A DNA stretch of 64,000 nucleotides. It comes from an uncultured Pelagibacteraceae bacterium (GTDB lineage: Bacteria > Pseudomonadota > Alphaproteobacteria > Pelagibacterales > Pelagibacteraceae). The stretch is from assembly GCA_902582345.1 (NCBI GenBank), contig CACHRU010000001.1:179943-243942 (forward strand), in the 5' to 3' direction. The position numbers were made by a program, and so were the translations under genes. Every line of letters begins with the position of its first letter. Position 1 is the stretch's first letter. The notes beneath the pieces were generated by a model that saw nothing but the letters and a program-made list of their open reading frames with translations, was not told the DNA's origin and made no database searches. Positions 1-64,000 of the stretch are shown one piece after another.

Positions 1-347
1 CATTTATAGGATTTTTAAAACATGGATTTAAATATTTGAAAATTTTCGTTCCCAGTGGCGTCCCAGTTTTACTTTTGCCATTAATTACTGTTATCGAGAT
101 AATTTCTTACTTAAGCAGACCAGTAAGTTTATCTGTAAGATTATTTGCCAACATGATGGCTGGTCATACTATGTTAAAAGTTTTTGGAGGATTTGTCATA
201 AGTTTAGGTTTAATAGGCGGTTGGTTACCTCTTACTTTTTCCGTAGCCCTTACTGGGCTTGAAATTCTTGTGGCTTTTTTGCAAGCTTACGTATTTGCGA
301 TTTTAACATGTATTTATTTAAATGACGCACTCAATTTACATCATTAA
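1..347 (+). CDS. atpB: F0F1 ATP synthase subunit a, 5'-truncated by window edge
   Basis: ORF protein contains subunit a C-terminal motif ([15 protein letters not shown]...[29 protein letters not shown]); followed by atpE. Confidence 0.93.
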
Positions 348-368
348 TAAAATAAAAAAGGAGGAAAA

Positions 369-596
369 ATGGAGTTAGAAGCGGCAAAAATGATTGGAGC
401 AGGTCTCGCTGCAATCGCACTCGCAGGAGCTGGTGTTGGTATCGGAATCATTTTCGGTAACTATCTATCAGGAGCCATGAGAAATCCATCTGCAGCTCAA
501 AAGCAATTCCCTAATTTACTTTTAGGATTTGCTCTTGCTGAAGCTACGGGTTTGTTTGGTTTAGTAGTTGCATTAATAATTTTATTTGCATTTTAG
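369..596 (+). CDS. atpE: F0F1 ATP synthase subunit c
   Basis: 75 aa two-helix proteolipid, GAGVGIGIIFG and ALAEATGLFGLVVALIILF motifs; GGAGG upstream. Confidence 0.97.
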   Translation: MELEAAKMIGAGLAAIALAGAGVGIGIIFGNYLSGAMRNPSAAQKQFPNLLLGFALAEATGLFGLVVALIILFAF

Positions 597-606
597 ATAT
601 TAAATT

Positions 607-1182
607 ATGAGACTACTATTTTTGTTTTCATTAACTTATTTAGTTACTGAAGAAGATTTGATATCAGCTGAGGCAGGGATGCCTCAGCTGGATCCGACGT
701 ATTGGGCATCCCAAGGTTTTTGGTTAATATTAATATTCTCTATTTTATATTTAGTAATTTCAAAATTTTTTATTCCAAGAATAAAAAATAATTTAGAGGT
801 AAGAGAAAACAAAATTAAAAATGACTTAGATGAGGCAAAAAATTTAAAGGAATTGGCTGAAAAAAAAGAAGCTGAGTATATGAAATTGATATCTGAAGCA
901 AAGAAAGAGGTAACAAAAAATTTTATAGATACGAAAAAAAAACTAATAAATGATTTAAATTTTAAAAAAGAAAGTATTGAAAAAGAGATCAATAAAGAAT
1001 TAGAAAAAACACAAAAAGATATTAATGAATTAAAAAAGGACTCAATTAATTCAATTAATATTATTGCCGAAGGAATAGCTTCAAAAATAATACACGATAT
1101 CTCAGGTGATAAATTAAATGAAAGTAGCATCAAAGCTGTTGTCTCGGATACCTCAAAAAGAAAAATAGGAGAATATTTATAA
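607..1182 (+). CDS. atpG: F0F1 ATP synthase subunit b' (second b-type subunit)
   Basis: N-terminal TM plus long charged coiled coil, position after atpE. Confidence 0.85.
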   Translation: MRLLFLFSLTYLVTEEDLISAEAGMPQLDPTYWASQGFWLILIFSILYLVISKFFIPRIKNNLEVRENKIKNDLDEAKNLKELAEKKEAEYMKLISEAKKEVTKNFIDTKKKLINDLNFKKESIEKEINKELEKTQKDINELKKDSINSINIIAEGIASKIIHDISGDKLNESSIKAVVSDTSKRKIGEYL

Positions 1183-1676
1183 TGATTGATGCAACATTTT
1201 GGGTGGCAGTTTCTTTTTTTATATTTGTTGGCTTACTCTTTTATTTCAAAATACCGTCAAAAGTTGAGGACTCACTAGCCGAGAAAATTTCAATTTTAAA
1301 AAATCAAATACAAGATGCTGAAAAACTTAAAGATGAAGCAAAAAATATACTTAGTGATAATGAAAAAAAAATTAGTAATTCAAAAAATGAGATTAAAAAT
1401 TTAATCAGTAAATCAAACAAAGAAATTGAAGCAAATATTTTAAAGGCTAATGATGATTTTCATAGATTGATGGAGTTAAAAAAAAATAATTCTGAGCAAA
1501 AAATAAGACAAATGAAGATCCAGGCACAGAAAGATATAAAAAACGCTTCCGTAAAAATTGCAATCAAATCAATAGAAAAATTAATGAAAAACTCAATGGA
1601 TAAAAGCAAATTGGATAAAATTTATATGGATAGTGTTGAAGAAACAAAGTTAGCTCTTAAAGAAAAATCCAGTTAA
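1182..1676 (+). CDS. atpF: F0F1 ATP synthase subunit b
   Basis: N-terminal TM plus coiled coil, overlaps stop of b'. Confidence 0.87.
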   Translation: MIDATFWVAVSFFIFVGLLFYFKIPSKVEDSLAEKISILKNQIQDAEKLKDEAKNILSDNEKKISNSKNEIKNLISKSNKEIEANILKANDDFHRLMELKKNNSEQKIRQMKIQAQKDIKNASVKIAIKSIEKLMKNSMDKSKLDKIYMDSVEETKLALKEKSS

Positions 1677-1690
1677 AATAGCCAAATAAA

Positions 1691-3154
1691 ATGGCTAAAA
1701 AAATTATAGTTATAGGTTCAGGATTTGGTGGTATCGCAGCTGCTCTAAGGTCAAAAGCTAAAGGTTATCAAGTAACTCTTTTAGAAAAACTTCCTGATTT
1801 GGGCGGTCGAGCAAGAGTATTTAAAAAAGGTGATTTTACTTATGATGGTGGTCCTACAGTCATCACTGCCCCGTATTTGTTAGAGGAACTTTTTTTACTA
1901 TTTAATAAAAAAATTTCAGATTATGTGAAAATTGTCCCATTAGAATTGTGGTATCGTTTTGTTTTTAGTGATGGTGATACTTTCGATTACTCTGGTAATA
2001 AATCTTTAATGGAAAAAGAAATAATTAATCACTCAAAAAAAGATTTAAATGGATATTATAGGCTTGTTGATTTTACTCAAAAAATTTTTGACAAAGGATT
2101 TACCGATCTATCTGATAAACCATTTAATAATTGGTATTTTATGATCAAACAAATACCTGACTTATTAAAGCTTAAAAGTTATAAATCAGTATATAGTTTA
2201 GTTTCAGAATATATTTCAAACGAAAAGTTAAGAAGAGTATTTAGTATGCATCCTCTTTTAGTTGGCGGAAATCCGTTTACCACTACTTCAATTTATACAC
2301 TTATTTTATTTTTAGAAAAAAAATGGGGAATTCATTATGCAATGGGCGGGACCGGAAAAGTAGTTGCCGCTTTAGAAAAATTAATGCAAGAATCAAAAAT
2401 AGATATAGTCAAGAATGCTGAGGTCACAGATATTGTAACTGAAAATTCAAATGTTAAAGGTGTAAAAGTAAATAATAATTTTATTGAATGTGATTATATA
2501 ATTTGCAACTCGGATCCACCAAATGTTTACAAAAATCTCCTAAAGTCAGATAAAGACTATAATTTTTTATTTAAACAAAAAATGAGTAGAATGGATTACT
2601 CAATGGGTTTATTTGTTTATTATTTTGGCTCAAAGAAAAAGTATGAAAATGTGGCTCATCATACTATTTACTTTGGTAAAACATACAAAAGTCACTTAAA
2701 TAATATATTTGAAAAAAAAATTCTTTCAGAAGATATTAGCTATTATTTGCATAGACCTTCAGCAACTGACTCGAACATGTCGCCTCAAGGAAATGATGCT
2801 TTCTATGTTTTAGTTCCTGTTCCAAATAATTTATCAAAAATTGACTGGAGTTCCCAAGCTGAAAAATTCAAGAGTCTTGTATTAGAAAAAATGGATAAAT
2901 CAGTTTTACCAGGTATTAGAGAAAATGTTATTAATGATTTTTATTTAACGCCAGATTATTTTGAAAATGATTTAGCAACTCTCCACGGATCGGGTTTTTC
3001 TATTCAACCAAAATTTTCTCAATCTGCCTATTTTAGATTTCATAATAAATCCGAAATATATAAAAATTTGTTTTTTGTTGGGGCTGGTACACACCCAGGA
3101 GCTGGTATGCCGGGTGTACTTTCCTCTGCGAAAGTATTGGAAAAATTTTTTTAA
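1691..3154 (+). CDS. crtI: Phytoene desaturase
   Basis: FAD-binding GSGFGGIAAA, GGRARVF, C-terminal FFVGAGTHPGAGMPGVLSSAKV typical of CrtI. Confidence 0.95.
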   Translation: MAKKIIVIGSGFGGIAAALRSKAKGYQVTLLEKLPDLGGRARVFKKGDFTYDGGPTVITAPYLLEELFLLFNKKISDYVKIVPLELWYRFVFSDGDTFDYSGNKSLMEKEIINHSKKDLNGYYRLVDFTQKIFDKGFTDLSDKPFNNWYFMIKQIPDLLKLKSYKSVYSLVSEYISNEKLRRVFSMHPLLVGGNPFTTTSIYTLILFLEKKWGIHYAMGGTGKVVAALEKLMQESKIDIVKNAEVTDIVTENSNVKGVKVNNNFIECDYIICNSDPPNVYKNLLKSDKDYNFLFKQKMSRMDYSMGLFVYYFGSKKKYENVAHHTIYFGKTYKSHLNNIFEKKILSEDISYYLHRPSATDSNMSPQGNDAFYVLVPVPNNLSKIDWSSQAEKFKSLVLEKMDKSVLPGIRENVINDFYLTPDYFENDLATLHGSGFSIQPKFSQSAYFRFHNKSEIYKNLFFVGAGTHPGAGMPGVLSSAKVLEKFF

Positions 3155-4008
3155 TGAAAAAAAAGAGTTTACTTTCTGTTCATGCTAAATCTTTTAATTG
3201 GGCTGGTTTTTTTTTACCAAAGGAAACCTATAAAAAATGTTCTATTTTATATGATTTTTGTAGAACTTTAGATGATATTGCTGACTCAAACTTAGAATTA
3301 GTTGAAAAAAAAAAAATTTTTCTCACCTTCAAAAAAAATTTTGAATACAAAAATTTTTCAAACTTAATCATAAAAAATTTTTGTGAACTAGTTGAGATAA
3401 AGAATATACCTCTAAAAGTAATTTATGATCTTTTTGACGGAGTTGAAAGTGACATAAGATCAAAAGTATATATTCAAAGTGAAAAAGATTTATTAGTATA
3501 CTCTTATAGAGTTGCTGGAACGGTGGGTCTCATGATGTCAAAGATATTTGATATAAATGATAAAGACGCTCTAAGAGGAGCAATAGATTTGGGTATTGCA
3601 ATGCAATTAACAAACATTGCAAGAGATGTAATTGAAGATAAAGGTAAAAATCGATTTTACATTAGTCATGATTTTGAAAAAATAAGAGAAACTCTTAAAA
3701 CTGCTGAAACTTTTTATAGTAATTCATTTTTAGCAATTAAACATATTCCAATTCGATTTCGCTTCTCAATATTAGTAGCAAGAAGAGTTTATAGAGAAAT
3801 AGGCAAAAATATTATAAAAAAAAAGAACTTGAGTAATTATGATAAAGCAGGCAAAATTTATGTTTCATTATTTGGAAAAATTACTCAGACAATATTTTCT
3901 GTATTTGATCTCATTAAACTTCAATTTTTATCTAATAATGATCATGTTAAAAAAGAGGAAAAACAATTAATAATAGAAAAGGAAATTAATTTAAATGAGA
4001 GATTTTGA
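3154..4008 (+). CDS. crtB: Phytoene synthase
   Basis: DDIAD motif and QLTNIARDVIED motif of squalene/phytoene synthases; overlaps crtI stop. Confidence 0.94.
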   Translation: MKKKSLLSVHAKSFNWAGFFLPKETYKKCSILYDFCRTLDDIADSNLELVEKKKIFLTFKKNFEYKNFSNLIIKNFCELVEIKNIPLKVIYDLFDGVESDIRSKVYIQSEKDLLVYSYRVAGTVGLMMSKIFDINDKDALRGAIDLGIAMQLTNIARDVIEDKGKNRFYISHDFEKIRETLKTAETFYSNSFLAIKHIPIRFRFSILVARRVYREIGKNIIKKKNLSNYDKAGKIYVSLFGKITQTIFSVFDLIKLQFLSNNDHVKKEEKQLIIEKEINLNERF

Positions 4009-5059
4009 TTATATAATTTTGGGTGGAGGATGTGCTGGTTTATCTTTAGCCTATGAACTAGAAATTAATGGTAAGCTTAAGGAAAAAAATCTTGCGATTG
4101 TGGAAAATCGAAAAGAATATAAAAGAGATAAGACTTGGTCATTTTGGAGAGTATTTGATCATAATTTTGATGATTGCGTGATTAAGAGTTGGAATAATTT
4201 TTCTATCAATACATCAAAAAATTCAATTGAACTTAAATCTGAAAATTATCCGTATCAAAGTATTGATAGTGGAAAGTTTTATAACAAAATAAACTCGGTA
4301 CTTTCAAAAAATAAAAATATTTTTTTTTGTAAAAATCTTCAAGAGATAAACTCAGATCACTCAATAGTATTTAATAGCTTGATCAATGATGAAATGGACA
4401 AATCAAAAATTTGGCAACATTTTCAAGGAGTTGAAATTGAAGTGGGTAAAAATATTTTCGATGATAAAATTCTAAATTTAATGGATTTTAATTGTGAACA
4501 AAGAAATAGTGTTCATTTTTTTTATACATTACCATTTTCTAAAAATCGTGCTTTAATCGAAACAACTTGGCTTTCTAATTTACAAGATAAAACTTTAATG
4601 GATTATGATATTCAATTGAAAAATTATATAGAGAAAAATTTAGGTATAAAAGATTACAAAATTAAATTTCAAGAAAAAGGTGCTATACCTTTATTTTACC
4701 CACATAATAAAAATAATGAACAAATTAATATTGGTTCAGCAGGTGGTATGACTAGGTTGAGTACAGGATACACTTTTTTAAATATCCAGGAGCATAGTCG
4801 GTACTTGTGTAAAAATATCGAAAATATTAAAGATAAGAAAATTTATGAAATTAAAAAAAAATATCAATTTCTAGACAATATTTTTCTTAAAGTTTTAAAA
4901 AATAATCCAAATAAAATGCCTGAAATTTTTTTTAAAATGTTTCAAAATTCTTCTAATACAATTATAAAATTTTTATCAAATAAAAGTAACTTTTTTGATG
5001 ATTTCAAAATAATAAGTAGGATGCCTAAATGGTTATTCATAAAAGAGTTGGTAAATTAA
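3995..5059 (+). CDS. crtY: Lycopene beta-cyclase
   Basis: FAD-binding DYIILGGGCAGLSLAYEL and KTWSFW motif of CrtY family. Confidence 0.93.
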   Translation: MRDFDYIILGGGCAGLSLAYELEINGKLKEKNLAIVENRKEYKRDKTWSFWRVFDHNFDDCVIKSWNNFSINTSKNSIELKSENYPYQSIDSGKFYNKINSVLSKNKNIFFCKNLQEINSDHSIVFNSLINDEMDKSKIWQHFQGVEIEVGKNIFDDKILNLMDFNCEQRNSVHFFYTLPFSKNRALIETTWLSNLQDKTLMDYDIQLKNYIEKNLGIKDYKIKFQEKGAIPLFYPHNKNNEQINIGSAGGMTRLSTGYTFLNIQEHSRYLCKNIENIKDKKIYEIKKKYQFLDNIFLKVLKNNPNKMPEIFFKMFQNSSNTIIKFLSNKSNFFDDFKIISRMPKWLFIKELVN

Positions 5060-5961
5060 TGCAGAAGATTAATTTAAAACATTCAGTTATTTTTTTTAAT
5101 TTTTGTATTTTACTCTGTTCAATCAATCAATTTTTAAGTAACCCAATAATAGTATGTTTATTCTTAATTTTAATATTAGGAGTATCCCATGGTGCTTTAG
5201 ATAATATTAAAGGAAGAAAAATTTTAAAAATTTATAATTTTGAAAATATCATAATATTTTACTCACTTTATTTAGCTATTTCAATTTTTATCATATCTTC
5301 TTGGTTGTTATTTCCAGATATAACTTTATTATTATTTTTAATTGTTGCCTCATATCACTTTGGAAAAGAAGATACAGTTAATCAAATTAATGAAAAGTTT
5401 TTATATGAAGAGTTTTTATTATTTTTAAAAGGCTCACCAATAATTATTGCTCCACTATTTTTCCATAGAGATGAGACTTATGAGATATTTAATATTCTTA
5501 ATTTTAACGTTTTTAAATCGTCTTTTTTTAATGACTTTAATTTATTTATTTTTTTATTTTTAAGTCTGATTTCAAACATTATAATTATGAAAAAAGGAGA
5601 CACAGATTTTAAGCTAATTATATTGATTGATTACTTATCTATAGTAATTTTGAATGTATTTTTAAAACCTGTATTAGCATTTACTTTATATTTTTGTTTT
5701 CTCCATTCCATTAGACATGCAATTGGTCTTTGCCTTCATTTAGATGATAATTTTCAAAATGGCTTAAAAAAATTTATAAAAAAAGCTATTCCTTTAACGT
5801 TAATTACAGCTATTCTTTTTTTAACAGCCATATATTCTCTCAATAATTTTTATGATCTCAACGAGGCCATTTATAAGGTAATTTTTATTGGTTTGGCGTC
5901 TTTAACTTTTCCGCATATATTGCTTGAGTACCTTTTAGAAAAAAATGAAAAAAAAAATTAA
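5059..5961 (+). CDS. blh: Beta-carotene 15,15'-dioxygenase, Brp/Blh family (retinal formation)
   Basis: Polytopic membrane protein with ILGVSHGALDNIKGRK, ASYHFGKED and FLHSIRHAIG histidine motifs; ATG at 5059 overlaps crtY TAA (track start 5029 is upstream). Confidence 0.9.
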   Translation: MQKINLKHSVIFFNFCILLCSINQFLSNPIIVCLFLILILGVSHGALDNIKGRKILKIYNFENIIIFYSLYLAISIFIISSWLLFPDITLLLFLIVASYHFGKEDTVNQINEKFLYEEFLLFLKGSPIIIAPLFFHRDETYEIFNILNFNVFKSSFFNDFNLFIFLFLSLISNIIIMKKGDTDFKLIILIDYLSIVILNVFLKPVLAFTLYFCFLHSIRHAIGLCLHLDDNFQNGLKKFIKKAIPLTLITAILFLTAIYSLNNFYDLNEAIYKVIFIGLASLTFPHILLEYLLEKNEKKN

Positions 5962-6889
5962 AATATTTTTAGCATCACCTAGAGGTTTTTGTGCAGGGGT
6001 CGATAGAGCAATTGAAATTGTAAACAAAGCTTTAGATAAATATGGGGCTCCAGTTTATGTTAGGCACGAGATTGTACATAATAAACAAGTTGTTGAAGAC
6101 TTAAAAAATAGAGGGGCTATTTTTATCGAAGAATTAGTAGAAATTAAGGACTCCACAAGACCAGTAATTTTTTCTGCCCATGGCGTCCCGAAAAGTGTAC
6201 CTGCTGAAGCAATTAATAAAAAACTTAAATACGTTGATGCCACTTGCCCTTTAGTGTCAAAAGTACATAGAGAGTCAGAACAACTTTACAAAAAAGGTTT
6301 TGATATTATTTTAATTGGACACAACCATCACCCAGAGGTGGTTGGAACAATGGGTCAGCTTCCGAATGGATCAATTAAACTTATTGAAACTATTCAAGAT
6401 GTAGAAAAAATGAATGTGGAAGATTTTAAAAAACCGTTAGCATATATCACTCAAACAACTTTATCGGTAGATGATACTAAAGAAATTATCGATTTACTAA
6501 AAAAAAAATTTCCCAAAATCAAAGGGCCAGTAAAAGAAGATATCTGTTATGCTACGACTAATAGACAAAAAGCTGTAAAAGAAATCGCAAAAAATTGTGA
6601 TTTATTTTTTGTAATAGGAAGTAGAAATTCATCTAACTCAGTCAGATTAGTTGAAGTAGCAAAAAAAGCTGGATGTAAAAATTCATTTTTGATGCATCAC
6701 GGTAGAGAATTACCGATTGAAGAGATTAAAAGTAGTACTACAATAGGAATATCTTCTGGAGCCTCTGCACCAGAAAGATTAGTGCAAAATTTAATTAATG
6801 AAATTAAATTAAATTTTAACGTTTCCATAAAAGAAATAAAAGTGGCGGAAGAAAAAGTTGTTTTTAAACTTCCAAAAGAATTAAATTGA
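5945..6889 (+). CDS. ispH: 4-hydroxy-3-methylbut-2-enyl diphosphate reductase
   Basis: LASPRGFCAGVDRAIEIV, FSAHGVP, DATCPLV, ISSGASAPE motifs. Confidence 0.97.
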   Translation: MKKKIKIFLASPRGFCAGVDRAIEIVNKALDKYGAPVYVRHEIVHNKQVVEDLKNRGAIFIEELVEIKDSTRPVIFSAHGVPKSVPAEAINKKLKYVDATCPLVSKVHRESEQLYKKGFDIILIGHNHHPEVVGTMGQLPNGSIKLIETIQDVEKMNVEDFKKPLAYITQTTLSVDDTKEIIDLLKKKFPKIKGPVKEDICYATTNRQKAVKEIAKNCDLFFVIGSRNSSNSVRLVEVAKKAGCKNSFLMHHGRELPIEEIKSSTTIGISSGASAPERLVQNLINEIKLNFNVSIKEIKVAEEKVVFKLPKELN

Positions 6890-7857
6890 TGGCTGTATAT
6901 ACTAAATTTGATCAAAAAGATTTTGAAAATATATTATCTAATTATTCTATTGGGAATTTAAGTTCTTTTCATGGAATTAAAGAGGGAATTGAAAATACTA
7001 ATTATTTCTTAAAGGTAAATAATACAAAATATATTCTAACAATTTATGAAAAACGTGTAAAAGAACAAGATCTTCCCTTTTTTTCTAATCTTATGTTGAA
7101 ATTGAATGATGCTAAATTCAAATGTCCAGTCCCTATTTTAAATAATGATAATCAAGCTATTTCGAAATATAAGGAAAAAAAATTAATGATTACCTCCTTT
7201 TTAGAGGGTAAAGCCAAAGAAATTCTTACTCCAAATAATTGCGGTGAAATAGGAAGGGAAGTTGCTAAACTGCATGAGATTACAAAATTTTATAAAATTA
7301 GTAGAGAGAATGATTTATCAATTGGTTCTTGGAGAAAAATCTTTAATTCTGTAAAAGAAAAATGTTCAAGCATTCATGTTGATTTGCCAAATCTTATAGA
7401 AGAAAATTTAAGTGATGTAGAAAAAAAATGGCCCGAAAAATTACCTAAAGGAATTATACATGCAGATTTATTCCAAGATAACATCTTTTTCACTCGAGAC
7501 AATTTTAGTGGAATAATTGATTTTTATTTTTCATGTAATGACTATTATGCTTTTGAGATAGCAATATGTTTTAATGCGTTATGTTTTGATGGTGTAAAAG
7601 ATAATTTAAGTTTTAATGTCACAAAGGCTAAAAAATTTATTGATGGATACACATCAGTTCGAAAATTAACAACACAAGAGAGAGATAGCATTAAAATTTT
7701 GTCACAAGGTGCATCCTTAAGATTTTTACTAACTAGAGTTTTTGATGCAATTAATACTGTTGAGGGGGCTATGGTAAAAGTTAAGGACCCCATAGAGTAT
7801 TTGAAAAGACTAGAATTTCATAAAAACTCAAAGAGTTTTGAAGACTATTATTTTTAA
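6889..7857 (+). CDS. thrB: Homoserine kinase (APH-fold ThrB)
   Basis: GIENTNYFL, GIIHADLFQDNIFF, GIIDFYFSC motifs; follows ispH and precedes rnhA. Confidence 0.9.
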   Translation: MAVYTKFDQKDFENILSNYSIGNLSSFHGIKEGIENTNYFLKVNNTKYILTIYEKRVKEQDLPFFSNLMLKLNDAKFKCPVPILNNDNQAISKYKEKKLMITSFLEGKAKEILTPNNCGEIGREVAKLHEITKFYKISRENDLSIGSWRKIFNSVKEKCSSIHVDLPNLIEENLSDVEKKWPEKLPKGIIHADLFQDNIFFTRDNFSGIIDFYFSCNDYYAFEIAICFNALCFDGVKDNLSFNVTKAKKFIDGYTSVRKLTTQERDSIKILSQGASLRFLLTRVFDAINTVEGAMVKVKDPIEYLKRLEFHKNSKSFEDYYF

Positions 7858-8279
7858 TGAGTATAAAAATTTATACAGATGGCGCGTGTTCAGGGAATCC
7901 TGGAAAAGGAGGTTGGGCAGCTATAATTTTAGATGGTAAAGATCAGTACAATATTTCTGGATGTGAGAATAATACAACAAATAATAGGATGGAATTAACA
8001 GCTCCTATAATGGCTCTAAAAAAGATAAAAAAAAAAACTGAAATTACTATTTATACAGATTCAAAATATGTAAAAAACGGAATTACTGACTGGATTAAAA
8101 AGTGGAAGCTGAATAATTGGAGAAGCTCGAGCAAAAAAACTGTAAAAAACAAAGATCTTTGGCTAAAACTCGATAATTCTTGCCAAAAACATAAAGTTAT
8201 TTGGAAATGGGTTAAAGCTCACTCTAATGATAAACTTAACAATTTAGCTGATAAGCTAGCTGTTGAAAAAACTAAATAG
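7857..8279 (+). CDS. rnhA: Ribonuclease HI
   Basis: IYTDGACSGNPGKGGWAAI, NNRMELTA, YTDSKYV, WVKAHSND motifs. Confidence 0.97.
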   Translation: MSIKIYTDGACSGNPGKGGWAAIILDGKDQYNISGCENNTTNNRMELTAPIMALKKIKKKTEITIYTDSKYVKNGITDWIKKWKLNNWRSSSKKTVKNKDLWLKLDNSCQKHKVIWKWVKAHSNDKLNNLADKLAVEKTK

Positions 8280-8760
8280 CTTTGAGAAAGTTTTCAGCAG
8301 CTGATAATTCACACATAGCAGTTTCTTTTTCTTCCTCTATTTTTTTAACAATCCCATTTTCTACTAACATTGTGTATCTATTTGATCGTATTCCTAGACC
8401 TTTTACTGATTTATCTACTTCAGCCCCAATGGCTTGAGTGAATTTTATAAAAGGATCGCCAACCATAAGTATTTTGGTTCCAGTATTTTGACTCTCTCCC
8501 CAAGCCTTCATAACATTTGGGTCATTTACGGCAATACAAATTATTTTAGTAATACCTTTTTTAAGAGCTAAATCGTAATTTTTTATATAACCAGGAAGAT
8601 GTAATGCAGAACATGTTTTGGTAAATGCTCCTGGCATACCTAAAATTAAAACTTTATTATTTTTACATAGATCAAGAATATCAATTTTTTTAGCGTCATT
8701 ATTTTGATCTAAGTAAAATAATTCTGCGCTCGGTATTTTGTTTCCTATCTTGAGTTTCAT
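8272..8760 (-). CDS. Peroxiredoxin (Prx5-like, AhpC/TSA fold)
   Basis: PGAFTKTCSALHLPGY motif. Confidence 0.93.
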   Translation of the reverse strand: MKLKIGNKIPSAELFYLDQNNDAKKIDILDLCKNNKVLILGMPGAFTKTCSALHLPGYIKNYDLALKKGITKIICIAVNDPNVMKAWGESQNTGTKILMVGDPFIKFTQAIGAEVDKSVKGLGIRSNRYTMLVENGIVKKIEEEKETAMCELSAAENFLKAI

Positions 8761-10127
8761 TATATTTTATCTAAAATAAATTTTTTTAATTCAACTAAGT
8801 TATTATCTAGTATTTCAAATTTTTCAACTTTTTCTGTTAAACCTAAAAATTTTTTTGGCGGTTCTATTTTTTTTCCTATAGCTAACTTGATTGTATCTAA
8901 AAATTTAAAGGGATGAGCCGTTCCTAGAATTACAGTTTTAGACTCATTTTTAATTTTATATGATGCTCCAACGGCTGTTGCGGTATGGGGGTCGAGAATA
9001 AAACCATAATTTACAAAAAAATCTTTAATTATTCTCAAAGTCTCAGAATCATCTACTCTTTCTGCTTCAAAATCATTCTGAAGAATATTGAGCTCATCTT
9101 TTTCTAATTTAAAAAAACCTTCATCACTTAATTTTTGCATTGATATCTTAACTTTTTTATCGTCTTCTTTGAAAATATGAAATAACAGTCTTTCGAAGTT
9201 GCTAGCAACTTGAATGTCCATACTCGGAGATAGTGATGGTTTTACTTTTAAGGGTTTATATTCACCTGAATTAATTACTCTAAAAAGGATATCGTTATTA
9301 TTAGTTGCTACGATAAGTTTATTGATAGGTAGCCCCATTTTTTTTGCAACAAATCCTGCATAAACATCGCCAAAGTTTCCAGTTGGAACTGCAAAATTAA
9401 TTTTTGATTGCATTTTGAAGTAAGCGTAAAAATAATACACTATTTGACAAACAATTCTCGCCCAATTAATAGAATTAACTCCAGACATATTTATTTTTTC
9501 TCTAAATTTTTCATCATTAAACATCTGCTTAACAATTTTTTGACAGTCATCAAAATTTCCTTTCACAGCAATATTGAAGATATTGCTGGAGACGCAAGTT
9601 GTCATAATTTTTCTTTGAATATCAGAAATTTTTTTATAAGGATGAAGGATAAAAAGATTGATGTCTTTTTTTTCTTTTAAAGCTGCGATAGCAGCGGAAC
9701 CTGTGTCTCCTGAAGTAGCAACAACAATATTTATTTTTTTTTTATTCAGATCAATTTCATCGAAAATCAATCCGATAACTTGCATGGCAATATCTTTAAA
9801 TGCCAGCGTTGGGCCATGGTATAGTTCAAGAAGATTTACCCCATTTATTTTATTTAATTTAACCACATCTTTTGTGTCGAAATTAACATAAGCTTTTTCT
9901 ATAATTGATTTAATTTTATCTTTTTTCAAAAATGGTTCTGAAAAATTTGATATTATTTCAGAGGCTAAATCAAAATAATTTAATTTACTTAATCTTTGTA
10001 AATCGTCTTTACTATATTTTCTTAGTTTTTCAGGTAAAAACAATCCACCATCGGAAGCCAAACCCCTCAAAAAAATACTTTTAAAATCAAAGTAAGTTTT
10101 TTTATCTCTAGTGCTAATATAATTCAT
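8760..10127 (-). CDS. thrC: Threonine synthase
   Basis: MNYISTRD start, LYHGPTLAFKD, VATSGDTGSAA, FAVPTGNFGDVYAG motifs. Confidence 0.97.
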   Translation of the reverse strand: MNYISTRDKKTYFDFKSIFLRGLASDGGLFLPEKLRKYSKDDLQRLSKLNYFDLASEIISNFSEPFLKKDKIKSIIEKAYVNFDTKDVVKLNKINGVNLLELYHGPTLAFKDIAMQVIGLIFDEIDLNKKKINIVVATSGDTGSAAIAALKEKKDINLFILHPYKKISDIQRKIMTTCVSSNIFNIAVKGNFDDCQKIVKQMFNDEKFREKINMSGVNSINWARIVCQIVYYFYAYFKMQSKINFAVPTGNFGDVYAGFVAKKMGLPINKLIVATNNNDILFRVINSGEYKPLKVKPSLSPSMDIQVASNFERLLFHIFKEDDKKVKISMQKLSDEGFFKLEKDELNILQNDFEAERVDDSETLRIIKDFFVNYGFILDPHTATAVGASYKIKNESKTVILGTAHPFKFLDTIKLAIGKKIEPPKKFLGLTEKVEKFEILDNNLVELKKFILDKI

Positions 10128-10777
10128 TGTTTTTTTTTAAAGTATAAAAAATAAACCAAAATTGATAGTGCTACTGAGTACCATGTTATTGCGTATTTGA
10201 GGTGATTATTAGGCAAATTTGGTGTGATTATTTTTGGTTTTATCATTTCATTATGGCTGTCTTGTAAATGTAAAATATAATTTCCTATCTCAAAACCAGT
10301 AAAAGTTTTTAAATCCTCTAAATTTAATGAGTACCAAATATTATTTTCTAAATCATTATCTGGTTTAAATGGGTTTGGTTTAATAATTTTTTTTAATATA
10401 CCACTAAATTTATTTTTATTAATCGAGTTGATTTCACTACTGTTTTTAAGGTCTTTTTTTATCCAACCTCTATTAATTAGTAAAATTTCATTAAATTGTG
10501 TTTTTAGTGGAGTCAATACCTCATAACCTGGGGCACCACTATTATTTAAACTATATAGATAAATTTGTTTTTCAAAATTAAATGTCCCGGTAAATTTTAC
10601 TTTTTGGTAATTTTTTATGTTATTTTTTGAAAAAGAAATAGGTTCCGATTTTAAACCGTTGTTTATCTCGCTTATCAAATTTAATTTCCATTGCAATCTA
10701 TATACCTGCCAAGTTCCGAGTGAACAAAAAAGCAGGATAGAAAAAAAAACGAAAATACTAAATGAAATTTTTTTCAA
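10124..10777 (-). CDS. SURF1 family cytochrome oxidase assembly protein
   Basis: LGTWQVYRLQWKLNLI and LLINRGWI motifs; within cox operon. Confidence 0.92.
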   Translation of the reverse strand: MKKISFSIFVFFSILLFCSLGTWQVYRLQWKLNLISEINNGLKSEPISFSKNNIKNYQKVKFTGTFNFEKQIYLYSLNNSGAPGYEVLTPLKTQFNEILLINRGWIKKDLKNSSEINSINKNKFSGILKKIIKPNPFKPDNDLENNIWYSLNLEDLKTFTGFEIGNYILHLQDSHNEMIKPKIITPNLPNNHLKYAITWYSVALSILVYFLYFKKKQ

Positions 10778-10783
10778 TTATTT

Positions 10784-11575
10784 TTAACTTCCCCAGATAT
10801 AAATAGCAGCAAAAAGAAAGAGCCATACTACATCTACAAAATGCCAGTACCAAGCTGCTGCCTCAAATCCAAAGTGATGATCTGGTTTAAAATGACCTTT
10901 TATTGACCTATATAAACATACAGCAAGGAAAATTGTTCCTATAATAACATGAAAACCATGAAATCCTGTAGCCATATAAAATGTTGAACCATAGATGTTT
11001 CCATCAATAGTAAAAGTTGCATGATGATATTCGTACGCTTGAAAACAAGAAAAGATAAAACCTAAAAATACGGTTGCTATCAAACCATTTACTAAACCTT
11101 TTCTATCATTCTCTAACATCGCGTGGTGTGCCCATGTGACTGTCGTGCCCGATAAAAGTAGAATTAAAGTATTAATTAAAGGTATATCCCAGGGATCAAA
11201 AGTTTTTATATCAGCTGGAGGCCAAACTTTACCTATTGCTTCAGTCGGGAATAGACTGGCATTAAAGAAAGCCCAAAACCATGCAACAAAAAACATAACC
11301 TCAGATGCTATAAATAGTGTCATACCGTATCTGTGTGTTATTTGGACAACCAACGTATGATGACCTTGTTTTTCTGCTTCATCGACCACGTCTCTGAACC
11401 ACATAAAAGCCCCATAAAATAATAATGCTGTACCAACTAAAAGTAGCCATAAAGTTTTAGTGTGGAAATAATAAACTGCACCAACAGCAAGTATTAAACT
11501 CGCAAAAGAGGTAAATATTGGCCATGGACTTGGATCTACTAGATGATAGTCATGTTTTTTTTCTCCTGAAGACAT
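10784..11575 (-). CDS. ctaE: Cytochrome c oxidase subunit III
   Basis: HDYHLVDPSPWPI, TGFHGFHVIIGTIFL, WYWHFVDVVWLFLF motifs. Confidence 0.97.
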   Translation of the reverse strand: MSSGEKKHDYHLVDPSPWPIFTSFASLILAVGAVYYFHTKTLWLLLVGTALLFYGAFMWFRDVVDEAEKQGHHTLVVQITHRYGMTLFIASEVMFFVAWFWAFFNASLFPTEAIGKVWPPADIKTFDPWDIPLINTLILLLSGTTVTWAHHAMLENDRKGLVNGLIATVFLGFIFSCFQAYEYHHATFTIDGNIYGSTFYMATGFHGFHVIIGTIFLAVCLYRSIKGHFKPDHHFGFEAAAWYWHFVDVVWLFLFAAIYIWGS

Positions 11576-11577
11576 TT

Positions 11578-12123
11578 TTAAGCTTTATCCTTTTTATAAT
11601 AATCTGATGGAAAAAAAGTAAATGATAGTGTCACATCAGAAATTTTGCTAGTTTTTTTATCATCGACTACTTTAGGATCTAAAAAAAATGTGAGCACAAA
11701 GTCTCTTTTTTGACCTGGTTTCAGGGTTTGTTTTTCAAAACAAAAACACCCGATCTTATTTAGATAAACTCCAAATGTTGGTGGTGAAACATTAAATGTC
11801 GCTGATCCAGATGTTGGTTCAAGAGAATCATTCTCGACAAAAAACTTAACGGTATGAACTTCACCTGGTTTTAAACTTAATGTATTCACCTCTGGGTAAA
11901 ATTTCCAAGCCAAAGCTCCGTTTGAGTTAGTGTCAAATCTTACTTTATATTTTTGGTTTACAACTATTTTGGGTAATTCTTTATTTTGAGCGTTCTGGGT
12001 AGTTCCACCAAATCCTGTTACTCTGCAAAAAAGATCGTAAAGTGGAACAGCTGCAAATGATAAACCTAACATCAAAACAAAAATTGAAACTAAAAATATT
12101 GGTGTGAGAGTTTTTTTATTCAT
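11578..12123 (-). CDS. ctaG: Cytochrome c oxidase assembly protein CtaG/Cox11
   Basis: AAVPLYDLFCRVTGFGGTTQ, KIGCFCFEKQTLKPGQ Cox11 motifs; likely ATG at 12123. Confidence 0.95.
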   Translation of the reverse strand: MNKKTLTPIFLVSIFVLMLGLSFAAVPLYDLFCRVTGFGGTTQNAQNKELPKIVVNQKYKVRFDTNSNGALAWKFYPEVNTLSLKPGEVHTVKFFVENDSLEPTSGSATFNVSPPTFGVYLNKIGCFCFEKQTLKPGQKRDFVLTFFLDPKVVDDKKTSKISDVTLSFTFFPSDYYKKDKA

Positions 12124-12125
12124 AA

Positions 12126-12236
12126 TCAAATTTCTCTATTGTAAATTCCAACATTATAAAACGTTAAAAAAAATAAAAATAAAATAAAAGCAACAAGAAA
12201 TAGCGCTGTTAAGAAATTTTTCTTTTTTTTATCCAT
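12126..12236 (-). CDS. Small single-TM protein (36 aa), CoxF-like position in cox operon; not in the supplied ORF track
   Basis: Read by hand on minus strand: MDKKKKNFLTALFLVAFILFLFFLTFYNVGIYNREI*, basic N-terminus plus one hydrophobic helix, overlapping the 3' end of ctaB and abutting ctaG. Confidence 0.65.
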   Translation of the reverse strand: MDKKKKNFLTALFLVAFILFLFFLTFYNVGIYNREI

Positions 12237-13152
12237 AAAATCTTATAAAAAAATTATCCACTAAAATTAGTAAAAAAACTATAAATAAATAAAAAATTGA
12301 GTATATGAATATCTTTCTTGCAATTAAGTTCGATAGATTACTCTTTTTTGTTATTAATAAATTATAGCACAAGTAAACATAATAAGTTGTTAATGAAATT
12401 GCTGGAATAAAGTAAAATAATGATGCAAAATCAAAAAAATACGGTGACGCAATAATTGGTGCCATTGATATTGAATAAATAAAAATATTTATTTTTGTTT
12501 TTTTTACCCCATAAATTATTGGGTACATAGGAATGTTTGCTTTTCTATAGTCTTGGGTTTTATATAAACTTAATGCCCAAAAGTGCGAAGGTGTCCACAA
12601 AAAAATTATTAAAAACAAAATTATTGGCTCAATCGTTAATGATCCAGTGGCTATTGCCCAGCCAATTACCGGCGGTAAAGCACCTGCAGCTCCACCAATT
12701 ACAATGTTTTGAGGTGTTCGTCTTTTAAGCCATACTGTGTAGATGAAAAAATAAAAAAATATTGTAAAAAAAAGCAGAAAAGCAGAAACAAAATTTGAAA
12801 AATAAAATAATAAAGAAACTGATAGTATAGAAAGTACTAAACCAAATAGTAATGCTTGTGTTTTGGTGACCCTCCCCGTTGGAATAGGTCTCAAACACGT
12901 CCTAGTCATAATTGCGTCTAGATCGGACTCATACCACATATTTAATGTTCCTGCCGCTCCAGCTCCAATAGCAACAGCAATCAACGAAATTATTGAGTTT
13001 AAGATACTCACTTCCGCGGGTGCTATTACCAATCCTACCATACAAGTAAATAAAACAAGAGACATCACTCTTGGTTTCATCAAGTTAAAGAAAGACTCAA
13101 AATTTAATGCTGAAGCCTTATAATTTTTTGTTTTAATTAATGTATGTTGCAA
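12229..13152 (-). CDS. ctaB: Protoheme IX farnesyltransferase
   Basis: LMKPRVMSLVLFTCMVG, NMWYESDLDAIMTRTCLRPIPTG motif. Confidence 0.96.
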   Translation of the reverse strand: MQHTLIKTKNYKASALNFESFFNLMKPRVMSLVLFTCMVGLVIAPAEVSILNSIISLIAVAIGAGAAGTLNMWYESDLDAIMTRTCLRPIPTGRVTKTQALLFGLVLSILSVSLLFYFSNFVSAFLLFFTIFFYFFIYTVWLKRRTPQNIVIGGAAGALPPVIGWAIATGSLTIEPIILFLIIFLWTPSHFWALSLYKTQDYRKANIPMYPIIYGVKKTKINIFIYSISMAPIIASPYFFDFASLFYFIPAISLTTYYVYLCYNLLITKKSNLSNLIARKIFIYSIFYLFIVFLLILVDNFFIRFYG

Positions 13153-13153
13153 T

Positions 13154-15590
<2,437 letters not shown>

Positions 15591-15643
15591 CTTATTTTTT
15601 ATACAACTTTTTAATACTTTAACAAATTCAATAAATGCGACAA

Positions 15644-16354
15644 TTAATGATTATTATTGATAAAATTTACAAGAGAAATAGCACTTATAACAGCAGTATC
15701 AGACCTAAGAATGTTTTTTGATAACGTAAAAGGTTTAACGGCAGGATTTTTAAGGATTGACTCACGTTCTGCAGGTGAAAAGTCGCCCTCAGGACCGATT
15801 AAAATACATAAAGATTTACTATCTTTTAAATCTTCTGCATTTAGAATGTACTTAGAATTAACGTCAGCAAATAAAATTTTTGAAGTTCCATCTAAATTTT
15901 TTAAAAAATCTCTCAATTTCATTACTTCTGTAATCTTTGCAGGAGCAAGTTGGTTAGATTGCTCTGTTGCTTCTATTACAATTTTATTTGCTCTATCGTA
16001 ATTTAATTCTTTAACTTCAGTTCTCTCTGAGACTATTGGAATTATTTTTCCTACACCAAGTTCAGCAGCTTTTTGAAAAATACTTTCCATCGGACTCTTT
16101 TTGACTAAACAAATTGCCAGTTCAATTTTAGATAAGCAGCTTGCTTGTTTAATCTTTTCTAGATATTTGACTTCAACCCTATCTTTATCTAAAAAAATAA
16201 TTTCACTTTTCCACTCACCTTCTGTATTAAAAAAGTTAATTTCAGATCCTCTTTTTAATCTCATTACGTTAACAATGTAATGAGTATGTTCTTTTGAAAG
16301 TAAACCGGTAGTATTTTCAACTATACTGTTTGGATGATATAATCTAATATTCAT
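15644..16354 (-). CDS. rsmE: 16S rRNA (uracil-1498-N3)-methyltransferase
   Basis: HYIVNVMRLKRGSEI, KAAELGVGKIIPIVSERTEV, LIGPEGDFSPAE, LSKNILRSDTAVI motifs. Confidence 0.95.
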   Translation of the reverse strand: MNIRLYHPNSIVENTTGLLSKEHTHYIVNVMRLKRGSEINFFNTEGEWKSEIIFLDKDRVEVKYLEKIKQASCLSKIELAICLVKKSPMESIFQKAAELGVGKIIPIVSERTEVKELNYDRANKIVIEATEQSNQLAPAKITEVMKLRDFLKNLDGTSKILFADVNSKYILNAEDLKDSKSLCILIGPEGDFSPAERESILKNPAVKPFTLSKNILRSDTAVISAISLVNFINNNH

Positions 16355-16403
16355 AAATAAATGTATAATATAAAAAAAATAAATTCAATTAAAGGAGCTT
16401 GTT

Positions 16404-16649
16404 ATGGCAAAAGGTGAAAGAGCTGGGGAGACTCCTATTGGTATAGATGTAGTTGAGGGAAAATCTTATTATTGGTGTTCATGTGGTAAAAGTTTAAATC
16501 AACCAATGTGTGATGGTTCTCACAAAGGAACGAACTTTAAGCCTATTCCATATAAAGCTGATCAGTCCAAAAAATTATTTTTCTGCACTTGTAAACAAAC
16601 TAATGACCCACCAATTTGCGATGGTTCACATAATATTGAAAGAAAATGA
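16404..16649 (+). CDS. CDGSH iron-sulfur domain protein (two CDGSH-type motifs)
   Basis: CSCGKSLNQPMCDGSHKGT and CTCKQTNDPPICDGSHN. Confidence 0.95.
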   Translation: MAKGERAGETPIGIDVVEGKSYYWCSCGKSLNQPMCDGSHKGTNFKPIPYKADQSKKLFFCTCKQTNDPPICDGSHNIERK

Positions 16650-17305
16650 ATACAAAAGCTATAGTGTTTGATGCTTATGGCACACTGTTCGATGTTAATT
16701 CAGCCGCAGAAAAATGCAAAAGTAAAATAGGTAATAAGTGGGAGGCTTTTGCGAATTACTGGAGAACTACTCAGCTTGAATACACTTGGCTTAGAAGTTT
16801 AATGAAAAAACATAAAAATTTTTGGGAGATTACAGAGGACAGTTTAGATAAATCTATGAAAGTTTTTAACATCGATAAAGGTATGAAAAATGAATTACTT
16901 AAACTCTATAAAGTTTTGTCACCATATCCAGAAGTAAAAAAAGTTTTAGAAAATCTAAAAGATAAAAAATTAAAACTTGCTATACTTTCAAATGGGACCC
17001 CTTCTCTTCTAAATGAATTAGTTTCAAGTAATAATCTTAAAAATTTATTTGATGATCTTTTTTCAATTGAAGAGGTAAAAGTTTTTAAACCTGACTCAAG
17101 AGTATATGAAATACCTGTAAAAAAATATAATATTAATGCTAATGAAATAACTTTTTTGAGTGCTAACACATGGGATGTTTCAGGAGGTGGAAACTTTGGT
17201 TATAATTCAATTTGGGTAAATAGAAACAATTCACATTTTGATATCCTTGATTATCAACCAAAAAATGAAGTCGACAACTTAACGCAGCTACTTGATATAG
17301 TTTAA
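16646..17305 (+). CDS. L-2-haloacid dehalogenase-like HAD hydrolase (type II)
   Basis: VFDAYGTLFDV, ILSNGTPSLL, FLSANTWDVSGGGNFGYNSIWVNR. Confidence 0.88.
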   Translation: MNTKAIVFDAYGTLFDVNSAAEKCKSKIGNKWEAFANYWRTTQLEYTWLRSLMKKHKNFWEITEDSLDKSMKVFNIDKGMKNELLKLYKVLSPYPEVKKVLENLKDKKLKLAILSNGTPSLLNELVSSNNLKNLFDDLFSIEEVKVFKPDSRVYEIPVKKYNINANEITFLSANTWDVSGGGNFGYNSIWVNRNNSHFDILDYQPKNEVDNLTQLLDIV

Positions 17306-17325
17306 ACATTTTATATATTAAAAGT

Positions 17326-18168
17326 ATGTCACAAATCGAAGTAAAAAAAATTATTAAAGCTTTAAACGCTTCAGATGGAGCGGGGGTAAAATTAAAAAGA
17401 AGCATTGGAACACCTGAAGCAAATTATGTTGACCCTTTTTTAATGCTTGATGAATTTGGATCGGACAATAAAGACGATTATATTGCTGGCTTTCCTCCGC
17501 ATCCACACAGAGGAATAGAAACTGTAACATACATGTTAAACGGAGAATTTGAACACCAAGATAGTACTGGTGCTAAAGGTATAATGCAGTCTGGAGATGT
17601 GCAGTGGATGAAAACTGGTAGAGGTATTATTCATTCAGAAATGCCTGCAATGAGAGAGGGGAAATTATTGGGATTTCAACTTTGGATCAATATGCCAGCC
17701 AATATGAAAAAAAATAAGCCGGAATATCTTTACATTAAAGGCAATGAGTTAGGTGAACATAAAGACAGTGAAAAAATAGTAAAAGTTATAGCTGGAAAAT
17801 ATCATAAAGCTGAGGGTCCTGAAAAAAATCATAACGTTAAACCAATATATTTTCATGTAGTTTTAAACGAAGGAAAAGAATTTAATTGTGACGTTCCAGA
17901 TGGACACAACTCCTTTATATATCTTTTAAAAGGTGAACTAAAAATTGGAGAAAAAAAACATAACAAAACAACTGACTCAAACTTAATTTTGCTTGAACGA
18001 GGCAGTAAGCTTAAGGTTAACTCAGTCAAAAAATCTGAGTTTTTATTCATAGCTGGAAAGCCGATAGGCGAACCTATTGCTAGAGGTGGTCCATTTGTTA
18101 TGAATACTAAAGCTGAGATACTTGAAGCTATTCAAGATTATAATAACGGAACATTTGCTAAATATTAA
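17326..18168 (+). CDS. Pirin family protein
   Basis: FPPHPHRGIETVTYMLNGEFEHQDSTGAKGIMQSGDVQWMKTGRGIIHSEMP. Confidence 0.96.
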   Translation: MSQIEVKKIIKALNASDGAGVKLKRSIGTPEANYVDPFLMLDEFGSDNKDDYIAGFPPHPHRGIETVTYMLNGEFEHQDSTGAKGIMQSGDVQWMKTGRGIIHSEMPAMREGKLLGFQLWINMPANMKKNKPEYLYIKGNELGEHKDSEKIVKVIAGKYHKAEGPEKNHNVKPIYFHVVLNEGKEFNCDVPDGHNSFIYLLKGELKIGEKKHNKTTDSNLILLERGSKLKVNSVKKSEFLFIAGKPIGEPIARGGPFVMNTKAEILEAIQDYNNGTFAKY

Positions 18169-18189
18169 AAGTTAAAGTACGTTCCAAAA

Positions 18190-19164
18190 ATGCCGAAATC
18201 AATTATTATCAAAAAAAATGGTGGCCCTGAAGTTTTGGAACTTCAAGAAGTTAAAGTTGGATCTCCTGGTCCAGAGGAGATATTAGTCACAAATTATGCC
18301 ATTGGGTTAAATTATATTGATACTTATCACAGGTCTGGATTGTATCCTATTCAATTACCAAGTGGAATTGGTTTGGAAGCTGCTGGAAAAATAGAAGAGG
18401 TCGGTTCAAATGTAAAAGAATTTAATAAAGGAGATAACATAGCTTATGCCTCAACACCTCTCGGAGCATATTCTCAAAAAAGAATTATACCTGCCAAAAT
18501 AGCTGTCCGAATACCTGACGGGATATCTCATGAATTAGCTGCAACACTCATGACCAAAGGATTAACTACAAACTATCTACTTACAAAAACATATAATTTA
18601 AAGGCTGGAGAAACAGTTTTATTTCATGCAGCGGCTGGGGGTGTAGGTCAAATTTTTGCTCAGTGGGCAAATAGTATTGGTGCGAAAGTAATCGGCACAG
18701 TAGGATCAGATGAAAAAATTAAAACAGCAAAAGAAAACGGGTATTCTCATGTTATAAATTACACCAAAGATGATTTTGCTCAAGAGGTAATGAAATTAAC
18801 ACAGAACGAAGGTGTTCCTGCTGTGTTCGATGGAGTTGGAAAAAAAACTTTTAAAAAATCATTAGAGTGTCTTAAAATAAGAGGGACTATGATTAGCTTT
18901 GGTAACGCGTCAGGTCCGTTAGATCCTGTAGATGTTCCAAAAGAGATTCAACCAAAAGGTTTATACTTAACAAGACCATCTATCGCCCAATATTTTACTA
19001 ATAGAAGTGAACTTCAGGAAGGCGCTGACTCCGTTTTTGAAAAAGTAAAATTTGGTAAAATTAAAATTAGAATTTCGAAAAAATACAAGCTCGCTGACGC
19101 AAAACAAGCTCATGAAGACTTAGAAAAAAGAAAATTAACCGGTCCTGCAATTCTTATTCCTTAA
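18190..19164 (+). CDS. NADPH:quinone oxidoreductase (zinc-independent MDR family)
   Basis: GLNYIDTYHRSGLYP, HAAAGGVGQIFAQWA. Confidence 0.93.
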   Translation: MPKSIIIKKNGGPEVLELQEVKVGSPGPEEILVTNYAIGLNYIDTYHRSGLYPIQLPSGIGLEAAGKIEEVGSNVKEFNKGDNIAYASTPLGAYSQKRIIPAKIAVRIPDGISHELAATLMTKGLTTNYLLTKTYNLKAGETVLFHAAAGGVGQIFAQWANSIGAKVIGTVGSDEKIKTAKENGYSHVINYTKDDFAQEVMKLTQNEGVPAVFDGVGKKTFKKSLECLKIRGTMISFGNASGPLDPVDVPKEIQPKGLYLTRPSIAQYFTNRSELQEGADSVFEKVKFGKIKIRISKKYKLADAKQAHEDLEKRKLTGPAILIP

Positions 19165-19427
19165 TGAGTGAAAATATTATATCTCCATGTATCAGCATAT
19201 GCAAAACTGATCCTGTAACAGGTTTTTGTTACGGCTGTGCTAGATCTGAAATAGAAAAAAAGTTATGGAAAGATCCTACAACTGACAGTAATTGGAAAAT
19301 AAAGAATCTTAATATAATACAATCTAGAATGAGTGGTTGGCAACTCACTACATTTAAAGAATCTTATGATCATAAAGTCAAAAAAGGTGTTTCTTTATTT
19401 AAAAAGAGTCAATTAAATAAAAAATAA
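19164..19427 (+). CDS. DUF1289-type small protein
   Basis: SPCISICKTDPVTGFCYGCARSEIE cysteine pattern. Confidence 0.85.
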   Translation: MSENIISPCISICKTDPVTGFCYGCARSEIEKKLWKDPTTDSNWKIKNLNIIQSRMSGWQLTTFKESYDHKVKKGVSLFKKSQLNKK

Positions 19428-19838
19428 TTACAGATCTTTTTTCATTGATGCCATATCACTTAAATGGAATTTTAAGGCTTCATTGGAAAGTCTGATTTCT
19501 TGTAAGAATAAAAAAATTGAAAATATCATACAGAGACAGCAAAATGCGAAACTTAATCGTGCTTGGAAGGTATAATCAAGATAAAGAAGCAAAACTGTAA
19601 GCATGTTAAAAAGAAAACCAAAAGCAGCACAACCCATTACATATTTTAAATAGTTTGTTCTTTTATTAAGTACATGAAGTTGGTTTTCCCACTCTGGTGG
19701 AACTTTCTTTTCAAAAGTATATTGATCATGAATTTTTCTTATCAGAGCACTTAAAGTATGAAACCGATTGCTATACATAGTCATCATTAGTGGTATTGCG
19801 GGAAACATTAAAGCTGCTACTGTATAATCAATGTCCAT
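19428..19838 (-). CDS. DUF2721-like membrane protein
   Basis: Polytopic 136 aa protein with FPAIPLMMTMYSNRFHTLSALIRKIH pattern. Confidence 0.65.
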   Translation of the reverse strand: MDIDYTVAALMFPAIPLMMTMYSNRFHTLSALIRKIHDQYTFEKKVPPEWENQLHVLNKRTNYLKYVMGCAAFGFLFNMLTVLLLYLDYTFQARLSFAFCCLCMIFSIFLFLQEIRLSNEALKFHLSDMASMKKDL

Positions 19839-19893
19839 ATCGAATCAAATTGATTATGTATTTAGTGTTTGATATTTACAAGAGATAATTCAA

Positions 19894-20754
19894 ATGAACC
19901 ACATAAATATTTTTATTCAATTAACCAGATTAAATAAACCAATAGGATATATGCTATTGTTTTGGCCGTGTAGTTGGGGTCTAGCTCTAGCATTTTTACT
20001 TAATAGGGATGAAATAAATTTTAAGTACTTTCTAGTTTTATTTTTTTTAGGCTCAGTTTTAATGAGAAGTGCTGGATGTATTATAAATGATATTGTAGAC
20101 AAAGATATCGACAAAAAAGTTAGAAGAACAAAAGATAGACCTCTTGCAGCAGACAAAATTTCAATCTTTCAATCTTTAATTTATTCAGGAATTTTATGCA
20201 GTTTAGCTTTCTTGATCTTAATACAATTTAACATGTTCACAATTATATTAGGACTCTTCTCAATGCTTTTGGCTTTTAGCTATCCTTTTATGAAAAGAAT
20301 AACTTATTGGCCGCAATTGTTTTTAGGCTTAACTTTTAACTGGGGGATTGTTATGGCCTGGACTTCAATGATTAATGGTGTTTCTCTTGAAGTATTTCTA
20401 CTTTACTTTGCAGCCATATTTTGGACATTGGGTTATGACACAATCTACGGGTTGCAAGACATTGTAGATGATGAAATTATTGGTATGAAATCAACCTCTA
20501 TCAAATTTAAAAAAAATCCTAAATTATTTGTATCTTGTTGTTACATCATTACATTAATCTTATTATGTGTCCTGTTTAAAGAATTTTTGGGCTCTAATTT
20601 TTTTAGTTTATTATTTTTCGTTTTTTTGTCATCTTTATTTTATCAAATATATGTTTTTAATTTAAAAATACCGAGTACTTGCTTGAGAGCTTTCAAAATA
20701 AATAATTTTTCAGGCATTTTACTATTTCTATCAATCATATCATTGGCATATTAA
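19894..20754 (+). CDS. ubiA: 4-hydroxybenzoate polyprenyltransferase
   Basis: RLNKPIGYMLLFWPCSWGL, GCIINDIVDKDIDKKVRRTKDRPLA, DTIYGLQDIVDDE. Confidence 0.93.
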   Translation: MNHINIFIQLTRLNKPIGYMLLFWPCSWGLALAFLLNRDEINFKYFLVLFFLGSVLMRSAGCIINDIVDKDIDKKVRRTKDRPLAADKISIFQSLIYSGILCSLAFLILIQFNMFTIILGLFSMLLAFSYPFMKRITYWPQLFLGLTFNWGIVMAWTSMINGVSLEVFLLYFAAIFWTLGYDTIYGLQDIVDDEIIGMKSTSIKFKKNPKLFVSCCYIITLILLCVLFKEFLGSNFFSLLFFVFLSSLFYQIYVFNLKIPSTCLRAFKINNFSGILLFLSIISLAY

Positions 20755-22496
20755 TGAAATTTGGTGAATTATATTCAATTGGAAAAAGATTATATCAAAA
20801 CTATATCAATAAATTTATTTTAAGAATTTTAATCGCATTATTTTTATCAGTTTTAGTAGCTGGCAGTACTTCAGCAATTGCCTGGTTACTCGATCCGGCT
20901 ATTAAAAAAATATTTATAGAGCAGGATAAGACTTATGCACTAATTATACCATTTGCTATAATTTTAGCTTTTTCTACAAAAGGTATTTCATTATATTTTG
21001 CAAGAACAAATATAATTAAAATAGGATATTGGATTTGTGGAAAATTGCAAAAACAAATGTCAAATACAATTCTTTTTTCTGATACTGAGACGATAGATAA
21101 AAAGCATTCTGGTAAATTCATTTCAAATTTTTTATATGACGCAACTCTTGTTCAGCAAGCTGTTAGCACAGTTGTATTAAATATTATGAAGGACAGTCTC
21201 ACATTAACAGCTTTGTTAATCGTTATGTTTTATCAAAATTGGAAATTAGCTTTATTTGCAATTATTATGATGCCTCTCGCTGCGTTCGTAGCAAAATCTC
21301 TTGGAAAAAGAATAGGAAAAGCTTCAACCGAAAGTACAGATTTGTCTGGCAAATTATCAACTTTTCTCTCAGAGATATTGAAAGGTTCAAAAATAATAAA
21401 AATTTATCAAAGTGAAAGATTTGAAGAGAAAAGAGCGGAGACAACTATTGATAACCTAAATAATAAATTTATTAAAATTTCTACAATTTTAATAAGAGCA
21501 ACACCCATTATGGAAACTCTTACTGGGATAATGATAGCAGGTTTTATATATTATTCTGGTATTTTGATTGCAAATGGGGAATTAGGAATAAACAACTTTT
21601 TCTCTTTTTTAACTGCAATGATGTTAGCTTATCAACCAATACGCTCGCTAGCCACTTTAAATATGACTATTAATCAGGGGGCTGCCGGGGCGAAAAGAGT
21701 TTTTAAAGTAATAGATGAAGAAATAAATATAAAAAATAAAGAGAATGCTTCTGAACTAAAACTAACTAATTCAGATATTGAATTTAAAAATGTTAATTTT
21801 AAATATAGCTCAACTAATGAAAAAGCTATCAAAGGGGTAAATTTTGGTATTAAAGGAGGTACCATGGCAGCTTTTGTGGGACATAGTGGAGCTGGAAAAA
21901 GTACAATTTTGAATTTAATTCCTAGATTTTATGATTGTCAGTTAGGTGAAATTCTAATTGATAAGCAAAATATATATGATGTTTCAATTGAGTCATTAAG
22001 AAAAAATATATCTCTAGTGAGTCAGGACATAGTTTTGTTTGATGATACCGTCAAATCAAACATTCTTTATGCTAACCCACAAGCATCCAACGAAGATCTT
22101 ATTAAAGCTTGTAAATTTGCTGCAGCTGATGATTTTATTTCAAATCTCCCCGACAAATACGAGACAATTATAGGTGAAAATGGATTAAGATTATCTGGTG
22201 GTCAAAAACAAAGAATTTCAATTGCCAGAGCTTTTTTAAAAAATTCGCCAATTATTCTTTTAGATGAAGCCACATCCGCGTTAGACTCTGAGTCTGAAAA
22301 CATGGTTCAGGAGGCTATTAAAAAATTAACAAAAAATAAGACTACATTAGTTATAGCACATAGACTTTCGACTATTTTAAATGCAGATAAAATTTTTATA
22401 ATGAAAAATGGTAAAGTTATCGATAATGGATCTCATGAAGAGTTAATGAAAAAAAGTCAAGAATATAAATCTTTATACAATAAACAATTAAATTAA
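20754..22496 (+). CDS. msbA: Lipid A export-type ABC transporter, fused permease/ATPase
   Basis: N-terminal 6-TM domain, GHSGAGKSTILNLIPRFYD Walker A, LSGGQKQRISIARAFLK; precedes waaA/lpxK/lpxL. Confidence 0.92.
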   Translation: MKFGELYSIGKRLYQNYINKFILRILIALFLSVLVAGSTSAIAWLLDPAIKKIFIEQDKTYALIIPFAIILAFSTKGISLYFARTNIIKIGYWICGKLQKQMSNTILFSDTETIDKKHSGKFISNFLYDATLVQQAVSTVVLNIMKDSLTLTALLIVMFYQNWKLALFAIIMMPLAAFVAKSLGKRIGKASTESTDLSGKLSTFLSEILKGSKIIKIYQSERFEEKRAETTIDNLNNKFIKISTILIRATPIMETLTGIMIAGFIYYSGILIANGELGINNFFSFLTAMMLAYQPIRSLATLNMTINQGAAGAKRVFKVIDEEINIKNKENASELKLTNSDIEFKNVNFKYSSTNEKAIKGVNFGIKGGTMAAFVGHSGAGKSTILNLIPRFYDCQLGEILIDKQNIYDVSIESLRKNISLVSQDIVLFDDTVKSNILYANPQASNEDLIKACKFAAADDFISNLPDKYETIIGENGLRLSGGQKQRISIARAFLKNSPIILLDEATSALDSESENMVQEAIKKLTKNKTTLVIAHRLSTILNADKIFIMKNGKVIDNGSHEELMKKSQEYKSLYNKQLN

Positions 22497-22499
22497 AAA

Positions 22500-23744
22500 A
22501 TGCTTTTCTTTTACAGATTAATCACAATTTTTTTTTATCCTTTTTTAATATTTTATTTTTTTTTAAGAATTTTTTTTAAAAAAGAAAATCTTGATAGTTT
22601 TACTCAAAAGATTTTTTTTAGTAAAAAGATAAAAAATAACTCGAAAATAATCTGGTTTCATGGGGCGAGTATTGGAGAAGTGAAAAGTGTTTTTCCTTTA
22701 ATTAAATTTTATTTAGAGAATAAAAGCGAATTTAGTATTCTTATCACATCAACAACTTTAAGCTCAAAAAAAATTATTCAAAATGAATTTTCAAATAATG
22801 AAAGAATTATTCATAGATTTCTTCCAATTGATATAAATTTTTTAACTCGAAGATTTTTAAATAATTGGAACCCTGATATAATATTTTTTATCGACTCCGA
22901 AATATGGCCAAATTTTATTTCACAAATTAAAACGAAAAAAATTCCTTTAATAATCTTAAATGGGAGAATTACAGAAAAAACTTTTATGAGATGGAAAAAA
23001 TTTAAAAATTTTTGTAATGAGATTTTTAAATCCTTTGATCTCTGTATTGCTTCAAGTGAGGACTCAAAAAAAAAATTTGAAATGCTTGGCATTAAGAAAG
23101 TAGTTCATTATGGAAATCTTAAATTTATTTTTGATAAAAATTCTATAAGTAAAATTAAGTCTAGTATGAATTTAAAAAGAAAATGTTGGTTAGCTTCTAA
23201 TACACATGAAGGTGAAGAAGAATTATGTCTAAAAGTTCATGATCTAATTAAAATTAGATATCCTGACATATTAACAATAATAGTACCAAGGCATGTAAGC
23301 AGAGCAAAAAAATTACAATCACACCTAAAAAAAATAAATGACAATATTGAAATAATAAGTAATCAAAATTTTGATAACACTAAAGCAGAAATTTTAATAG
23401 TAGATGTTTTTGGTATTTTATCAAAATTTTATAGTAACTTAAAAAATGTATTTATTGGAAAGTCTATGCTCAAAGAACTAAGTAATGAAGGTGGTCAAAA
23501 TCCACTTGAGGCTATCCAGTTCGGATGTAAAGTGTATCATGGTCCTTATACTTATAATTTTCATGAAATTTATGATTTTTTAAAAAAAAATAATATGTCC
23601 AAGGAAATAAGTGACAGCAAAGATTTAGCTAACGAAATTATTCATAATTTTCAAAATTCTTCTACTGAACCATCTAAAGATATTTTAAAAATTGGAGAAA
23701 ATATTTTGGATAAAACCCTTAAGGAGATCGATAATTTTTTTTAA
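22500..23744 (+). CDS. waaA: 3-deoxy-D-manno-octulosonic acid (Kdo) transferase
   Basis: WFHGASIGEVKSVFPLI, SEIWPNFI, LASNTHEGEEE, GGQNPLEAIQFGCKVYHGPYTYNF. Confidence 0.95.
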   Translation: MLFFYRLITIFFYPFLIFYFFLRIFFKKENLDSFTQKIFFSKKIKNNSKIIWFHGASIGEVKSVFPLIKFYLENKSEFSILITSTTLSSKKIIQNEFSNNERIIHRFLPIDINFLTRRFLNNWNPDIIFFIDSEIWPNFISQIKTKKIPLIILNGRITEKTFMRWKKFKNFCNEIFKSFDLCIASSEDSKKKFEMLGIKKVVHYGNLKFIFDKNSISKIKSSMNLKRKCWLASNTHEGEEELCLKVHDLIKIRYPDILTIIVPRHVSRAKKLQSHLKKINDNIEIISNQNFDNTKAEILIVDVFGILSKFYSNLKNVFIGKSMLKELSNEGGQNPLEAIQFGCKVYHGPYTYNFHEIYDFLKKNNMSKEISDSKDLANEIIHNFQNSSTEPSKDILKIGENILDKTLKEIDNFF

Positions 23745-23745
23745 T

Positions 23746-24723
23746 ATGACTCTTTTAAAGCCTAAATTTTGGGATTCGAATGAAAAAAATTTATACAAAT
23801 TATTATTATTACCTTTTTCGCACCTTTTTAACTTAATAGTAATGATAAAAAAATTTTTTTCTAAAACTAAAAAATTTTCAATAAAAACTATATGCGTAGG
23901 TAATATTTATATAGGAGGAACGGGCAAAACACCTCTATGCATCGATTTATTAAAAGAATTTAAGGAAGAATTAAAGAATAATGCATTAGAAGCTGTAATA
24001 ATTAAAAAAGATTACAAGGATCAAATTGATGAGATAGACTTAATAAAAAGAAGTACAGGCTCGATAATAGTAGAAAAAAATAGAGTTAGAGCATTGAATA
24101 GAGCTGAGCGCGAAGGGTATAAACTTGCAATTATAGATGATGGGCTGCAAGATTATTCATTTTTTAAAAATGTCAAAATTGTATGTTTTAACGATAAATT
24201 GATAGGTAATGGCTCAACTCTTCCTGCAGGGCCTCTAAGAGAAAATATAAGCTCAATAAAGGATTATGATATAGTAATAATAAATACCTCTGAAATAAAT
24301 TCAAACACAGATTTTGAAAAAAAGTTAAAATTCATCAATCCGGAAATTGATATTTTTTATTCTTTCTATAAACCAGATAAAAAAAAAATAATTGACTTTG
24401 AGGGAAAGCGAATTAGTGCATTTGCTGGTATAGGTAATCCTGAAAATTTTTTTGAAATGTTAGAAAGGAATCATTTGAAAGTTGAAAAAAAATCAATTTT
24501 TCCCGATCACTTTAATTATAATAGTGACCAATTACAAAATATGATTAAATCTGCACAAAGTAGAGATCAGAAACTTCTGACTACAGAAAAAGATTATTCT
24601 AGACTACAAAATTTATTTCCTGGAAGTTTTATTCTCAAAGAGATAGATTTTATTCCCATAGAATTAGAGATTAAAGACAAAAAAAAATTTTTTAAAAAGA
24701 TTAAGGAAAAAATTTATTTATGA
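23746..24723 (+). CDS. lpxK: Tetraacyldisaccharide 4'-kinase
   Basis: MTLLKPKFW start at 23746, VGNIYIGGTGKTPLCIDL P-loop, DDGLQDYSF, GSTLPAGPLREN. Confidence 0.95.
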   Translation: MTLLKPKFWDSNEKNLYKLLLLPFSHLFNLIVMIKKFFSKTKKFSIKTICVGNIYIGGTGKTPLCIDLLKEFKEELKNNALEAVIIKKDYKDQIDEIDLIKRSTGSIIVEKNRVRALNRAEREGYKLAIIDDGLQDYSFFKNVKIVCFNDKLIGNGSTLPAGPLRENISSIKDYDIVIINTSEINSNTDFEKKLKFINPEIDIFYSFYKPDKKKIIDFEGKRISAFAGIGNPENFFEMLERNHLKVEKKSIFPDHFNYNSDQLQNMIKSAQSRDQKLLTTEKDYSRLQNLFPGSFILKEIDFIPIELEIKDKKKFFKKIKEKIYL

Positions 24724-25583
24724 AAAAAATTAAATACGTTTTTGAGGCTTTAGTAATATATTTTATTTTTTTTATTATCAAAATTATTGGTTTCAAATTA
24801 AGTAGAAAAATTTTTCCTACAATTTTTAAAAAGATCGGCCCTTTTTTCAAATCCGAAACAATAATTGATCAAAATATAGACAGAATTTCGAGAGGTCTGG
24901 CCTCTTACGATAAAGATAATATCAAAGATAAAATGTGGGAAAATTACGGAAATGTATTTATTGAGTATTTATTTTTATCAAAATTTAAAACCGATAATTC
25001 TCATATAAATATAAAGGGAAAACAATATATTGAAAAAATAATAAAGAATAATGAAACTACGATTTTTATTTCTGGCCATTTAGCAAATTTTGAGTTTATG
25101 TCGATGGAATTAACTAAAATGAAAATCAAATTAGCTACAATTTATAGACCTCTTAATAATTTTTTTTTAAATCCTTTTATGGAACATTTAAGAAAACAGT
25201 ATATTTGTAAAAATCAAATTAAGAAGGGAATACCTGGAATTAGACAAGCGGTTGAATACATAAATAAAAATTATTCAATAGCATTAATGGTAGATCAAAG
25301 AGTTAGTGAGGGTAAGCTTTTACCTTTTTTTGGAGAAGATGCCTGGACAACTACCTTGCCCGCACAACTTGCACTGAAATACAAATGCAATATTACTCCG
25401 ATTTCAATTTATAGAATTGATGATAAATTTGAAATGGAAATATTAAAACCCATTGAAGTAACTAACATAGAAAATAATGAGGAGAATAAAATAAAAATTT
25501 CATCGGAAATTAATAAAACAATTGAAATAATGATAAAAAAAGATCCTAGCCAGTGGATACTTACACATAATAGGTGGAAATAA
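24720..25583 (+). CDS. lpxL: Lipid A lauroyl acyltransferase family
   Basis: FISGHLANFEFMSMEL, ALMVDQRVSEGKLLPFFG, WILTHNRWK. Confidence 0.9.
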   Translation: MKKIKYVFEALVIYFIFFIIKIIGFKLSRKIFPTIFKKIGPFFKSETIIDQNIDRISRGLASYDKDNIKDKMWENYGNVFIEYLFLSKFKTDNSHINIKGKQYIEKIIKNNETTIFISGHLANFEFMSMELTKMKIKLATIYRPLNNFFLNPFMEHLRKQYICKNQIKKGIPGIRQAVEYINKNYSIALMVDQRVSEGKLLPFFGEDAWTTTLPAQLALKYKCNITPISIYRIDDKFEMEILKPIEVTNIENNEENKIKISSEINKTIEIMIKKDPSQWILTHNRWK

Positions 25584-25787
25584 TTATTTTTTTATTTTAT
25601 TGATTTGATCAAATTTTATTTTGACTTCTCTGGGCGAGGCATAAGCTTCTTGTAAATCTACGCTCCAATAGGTTAATTTTTCTAGGGGTATTTTTTTTTC
25701 GGTGACTGCGCATTTTACGTAATCCCCAGCTTCTATTATTTCGAAGGAATTTGCTTTATATTTTAGTTTTGCAGCTTTATTATCCAT
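25584..25787 (-). CDS. DUF2093-type small protein
   Basis: MDNKAAKLKYKANSFEIIEAGDYVKCAVTEKKIPLEKLTYWSVDLQEAY...; internal ATG preferred over track start 25883, which would run into purD. Confidence 0.75.
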   Translation of the reverse strand: MDNKAAKLKYKANSFEIIEAGDYVKCAVTEKKIPLEKLTYWSVDLQEAYASPREVKIKFDQINKIKK

Positions 25788-25822
25788 GTATTTAATATTA
25801 CATTTAAAATTAATTTTTTCAT

Positions 25823-27088
25823 ATGAATATTGCAATAATTGGTAGTGGTGGCAGAGAACACGCTCTATGTGAGAAAATATCAAAGTCTAAAAGAGTTGAT
25901 AAACTTGTATGTATACCAGGTAACGGTGGTACTCAAGAGATAGCTCAAAATCTTCAAATTGATATTCGAAATTTCAAGCTATTGTTTGAACATATTAAAA
26001 GGTTAAAGATCGATCTTGTAATTATTGGACCAGAGGAACCGTTAGTTAATGGGATTGTCGATTTTTTAAGAAAAAAAAAGATTAAAGTATTTGGACCCAA
26101 TAAATTTGCTGCAAAATTAGAGGGATCAAAAATTTTTATGAAGAATATTTGTAAAAAAAACAATATTCCAACAGCTGGCTTTAAAGTTTGTAACACCACA
26201 AAAGACGTCAAAAAATTTATCAAAAATAATGAGTTTCCAATTGTTGCTAAAGCTGATGGACTTGCAGCTGGAAAAGGGGTCGTAATCTGTCAGAATGAAA
26301 AAAAATTAATTAAAGTGTCAAAAGAAATTTTTCAAGGAAAATTTAAAAGTTCAAAGAGATTAATATTAGAAGAATTTTTACAAGGTGAGGAGGCTAGCTA
26401 CTTTTTAATAATTGATAAAAAAAATTTTTCTTTTTTTGGTACCGCACAAGATCACAAAAGAGTTGGACATGGAGAGACTGGTCCTAACACCGGAGGAATG
26501 GGAGCTTATTCTCCAGCTCCGATCATTTCAAAATCAGTAGAAAAAAAAGTAATTGGAAAAATAATTAAACCTACTTTAAATTATTTTAGAAAAAAAAATA
26601 AACATTATACCGGATTTCTATATGCTGGTTTAATGATTAAAAATAATGAGCCATATTTAATAGAATACAATGTAAGAATGGGTGATCCAGAGTGCCAGGT
26701 AATTTTACCAAGAATAAAAAATGATTTAGCTCAAATATTATTTAATGCAGCAAATAATAATTTAAGCAGAAATAGAATACGATGGTTTAAAAATATTTGT
26801 ATGACAGTGGTTTTATGTTCTAAAGGTTATCCAGGCTCTTACAAAAAAAATGTGAAAATTGCAAATCTAGAAAAAAAGAGGAAAATTAAAAATATTCAAA
26901 TTATACACGCAGGCACACTTAAAATAAAAGATAATTTTTTTTCTAACGGTGGAAGAGTGCTTAATATAACTGGAATTGGAAAAAACATTAGAATATTAAA
27001 AAAACAAATTTATAAGTTTTTGAAACATTTAAATTGGAAAAATGGTTTTTATCGATCTGATATTGGTTGGAGGCTTTTGAACAAGTGA
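25823..27088 (+). CDS. purD: Phosphoribosylamine-glycine ligase
   Basis: IIGSGGREHALCEKI, ADGLAAGKGVVIC, GAYSPAPI, EYNVRMGDPECQVILPR. Confidence 0.97.
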   Translation: MNIAIIGSGGREHALCEKISKSKRVDKLVCIPGNGGTQEIAQNLQIDIRNFKLLFEHIKRLKIDLVIIGPEEPLVNGIVDFLRKKKIKVFGPNKFAAKLEGSKIFMKNICKKNNIPTAGFKVCNTTKDVKKFIKNNEFPIVAKADGLAAGKGVVICQNEKKLIKVSKEIFQGKFKSSKRLILEEFLQGEEASYFLIIDKKNFSFFGTAQDHKRVGHGETGPNTGGMGAYSPAPIISKSVEKKVIGKIIKPTLNYFRKKNKHYTGFLYAGLMIKNNEPYLIEYNVRMGDPECQVILPRIKNDLAQILFNAANNNLSRNRIRWFKNICMTVVLCSKGYPGSYKKNVKIANLEKKRKIKNIQIIHAGTLKIKDNFFSNGGRVLNITGIGKNIRILKKQIYKFLKHLNWKNGFYRSDIGWRLLNK

Positions 27089-27639
27089 GAATTATTTCTG
27101 GTCATCTTAAAGGGAAGTTCATTGAAAATCCTAGACTAGCAAACACTAGGCCTCTTAGAGATTTTGTGAAAGAAAATATTTTTAATTTAATTTTACACTC
27201 TAAGTTGGTCAATATGGATTTAGAAAATAAAAATATTTTAGATTTATATTCAGGAATGGGATCATTTGGTATTGAATGTATCTCAAGGGGAGCTAGAAAA
27301 GTTACATTTATAGAAAAGGATAAAAATTCTTTTAAATACTTAAATCAAAATATCAATGTGCTAAACTTAGAGGATAAATCTAAAGCAATAAATGAGGATG
27401 TCTCTATATTTTTAGAAGGTTATGGGGGTGAAAAGTTTGATTTAATTTTTTTAGATCCCCCTTATAAGAATAGGGATTATCTAAAAATATTTGATCTAAT
27501 TAAGAAAAAAAATTTATACAACCAAAATCATTTATTAATTTGTCATAGAGAGTTGAATGAACCTGAAATCAAATTAGATTTTAAAAAAACTTTAATTAAA
27601 AAATACGGCAGGTCAATAATTTATTTTTTAGTTTTTTAG
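27085..27639 (+). CDS. rsmD: 16S rRNA (guanine-966-N2)-methyltransferase
   Basis: RIISGHLKGKFI, RPLRDFVKENIFNLI, DLYSGMGSFGIECISRGA, LDPPYKN; likely GTG start overlapping purD TGA. Confidence 0.94.
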   Translation: MRIISGHLKGKFIENPRLANTRPLRDFVKENIFNLILHSKLVNMDLENKNILDLYSGMGSFGIECISRGARKVTFIEKDKNSFKYLNQNINVLNLEDKSKAINEDVSIFLEGYGGEKFDLIFLDPPYKNRDYLKIFDLIKKKNLYNQNHLLICHRELNEPEIKLDFKKTLIKKYGRSIIYFLVF

Positions 27640-28833
27640 TAATTTATTTTGTGTGATTTGCTTAACTTTTTCTACAGCGGGTTGATCAAAAGGATTTATA
27701 TTCATGAGTTTTCCTACTAGGAAAGTCTCAACGATGAAATATGAAAATATTTCTCCAATACTACTCTCCTTAATATTTTTAAGTGTAATTTCTCTGTAAG
27801 GGATCTTGAGATCATTAAAATTTTGAATAAGTGCATTTTTTTGGGCTAAGATAATTTTATTAATACCCTTTTTTCTAAAAATCTTATCCTTTTTTTTGAA
27901 AAGGTTTTTAATTAATCTATTATCTGATTTTTCAAGACTTAGTATATAAAATACCTTATCTTTTGGTCCATCTAAATATAGTTGAAGCATGCTATGATGA
28001 TCTTTTGGCGCTACGGACAAAATTGGCATTAATCCTTTACCCTTTTTTCCTAAACTTTCTGAGATAAGTTGCTGACACCAATTTGCAAACTCGTTTAATT
28101 CAGGGGAATAACTTAAAAATACAACCGATCTGTAATTTTTTGTTAAATTAATTTTACTCAAGTCTAAAACATTTTGTCTAAGTAAAGATGAATTATTTTT
28201 TAAAAATTTTAAAATTTTTTTTTTAAAATCATTAACTTTTAGGCCCATTAGAAACGCAGGAATCATTCCAACTTCCGATAAAACTGAATATCTTCCTCCA
28301 ATATATCTTTTATGATCTATGACTAAAATTTTTCTTTCTTCTGCAAATAGTTTAAGGGAGTTTTTTTTATTTTCAGTTATTATTATCGAATTTGATTGTT
28401 TAAACACTCCTTTCTGAAAAGAGTTAACCAGGCTTAACGTCTCTAAAGTTTCTCCCGACTTTGAGATTATTATAAATAAACTTTTGTTAATTATTTTTTT
28501 ATTTGAAATTTCTTTGAGCTTATTAATCTCTAGATTGTTTAAAAAATATATATCTTTTTTAATTTTACTTTTAAGAAAACTGTAGATTGCCTCAGCACCT
28601 AATGTTGAGCCACCCATCCCAATAATGATTATAAATTTAAATTTCTTAAATTTGTTTAGGATTTTAGTATTAATTTTGTAATCTTTGTTAAAAGTTTGAA
28701 AAACATTTCTTTTTTTGTTTAAATCGAATTCTATCTCTTTAAGTAATCTGTTCAATTTTTTTTTTAAAGCACTGTCACCTATTTTAAAATCAGTTGAATT
28801 TAGATTTTTGAATTTACTTATTATATTTGCCAT
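27628..28833 (-). CDS. pgi: Glucose-6-phosphate isomerase
   Basis: IIGMGGSTLGAEAIY, IISKSGETLETLS, GGRYSVLSEVGMIPAFLMG. Confidence 0.92.
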   Translation of the reverse strand: MANIISKFKNLNSTDFKIGDSALKKKLNRLLKEIEFDLNKKRNVFQTFNKDYKINTKILNKFKKFKFIIIIGMGGSTLGAEAIYSFLKSKIKKDIYFLNNLEINKLKEISNKKIINKSLFIIISKSGETLETLSLVNSFQKGVFKQSNSIIITENKKNSLKLFAEERKILVIDHKRYIGGRYSVLSEVGMIPAFLMGLKVNDFKKKILKFLKNNSSLLRQNVLDLSKINLTKNYRSVVFLSYSPELNEFANWCQQLISESLGKKGKGLMPILSVAPKDHHSMLQLYLDGPKDKVFYILSLEKSDNRLIKNLFKKKDKIFRKKGINKIILAQKNALIQNFNDLKIPYREITLKNIKESSIGEIFSYFIVETFLVGKLMNINPFDQPAVEKVKQITQNKLLKN

Positions 28834-29138
28834 TATCTTATCTTATCTAATATAGATTTTTCTGCAGAAGAAGCACTACCAGATGAGGATTTTTCTTTAT
28901 TAGTTTTAAGAATTTTATTTAAATTCTCATTTTCTTTTTGCTGGGTCATTGACCCAGGCTCAGGGATTTCTTTATAATCAGGGGGCACAGCCAAAGGCTC
29001 TTTTTTTTCAATTAAAAATTCATCTGTCGTATTCACTCTTTGGTTGGTCAAAATTCTTTTACTTTCCGATAATGAATTACAGGCAACCTGAGTTAAAAAA
29101 ATGAAAATTAAAAATGTTTTAATTAAAATTGATTTCAT
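28833..29138 (-). CDS. DUF3035/BamF-like lipoprotein
   Basis: Lipoprotein signal ending TQVAC, then DEFLIEKKEPLAVPPDYKEIPEPG. Confidence 0.8.
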   Translation of the reverse strand: MKSILIKTFLIFIFLTQVACNSLSESKRILTNQRVNTTDEFLIEKKEPLAVPPDYKEIPEPGSMTQQKENENLNKILKTNKEKSSSGSASSAEKSILDKIR

Positions 29139-29638
29139 GATTTTTTTACAATTTCTTTAATTAGTATTAATATAACACCTAAAGTTATAAAAATATCTGC
29201 AATGTTAAATGTAAACCAGTGATAAGAATTAAAATGGAAATCAATAAAATCAGGTACGGATAAATAAATCAACCTATCATAAAGGTTTCCAGCTGCACCG
29301 CCAAGAATAAGCGAGTAACATATTTTTTCATAACTTGAAGATTTATACATGAGGTAAAATATAAACATAATTATAGCCAAAATAAGAAATGAAATTAAAT
29401 GGTAATATAATCCCTCCTGTGAACTTAGGAGTCCGAAGCCAATACCAGTATTAAAGGTGAGGTCAAAATTCAAAAAATCAGTAATAATTATTAAATCCTT
29501 ATTTTCTAATAATTCAACTATCTTAATTTTCGAAATTCTATCAAAAATAAAAATTGTTAAAAATAATACACTAGCTGAAATATTTGATCTATTTAAAAAA
29601 AAGTTTTTTTTTCTCTCTATTCGTTCGTTAAGATCCAT
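29135..29638 (-). CDS. lspA: Lipoprotein signal peptidase
   Basis: FNTGIGFGLLS, LGGAAGNLYDRLIYLSVPDFIDFHF, FNIADIFITLG; ATG at 29638 overlaps ileS end. Confidence 0.95.
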   Translation of the reverse strand: MDLNERIERKKNFFLNRSNISASVLFLTIFIFDRISKIKIVELLENKDLIIITDFLNFDLTFNTGIGFGLLSSQEGLYYHLISFLILAIIMFIFYLMYKSSSYEKICYSLILGGAAGNLYDRLIYLSVPDFIDFHFNSYHWFTFNIADIFITLGVILILIKEIVKKS

Positions 29639-32381
29639 TAGTTTTTTTCTTTTGAATAATTTTTTCACATCTCATACATTTCTTTTCAACAATTTTCCAA
29701 CATCTCTCACATTTTACACCACTTGACTTTTTAACCAAAACCTTAATTTCATTTTTATTATCCTTATTAAAATTTCTTTTTGCTTTTGATGTAATGAAAT
29801 ATTCAGTTAGATCCAAATTTTCAAGTAAGTCATAATTCTTTTTATCAAGAAAGATTTCAATTTCTGCTTCCAAACTGGAACCGATAACTTTCTTTGATCT
29901 TTTTTCCTCTATAGCTATATTAACTGCTTGTTTAATTTTATTAAGACTCTCCCACTTATCATTTAGGTTTAAATTTGCCCAAGACTTAGGGATCTGTAAA
30001 AATTCATGTTCATGAATACTTTTATTGTCCTTTTTAATAAGATTATATATTTCCTCAGTTGTAAAAACTAAAATTGGAGCAAACCATTTAAGAAGTGTCT
30101 CAAGTATAACGTTTAAAACAATAATACAATCCTTTCTTTTTTTTGAATTTACATCATCACAATATAAGCAGTCTTTTCTGATATCGAAATAAAACGAAGA
30201 TAGGTCTAATGTACAAAAACTCAGTAGTTCCTTATACATTTTATGAAAATTATAAATCTTAAAGTTTTTATTAATCGTTTCATTCACATTAAAAATCCTA
30301 TTTAAAATATATCTCTCTAACTCAGGAAGTTCCTGAATATTTAATTTTTTTAAATCAGTTGGTTCAAAATTATCTTTTAAATTTCCTAATAAAAATCTAA
30401 AAGTATTTCTTATTTTTCTGTATGACTCCGCGTGTTGTTCTAGAATTATTTTATCAATTCTAAGATCTTCTGAATAGTCAGAAGACGCAACCCAAACTCT
30501 TAAAATATCAGCACCATATTTTTTTAAAATTTCTTCTGGTAAAATAACATTTCCAGCCGACTTAGACATTTTCATGCCTTTACCATCCACTACAAAACCA
30601 TGTGATAATATGCTTTCAAAAGGGGCTTTTCCTCTCGTGCCGCAAGACTCCAAAAGAGATGAGTGAAACCAACCTCTGTGCTGATCTGAACCCTCTAAAT
30701 ACATATCAGCTGGCCATTTCAAATCTCCTCTTTTCTCCAATACAAAGCTGTGGGTAGACCCACTATCAAACCAAACCTCGACTATATCATTTAATTTTTC
30801 ATAATCTTCCTCATTATATTCTTCTCCTAAAAATCTTTTTTTACCGTCTGTAAACCAACAATCGGATCCTTCTTTTTCATAAATATTTGCAATTCGATCT
30901 ATCACTTTTTGATCTCTTAGAGGTTCTTTGGTTTTTTTATTTATAAAAATAGGTAAAGGTACACCCCATACTCTTTGTCTAGATACGCACCAATCTGGTC
31001 TACTTTCTATCATAGAAAGCAGCCTTTCTTTTCCTTTAGCAGGGTAAAAATTTGTATTCTCAATAGCTTTGATTGCTTTATTTCTCAGAGATCCCTTGTC
31101 CATCGAAATAAACCATTGTGGTGTTGCCCTATAAATTAATGGTGCTTTAGATCTCCATGAATGAGGATAACTATGTTGAAGTTTATCGTCTTTAAGTAAT
31201 TTTTGTTCACTTTTTAATTTTTCAATTACTGGTAGGTCAGCTTTAAAGACGTGCAATTTTTCAAAATGAGGTATTTCATTTGTATAAAATCCAGAGTCAT
31301 CTACCGTATATTTTGACTCAATTTTATTTTTCAAACATAGATTAAAATCATCTACACCATGACTAGGGGCGCAATGCACTATGCCGGTTCCTTGTTCTAA
31401 ATTAACAAATGCTGCATCATACATGGGAATATTATAATCAAAACCGATCTTTTTAAATGGATGACTACATATTGTCGATTTTAAATCTTCTCCTTTAAAA
31501 TTTTTAATCAATTTATATTTTTCAATTTCACAGGACTTAATTACTTTTTCTAATAAATTTTTTGCTACTACTATTCTTTTTTCTTTAAAGTTATCTAATT
31601 CAGAAATTTCAACTAAAGAGTATTCAAGAGATTTATTGTAAGCTAAAGCTTTATTAGCTGGTATTGTCCAAGGTGTCGTGGTCCAGATTATAATATTTGC
31701 ATCTTTTAAAAAATCTTTGTCTGTTTGTGTAATCTTAAATGCTACATAAATTGTATTTGAAATATGGTCTTTGTATTCAACCTCTGCATCTGCCAAAGCA
31801 GTTTTTTCAACTGTCGACCATAACACAGGCTTGAACCCTTGATATAAGGTTTTATTCATCAAAAATTTACCAAGCTCCCTCACAATTTGTGCTTCACCTT
31901 GAAAACTCATAGTGGAGTAATAATTTTTAAAGTCTCCTATTACTCCTAATCTTTTAAATTCTTTCGCTTGTATATCTATCCATTTTTTTGCAAAATCTCT
32001 GCACTCGTTCCTGAAATCTTTTACAGGAACTTCATCTTTATTTTTTTTATTTTTTTTATATTTTTCTTCTATTTTCCATTCTATCGGAAGGCCGTGACAG
32101 TCCCAACCAGGTACGTATATTGAGTCTTGCCCCGACATTTGATGAAATCTTGTAATAATATCTTTTAATATTTTATTAAGGGCTGTGCCCATATGAATAT
32201 TTCCATTTGCGTAAGGTGGTCCGTCATGTAGTACAAATTTTTTTCGACCTTTTGAATTGTTCCTTAACTTTTTAAAAATTTCGCCCTTTTCCCAATTTTC
32301 AACAATGCCGGGTTCTTTCGACGGTAAATTAGCTTTCATAGAAAAAATGGTTTTGGGTAACTGGATTGTATCTTTTGACAT
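29628..32381 (-). CDS. ileS: Isoleucyl-tRNA synthetase
   Basis: HDGPPYANGNIHMGTALNKILKD, GWDCHGLPIEW, KMSKSAGN, C-terminal CERCW...CMRCE zinc site. Confidence 0.98.
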   Translation of the reverse strand: MSKDTIQLPKTIFSMKANLPSKEPGIVENWEKGEIFKKLRNNSKGRKKFVLHDGPPYANGNIHMGTALNKILKDIITRFHQMSGQDSIYVPGWDCHGLPIEWKIEEKYKKNKKNKDEVPVKDFRNECRDFAKKWIDIQAKEFKRLGVIGDFKNYYSTMSFQGEAQIVRELGKFLMNKTLYQGFKPVLWSTVEKTALADAEVEYKDHISNTIYVAFKITQTDKDFLKDANIIIWTTTPWTIPANKALAYNKSLEYSLVEISELDNFKEKRIVVAKNLLEKVIKSCEIEKYKLIKNFKGEDLKSTICSHPFKKIGFDYNIPMYDAAFVNLEQGTGIVHCAPSHGVDDFNLCLKNKIESKYTVDDSGFYTNEIPHFEKLHVFKADLPVIEKLKSEQKLLKDDKLQHSYPHSWRSKAPLIYRATPQWFISMDKGSLRNKAIKAIENTNFYPAKGKERLLSMIESRPDWCVSRQRVWGVPLPIFINKKTKEPLRDQKVIDRIANIYEKEGSDCWFTDGKKRFLGEEYNEEDYEKLNDIVEVWFDSGSTHSFVLEKRGDLKWPADMYLEGSDQHRGWFHSSLLESCGTRGKAPFESILSHGFVVDGKGMKMSKSAGNVILPEEILKKYGADILRVWVASSDYSEDLRIDKIILEQHAESYRKIRNTFRFLLGNLKDNFEPTDLKKLNIQELPELERYILNRIFNVNETINKNFKIYNFHKMYKELLSFCTLDLSSFYFDIRKDCLYCDDVNSKKRKDCIIVLNVILETLLKWFAPILVFTTEEIYNLIKKDNKSIHEHEFLQIPKSWANLNLNDKWESLNKIKQAVNIAIEEKRSKKVIGSSLEAEIEIFLDKKNYDLLENLDLTEYFITSKAKRNFNKDNKNEIKVLVKKSSGVKCERCWKIVEKKCMRCEKIIQKKKTNGS

Positions 32382-32384
32382 AAA

Positions 32385-33287
32385 TTATTTTTTGGCTTTA
32401 ATAATATCCTTTTTAATTTGAAATTTTAATTCATTAATATTTTTAAATTTTTTTTCTTTTCTAATAAATTTTAAAAAATTTACTATTATCTCCTTTTTAT
32501 ATAAATTTGAATTTATTCCAAATATATTCACCTCTAAAAGTATATTTTTACCACTAAAAGTAGGTCTATAACCTACGTTGGCAATACCTTTTTTTATTTT
32601 TTTTCCGATTTGGATTGAAACAGAATAAACTCCCAGTTTCGGGATGACATAATCTGTTAGTTCAAGATTACAAGTAGGAAAACCTATTTTTCTTCCTCTA
32701 CGTTCACCCTTAATTACTTTTCCTCTTACGCTCCAATTTCTTCCTAGAGATTTATTAACTTCATAAATTTTACCTAAAGAAATTTTTTTTCTAATTATAG
32801 TTGATGATAATATTTTTCTTTTTTGTTTAAAAGGTAAAGAAATAAATGTTTTATAATTAAAGAATTTTTCAAATTTTTTTAAAGTACTTATATTACCCTT
32901 TCTATTTTTTCCAAACCTAAAATTTTTACTCACGAAAACAAATTTTGCATTAAGGTTTTCATAAATAATTTTTTTAATAAACATTTTAGGAGAAAGATTT
33001 GAAAATCTTTTATTAAAATTTATTATTTTTAAAAAATTTGGTCCTATTTTTTTTAAGTTATCAACTTTTTGGTCAAAGGTATTTATTCGATGATTTTTTA
33101 TATTTTTATTAAAAAACATCACAGGTATCGGCTCAAATGTGACAACACCAAAACTTAAATTGTTTTTTTTTGCTTTTAATTTAGCGTCATTTAAAACTTT
33201 CTGGTGGCCCAAATGAACTCCATCAAAGTTTCCTATGGCAATGACAGATTTTAAATAATTTTTCTTTGAATTTTTTAAAATTTTCAT
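32385..33287 (-). CDS. ribF: Bifunctional riboflavin kinase/FAD synthetase
   Basis: IGNFDGVHLGHQKVL, GERRGRKIGFPTCNL, GIANVGYRPTF. Confidence 0.96.
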   Translation of the reverse strand: MKILKNSKKNYLKSVIAIGNFDGVHLGHQKVLNDAKLKAKKNNLSFGVVTFEPIPVMFFNKNIKNHRINTFDQKVDNLKKIGPNFLKIINFNKRFSNLSPKMFIKKIIYENLNAKFVFVSKNFRFGKNRKGNISTLKKFEKFFNYKTFISLPFKQKRKILSSTIIRKKISLGKIYEVNKSLGRNWSVRGKVIKGERRGRKIGFPTCNLELTDYVIPKLGVYSVSIQIGKKIKKGIANVGYRPTFSGKNILLEVNIFGINSNLYKKEIIVNFLKFIRKEKKFKNINELKFQIKKDIIKAKK

Positions 33288-33288
33288 A

Positions 33289-34095
33289 TCACCAAATTAA
33301 CTCTCTTTGAAAATAATTTATATTAACATTATAATTTTTCAATAATTTTAATAATTCTTTGTCATTTTTAAATTCTGCTCTATGAACTCCGTTAGTTATA
33401 AAAAGTGAGTCCATATTGATATTATTTGCCCCCTTGATATCTGTTCTTAAATTATCACCAATAATTAAATTTTTTTTTTTCATGTCTAAACATATATTAT
33501 AAATTTCTTTATGAGGTTTACCAAAATAAATTACTTCACCTCCTATATCTTTAAAAATTTCAGCAATCTTACCAGCGCAAAACTCTACCTTTGAGCCCCT
33601 GTGTACCGTTAAATCTGGATTGGTACATATCAGTTTTTTTTTTGAATATTTTTCTAATAAAGATTTATAAAAATTTAAATCTTCCATCTGATCGTCGAAC
33701 AAACCAGTACATAAAATAAAGTCACATTGTTCAATTTCTGTTTTTTCTATATTTAGTCCTGAATATAAAACATTGTCTCTCTCTGGTCCAAGATGAAAAA
33801 ACTTTTTACCGTAATTTTCTTTTTCTAGTGAAATTCGAGCTGCTTGACCTGATGTCATAACATTTTTTAAATATTTTTTTTCCATTTGTAATTTCTCTAG
33901 AAATTTTACAACACTTGCACTTGGTCTAGGTGCGTTCGATAAAAAAATTATTTCTTTACCTTTATCGTTAAGTTTTTCAATAACTTCAGTTGCACCTGGA
34001 TTTAGTCGTATTCCGTTATGGACCACTCCCCACAGGTCTATGATGAAAGCATCATACTGGTTGTAAATTTCAGATAAATTTTCGAGTTTTTTCAA
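33289..34095 (-). CDS. HAD superfamily hydrolase (NagD-like, TIGR01459-type)
   Basis: DAFIIDLWGVVHNGIRLNPGA, FLSNAPRPS, YFGKPHKEIY, IIGDNLRTDIKGA. Confidence 0.88.
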   Translation of the reverse strand: MKKLENLSEIYNQYDAFIIDLWGVVHNGIRLNPGATEVIEKLNDKGKEIIFLSNAPRPSASVVKFLEKLQMEKKYLKNVMTSGQAARISLEKENYGKKFFHLGPERDNVLYSGLNIEKTEIEQCDFILCTGLFDDQMEDLNFYKSLLEKYSKKKLICTNPDLTVHRGSKVEFCAGKIAEIFKDIGGEVIYFGKPHKEIYNICLDMKKKNLIIGDNLRTDIKGANNINMDSLFITNGVHRAEFKNDKELLKLLKNYNVNINYFQRELIW

Positions 34096-34187
34096 TTTTT
34101 TACGGTCCTTTTTAAGGCTTTTATAAGAAAGTTAGCAAAATATAGCAATATTAGAGACTTTTGGGCATCAAAAATTAATTTAAAAGA

Positions 34188-34215
34188 CTTGAAATTTTGT
34201 CAAAACTCACCATAT
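34188..34215 (+). promoter_or_regulatory. Candidate heat-shock sigma32 (RpoH) promoter of groESL
   Basis: CTTGAAA then 15 nt then CCATAT (cttgaaattttgtcaaaactcaccatat), close to the RpoH pattern CTTGAAA-N11-16-CCCCATNT, ~30 bp upstream of groES. Confidence 0.6.
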
Positions 34216-34246
34216 CAAGGCTACAAACGAATTTATGGAGTAAAAT

Positions 34247-34543
34247 ATGAAATTTAAGCCACTACACGACAGAGTTTTAATAAAGGTTCTAGACAGCGAT
34301 GAAAAAACTGCAGGCGGCATTATTATCCCAGATACAGCAAAGGAAAAGCCACAAGAAGGTGAAGTCGTGGCTGTTGGCAGTGGAGCAAAAACAGAAAATG
34401 GTAAATCGGTTCCTATGGACGTAAAAGTGGGTGATATCGTTTTATTCGGAAAATGGTCGGGAACAGAAGTTAAAATTGATGGAAAAGAATATAGCATAAT
34501 GAAAGAGTCCGACATAATGGGAATTTCAAAAAGTAAAAAATAA
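34247..34543 (+). CDS. groES: Co-chaperonin GroES
   Basis: [44 protein letters not shown]. Confidence 0.98.
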
Positions 34544-36223
<1,680 letters not shown>

Positions 36224-36229
36224 TTTTAC

Positions 36230-36907
36230 CTACATCAAAGAATTTAAAAAAGGCTGCAACTTCGCAGCCTTTTTTTTTGCAAAAAATAAACACGCTGTTG
36301 AATTTAAAATTAACCCATCTTTAAGTACCCTTAAATTGTTATCAGCTAAAGTTTTGCCAGTTGAAGTGATATCTGTAATAATTTCTGAAGATCCTATAAA
36401 TGGGTATGTTTCTGTGGCTCCGAGACTTGGAATAATTTTATATTGAGTAACTCCTTTAGAAATCAAAAAATCATTAGTTAAATTTGGATATTTGGTAGCA
36501 ACTCTTAATCTTGTATTTCTTTTAGACTTAATGTCAAAAGCTACTTCCTCAAGGTCAGCAATTGTTTGTACATCTATCCAATCATCTGGGACTGCAACAA
36601 CTAAATTTGCATTTCCAAAGTCAAGTCTTCGCTTAATCACAATCTTATCCCTTAGATTTTTATCAGATTCATTCAGAAGATCTAATCCAGATACACCTAT
36701 GTCTAAAGTACCATCACTTAATCTCTGAATAATTTCTTTTGCGTGAAGAAAAATTACCTTGATATTAGAATTATTTTCAATATTTCCAAAATAATTTCTC
36801 TCTTTTTCACTTTGTAAAATTTTTAATCCACTTTTATTAAAAAAAGATATTGTTTTGTCTCTTAATCTTCCTTTGCTGGGTAATCCTATACTAATTTTAT
36901 CTTTCAT
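36230..36907 (-). CDS. hisG: ATP phosphoribosyltransferase, short catalytic form
   Basis: IGLPSKGRLRDKTISFF, DIGVSGLDLL, ITDITSTGKTLADNNL; 225 aa short form paired with hisZ. Confidence 0.95.
   Translation of the reverse strand: MKDKISIGLPSKGRLRDKTISFFNKSGLKILQSEKERNYFGNIENNSNIKVIFLHAKEIIQRLSDGTLDIGVSGLDLLNESDKNLRDKIVIKRRLDFGNANLVVAVPDDWIDVQTIADLEEVAFDIKSKRNTRLRVATKYPNLTNDFLISKGVTQYKIIPSLGATETYPFIGSSEIITDITSTGKTLADNNLRVLKDGLILNSTACLFFAKKKAAKLQPFLNSLM
36246..36278 (+). terminator. Intrinsic terminator hairpin for groESL, inside hisG coding region
   Basis: aaaaaaGGCTGC-AACTTC-GCAGCCttttttttt, 6-bp GC stem plus A/T extension followed by T9; 22 nt after groEL stop. Confidence 0.85.
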
Positions 36908-37941
36908 ATATTTTTTAAGTTAATTGCTGCTCCTACTGCTGGAATATTTTTTTTAGCACCTAAACTTTTTAACAGATCGTCATAACGACCACCTCTTGCG
37001 ATTTCTTTCTTTCCCGAAAATACCTCGAATACTATTCCTGTATAATATTCTACGTCTCTACCAAAATTAGTGATAAAATTTATATCATCTTTTATCTTTT
37101 TTAGATTTTGAATAGATTTAAAATCTTTGAAAATATTCTTTTTTAAATTATTCTTTTTTGCAAAATCTAATAATTTATCGTCAAGCATAGATAACTTGCA
37201 GTTTATTTTTAAATATGATTTTATAATTTTTACAATTTGTTTCCCATCACTAAAAGATCTTGGATCTTTAATTTTTTTTTCAAATCTATTTAAAATTTCC
37301 AATATTGATCTTCCGGCAATTAATTTGTCCTGATCTAACTTTTTCATCTCATAGAACTTCTTTTTATCAGTATCAAATGTAACAGCATCAATATCTGTAT
37401 TTTCTTCTAATCGTATTAAAAGTTCTTCAAAATAACTTGGTCTCCAAAAATGTCTTATTAATCTTAATTTCCATCTTTCAGGCATATCAAGCGAGTTAAT
37501 TAAACTTTTGAATAAATTTATATCACCAACTTTAATTTGAATTTTTTTATTATTTATTTTTTTTGCTGCACTTAAAATTGTACTGATCACTTTATAATCA
37601 TCATGAATTCGATTTTTTGAGCCAAAGATCTCTATACCTAATTGATCATTGATAAAATTAGAACCTTTATTATTAGATCTTCTATATGCTTGACCGGAAT
37701 AATAAATTTTTGAAGAAGATTTTTTTTTCAAAAAGCTTATACAAGATGCAACCGTTAAATCGGGTCTCAAACACATAGTTTTTCCATCTTCTCTTTTAAA
37801 AGTAAGCATGGATCGTCTAAATTTTTCCCCTGATCTCTCGATTATATACTCGGAGTCAAGTAAAACATCTGGTTCTGACAAAACAAAACTATTTTTCTTG
37901 AAAATTTTAATTATGACTTCAGATAATTTTTTTGATTTCAT
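36904..37941 (-). CDS. hisZ: ATP phosphoribosyltransferase regulatory subunit (HisRS paralog)
   Basis: HisRS-like catalytic fold: LRPDLTVASCISFL, GRDVEYYTGIVFEVF, ARGGRYDDLL, no anticodon domain; directly upstream of short hisG. Confidence 0.88.
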   Translation of the reverse strand: MKSKKLSEVIIKIFKKNSFVLSEPDVLLDSEYIIERSGEKFRRSMLTFKREDGKTMCLRPDLTVASCISFLKKKSSSKIYYSGQAYRRSNNKGSNFINDQLGIEIFGSKNRIHDDYKVISTILSAAKKINNKKIQIKVGDINLFKSLINSLDMPERWKLRLIRHFWRPSYFEELLIRLEENTDIDAVTFDTDKKKFYEMKKLDQDKLIAGRSILEILNRFEKKIKDPRSFSDGKQIVKIIKSYLKINCKLSMLDDKLLDFAKKNNLKKNIFKDFKSIQNLKKIKDDINFITNFGRDVEYYTGIVFEVFSGKKEIARGGRYDDLLKSLGAKKNIPAVGAAINLKNI

Positions 37942-39253
37942 TAACTAATTCCTTTATTTCAATTGATCTTTCATCTCCTGAACTTAAATTTCTTAAAGTA
38001 GGTTTACCTGATTTAATTTCATCTTCGCCATATAAAATTACAGCCGGAGAGTTGATTTTATTTGCATATTCCATTTGTTTTTTTAATTTACCTTCGCCAG
38101 GATATATTTCGGTACTTACACCAGCTTCTCTTAATAATTTTTGTAAATCGATGTATTCCTTCATAGAGTTTTTACTAAATACACAAATCACAACAGGTTT
38201 AGATTGTTTAATTTTAAATTCCTTTTTTTGCATCAATGCATAAACTAATCGATCTAAACCTATTGATATACCGGTGGCAGGAGCATCATAGTTACCAAAA
38301 TTATTGACTAAATTATCATATCTACCCCCGCCACCGATTGAACCAAATTGAATTACTTGACCTTTATTATTTTTAACATCAAATTTCAAATTCACCTCAA
38401 AAATTACACCAGTGTAATATTCAAGCCCTCTTATAATCGAGGGATCAAATTCGAAATTACTGAAATTATAATTTTTAAAAATTTTAAATATTTCTTCTAA
38501 GTCTTGTGTTTCCGGTAACTTTTTCTTCAACTCATTTTCTATAATCTCAATATTCTTCGAACTTAAGTTTGCTCCTTTTGTAAAGTCTCCAGATTTATCT
38601 TTCCTGCCTTCGCCTAACAATTGTTTAACCCCGTTCCATCCAAGTCTATCAATTTTATCTAAAGCTCTTAAAGAAGAAAGTTTTTGCTGTTCATCTTTAA
38701 TATTAATTTTTTTGAATAATTCTTCAGTTATTTTTCTTGATGAAATTTTTATTACATATTCCGACTTAAGTAGACCACATTTTTCAAGAATTTCTGAAAT
38801 CATCACACATAATTCTGCATCAGCTTGCAAACTTTTGGTTCCGACAAAATCAGCATCAAATTGTAAGAATTCTCTGAATCTTCCTGGTCCAGGTTTTTCG
38901 TTTCGCCAGACTGTCCCAAGTTGATATCTTTTAAACGGTTTTGGAATTTCTAGATAATTTTTTGCTACATACCTTGCTAAGGGTGCAGTAAGATCATACC
39001 TTAAAGATAGCCATTTACTCTCATCTTTAAATGAAAAGACACCTCCATCTGGTCTATCTTTATCAGGTAAAAATTTTCCAATGCTTTCCGTATACTCGAA
39101 ACTTGGTGTTTCAAGATATTTAAATCCATACCGAATCATAACTTCTTTGATATTAGAAATTATAAAATCACGTACGAGCAATTCTTTTTCTTGTCTATCA
39201 ATAAACCCTAATGGTAAATCTTTTAAAGGTTTGTTTTTTTTATTTTTCGTCAT
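37919..39253 (-). CDS. hisS: Histidyl-tRNA synthetase
   Basis: LRYDLTAPLARYVA, QFDADFVG, RGLEYYTGVIFEV, GGGGRYDNLV; true start ATG at 39253 (MTKNKKNK), track start lies inside tRNA-His. Confidence 0.95.
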   Translation of the reverse strand: MTKNKKNKPLKDLPLGFIDRQEKELLVRDFIISNIKEVMIRYGFKYLETPSFEYTESIGKFLPDKDRPDGGVFSFKDESKWLSLRYDLTAPLARYVAKNYLEIPKPFKRYQLGTVWRNEKPGPGRFREFLQFDADFVGTKSLQADAELCVMISEILEKCGLLKSEYVIKISSRKITEELFKKINIKDEQQKLSSLRALDKIDRLGWNGVKQLLGEGRKDKSGDFTKGANLSSKNIEIIENELKKKLPETQDLEEIFKIFKNYNFSNFEFDPSIIRGLEYYTGVIFEVNLKFDVKNNKGQVIQFGSIGGGGRYDNLVNNFGNYDAPATGISIGLDRLVYALMQKKEFKIKQSKPVVICVFSKNSMKEYIDLQKLLREAGVSTEIYPGEGKLKKQMEYANKINSPAVILYGEDEIKSGKPTLRNLSSGDERSIEIKELVNEIKKII

Positions 39254-39257
39254 TGTT

Positions 39258-39334
39258 TGGTACAGCAGGGTGGATTCGAACCACCGACCCCTAGTTCCAC
39301 AAACTAGTGCTCTAACCAACTGAGCTACTGCTGC
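39258..39334 (-). tRNA. tRNA-His(GTG), CCA encoded, no genomic G-1, A73
   Basis: Minus strand: GCAGCAG TA GCTC AGTTGGTTA GAGC A CTAGT TTGTGGA ACTAG GGGTC GGTGG TTCGAAT CCACC CTGCTGT A CCA folds as full cloverleaf with GTG anticodon. Confidence 0.97.
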
Positions 39335-39510
39335 ATAACTCCTTTTTATATTAATTATTAATAAATTTATATTTTAAAATTATGTAATGATTTAGCTAAG
39401 CAATAGCCTAGCGTGCATTCTGTGAGAATGTGAATTATTTTGGAATGTATTTTTTATAAACATTAATACCTATGTAGGAAAAAAATGTGTCTTTTTCAAG
39501 GATTAATTAA

Positions 39511-39541
39511 CGGGACGAGCTCAAAAAGCCTTTGTCCCGCT
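39511..39541 (-). terminator. Candidate stem-loop downstream of cspA
   Basis: Minus strand GCGGGACaaaggctttttgagctcGTCCCGt, inverted repeat 24 nt past the cspA stop; U tract after stem is weak. Confidence 0.5.
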
Positions 39542-39565
39542 AATTATAGTTTGGAAAATTTAGAA

Positions 39566-39778
39566 TTAAGATGTTTTCTGCAATTTAACTGCAGCAGGAC
39601 CTTTTTCCGTGCTTTCCACTTCGAACGTTAGCTCATCACCTTCGTTTAAATATTTTAAACCAGCTTCTCTAACAGCTGAAGAATGAACGAACACGTCTTT
39701 TTCTTTGTCTTCTCGCTCAATGAAACCATATCCTTTAGTACCATTGAACCACTTTACTTTACCTTTTAGTGTACTCAT
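39566..39778 (-). CDS. Cold-shock protein, CspA family
   Basis: [31 protein letters not shown]. Confidence 0.98.
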
Positions 39779-39939
39779 TATTTACTTATCCTTATTGTTA
39801 TTTAACTTATGCTAATTTAAAACTAATATAATTAATTTAAACTAACCCTGCCTCTTTACTAAAATTAGCTAGATAATGTCAAGAATTGATTGCAGTTTTT
39901 CAAATATATTTGCATATATTGTCTATTTTGCCACAAGAT

Positions 39940-41046
39940 TTATTTAAATACAGTGAAAAGCGATATTAATATTGCTGTCATTAATACTATATAAATATAT
40001 TTAAATTGGATAAAATTTCTTTTAATTTTATGATAAAACGGCTCTTGAAAACCTAATCCTGTGTCGCTCAAATTTGATGATTTTGTAAATCCTTTTTCTC
40101 TACCAATCTTTAAAAACTTTGATTTTCTGTGTTGATAAACTTGCTCATTAGTTAAGTTATCAAAAAATTTAAGATTTTTTATTAAAGAGTTTTTAACTTC
40201 ATCAGCAATTACCTCTGGATCTCTATGAGCTCCACCGACTGGCTCTTCTATTATTTCATCGATAATTCCAAGATTTAATAAATCTTTTGCCGTAAGTTTC
40301 ATCGCTTCAGCTGCCTCTAGCGATTTAGATGGATCTCTCCATAAAATAGAGGCACATCCCTCTGGAGAAATTACAGAATAAATTGAATTTTCTAACATTA
40401 TAACTTTATTGGATGATGCTAATGCGATAGCACCGCCTGAACCCCCCTCACCGATAATTACTGAGATGTTTGGTACACCTAACGACATTGAACATTCTAT
40501 AGAATTTGCTATTGCAGATGCTTGTCCTCTTTGCTCAGCGCCAATACCTGGGTAAGCTCCAGGAGTATCAATAAAAGTTAGAACAGGAATATTAAATCTA
40601 TTAGCTAAATTCATTAGTCTAACGCATTTTCTATAACCCTCTGGCCGCATCATTCCAAAATTTCTTTCTATTCTACTATTTAAGTCTTCTCCTTTTTCTT
40701 GGCCAATTACCAAAACAGATTTTTCATTTAGAAGACCAAAACCTGCTATTACAGATTTATCGTCCCCGAAATACCTATCTCCTGAGAGCGCAGTAAAATT
40801 TGAAAATATTCTTTCAATATAAAATTTTGCTCTTGGTCTATCTTCATGTCTAGCCACAAGCGTTTTTTGCCAACTGTTCAAATTAGCATAAGTTTGTTTA
40901 AGCTTCTCATTAATTTCTATTTCAGTAGTTTTAATTTTTTGGGTGTCAACTTCAGAAATACCCTCGGTACCAAATGGGCTTTTCAAGTTTTCAACTTCTT
41001 CTTCTAATGATTTAATTTCTTTTTCAAATTCGAGATAATTTTTCAT
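39940..41046 (-). CDS. accA: Acetyl-CoA carboxylase carboxyltransferase subunit alpha, with C-terminal TM extension
   Basis: FIDTPGAYPGIGAEQRGQASAIA, IGEGGSGGAIALA, SVISPEGCASILW; extra ~50 aa after FLKIGR. Confidence 0.96.
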   Translation of the reverse strand: MKNYLEFEKEIKSLEEEVENLKSPFGTEGISEVDTQKIKTTEIEINEKLKQTYANLNSWQKTLVARHEDRPRAKFYIERIFSNFTALSGDRYFGDDKSVIAGFGLLNEKSVLVIGQEKGEDLNSRIERNFGMMRPEGYRKCVRLMNLANRFNIPVLTFIDTPGAYPGIGAEQRGQASAIANSIECSMSLGVPNISVIIGEGGSGGAIALASSNKVIMLENSIYSVISPEGCASILWRDPSKSLEAAEAMKLTAKDLLNLGIIDEIIEEPVGGAHRDPEVIADEVKNSLIKNLKFFDNLTNEQVYQHRKSKFLKIGREKGFTKSSNLSDTGLGFQEPFYHKIKRNFIQFKYIYIVLMTAILISLFTVFK

Positions 41047-41164
41047 AACTGTATTATAATTCCCCTTTTAATAGAATTCAATTAAGACAAAATATTGACA
41101 CTTTGCCACTAAATGCAATTAATATTTGACTTTGAATACCACCTGGGAGAAAATAATTCAAATC

Positions 41165-41309
41165 GGGAGAGACTATTTAAATATAGCGCCGAAGGAGCAA
41201 CCACCCCGGAAACTCTCAGGCAAAAGGACCGAAAACTAAAAAAATTCTGGAAAGAGATAGTATCTCACCGAAGGAGTAATTCTCTCAGGTACCAATACAG
41301 ACGGGGCAA
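41165..41309 (+). promoter_or_regulatory. Tandem glycine riboswitch (two gcvT-type aptamers) upstream of glcB
   Basis: Aptamer 1 (~41165-41232): gggagag...gccgaaggagcaaccaccccggaaactctcaggcaaaaggacc; aptamer 2 (~41247-41309): ctggaaagagat...caccgaaggagtaattctctcaggtaccaatacagacgggg. Confidence 0.93.
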
Positions 41310-41323
41310 ATGAATTGGTGCAT

Positions 41324-43462
41324 ATGAACACTATAGTAAAAAATGGCTTAAAAATAAATTCAAAATTTTTTGAATTTGTAAATAAGGAAATCTTACCAGG
41401 TACTAACATCAATGCTGAAAAGTTTTGGGAAAAGTTTCAGGAAGTTGTTCACGAGTTGGCCCCAATTAACAAATCTTTATTAAAAAAAAGAGAGACTATT
41501 CAAAGTAAAATTGATGAATGGCACTTAAAAAATAAAGATAAAAATTTTAACAAACAAGATTATACAAATTTTTTAAAATCAATCGCATATATTCATGAGG
41601 AAAAAGAAGATTTTCAAATAGAAACTTCTAATGTAGATCTTGAGATTTCTTCAATCGCTGGGCCGCAGCTGGTTGTACCTGTTGATAATGCAAGATATGC
41701 GTTGAATGCGGCAAACGCTCGATGGGGAAGTTTGTATGATGCACTTTACGGTACTGACGCTTTACCAGGGAAAAAAGTTTCAGGTTACGACGCCGAGAGG
41801 GCTTTAAAAGTAATAAATTATGTAAGAGATTTTTTAAATGACACTATACCGTTATCCGATACTTCTTGGAATGAAGTTACAAATATTATTGTAAAAGGTG
41901 ATAACCTTATTTTTTTAACGGAAAAAAAAGAAAGTTTTCTTAAAAACAAAAATCAGTTTATAGGTTACCGTGGAGATAAAGAAAATCTTGAGTCAATCTT
42001 AGTTAAAAATAATAATTTACATATTGATATAATTATAAATCCAAATAACGACATCGGCAAAATAGATAAAGCTTCTATTTCAGATATCATAGTAGAATCT
42101 GCACTATCGACTATAATAGATAATGAAGACTCTGTAGCTGCGGTCGATGCTGATGATAAAATTAAATGTTACAGAAACTGGTTGGGTCTGATGAAAGGTG
42201 ATTTAGAAACTAAAATGGAGAAAAATGGAAAAAAATTTACTAGAAAGTTAAATCCTAATAGAAGTTATATTTCACCAAATGGTGAAAAAATTTCTCTTCA
42301 TGGAAGAGCTTTACTTTTAAATAGAAATGTTGGTCATTTAATGACTAATCCCACAATCATATTAAAGGATGGATCAGAAATTCCTGAAGGAATTATGGAC
42401 GCTTTTTTTTCTACTCTATGTGCATTACACGATTTTCAAAACAAAAATAATTCAAGAACGGGTTCGGTATATATAGTGAAACCTAAGATGCATGGACCTG
42501 AGGAAGTTTCATTTACAAATAAACTTTTTGAAAAAGTGGAACAGGTTTTAGATATTCCAAAATATTCTATTAAAGTAGGGATTATGGATGAAGAGAGAAG
42601 AACAACAATCAATCTCAAAGAGTGTATCAGACAAGTAAAAAATAGAATTGTTTTTATAAACACTGGTTTTTTGGACAGAACAGGAGATGAAATGCATACA
42701 TCATTTGAGGCTGGACCCATGATATTTAAGGGAGATATGAAAAAATCTACATGGTTGAATACTTATGAAGACTGGAATGTAGATATTGGTTTGAGTTGTG
42801 GTTTTTCAGGTAAAGCACAAATAGGCAAAGGTATGTGGGCCATGCCGGATCAAATGGGGAATATGATGGAACAGAAAATTAGCCACCCTAAATCTGGTGC
42901 TAATTGTGCTTGGGTTCCCTCTCCTACAGCTGCTACTCTTCATGCTCTTCATTATCATAAGGTTAATGTTTTTGAAGAACAAAAAAAAATTAAGAAAAGA
43001 TCAAAGGCAAAAATAGAAAATATTTTAGAGATTCCTATGGCAGATAGACCAAATTGGTCTACAGAAGATATAAATCGCGAGCTAGAAAATAATGCTCAGG
43101 GTATTCTTGGTTATGTTGTGAGATGGGTTGATCAAGGTATTGGTTGCTCTAAAGTTCCTGATATTAATAACACTGGTCTTATGGAGGACAGAGCGACACT
43201 CAGAATTTCTTCTCAGCATATAGCTAATTGGTTACATCATAAAATTTGTAGTGAGGAGCAAGTTATGAAAATCTTAAAGAAAATGGCTACTATAGTAGAT
43301 AAACAAAATGAGAAAGATCAAAACTATCTTCCCATGTCTAAAGATTTTAACAAATCCATAGCTTTTAAAGCGGCATGCGACTTAATTTTTAAAGGGAGAG
43401 TACAACCATCTGGCTATACTGAGCCTCTTTTACATCAACGAAGACTCGAAAAAAAAAGATAG
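41324..43462 (+). CDS. glcB: Malate synthase G
   Basis: [45 protein letters not shown]-like ([20 protein letters not shown]), [22 protein letters not shown] at 41324 preferred to track start. Confidence 0.97.
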
Positions 43463-43471
43463 CATCATAGT

Positions 43472-44077
43472 TTAATCACTAGTAACGGGTACTCTATTTT
43501 TAAATGCTGAAAATAGTGTACCATCATCAAGTTGTTCTATTTCTCCACCAACTGGTAGTCCTTGTGCAAGTTTAGTAATTTTAATTTTATCATTTTTAAT
43601 AGCATCTTCTATATAATGGGCAGTTGTTTGACCTTCAATTGTTGCACTGGTAGCTATAATTACCTCTTTTAAACTATTTTTTTTAATTCTTTTAAAAAGG
43701 GACTCCATCAATAAATTTTTTTGGCTTTGACCCTCAGTAGAATTTAACGTTCCACCTAGAATATGGTAATGACCTTTAAAAATATTAGCCGACTTTATAA
43801 CCCACATATCTGCTAAGTTTTCAACTACACAAATCTTATCAAATTGATTATTTTTTTCACAAATACAATCTTGATCCAATAACTTTAAGTTTCCACAATT
43901 ATTGCAACGGATAACTTTTTTGTAAACTTTAGCTAAAGATTGAGCTAACGGTTTAATTATACTTTCTTTATTATTAATTAATTTTAAAACAATTCTTTTA
44001 GCAGATTTTGGTCCTAAACCTGGCAATTTTGAAAAATGTTTTATTATATCTTCTATTTCTTGAATTTGATTATCCAT
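43472..44077 (-). CDS. recR: Recombination protein RecR
   Basis: FSKLPGLGPKSAKRIVL, CxxC...CICE zinc finger, HILGGTLNSTEG. Confidence 0.96.
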   Translation of the reverse strand: MDNQIQEIEDIIKHFSKLPGLGPKSAKRIVLKLINNKESIIKPLAQSLAKVYKKVIRCNNCGNLKLLDQDCICEKNNQFDKICVVENLADMWVIKSANIFKGHYHILGGTLNSTEGQSQKNLLMESLFKRIKKNSLKEVIIATSATIEGQTTAHYIEDAIKNDKIKITKLAQGLPVGGEIEQLDDGTLFSAFKNRVPVTSD

Positions 44078-44398
44078 TTAAAAAGGAAGTTTAAAGTCCA
44101 TTGGGAGGTTGATGCCTCCAGTTATTTTTGAAATCTCCTCATTTGATTTTTTTTTTAAATTATCTTTTGCATTATTATATGCAGCGATTATTAGATCTAT
44201 AATTATTTCCTGAGTTTCTTTTTTTGCTTCTTCACTAATTTTAATTGACTTTATTTCATAATTTCCATTTAAAATAACTGAAACTAAATTTCCACCTGAA
44301 TTACCTGTAACTTCAATGTTTTTTATTTTTTCTTGAGCTGATTTCATTTTTGCCTGTAACTCTTTTGCTTTAGATAGCATATCATCAAAATTAGTCAT
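44078..44398 (-). CDS. YbaB/EbfC nucleoid-associated protein
   Basis: MLSKAKELQAKMKSAQEKIKNIEVTGNSGGNLVSVILNG; between dnaX and recR. Confidence 0.95.
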   Translation of the reverse strand: MTNFDDMLSKAKELQAKMKSAQEKIKNIEVTGNSGGNLVSVILNGNYEIKSIKISEEAKKETQEIIIDLIIAAYNNAKDNLKKKSNEEISKITGGINLPMDFKLPF

Positions 44399-46076
44399 TA
44401 TTTTCCTCCACTTTAATTAGTTTTGCGTCAGGGAAGGTTGCAATAATTTTTTTTGTAACTTCACTATTTTTTTCATTTTCAAAATTTTTATTTTGCTCCT
44501 CGATTTTTTTCTCATAGATAGTTTGAGAACCATCGATTTTACTCAGAGAGATAATCCATCTTTCATTTGTCCACTCTAATAATTTCTCGGTCAGATTTTT
44601 AATAAAATTTTTATTCAGTTTCTCGTTAAATGATATATCGATTTTTCCTTTACTAAAACTTACTAGCTTTACATTTCTTTCTAAATCATATTTTAAATCA
44701 ACCTCTTTTTCTTTATCGGCTAGTTTAACTATATCATGAAAATTTTTTATTAGGCTGCTACCACTAGATTTTAAATTTTCACTCTTAGTCTGCTTATAAA
44801 TACTTGTTTTAATTTGGTCAGTATTTTTTAATTGGCTTTTGATAGTGATTTCACTTCGAATATTTTCTTCGTTTTCTGCTTTTTTTTCTTGTAAATTTGA
44901 TTTTACCTGAGATTTTTTTTCAGTAAGATTTTTTTCTTGTGTTGTATTCGTCTCATAACTCTTTAAATGCATAAGTTGTATCACATACATCTTTAAACTT
45001 AAATTTTCATTAGCTATCAGCTTAATATCATCAATAGTTTTAATTGTAAGTTGCCAAAATAATCCAATATCTTGGATGTCCAAATTATCTGAATATTTGT
45101 CTATAAGTTCTATTTCGGACTCTGAAATCGATAAATCTTTTTTATCTATACTGCCTAGGCTTATCTTTCTGCTAAAGAAATATAAAATTTCCAATATGTC
45201 GTTTAAAAAATTTTTGGTATCTAGTCCACTTTCAATTAATTGTTCTAATTGATTAAGTGCCTCACTTTCATTTCCCAAGAGAATTTCTTTGAATAAATTT
45301 ATTATTCTCGACCTATCAGCTAAGCCAAGCATTTTTCTAATGTCCTCACCTGAAATTTCTTTATTGGAGCTTATATTTTGAAATATTAAAGCTCTATCTA
45401 ATAATGAAACTCCATCACGAACTGAGCCCTCAGAAGCTTTAGTTATAAGATTTATCGCTTCGTCTGTAAAATTACCATTTTCTTTTTTTGCAATGTTTTT
45501 TAAGTGACTTTGCATTTTACCATAATCAACTCTTTTCAAGTCAAATCTTTGACATCTTGATAAAATGGTGACTGGAATTTTTCTTACTTCGGTAGTGGCT
45601 AAAATAAACTTTAATCTAGATGGAGGTTCCTCTAGAGTTTTAAGTAAGCCATTAAAAGCTTGTTTTGACAACATGTGAACTTCGTCAATTATAAAAATCT
45701 TAAATTGAGCACTTGTAGGACTATATTTTGAATTTTCAATTAATTCCCTTACATCATCAATTCCAGTTTTAGAGGCTGCATCCATTTCTAAAACATCTAT
45801 ATGACTCGATGAGATTATTTCAGAGCAAGAATTGCAAAAGTTTTCTTGGTCACAGATAATTTTTTTATTTAAATTTTTTTCACAATTTAGTGCCTTTGCA
45901 ATTAATCTAGCTATTGTAGTTTTACCTACCCCTCTAATGCCAGTTAGCAAATACGCATTCGGAGTTTTTCCATTTTTAATTCCACTTAAAATCGTTTCTG
46001 AAATAATTTCTTGACCAATTAAATCTTTAAAAGCTTGTGGTCTATATTTTAATGCTAAAATTTTATTTTGTTTCAT
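44391..46076 (-). CDS. dnaX: DNA polymerase III subunit gamma/tau
   Basis: LALKYRPQAFKDLIGQE, LLTGIRGVGKTTIARLIAKALNC, FIIDEVHMLSKQAFNGLLKTLEEPP. Confidence 0.98.
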   Translation of the reverse strand: MKQNKILALKYRPQAFKDLIGQEIISETILSGIKNGKTPNAYLLTGIRGVGKTTIARLIAKALNCEKNLNKKIICDQENFCNSCSEIISSSHIDVLEMDAASKTGIDDVRELIENSKYSPTSAQFKIFIIDEVHMLSKQAFNGLLKTLEEPPSRLKFILATTEVRKIPVTILSRCQRFDLKRVDYGKMQSHLKNIAKKENGNFTDEAINLITKASEGSVRDGVSLLDRALIFQNISSNKEISGEDIRKMLGLADRSRIINLFKEILLGNESEALNQLEQLIESGLDTKNFLNDILEILYFFSRKISLGSIDKKDLSISESEIELIDKYSDNLDIQDIGLFWQLTIKTIDDIKLIANENLSLKMYVIQLMHLKSYETNTTQEKNLTEKKSQVKSNLQEKKAENEENIRSEITIKSQLKNTDQIKTSIYKQTKSENLKSSGSSLIKNFHDIVKLADKEKEVDLKYDLERNVKLVSFSKGKIDISFNEKLNKNFIKNLTEKLLEWTNERWIISLSKIDGSQTIYEKKIEEQNKNFENEKNSEVTKKIIATFPDAKLIKVEENND

Positions 46077-46083
46077 CTTTTTT

Positions 46084-46176
46084 AGAGGCGGGCAACAACC
46101 TGAAAAATTTTCACTACGGCTGCTTCTTTTCAGACCTGACCGGGTTTATGAAACATCCACCTGATGCCAACCTCAA
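46084..46176 (-). ncRNA. ffs: Signal recognition particle RNA (4.5S, small bacterial type)
   Basis: Minus strand TGAGGTTGGCATCAGGTGG...CCCGGTCAGGTCTGAAAAGAAGCAGCCGTAG...GGTTGTTGCCCGCCT; matches conserved GGUCAGG-U-C/U-GNAA-AGCAGCC apical domain; ends approximate. Confidence 0.92.
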
Positions 46177-46231
46177 ATTGATTATACCAAGATAATTTTA
46201 AATACTACAAGTTAAGAATTACAATTGTGGA

Positions 46232-47074
46232 CTATTTTTCCCTAAATTTTGAGGCCTCATAAACCCCAAGTATATCTAGACTCTCTGTATGAAAGCCTAA
46301 TTCTTCCATCGCATTTTGAACTGGTTTTTCATCAAGATGACCGTCGAAATCTAAATAAAAGTTTGTTTGTGCAAAAGTGTTTTTTACAGAAAAGCTCTCG
46401 AGTTTTGTCATATTCACTTGATTGGTTGCAAAACCGCCGAGTGATTTATATAAAGCCGCAGGCTCACTTTTTAATCTAAATATGCACGTTGTAATATATT
46501 TTTTTGAACTTTCAAATTCTGGCTGTTGTACTTTTTTTCCCATAATCAAAAATCTTGTTACGTTACCTTTTTCGTCTTCAATATTTTCTTGAAGGATTTT
46601 TAAATCATAAATCTCTGCAGATAATTTTGAAGCTATTGCAGCTATATTTTTCTCTTTACCTTCCGCAAGTTCTTTAGCAGACCCTGCTGTATCTGCTGAA
46701 ACAATTGTTTTATATTTTTTTTTTAAAATTAATTTTTGACATTGACCAATTGCTTGTGCATGACTTCTAACAAATTTTATATCTTTAATATCAGCGTCTT
46801 TTTTTGCCAATAAATTATGTTCTACAGCTTGGAAATGTTCAGCATGAATTTGTAATTTATATTTTGGCAATAGATAATGGATATCTGCTACTCTGCCAGC
46901 TAGAGAATTTTCTAGTGGAATTACAACTTTATAAGCTTCATCTTGATAAGCTACTTTGAAAGCTTCTTCAAAAGTAGAACAAGTTTTAATCTCTGGTTTA
47001 TCAAAAATTTCATTAACGGCAATATGAGAGTAAGCACCCAACTCACCTTGGAAAGCTATTTTATTTTTAGTCAT
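46232..47074 (-). CDS. pheA: Prephenate dehydratase
   Basis: IAFQGELGAYSHIA, VIPLENSLAGRVADIHYLL, VTRFLIMG, LESFSVKNTF. Confidence 0.95.
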   Translation of the reverse strand: MTKNKIAFQGELGAYSHIAVNEIFDKPEIKTCSTFEEAFKVAYQDEAYKVVIPLENSLAGRVADIHYLLPKYKLQIHAEHFQAVEHNLLAKKDADIKDIKFVRSHAQAIGQCQKLILKKKYKTIVSADTAGSAKELAEGKEKNIAAIASKLSAEIYDLKILQENIEDEKGNVTRFLIMGKKVQQPEFESSKKYITTCIFRLKSEPAALYKSLGGFATNQVNMTKLESFSVKNTFAQTNFYLDFDGHLDEKPVQNAMEELGFHTESLDILGVYEASKFREK

Positions 47075-47807
47075 TTTTCTCCATCATCTTTTTTATTTGT
47101 ATGAGATCTTCTTTAGTGTCAACACTTAAAGGGGGAGATTTCACGAAACCAACATCAATTTTCATACCGTTTTCTAAAGCTCTCATCTGTTCAAGATTTC
47201 TTTTAAGCTCTAAATTAGATCTTTTCAAGCTAACATAGTTTATCAAGGAGTCACTTGTAAATGCATAAATGCCAATATGATGATATACAAAATTTTTTTC
47301 TGTTTCTGAATTTAATCTAAAAAAATCCTTTACTTGACTGAAACCTTTATTTTTAATGTTTTCAACCGTAGAAACTTTTACAACATTTTTGTTATTCATT
47401 TCTTTTTTTTCTAATAATTCACTACCTAGTGTAGCAATATCACAAAACTTTTTTTTAATGTAGATAGCTAAATTTTTAATATCATTAGAATTTATATTCG
47501 GCATGTCTCCTTGTAAATTAATTATAAATTTTGGTTTTTTATTAAGAGTTTTATCAAATATTTCATAAATTCTATCAGTACCGGTTTGATGATCACCTTG
47601 GGTTTTTATAACATTTCCGTTAGCATTTTTAATAACCTCTTTTATTTTTTCATCAGGCGTAGCCACAAATACTTCCCCGACGCCAGCTTTTACAGCGGCG
47701 TCATGAACATGAAGAATCATTTCTTTATTGTTTATTAATTCAAGAGGTTTATCAGGCAATCTAATCGACGCTAACCTTGATGGTATTATGGTTACAAGTT
47801 CATTCAT
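47067..47807 (-). CDS. kdsB: 3-deoxy-manno-octulosonate cytidylyltransferase
   Basis: IIPSRLASIRLPDKPL, INLQGDMPNI, HIGIYAF. Confidence 0.95.
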   Translation of the reverse strand: MNELVTIIPSRLASIRLPDKPLELINNKEMILHVHDAAVKAGVGEVFVATPDEKIKEVIKNANGNVIKTQGDHQTGTDRIYEIFDKTLNKKPKFIINLQGDMPNINSNDIKNLAIYIKKKFCDIATLGSELLEKKEMNNKNVVKVSTVENIKNKGFSQVKDFFRLNSETEKNFVYHHIGIYAFTSDSLINYVSLKRSNLELKRNLEQMRALENGMKIDVGFVKSPPLSVDTKEDLIQIKKMMEKND

Positions 47808-47902
47808 AATAATTATGCGGCTCAAAGACGCAAAATTTTTTAAATAATTTTGAGTTTTTTAAGTAAACTCATGTTATATGTCTATAAGTTATTATCAAAG
47901 TT

Positions 47903-48448
47903 ATGGATAGTTTTGAAATAAATAAAATTATAGCCGCCGTACTTTTTACCGCTTTAATTGTCATAGGAATTGGAAAAGTTGCAGATTTCGTATTTCATGT
48001 CGATAAACCAGAACAATCAGCTTATAAGGTGGAAGGCTTAGATTTAGCCGATGCATCAAGTTTAGATAAAAAAAAAGAGAAGGTTGTAGAGGTGGTTGAT
48101 ATTGCTCAACTTTTATCTTTGGGAGACCTTGCTCATGGGGAAAAAGTTTTTAAAAAATGTAGCGCTTGCCACATGATTGCAGCAGATGGAAAAAATATGA
48201 TCGGACCAAATCTTTGGGGGGTAATCGGTCGTAAAGCGGCATCGATAACAGATTACAATTACTCAAAGGCTATGGTCGCTTACGCTAAGAACTGGACATT
48301 TGAAGAGATGAATTCATACCTTATTAAACCACAAGCTTATATTAAAGGTACGAAAATGGCTTTTGCAGGTTTAAGAAAAGAAAAAGACAGAGCTTCGGTT
48401 ATTCTTTATATGAATTCAAAAAGTAAAAGCCCTTTACCTTTACCTTAA
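47903..48448 (+). CDS. Membrane-anchored class I cytochrome c
   Basis: N-terminal uncleaved TM; KCSACHMI heme site; GPNLWGVIGRKAA; GTKMAFAGL distal Met. Confidence 0.93.
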   Translation: MDSFEINKIIAAVLFTALIVIGIGKVADFVFHVDKPEQSAYKVEGLDLADASSLDKKKEKVVEVVDIAQLLSLGDLAHGEKVFKKCSACHMIAADGKNMIGPNLWGVIGRKAASITDYNYSKAMVAYAKNWTFEEMNSYLIKPQAYIKGTKMAFAGLRKEKDRASVILYMNSKSKSPLPLP

Positions 48449-49371
48449 TCTAGACACCACTTAATAATACTCTTTTGTGCATGCACCCTATTAAGAGCTT
48501 GCTGCCAAACAACAGATTTTTCACCATCGATTATATCGTTGGTTACCTCTTCTCCTCTACCGACCGGTAAACAGTGCATAAAAATTGTGTCTGATTTTGC
48601 TTGAGATAAGAGTTTTTTATTAACTTGATAGTCTTTTAAAATTTTTTTTTTCTTTTTTTTATCTCCCTTGTCATTCATTGACACCCATTTATCTGTCATT
48701 ACGCAATCAGAACCTTTTACAGCATCCTTTGGATTGGTTGATACCTCAATTCTTGTATTTTTTTTCAATGCCCAATTGATAATTTTTTTGTTTGGACTAT
48801 ATTTTTTTGGACAACCTATTTTTAGATTAAATTGGAATTTTACTGCAGCTTCAATAAAAGAATAAGACATATTGTTAGCTCCGTCTCCAATCCAAGATAA
48901 GGTTTTACCTTTGATATCACCTTTTAACTCTTCGAAAGTTAAAATATCTGAAATAACTTGGCATGGGTGGCTTTGATCTGACAATCCATTTATTAAAGGA
49001 ATACTTAGATGTTCACCAAATTCTTCCAGGTTTTTATGTGACGAAGTTCTGATCATTATCACATCGGCATATTCTGATAAAACTTTTGCAGTGTCCTCTA
49101 TACTTTCATCACCTTTCCCATAGTGAATGCCGTCTGGATTTAAAATAGTTGAATAGCCGCCTAGTTGTTTAACAGCTATGTCGAAAGATACTCTAGTTCT
49201 GGTTGATGGTTTTTCAAAAATCATAATCATTGATTTTCCATCTAAAGGTTTATCGTTGTCAGCTTGTGATTTGTTAAATCCAATTCTATTTTTTTTTCTA
49301 ATTTTAGCTTCCTCGACGATTTGTTTTAAATCTTCTGAATTAATATCTGAAATATTTAAAAAGTTTTTCAT
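48445..49371 (-). CDS. argF: Ornithine carbamoyltransferase
   Basis: FEKPSTRTRVSFDIAVKQLGG, HPCQVISDILT, MHCLPVGRGEEV. Confidence 0.97.
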   Translation of the reverse strand: MKNFLNISDINSEDLKQIVEEAKIRKKNRIGFNKSQADNDKPLDGKSMIMIFEKPSTRTRVSFDIAVKQLGGYSTILNPDGIHYGKGDESIEDTAKVLSEYADVIMIRTSSHKNLEEFGEHLSIPLINGLSDQSHPCQVISDILTFEELKGDIKGKTLSWIGDGANNMSYSFIEAAVKFQFNLKIGCPKKYSPNKKIINWALKKNTRIEVSTNPKDAVKGSDCVMTDKWVSMNDKGDKKKKKKILKDYQVNKKLLSQAKSDTIFMHCLPVGRGEEVTNDIIDGEKSVVWQQALNRVHAQKSIIKWCLD

Positions 49372-50534
49372 TTAAAATTTTTACACACCTTTCTTAAAAT
49401 TTCTACTGCTTTATCTAAATCTTTTTTTTTAATATTTAATGGAGGAAGAAGCCTAATCACATTTTCTGCAGCTTTTACCACCAACATATTGTTAGCAATT
49501 AAATTATTAATAAACTTAGCTTGATTAACTTTAAGTTTGAGGCCAATTAGTAAACCTAAACCTCTTACTTCACTTATAACTTTAGGATACTCTCTTTGAA
49601 TTTTTATCAATTCCGATTGAAAATATTTTCCATTTTTAGAAACATTTTGGAGAAAATTTTTTTTAAATATTACATCTAAAACAGCGTTACCCACACTCAT
49701 TGCAAGAGGATTCCCTCCAAAAGTTGATCCGTGACTTCCAGGTTTCATAGATTTTGCAACTTTTCTGTTTACAAGACAAGCTCCTATTGGAAAACCTCCT
49801 CCAATTCCTTTGGCAATAGGAACAATATCAGGTTTTATTTTAGCATGCTCAAATGCAAAGAATTTTCCAGTTCTCCCGATACCGCATTGTACTTCATCTA
49901 AAATTAAAAGAATTTTTTTTTTGTTGCACAGTTTTCTTAAACCTCTCAAGCAGTAATCAGGTATGACCTTGATGCCACCCTCACCTAAAATTGTTTCAAC
50001 CATTATTGCAGCAGTATTTTTTGTAATCTTTTTCTTAAGTTGCGCGTGATTTCCAAAATTAAAATGATCAAAACCGTTCACTTTTGGATAAAATCCCTCT
50101 GTCATCTTTTTGCTATTACTTGCAAAAATAGTAGCCAAAGTTCTTCCGTGGAAACTATTGTTTATACACAAAATTCTATTTTTTTTTAATTTTCCCTGAT
50201 CGTGAAAATATTTTCTTGCTATTTTTATAGCAAGTTCTGTTGCCTCAGCTCCAGAATTTTGAAAACCTACGAAATCTGCAAAGGTTTTCTGTGTTATTCT
50301 TTTAGCTAATTTTTCTTGTTCAGGTATTGTGAAAACATTCGATAAATGCCAAATTTTTTTAGACTGTTTATTAATTGCATTTACAAGGTAAGGATTTGCA
50401 TGCCCTAAAGAGTTTACTGCAATTCCTTGGACTAGATCAAGATATTTTTTTCCTTTTTTGGTATAAAGATAGCTGCCTTTACCTTTTATAAAGGAAATTT
50501 TTTTTCTATTATAAGTATTAAGTACTGAGCTCAT
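49368..50534 (-). CDS. argD: Acetylornithine aminotransferase
   Basis: FQNSGAEATELAIKIARKY, LILDEVQCGIGRTGKFFAFEH, AKGIGGGFPIGA, GSHGSTFGGNPLA. Confidence 0.95.
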   Translation of the reverse strand: MSSVLNTYNRKKISFIKGKGSYLYTKKGKKYLDLVQGIAVNSLGHANPYLVNAINKQSKKIWHLSNVFTIPEQEKLAKRITQKTFADFVGFQNSGAEATELAIKIARKYFHDQGKLKKNRILCINNSFHGRTLATIFASNSKKMTEGFYPKVNGFDHFNFGNHAQLKKKITKNTAAIMVETILGEGGIKVIPDYCLRGLRKLCNKKKILLILDEVQCGIGRTGKFFAFEHAKIKPDIVPIAKGIGGGFPIGACLVNRKVAKSMKPGSHGSTFGGNPLAMSVGNAVLDVIFKKNFLQNVSKNGKYFQSELIKIQREYPKVISEVRGLGLLIGLKLKVNQAKFINNLIANNMLVVKAAENVIRLLPPLNIKKKDLDKAVEILRKVCKNFK

Positions 50535-50535
50535 T

Positions 50536-51351
50536 TTAAGATTTTATTTTATATCCTTTTTTGTATAAAAGATAGGTTACAAACCATATCAACAAACTTA
50601 AAACAAATAAATAAATTAAACCAAAAAAAATAGGTCCATCAGATTTTCCTAAAAAACTGTATCTGAATCCATCGATCATGTAAAAAAAGGGGTTAATTTT
50701 GCTAATCACTTGCAAAACTTCGGGAAGTTTACTTATCGAATAAAATGTTCCTGAAAGAAAAGAAAGAGGGACAATTATAAAATTTGTGACAGTTGCCATG
50801 TGATCGAACTTTTCAGCCCATAAACCTGCTATAATACCTACAGCTCCTAAGCAAAAAGACGAAAGGAAAGTAAAAGCGAAAAATAAAACAAAGCTTTGTA
50901 TTTGAATATCTATAATAAAGAAAAAAGTTACAAAAGATATTATCGCGATCATGAAGCTTCTAGTTACAGAAGCTAATATTACTGCAAGAGTTACCTCGGT
51001 TGCAGAAAGAGGTGCATATAATAAATCAACTATATTCCCTTGAATTTTTCCAATCATAAAAGAGGAAGACGAGTGTGAAAATGATTGTTGAATGACTTGC
51101 ATAGCTATGAGTCCTGGTGCTAAGAAACTAATAAAAGGTACCCCTAAAACCTCTCCTCTTTCCTCTCCGATCGCTAACGATAAAACAAATAAGAACAATA
51201 GAGAGGTTATTAATGGAGAAATAATTGTTTGAATCCATACAATTAGAAATCTTAACACCTCTTTTTGGTACAAAGTCCACGCTCCAACCCAGTTTATTAA
51301 ACCAAATCTTCTATTTCCTATTTTGTATTTTTTTGAAATTTCAACCATCAA
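50536..51351 (-). CDS. ABC-2 type transporter permease
   Basis: Polytopic; SFLAPGLIAMQVIQQSFSHSSSS, PLSFLSGTFYSISKLPEVLQVISKINPFFYMIDGFRY. Confidence 0.92.
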   Translation of the reverse strand: MMVEISKKYKIGNRRFGLINWVGAWTLYQKEVLRFLIVWIQTIISPLITSLLFLFVLSLAIGEERGEVLGVPFISFLAPGLIAMQVIQQSFSHSSSSFMIGKIQGNIVDLLYAPLSATEVTLAVILASVTRSFMIAIISFVTFFFIIDIQIQSFVLFFAFTFLSSFCLGAVGIIAGLWAEKFDHMATVTNFIIVPLSFLSGTFYSISKLPEVLQVISKINPFFYMIDGFRYSFLGKSDGPIFFGLIYLFVLSLLIWFVTYLLYKKGYKIKS

Positions 51352-51497
51352 TAGTCTTATAACTCTTAAAAGAAAAAAAGCTGTGTAAAACTTTGTTAAG
51401 AAGGCTAATTTAAATATTTTAAGTTTGATATGTTCTTAAAACACTACATAATGACAATAATGTTAAACTTAATACTATATATAGTTAAAGTTGAAAT

Positions 51498-51995
51498 ATG
51501 AGCTGGACTGACGAAAAAGTTCAAAAATTAAAAGAATTATGGTCAAAAGGCCATACTGCAAGCCAAATCGCTAACATGCTTGGAGACACTACTAGAAACG
51601 CTGTTATTGGTAAGGCACACAGACTTAATCTCGAAGCTAGAGCCCCTTCTAAATACAATGCCAATATCACAAAACAAGAAGGTAAAATAAGCAAGAAAAA
51701 TCCTAAAACAGTCAGTCTCAAAAGCAAGTTTAAATCAATAATGTTAGATAAAAATTTTGAAGCTGAAAATCCAACTTCTTTAGAAAATTTGACTGACAAA
51801 ACTTGTAGATGGCCGATCGGTCATCCTGATGAGGATAATTTTTATTTTTGCGGTCGAAAACCTGAAGGAGAATTTCCGTATTGTAAACTTCATGTTTTAT
51901 ATGCATTTCAACCAAAAGGACAAAAAGAAGAACTCATCGATAAAGATGATGAAATTCCAGAATTTATTGAGAAAAAAGTTAAATCTTCGGCCTAA
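51498..51995 (+). CDS. gcrA: GcrA-family cell cycle regulator
   Basis: MSWTDEKVQKLKELWSKGHTASQIANMLGDTTRNAVIGKAHRLNL; C-terminal CRWPIGHPDEDNFYFCGRKPEGEFPYCKLHVLYAF. Confidence 0.96.
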   Translation: MSWTDEKVQKLKELWSKGHTASQIANMLGDTTRNAVIGKAHRLNLEARAPSKYNANITKQEGKISKKNPKTVSLKSKFKSIMLDKNFEAENPTSLENLTDKTCRWPIGHPDEDNFYFCGRKPEGEFPYCKLHVLYAFQPKGQKEELIDKDDEIPEFIEKKVKSSA

Positions 51996-52043
51996 TTCAT
52001 AAAATCTTAACAATTCTATAATAAACTTGAAAGGAGCTAAAAA

Positions 52044-52283
52044 ATGGTCATATCAATCAAATATTTGAAGTGGATAAGCACAGTTTTAACATTGTTTGGA
52101 ATATTAACTTTTTATTTAGATTATTATCCTTACAGTATGGTGCCACACGGTTTAGGAATTATTGGATGGACAATTGTCGGTAAGATAACTAAGGACAATC
52201 CATTGCTAATGAATTTTTCACTACAAATACCTATAATGATTGCTGGAATAATAAAATATTCTTATAGCCAGGGTATTTTTTAA
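52044..52283 (+). CDS. Small membrane protein of unknown function
   Basis: 79 aa, two to three hydrophobic segments, AGGAG upstream, abuts arsC-like gene. Confidence 0.7.
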   Translation: MVISIKYLKWISTVLTLFGILTFYLDYYPYSMVPHGLGIIGWTIVGKITKDNPLLMNFSLQIPIMIAGIIKYSYSQGIF

Positions 52284-52715
52284 ATGAAAAATATACTTTT
52301 TGTTTGTACTGGAAACTCAGCAAGAAGTATTATTGCAGAAACAATTATGGACAATAAATATAAAAAAAAATTTAAAGCTTTTAGTGCTGGTAGCAAACCA
52401 TCTGGAAAAATAAATGAACATGTAAAGAAATTTCTTGAAAACAGAAACTTTGATCTATCTGGTTATTATTCAAAAAATTTTAATGATTTTTTAAAAAACG
52501 ATATAAAATTTTACCAGGTATTTACAGTTTGTTCGAATGCAAATAATGAGGTCTGTCCTGTATGGCCTGAAAAAGATAAAATAATCCACTGGGATTTGGA
52601 TGATCCCGTTGTAAAAATTCAAAAAGCTAAAAGCGATGATGAAATAAATTCAATAATTGCTAACACTTACAACATAATTGAAAAAAAAATAGAAGATTGG
52701 ATTAAAGATGCGTAA
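52284..52715 (+). CDS. arsC: Arsenate reductase-like (low-MW phosphatase fold)
   Basis: FVCTGNSARSIIAE P-loop (CX5R), AFSAGSKPSG, FTVCSNANNEVCPVWP second/third cysteines, HWDLDDP. Confidence 0.9.
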   Translation: MKNILFVCTGNSARSIIAETIMDNKYKKKFKAFSAGSKPSGKINEHVKKFLENRNFDLSGYYSKNFNDFLKNDIKFYQVFTVCSNANNEVCPVWPEKDKIIHWDLDDPVVKIQKAKSDDEINSIIANTYNIIEKKIEDWIKDA

Positions 52716-53361
52716 TAAAATTTTTTTAGCTGAATTTATAGGTTGTGCTTTCTTAGTGATGATCATCGTAGGCTCAGGGATTATGGCTGAAAATTTAACT
52801 AATGATACTGCTTTAATGTTAATTGCAAATACATTGGCAACAGGTGCCGGTTTATTTGTTCTTATTGCAAGTCTTGCGGATGTTTCTGGAGCACATTTCA
52901 ATCCAGTCGTTACAACATGTATGTTTTTTGCGGGCAAAACGAAAAGAAAAGATTTAATAAATTATTATACAGCACAGATTTTAGGTTGTATGTTGGGAGT
53001 AATGCTTGCAAACTTTATGTTTGATCAAAGTATAATTGAACTTTCCAGAAAAATGAGGCCCGGCATAAATATTTTTACTGCTGAAATAATTGCGACTTTT
53101 GGATTAATTTTTATTATTTTTGGAACAATTAAAAGTGGAAAAATTGTAGTCGCATCATCTGTTGGGGCATTTATTTCGGCTGGATATTGGTTTACGTCTT
53201 CTACTTCTTTTGCTAATCCCGCAGTTGCTATAGCCAGAACCTTTACAGACACGTTTACTGGGATAAACTTTATCAATACACCGAGTTACATTTTAGCTGA
53301 AGTTTTAGGCGGATATATTGCTTACAAGATCGTCAGAATTTTATTTCTTAACAAAAGATAA
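52708..53361 (+). CDS. MIP/aquaporin family channel (AqpS-like by context)
   Basis: FIGCAFLVMIIVGSG, SGAHFNPVVT and SFANPAVAIAR NPA-type motifs; overlaps arsC stop. Confidence 0.9.
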   Translation: MRNKIFLAEFIGCAFLVMIIVGSGIMAENLTNDTALMLIANTLATGAGLFVLIASLADVSGAHFNPVVTTCMFFAGKTKRKDLINYYTAQILGCMLGVMLANFMFDQSIIELSRKMRPGINIFTAEIIATFGLIFIIFGTIKSGKIVVASSVGAFISAGYWFTSSTSFANPAVAIARTFTDTFTGINFINTPSYILAEVLGGYIAYKIVRILFLNKR

Positions 53362-53395
53362 ATCACTCAGAAAAAGATATTTTATAGTTTGAGGG

Positions 53396-53426
53396 TAGCC
53401 CAAGGCAATAAAGATACCTTGGGCTA
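53396..53426. terminator. Perfect 10-bp inverted repeat between convergent genes
   Basis: TAGCCCAAGG-caataaagata-CCTTGGGCTA; no clear U tract on either strand. Confidence 0.5.
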
Positions 53427-53520
53427 ATTAATTAACAAACACAGTTGGGAGACTGTTAAACAATCATTAATATAGGATTGCTAAAAAAATATTTAAATTA
53501 AGTTAAATATTTATTAATTT

Positions 53521-55026
53521 TTAAGAATAAATAATATTAGAATCGACATTCATCTCGCTTGCTAGATTTTTAAGTCTTTTTGTTACTTGTTTTGAGACTA
53601 TATCGCTGTGATTGTTGGGTATTTTCAAAAAAATAGTCTTATTTCTTTTATAAATTTTAAATTCATCTAATAACAAAGAAGACATACTTGTAAGTGACTC
53701 AGCTAACCGTAAAGCAGATCCTACTTGCTTTGAGGATAAAATTTCGTTGTTATTTAAGATGCTTAGAAACTGATAATTCGGATTGTATTTTAAACCACAA
53801 TGTCTCCAAAAGCTTGCTGATGCAACTTTTACTCTATCTCTATGTTCTAGTTTTAGCAGTGGAGTGTTTAACACTTCCATAAAAACTAGCTCTGCTTTTT
53901 GAAAAGCGCCCAAACCCCAATCCATTTTACTTAGGATACAAGCTAAGGTTAGTAATCTTCGATTAAAATATTCATTGTCTTCAAATAATGGTGAAATAAA
54001 ATTAAAATATTTCTCAAAACTTTTTCCATAGTCCCCTTTTTTAAAAGATATACCATCAGTTTTTAATTTAAAAATTTCATCCTCACTCATTCCATGATTT
54101 ATAATTGTATTCATATGTCCTTCCCTTAATCCACTTATCGAACAAATAACTTTTGAAGGACTTGCTGCTTCAATTATTTCGTTGAGAATTATGGAACTAA
54201 AAGGTAAGTAGGGAGTTCTAGATTTAGTAATATATTCCATTGATTTCAGAGAAGATTTTTTAAATTTTGAAATTTTGTTTAAGTATTTAACCGCTGAGTC
54301 TTTAGTTAACTTATATTGATGCAAAATATGTAATGGATGTTGTTCTTTAAAAAGATGATATTTAAATAATGACCTCCAAGTCCCTCCTACTAAATAAATA
54401 TTTTTAAATTTCTTTTTAAAAAGCCATTTTTCATCTTTTAAAAGTTTTTTAACATATTTTCCTAAATTTCTCTTTTTTATAATAGGATTATTTTCAAGTC
54501 TTAATACTCCAAGAGGTAAAGAAGTTGTTTCAAAAATTTGATTTTTAGAAACTCTGGCAAGTTCTAAACTTCCACCTCCTAAATCTGCAACTAGTCCATC
54601 TACTTCATCAAATCCTACCATTACACCGTTAGCTGATGTTCTTGCTTCTTCCTCACCAGATAATACTAGTGGCTTTTTATCAAATATTCTTTTAATTTCT
54701 TCTAAAAATTCACTTGCATCAGTAGCCTCTCTAAAAGCTGCAGTTGCAATAATTTCTAAATCTAGAACTCCTGAGATATCTAAAATTTCTTTAAATCTAT
54801 TTAAAACTTTTAAAGAGCTTTTAATTCCATCTGGGTTTAATTTTTTTGATTTATCTAAATTCTTTCCAAGTTTGCAGACTGCTTTTTCATTAAATACTGG
54901 AATTGGAGAAATTTTAAAATCGTCATATATGAGCATTCTTACTGAATTTGATCCAAGATCTATTATGGCTTGTTTAGACTTTTTACTAGACTGAATTTTA
55001 AAAAGATTTTTAAATTCTGATTTCAT
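53521..55026 (-). CDS. ppx: Exopolyphosphatase (Ppx/GppA)
   Basis: IIDLGSNSVRMLIYD, ATAAFREATDA, VADLGGGSLELAR. Confidence 0.95.
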   Translation of the reverse strand: MKSEFKNLFKIQSSKKSKQAIIDLGSNSVRMLIYDDFKISPIPVFNEKAVCKLGKNLDKSKKLNPDGIKSSLKVLNRFKEILDISGVLDLEIIATAAFREATDASEFLEEIKRIFDKKPLVLSGEEEARTSANGVMVGFDEVDGLVADLGGGSLELARVSKNQIFETTSLPLGVLRLENNPIIKKRNLGKYVKKLLKDEKWLFKKKFKNIYLVGGTWRSLFKYHLFKEQHPLHILHQYKLTKDSAVKYLNKISKFKKSSLKSMEYITKSRTPYLPFSSIILNEIIEAASPSKVICSISGLREGHMNTIINHGMSEDEIFKLKTDGISFKKGDYGKSFEKYFNFISPLFEDNEYFNRRLLTLACILSKMDWGLGAFQKAELVFMEVLNTPLLKLEHRDRVKVASASFWRHCGLKYNPNYQFLSILNNNEILSSKQVGSALRLAESLTSMSSLLLDEFKIYKRNKTIFLKIPNNHSDIVSKQVTKRLKNLASEMNVDSNIIYS

Positions 55027-57155
55027 TTAATAATTCTTAATATTTCAGGTTTCATTTTCATTATAGATTTTCCTCGACCTGATAAGCTTGGATAACTCAT
55101 AAAATAATTATGAGCTGAAAAGGCTTTTTTCATTAAAAGTGGTTTTCCCTTATGATAATTCCCTAAGCTATCTAAATGCCAGCTTTGAGAGTTATCAAGA
55201 AAATTAGCAACCATAATTTGATCTAAAATCTGTTCATGAACAGTATTGTTTTCTATTGGGACCAAAATTTCTACTCTTCTATCTAAATTTCTAGGCATCA
55301 AATCAGCTGATCCAATATATACTAAATTTTGCCTACTTGGCATAGGAGAACCATTAGCAAAACAATATATTCTAGAGTGCTCCAAAAACCTTCCAATAAT
55401 ACTTTTAACCTCGATATTTTCAGATAAACCTTTAACTCCAGGCCTTAAACAACAAACGCCCCTAACAGATAATTTTATTTTCACTCCTTTACAAGATGCC
55501 TCATAAAATTTTTTAATTATTTGTGGATCTACCAATGAATTCATTTTAGCCCATATTTCAGCATCTTTTCCTTTTAAAGAATTGCTAATTTCGTTATCTA
55601 TTTGTTTCTCTAGGAATAGTCTTGAATTAATTGGAGATAATATAATTTTATTTAGCTTGCTAGGCTTTGCGTAACCAGTAACAAAAGTAAAGAATTTTTC
55701 AACATCCTTCGCTATTAGTGGATCAGAAGAAAATAGAGATAAATCTGTATAGATTTTTGCGTTAATAGGATGATAATTTCCTGTTCCTAGATGAACGTAG
55801 GTTTTAGTTTTTCCTTTTTCTTTTCTTAAAACTAAACTAGCTTTTGCATGCGTTTTATATTTTGCAAATCCATAAACAATCTGAACACCTGCTTTTTCTA
55901 GTTTACGGGATAATTCAATATTTTTTTCTTCATCAAATCTAGCTTTGATTTCAACAACTGCTGTAACTGCTTTTCCATTTTCAGCAGCCGCAATTAAAGC
56001 TTTCACTATCGGAGAGTCAGGAGTTGTTCTATAAAGAGTTTGTTTAATAGCAATTACTTTTTCATCCTTAGCTGCAGTCTCTAAAAATTGAATAACAACA
56101 TCAAATGTTTCAAATGGATGATGAACAACAAAATCTTTGGATTTGATTGCTGAAAAAAATTTATGATTAAATTCTTCTAATCTTTCTACAGGTCTTGGGT
56201 TAAATTTTTTAAATCTTAAGTGTGGAGATTTTTTCTTACAGATTTCATCTATATCTTGAATTCCAACTATTCCCTCTACTTCATAGACGTGTTCGTCTGA
56301 CACATCTAATTTTTTACTGAGAAAATCTTTTAAATTATTGCTTGATCCTTTAAGAATTTCTAATTTAACGATACTACCTCTTCTTCTTTTTTTAATCGCC
56401 TTTTCAAAGTACCTTACAAGATCTTCAGCTTCGTCATCTATCTCTATGTCGCTATCTCTAATAATTTTAAAAGGAAGAAATGATACAAGTTCGTGCTCAG
56501 GAAATATACTTTCAGAAAAGTAACTTATTAAATCTTCTATCGTGATGAATTGATCAGATTGTCCATCTATATCTATAAACTTTGGAAGAGCCCTAGGTAT
56601 AACAATAATCACATTTAAATTTCTTTTGTTTTTTACTTTTTCTAGTTTCATCAAAATTGCTTGTCCTTTATTGGCAATAAAGGGAAAGGGATGAGAGGGG
56701 TCGATCGCTGTAGGTGTAATCACTGGATAGACGGTTTCATTAAAATAATCTCTTAAAAAATCTATGGATTTTTTATCCAAATCTTTTATTTTTTTTAAAT
56801 AGATTTTCTCTTTTTTTAGTTCATTTAAAAGTTGTTTAAATGAGTCGTTTTGTTTTATTAATAAATCTTTAGTTTTTAAAACTACTCTAGATAATTGTTC
56901 TTCTGAAGTTAAACCATCTGCACTTAATTGATCAAAATCGTCTTTTATTTGATTATATAATCCTGCAACTCTTACCATAAAAAATTCGTCAAGATTAGTT
57001 CCAGCAATTGATAAAAATTTAACTCTCTCAAAAAGAGGGTTTTTAACATTTTTAGACTCTTCCAAAACTCGGTCATTAAATTGTAGCCAAGAAATTTCTC
57101 TATTGATTAGCTGCTGCTCTGAAGACAATGCTTTTGTTAAATCTATTTTTGACAT
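55023..57155 (-). CDS. ppk: Polyphosphate kinase 1
   Basis: INREISWLQFNDRVLEE, DEFFMVRVAGL, ALIAAAENGKAVTAVVEIKARFDEE, HLGTGNYHP; ATG at 57155. Confidence 0.97.
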   Translation of the reverse strand: MSKIDLTKALSSEQQLINREISWLQFNDRVLEESKNVKNPLFERVKFLSIAGTNLDEFFMVRVAGLYNQIKDDFDQLSADGLTSEEQLSRVVLKTKDLLIKQNDSFKQLLNELKKEKIYLKKIKDLDKKSIDFLRDYFNETVYPVITPTAIDPSHPFPFIANKGQAILMKLEKVKNKRNLNVIIVIPRALPKFIDIDGQSDQFITIEDLISYFSESIFPEHELVSFLPFKIIRDSDIEIDDEAEDLVRYFEKAIKKRRRGSIVKLEILKGSSNNLKDFLSKKLDVSDEHVYEVEGIVGIQDIDEICKKKSPHLRFKKFNPRPVERLEEFNHKFFSAIKSKDFVVHHPFETFDVVIQFLETAAKDEKVIAIKQTLYRTTPDSPIVKALIAAAENGKAVTAVVEIKARFDEEKNIELSRKLEKAGVQIVYGFAKYKTHAKASLVLRKEKGKTKTYVHLGTGNYHPINAKIYTDLSLFSSDPLIAKDVEKFFTFVTGYAKPSKLNKIILSPINSRLFLEKQIDNEISNSLKGKDAEIWAKMNSLVDPQIIKKFYEASCKGVKIKLSVRGVCCLRPGVKGLSENIEVKSIIGRFLEHSRIYCFANGSPMPSRQNLVYIGSADLMPRNLDRRVEILVPIENNTVHEQILDQIMVANFLDNSQSWHLDSLGNYHKGKPLLMKKAFSAHNYFMSYPSLSGRGKSIMKMKPEILRIIK

Positions 57156-57168
57156 AAAATTAAAAAAT

Positions 57169-57675
57169 ATGTTTAAATTATATGCTATGAGACACGCTAA
57201 ATCTAGTTGGGATTTCCCGGATTTAGTAGATTTTGAAAGACCTTTAAACAAAAGAGGTATTGAAAGTTCAAAAAAGATTTGTGAAAGATTTGTTAAAAAT
57301 AAAATATTTTTTGATTTAATTTTAACTTCATCTTCTAAAAGAACATTGGAAACACTTAGTTATCTAAATGGGCCAGCAGAAAAAGCAAAAATTTTAAAGT
57401 TAAAAGAATTGTATAATACTTCAGAAATCGAGATTTTAAAGATAATAAAAAAAGTAGATGATAAATATAAAAGTTTACTGTTAATCAACCATATGCCATC
57501 AATTAAGGATTTCTGTAGCAAAATTTGTCTAAACCAAAATTCAAATTTTTATAAAGACATGTGTCATAAATTTTCTACAGCTGCTGTTGCGGAGTTTGAG
57601 TTTAAATTTAAATCTTGGAAAGATTTAGATTTAGGCGGGAAAATTACAAATTTTATTCGCCCTAAAGACATTTAA
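57169..57675 (+). CDS. SixA-like phosphohistidine phosphatase
   Basis: [30 protein letters not shown] at 57169. Confidence 0.92.
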
Positions 57676-58356
57676 CCATCTAAAGAATATCCTGAAGACC
57701 TTACGGTTCTAATTAAATCTTTTTTTCCGTCAATATTTATTGCTTTTCTTACTCTTCTAATATGGACATCAATTGTTCTGGACTCCACATAAACATTATC
57801 ACCCCAAACATTATTTAAAATTTGTTCTCTGGAGTAAACTCTTTTAGGATTTTTAATTAAGAAATCTATAAGCTTAAACTCCGTAGGACCTAGCTCAACT
57901 TCTTTTTCTCCTCTAAAAAACTCTTTTTTGCGCTCGATCAACTTTTAAGTCTTCAAAAATAACCACGTCCTCAACCGCATTTGGTTTAGCACGTTTCAAT
58001 AATGTGTTTACTCTAGCAATTAATTCTTTCTGACTAAATGGTTTTGTAACATAATCATCAGCGCCTGTTTTAAAACCCTTCAATTTATCTTCTTCTTCTC
58101 CCTTAGCCGTAAGCATAATTATTGGAATATTTTTAAGTAAATTAATTCTCTTCAAATTTCTACAAACTTCTATTCCTGAAATGTCTGGAAGCATCCAATC
58201 TAATAATATTAGGTCCGGATTTTGATCTTTAATACTTCGAATGGCATCTTCTCCATTTAAAGCATAATTTACTTTGTGTCCTTCTTTTTCTAGATTGTAC
58301 TTTAATAAAGTTACTATTGGCATTTCATCTTCTACTATGAATACATTTGCCTTCAT
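57672..58356 (-). pseudogene. phoB: PhoB-type phosphate response regulator, split into two frames (58356-57913 receiver; 57941-57672 DNA-binding domain)
   Basis: Receiver ORF ends ...[12 protein letters not shown]; other frame continues [33 protein letters not shown]...; one-base removal in T6 run gives one continuous OmpR/PhoB protein. May be an error, pseudogene or recoded. Confidence 0.85.
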
Positions 58357-58357
58357 T

Positions 58358-59038
58358 CTAACCTTTCGGTCTTTCTCCTTCGAGATAGTCGCCGGTAATT
58401 AAAAAGTAAACTTGTTCAGCGATATTAGTGGCATGATCACCAATTCTCTCAATATTTTTTAACATGAAAAGTAATTGCGTTATTTTATTTATATCCTCTT
58501 TCTTTTTTTCTAAATGTTTTATAGCGGCCTCCATATTTGTATTGGTCAATTGGTCTATCTCCTCATCTGAATTCCAAACATTTTCAGCGGTATCTTTTGC
58601 TCTGTGTAGATAAGCATTAAGGACAGAATTTACTTGCTTGGCCGCTTTAAGACCGGCTATCTCCAAATTTTTAATAATATCACTTGGTAAATCGGTTCCA
58701 ACTTTTAGAGTTCTTTTAGAAATATTTTTTGCTAGATCGCCTATTCTTTCTAAATCAGATGAAACTTTTAAAGCAACAACTGTCTCTCTTAAATCTATCG
58801 CCATCGGCTGTCTTAAGGCAATTAAATTTACGACTTGTTCTTCGATATGGAGTTCGTATTTATCTGTTTTTTCATCATCTTTTATAGACTTGTCTGCTAA
58901 AGAAGTATCTTTTTTTACTAATGATTGAATTGTTTGTTCAAGCTGTTTTTCAACACTTGCTCCCATTTTGACTATAGTATTCTTCAAGAGTTGCAGCTGT
59001 TCTTCGTAAGATTTTACTATATGTGGTTTTTCACTCAT
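58358..59038 (-). CDS. phoU: Phosphate signalling complex protein PhoU
   Basis: HIVKSYEEQLQLLKNTIVKMGASVEKQL, DLERIGDLAKNISKR, IERIGDHATNIAEQVYFL. Confidence 0.97.
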   Translation of the reverse strand: MSEKPHIVKSYEEQLQLLKNTIVKMGASVEKQLEQTIQSLVKKDTSLADKSIKDDEKTDKYELHIEEQVVNLIALRQPMAIDLRETVVALKVSSDLERIGDLAKNISKRTLKVGTDLPSDIIKNLEIAGLKAAKQVNSVLNAYLHRAKDTAENVWNSDEEIDQLTNTNMEAAIKHLEKKKEDINKITQLLFMLKNIERIGDHATNIAEQVYFLITGDYLEGERPKG

Positions 59039-59793
59039 TAACCAAACCTTCCTGTAATATAATCCTGAGTTTGTTGGTTGTCAGGATTTTTAAATATTTT
59101 TTCTGTATCGCCAAATTCTATAAGTTTTCCGAGGTGGAAGAAACCTGTTTTTTGAGATACCCTTGCTGCTTGAGACATCGAGTGGGTAACTATCACTATT
59201 GTGTGTTCTTTTTTTAAATCATCAATTAATTCTTCAATTTGAGCAGTAGCTATAGGATCTAGAGCTGAGCAAGGTTCGTCCATTAAAATCACTTCCGGAC
59301 TAACTGAAATAGCCCTAGCTATACATAATCTTTGTTGTTGACCTCCTGATAAACCAGTGCCAATTTCATCTAATCTGTCTTTTACCTCTTCCCAAAGAGC
59401 GGCTTTTTTTAAACTCATCTCAACAATCTGATCTAATTCACTTTTAGATTGAGCCATACCATGAATTGTAGGTCCATAAGAGACGTTTTCATAAATTGTT
59501 TTTGGAAATGGATTTGGTTTTTGAAACACCATACCTACATTCTCTCTTAGTCTTACAACGTCCAGTTTTCTCGAATTGAGTTCCAATTCATCCATTTTAA
59601 TGCTTCCTTCAACTTTACAAATATCTATTACATCATTCATTCTATTTAAACATCTTAGAAAAGTTGACTTTCCACATCCTGATGGACCGATTAAAGCAGT
59701 CACTTCTTTATCCATTATATCTAGTGAAACATCGAACAAAGCCTGCTTAGAGCCATAAAAAACATTTACATTTTTTGCGCTTATCTTTGTCAT
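59038..59793 (-). CDS. pstB: Phosphate ABC transporter ATP-binding protein
   Basis: [51 protein letters not shown]. Confidence 0.98.
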
Positions 59794-59794
59794 G

Positions 59795-61066
59795 TTAGTT
59801 CCATTTCCTCTCAAATTTATGTCTTATAATCTGAGCCGCTAAATTCATCAATATTAAAAATCCAAGTAAAACCATTATACAAGCACTTACTTTTTCAACA
59901 AACCCTCTTTCTGCTGATTCACTCCAAATGTAAATTTGAACGGGCAAACTTGCAGCTGGGTCTACAGGAGTGCCTGGGATAGTGTTTACAAAAGCAACCA
60001 TACCTATAAGTATAAGCGGTGCTGTTTCTCCAAGAGCTTGTGCCAATCCAATAATAGTGCCTGAAAGAGTACCGGGCATTGAAAGAGGTACAGTGTGATG
60101 CATCGTTGTCTGCATGTTACTTGCTCCCATCGCTAAAGCAGCCTCTCTTATACTTGGGGGAACTGCTTTTAAAGAAGCCCGCGCAGCAATAATAATTGTG
60201 GGAAGTGTCATTAAGGATAAGGTTATTCCTCCAACTAAAGGTGTTGATCTTGGCAAATTAAATACTGCTAATAAAACCCCTAAACCTAAAAGACCAAAAA
60301 CTATTGATGGTACAGCAGCTAAGTTGTTTATATTAACCTCGATAAAATCAGTAAACTTATTTTTAGGGGCAAATTCCTCTAAATATATTGCTGCTAAAAC
60401 TGCAATGGGAAAAGAAAAAGCTAAACATACTAAAATACTAAATACTGTTCCCATAAATGAGCTTGCTATACCAGCAAGTTCGGCTTCCCTTGAATCTGGG
60501 TTTGTAAAAAAGCTTAAATTGAATTTTGATAAAATATCACCTCTCTCATTCAACATGTCATATATTTTCAATTGATAATCATTAACTCTTCTATCTTCCT
60601 CTGGAATATCACGAGGATAATTTCCTTTATGGACTTGGTCTAAATCATCTGAAGCCGTTAATCTTATAGGAACTATTTTTCCTAGAAGACTTGGATTTTT
60701 TAAAAGATGATTTTTAACTTCTTGTTCATACGTAAATGCCACCATTTGAATAAGTTGACGATCGTCTTCCTCAGGAAGAGAGGGATCTAAACGAGTCATT
60801 GCTTTGTAGGCTATGTCATAATAATCGGCGTTCTCCAAATCTTCTAAGCTCGGATTATCTGTCTCAATTAACATTAATTCTTTATCGTAATGAACTTCCG
60901 TAACAATCCATGTTTTTTGGAAAGCTGTGTAACCTTTTGAAAAAATTTTATACATAAAAACAGCTAAAAATAGCAGAGCTAAACCTATTGCAATTTGTCC
61001 AAATAATTTAAAATTTGCTTCTGCCCTGTAACGTTTACTTAAGAGTTTTCTCTTAGCCTCATTCAT
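59795..61066 (-). CDS. pstA: Phosphate ABC transporter permease PstA (with long periplasmic insertion)
   Basis: [60 protein letters not shown]. Confidence 0.96.
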
Positions 61067-62435
61067 ATTTTTCCCTATATTTTTTCACAACTGTTAAAGC
61101 AATAACATTTAAAAAAAGTGTTACTACAAATAAAGATATTCCTAAGGCAAAAGCTGCCTGAGTTTTTGGATCTCCAAATTGTTGGTCGCCAATAAGTATA
61201 ACTACTATTTGAGCTGTAATAGTAGACGTGGACTCTAAAGGGTTGGCTGTTAAATTTGCAGCTAATCCAGATGCCATCACTACGATCATAGTCTCACCGA
61301 CTGCTCTGGAAACAGCAAGTAAAATAGATCCGACTATCCCCGGTAATGCTGCAGGAAATATAACTTTCTTAATAGTCTCTGATTTCGTAGCACCCATCGC
61401 ATAACTTCCATCCCTTAAATTTTGTGGAACTGCTGATATAACGTCATCGCTTAAACTTGATATAAAAGGGATTATCATAACCCCCATAACAGCTCCTGCT
61501 GCAAGTGCACTTTCTGATGAAACTTCTAATCCTAAAGAATTTCCAATTTCTTTTACGAAGGGACCTACAGTGAGGGCAGCAAAAAATCCATATACTACGG
61601 TTGGGATACCTGCTAAAATTTCAATTATAGGCTTAGCATATTTTCTAACTTTTCTTGTTGCATACTCTGCGAGATAAATTCCGCTTAACAACCCAACTGG
61701 GATTGCTACACACATTGCTATAAATGCAATGAAAAAAGTTCCAGCAAATAATGGTACCGCTCCAAATGCATCTTTCATTAATTCAGGATCTGGTTGACCA
61801 TCTCTCACAAATGTTTTTGCCGGATACCAATGTGTTCCAAAAATGAAATCAAATATCCTGACGGATTGAAAAAATCTTATGGCTTCAAACAAAAGTGAAA
61901 ATACAATTCCTATTGTTACAAGAACTGCTGCCAAAGAAGCTGTAAATAAAACCCATTTTAAAAATATTTCTACTGGTTCCCTCATTCTGTTATTCTTTTT
62001 AATAGATTGATAAGCATAGCTTAATGATAAAATTAAAGCTGCTAAGACAATTACGATCTTAGCGTTATTAGCCATATTTTTAATTTGGATGTATTTACCT
62101 GCAGAATTATCTAAAAAATTATTAATATCTCCTGTATACGTTCCTAATGCTAAAGCCTTTACTTTTGTATAAATAAGTTGAAGCTCATTCTTAGTTAAAT
62201 TTTGATCCAAATAATCTGCTAAAATAAAATTTTTTACTATTGTTGGTTCAAACACTGACCATAAAGAAAAAATTATAAGTGCCGGTGCTGCGCACCAAAT
62301 CGCAAGATAATAACCATAAAATTTTGGAAGTGCTGTTAGTCTTTGTGAAGATTGAATAATTGTTGCTTTTTTTCTACCAAAATAATAGCTGGAGAAACCT
62401 AAAAGTAGAATAAGACTTATAAGAACTAAATTCAT
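61059..62435 (-). CDS. pstC: Phosphate ABC transporter permease PstC
   Basis: LAGIPTVVYGFFAALTVGPF, GSYAMGATKSETIKKVIFPAALPGIVGSILLAVSRAVGETMIVVMASG. Confidence 0.96.
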   Translation of the reverse strand: MNLVLISLILLLGFSSYYFGRKKATIIQSSQRLTALPKFYGYYLAIWCAAPALIIFSLWSVFEPTIVKNFILADYLDQNLTKNELQLIYTKVKALALGTYTGDINNFLDNSAGKYIQIKNMANNAKIVIVLAALILSLSYAYQSIKKNNRMREPVEIFLKWVLFTASLAAVLVTIGIVFSLLFEAIRFFQSVRIFDFIFGTHWYPAKTFVRDGQPDPELMKDAFGAVPLFAGTFFIAFIAMCVAIPVGLLSGIYLAEYATRKVRKYAKPIIEILAGIPTVVYGFFAALTVGPFVKEIGNSLGLEVSSESALAAGAVMGVMIIPFISSLSDDVISAVPQNLRDGSYAMGATKSETIKKVIFPAALPGIVGSILLAVSRAVGETMIVVMASGLAANLTANPLESTSTITAQIVVILIGDQQFGDPKTQAAFALGISLFVVTLFLNVIALTVVKKYREKYE

Positions 62436-62456
62436 TTTTCAAGCTCCAGTTACAGT

Positions 62457-62484
62457 TAAAAAAAGGGGGCCGAAACCCCCTTTT
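62457..62484 (-). terminator. Intrinsic (attenuating) terminator between pstS and pstC
   Basis: Minus strand AAAAGGGGG-TTTCGG-CCCCCTTTT TTT; 20 nt after pstS stop. Confidence 0.88.
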
Positions 62485-62503
62485 AATTTTTTAAAAAGTA
62501 AAA

Positions 62504-63508
62504 TTACTTTTTAGGCGGCATATTTACTAATTTAACAGCATTAGTTCTAGATGTCTTGTATAACTTACCATCTAATGGAACTAAACCGATATCAGTTAAG
62601 TAGCCTTTTTTACCAATAGACTTTTTACCTGTGAATTCTTTTACGAATTCGTGTAAACCAGGAATTACGCCTACGTGGGCCTTTTTAACGTAGAAGAATA
62701 AAGGTCTAGCAACAGCGTAGCTATAGTCTTGAATAGAGCTTAAGCTTGGTTGACCACCTTCGATACTTGCAGCTTGCAATTTATCTTTTGCAGCTAAGAA
62801 ATAACTGAACCCAAAGAAACCAAACATTTCTTTGTCCGCAGCTAATTTTTGAATAATAAGTGAGTCATTTTCACCTACTTCAATTGCAGCACCGTCTTCT
62901 CTTAATGCTTTATATTTTGCACCAGCAGCTTTTGATGCATCATCAATACCTTTTTTCATTACTAATGAGTTCCAAGCATCCCTAGTTCCAGATGTTCCTG
63001 GTGGAACCATGATTTTGATATCATAATTTGGTAATGAAGGATCGATGTCGCTCCACTTTTTATATGGGTTTGGTACAAGTTTACCATCTTTAGCAACTTC
63101 TTTTGCTAATGCTGCCCATAATTGTTTTTTTGTAAAGTTTACTGGTTTTTGATCTTTAGAAAATGCAAGAGTGATACCATCGTTACCTACTGTAATCTCC
63201 ACAATTTCGTTAACACCATTTTTTTGACATAGCGCATACTCTTTAGCTTTCATAGCTCTAGAAGCATTAGTTATATCTGGATGTTCTGCACCGACTCCTG
63301 CGCAGAATAGTTTTGCTCCACCACCAGTTCCTGTAGATTCAATTACTGGAGTCTTAAATTTTCCAGATGAACCAAATCTTTCTGCAACAATTGTTGCATA
63401 TGGGAATACTGTTGAAGAACCAACTATTTTAATTTGATCTCTAGCTTGAGCAGAAGTAACGATTAACATCGTTAATAATGAAGCTAAAGCGATTGTTAGT
63501 TTTTTCAT
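62504..63508 (-). CDS. pstS: Phosphate-binding periplasmic protein PstS
   Basis: Signal peptide; IKIVGSSTVFPYATIVAERF, ESTGTGGGAKLFCAG, DITNASRAMK, PPGTSGTRDAWNSLV. Confidence 0.97.
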   Translation of the reverse strand: MKKLTIALASLLTMLIVTSAQARDQIKIVGSSTVFPYATIVAERFGSSGKFKTPVIESTGTGGGAKLFCAGVGAEHPDITNASRAMKAKEYALCQKNGVNEIVEITVGNDGITLAFSKDQKPVNFTKKQLWAALAKEVAKDGKLVPNPYKKWSDIDPSLPNYDIKIMVPPGTSGTRDAWNSLVMKKGIDDASKAAGAKYKALREDGAAIEVGENDSLIIQKLAADKEMFGFFGFSYFLAAKDKLQAASIEGGQPSLSSIQDYSYAVARPLFFYVKKAHVGVIPGLHEFVKEFTGKKSIGKKGYLTDIGLVPLDGKLYKTSRTNAVKLVNMPPKK

Positions 63509-63580
63509 ATTTTCCTCTCTGTTATATTTATTAATTAATTAACAAACGATAATTTTTTAGACTTGATAGGACTCGTTTGT

Positions 63581-63598
63581 ATTAAGAATTTGTTACAG
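63581..63598 (-). promoter_or_regulatory. Weak candidate Pho box upstream of pstS
   Basis: Minus strand CTGTAAC-AAAT-TCTTAAT resembles CTGTCAT-N4-CTGTCAT; second half poor. Confidence 0.3.
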
Positions 63599-63634
63599 AT
63601 ATGTTAAAAAAGTAACTTTTTAGTTGATTCCGTA

Positions 63635-63985
63635 TTAGTTGAATCTTCTTGTTATTTTCACGTCCTCATAAGATGAAGATAGGTTACCTTCGCAAGTAAA
63701 GGGTCTTACTTTATTTAACACTGCATATTTACTAGTAGGTTTCAAAGTAATTTCTAGCTTTACGAACTCCACGAGCTGTTTACTTAATCTTTCATCATTT
63801 CTCCAGCTCGCCCATTTGCTTGGAGGTGTAAAAATATTAGTTAAATATGATGCGGCTCTACGGTAAGTTGTGTTTGAATATCCTTCACTATTTAACAAGT
63901 TTTCCTTAACAGACGTGTATATTTTTCTACATGTGATCGAATCAGCCATGTAAGATTTTTTATTTAAATTTCTCTCCATTGGCAC
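63635..63985 (-). CDS. Conserved-looking hypothetical protein, possibly continuing past window edge
   Basis: 116 aa ORF; no stop in frame up to window end; no recognised family. Confidence 0.6.
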   Translation of the reverse strand: MPMERNLNKKSYMADSITCRKIYTSVKENLLNSEGYSNTTYRRAASYLTNIFTPPSKWASWRNDERLSKQLVEFVKLEITLKPTSKYAVLNKVRPFTCEGNLSSSYEDVKITRRFN

Positions 63986-64000
63986 TGATACAATTAATAA

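Follow-up and report, generated by a model that had tools for sequence, protein, structure and literature searches.

Does a tRNA-His gene that lies almost directly against the gene of its own synthetase indicate regulation in SAR11 bacteria, and if so, which element senses histidine? We examined this question in a stretch of 64,000 nucleotides (the window) from an uncultured Pelagibacteraceae bacterium, whose genome is an incomplete assembly of 0.98 Mb with named relatives among Pelagibacteraceae and Fonsibacter. The genes concerned are the following:

39258-39334, minus strand: tRNA-His(GTG) with encoded CCA, A73 and G1:U72 (ARAGORN and Rfam tRNA)
39254-39257, minus strand: spacer AACA from the CCA to the hisS ATG (length 3-6 nt across all 97 distinct loci)
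37919-39253, minus strand: hisS, histidyl-tRNA synthetase (TIGR00442, 371.7 bits, above cut-off)
36904-37941, minus strand: hisZ-like, ATP phosphoribosyltransferase regulatory subunit (best matches to HisZ models and Pfam tRNA-synt_His)
36230-36907, minus strand: hisG, ATP phosphoribosyltransferase (TIGR00070, above cut-off)

The first-pass annotation had placed tRNA-His 4 nt before hisS, with hisZ and hisG behind it, and both statements agree with the sequence. On the minus strand the order is CTGCTGTACCA-AACA-ATGACGAAA, with the hisS ATG at 39253, and profile matches of the ORFs give hisS, then the hisZ-like gene, then hisG. The hisZ-like and hisG ORFs overlap downstream of hisS; in the profile search, the HisZ model matches of the former fall below the curated cut-offs. 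The acceptor stem of the tRNA (GCAGCAG/CTGCTGT-A-CCA) is preceded by T and has A73 without a templated G-1:C73 pair, as in the A73-type tRNA-His/HisRS pair of Alphaproteobacteria. This derived alphaproteobacterial tRNA-His has been reported for most SAR11 strains (PMC3937112). A mini-ORF at the start of the tRNA (ATG-CAG-CAG-TAG) was rejected, since several relatives carry C before GCAG and thus have no ATG.

Conservation of the junction was followed through 29 loci of the same genus and then through 97 distinct Pelagibacteraceae upstream regions, which represent about a dozen genera in a sample that includes many close relatives and draft genomes. The gap between tRNA and hisS measured 4 nt in 72 of these regions, 5 nt in 22 (three of them read by eye, where an internal ACCA occurs), 3 nt in two and 6 nt in one. 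The first-pass annotation had named conservation of the 4-nt spacing across SAR11 as a check; in all 97 loci the spacer is A-rich and 3-6 nt long, mostly 4 nt. The junction is kept even at 43-52% HisRS identity and with a strongly changed tRNA-His sequence. One genus (g7) holds several HisRS lineages, with about 72% versus 43-52% identity to the window (L101-L103, L106-L112); their tRNA-His sequences differ, yet leader type and junction are the same in all. Some g7 genomes (G063, G077, G120) carry, ahead of hisS, a tRNA-His whose D and T loops are non-canonical (T loop AGCGUAA), as at L109:1423-1493 and also in L107 and L112; ARAGORN misses this tRNA, and the Rfam tRNA model detects it at 50.6 bits.

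In a HisRS tree, the tRNA-linked sequences form a single clade (SH-aLRT 97), sister to family f2. Across the class, an ATG 2-8 nt downstream of a tRNA-His-like CCA was observed in 24 of 385 genomes, and in none of the 23 other alphaproteobacterial genomes, that is, all but the window's own, was this ATG followed by hisS. Among about 50 other alphaproteobacterial hisS loci, tRNA-His was found within 600 nt upstream only in L256 (-280 to -204). A literature search returned nothing direct on SAR11 start sites or on tRNA genes inside cognate synthetase operons. The copy before hisS is apparently the sole tRNA-His: in six single-contig g7 genomes the tRNA-His pattern finds only this copy, all other matches being unrelated, and the contigs of a genome of the window's genus (G220) hold one tRNA-His; the window's own assembly is incomplete.

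Is the tight spacing itself informative? In G220, of which about 0.8 Mb was read, a same-strand ORF starts at most 9 nt after the CCA for 5 of about 22 tRNAs. Two of these junctions served as controls: tRNA-Gln before a CCA-adding-enzyme-like gene (PolyA_pol head domain), an adjacency kept in nine genomes of other genera, and tRNA-Leu(CAA) before an acyl-CoA-synthetase-like gene, kept in eight. The latter gene was named by eye, and a scan of 80 residues gave no Pfam match. Gaps at both controls are mostly a few nt, and the neighbours are not the synthetases of these tRNAs. The tRNA-Gln gene lies directly 5′ of the CCA-adding-enzyme-like gene family-wide (L125:4420-4573 in G220; L288-L296). Because tight junctions between tRNAs and genes are common and equally persistent in the controls, spacing alone is no argument for regulation, and the suggestion that the 4 nt are a sign of coupling is not supported by this comparison; the spacing mostly reflects genome streamlining. 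The missing Shine-Dalgarno sequence at hisS is likewise ordinary, because only about 10% of unambiguous starts have an SD-like motif in front of them, compared with 4% in a control stretch.

These controls bear on the possibility that control is exerted at the junction itself, where maturation of the tRNA or binding of HisRS would determine whether hisS is translated, each transcript yielding either a tRNA or a HisRS mRNA. The persistence of a 3-6 nt junction next to strongly diverged tRNA-His and HisRS sequences is consistent with such a role. In addition, RNase E/G is present, and the search for RNase Z gave nothing above the curated cut-off, so that 3′ maturation might need a cut near the hisS start. 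Against this, the tRNA-Gln and tRNA-Leu(CAA) junctions are just as tight before genes that are not synthetases, the spacing varies from 3 to 6 nt, and apart from the tRNA nothing resembling an operator was seen. We consider this explanation unlikely.

A sensor-like element is found further upstream, where the first-pass annotation had noted none. The features of this region are:

39392-39463, minus strand: small ORF MFIKNTFQNNSHSHRMHARLLLS, putative histidine leader peptide (His-rich in 97 of 97 loci)
39416-39430, minus strand: upstream hairpin P1, CATTC-TCACA-GAATG, over His codons (same-genus comparison and fold)
39395-39412, minus strand: hairpin P2, GCTAGGC-TATT-GCTTAGC, directly 3′ of the last His codon and ending at the stop
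39494-39499, minus strand: candidate -35 box TTGAAA of the leader promoter (consensus match only)
39471-39476, minus strand: candidate -10 box TACATA, 17 nt after the -35 box (predicted from sequence and relatives)

In all 97 loci, a small ORF of roughly 20-26 codons with 2-6 His codons ends 42-69 nt before the tRNA. At least three His codons are present in 91 of the 97, compared with about 4% of shuffled sequences. The peptides differ between genera (MKNIVLKHSHHHFHAKHGLGN, MIKKYISTHRHHPHAEHALS and MIKKVQITINTHRHHHGCKAIY are examples), and the last His is invariant, encoded 54 times by CAC and 43 times by CAT; both codons are also used at the remaining His positions. Clustered codons of the regulated amino acid that are conserved at the amino-acid level, as is characteristic of leader peptides, are thus present throughout the sample. 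His-rich sORFs also arise by chance, with 29 in the G220 contigs, and the others there are remote from a downstream gene start, lie within another ORF or, in one case, are antisense to a gene. A second His-rich sORF in the window (MKPIAIHSHH, 19758-19790) was rejected, as it is antisense within an ORF of 136 aa. Judged by these sequence patterns, the conserved element upstream of the tRNA is a histidine leader peptide, which probably senses histidine shortage. A published screen for structured RNAs in P. ubique excluded intergenic regions that contain tRNAs from its table of candidates (PMC2704228), and this exclusion may be why such a leader is absent from that list.

The start of the transcript can be predicted from the upstream sequence. 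In 85 of the 97 loci the sORF ATG is preceded by a TTG-box at a distance of 34-37 nt, and in 10 more the distance is 39-42 nt; in shuffled sequences such a box occurs in 13% for the whole range of 30-42 nt. Relatives carry TAAATA at the position of the candidate -10 box. A promoter consensus scan did not flag the candidate -35/-10 pair. Transcription is predicted to start at or near the sORF ATG, and the sORF is probably leaderless, because the TTG-box sits where a -35 box would be if transcription began at the ATG. Further upstream, a strong hairpin (GCGGGAC..GTCCCG, 39511-39540) follows a cold-shock gene (39566-39778) and is itself followed by TTAATTAAT, with no U-run; hairpins also occur at this position in relatives.

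Both hairpins of the leader were compared among relatives. P1 shows paired changes within the window's genus (CACTC/GAGTG and CACAC/GTGTG) and is missing from some genera. Every distinct segment has a P2 stem that begins immediately 3′ of the last His codon (in a few, 1-2 nt inside it), and this place is kept even where the peptide tail and the distance to the stop (9, 21 or 24 nt) vary. The stems themselves can be wholly different in sequence: GCUAAGC/GCUUAGC, GCUGGC/GCUAGC, AUGGCU/GGCCAU and AUAGCC/GGCUAU. In the main P2 type, 133 of 133 pair cells are standard, compared with 6-56% in slid controls; the changes within this type are one-sided, to G-U, and do not show covariation. The hairpin thus lies at or beside the last His codon, as in attenuators, where the position of the ribosome would be expected to affect it. 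No mutually exclusive antiterminator arrangement was observed, as P1 and P2 do not overlap; P2 has no U-run, and no terminator-like site was found in window positions 39200-39800, including the interval between sORF and tRNA. Rho is encoded in seven of seven genomes tested, and a Rho-dependent or other output in place of an intrinsic terminator is possible. Searches of window positions 38900-39900 gave no match up to E=1 for either Rfam His_leader (RF00514) or T-box. Two further candidates were rejected by eye: a HisRS operator mimicking the anticodon loop, as P2 loops show no GUG-centred anticodon-like loop, and base-pairing between the leader and the D-arm of the tRNA, which amounts to about five weak pairs that are lost where the tRNA changed.

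The missing terminator is what would be expected if the locus had no special regulation at all, with streamlining and inherited synteny explaining the junction, a promoter of its own in the AT-rich stretch serving the tRNA, and the sORF being the remnant of a decayed his attenuator. Short junctions are indeed common, and TATAAA-like motifs precede the tRNA in many relatives. However, the promoter scan gave no minus-strand site before tRNA-His, and a remnant would not retain His through synonymous changes together with a fixed hairpin in 97 of 97 loci across deep divergence, which makes this account improbable. AGGAG-like letters occur just 5′ of the tRNA (39335-39341) in most genera. The idea that the folded tRNA brings this Shine-Dalgarno sequence (AGGAG, 39337-39341) next to the hisS AUG, for which AGGA/GGGA in same-genus loci would speak, is very unlikely and was rejected, as the motif is missing in several genera (g8, g12, g15) that keep the junction and SD use in the lineage is low.

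The preferred reading, an attenuator-like histidine leader, can be compared with known systems. Histidine leader-peptide attenuators are represented by the his operon of E. coli and Salmonella (Rfam His_leader), and the window resembles them in that a short ORF upstream of histidine genes contains clustered His codons and adjoins a hairpin. It differs in that no intrinsic terminator was found, that the His codons are interspersed and do not form a long run, that the sORF is probably leaderless, and that a tRNA gene stands between the leader and the first protein gene. In pheST of E. coli, which is attenuated through a Phe-rich leader peptide, a synthetase operon is likewise sensed via codons for its own amino acid, but with a different amino acid, a true terminator and no known tRNA gene in the operon. 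Adjacent cognate tRNA and synthetase genes are also known from pylT-pylS clusters; unlike these, the window has a canonical amino acid, an apparently sole tRNA-His and a leader peptide in front. In Firmicutes, hisS is under T-box control (PMC2965389), where charging of tRNA-His controls hisS as proposed here; in the window, however, the tRNA would be sensed through translation of the leader peptide and not be bound by the mRNA. His leader peptides also precede hisS*/hisZ in bacilli (PMC2965389).

Closer relatives point to the origin of this arrangement. In sister family f2, hisS-hisZ-hisG is preceded by a leader (MIVFTHHHIHI, MFKFKHYHYHI) and a hairpin, with no tRNA between them; where seen, its tRNA-His gene is on the same strand at a distance of about 1.4 kb upstream, and in the locus read it adjoins a second tRNA (Phe by eye). 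Some Caulobacteraceae have His-rich leaders of the MTRFAHHHGHHHPT type about 200-250 nt upstream of hisS (L250, L255, L263, L271, L281, L286). These leaders match the window in position before the hisS-hisZ-hisG operon and in the kind of peptide, but without the intervening tRNA-His. They also differ from the window in that the f2 hairpin is followed by a C-run and a U-run (ACAACCCC and a U-rich stretch) and the Caulobacteraceae stem is GC-rich. The simplest history would be an old histidine leader at hisS-hisZ-hisG and a single insertion of tRNA-His, between this leader and hisS, in the ancestor of Pelagibacteraceae.

Leader peptides of this kind work via ribosome stalling. Overall, the best explanation of the locus is a histidine leader-peptide (attenuator-like) operon holding tRNA-His, hisS, hisZ and hisG, presumably co-transcribed, to which we assign a probability of about 0.7. 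Transcription would begin at or beside the sORF AUG, and when charged tRNA-His is scarce, ribosomes would stall on the His codons. P2 would be free with the ribosome on the first His codons and melted with the ribosome near the end of the ORF, so that a stall would alter hairpin formation and allow more read-through into tRNA-His-hisS-hisZ-hisG. RNase P and 3′ processing would then excise the tRNA, leaving the hisS mRNA with 3-6 leader bases at most. The histidine-linked control suggested by the first-pass annotation is therefore retained in part: the conserved block and the His leader argue for it, and nothing specific points to tRNA maturation or HisRS binding as the sensor. Maturation of the tRNA could conceivably compete with the hisS start, given the presence of RNase E/G and the lack of any RNase Z match above the curated cut-off. 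A combined arrangement, in which a leaderless His-sensing peptide gene heads the sole tRNA-His/synthetase transcript and maturation competes with the hisS start codon to give tRNA or enzyme, seems unlikely.

If the leader-peptide reading is true, the operon would form a compact feedback loop, as it would itself supply charged tRNA-His, the product that is sensed. The leader would govern the only tRNA-His gene found, the synthetase that charges this tRNA and the entry step of histidine synthesis, in SAR11 bacteria, which rank with the most abundant cells of the ocean and are believed to possess few regulators.
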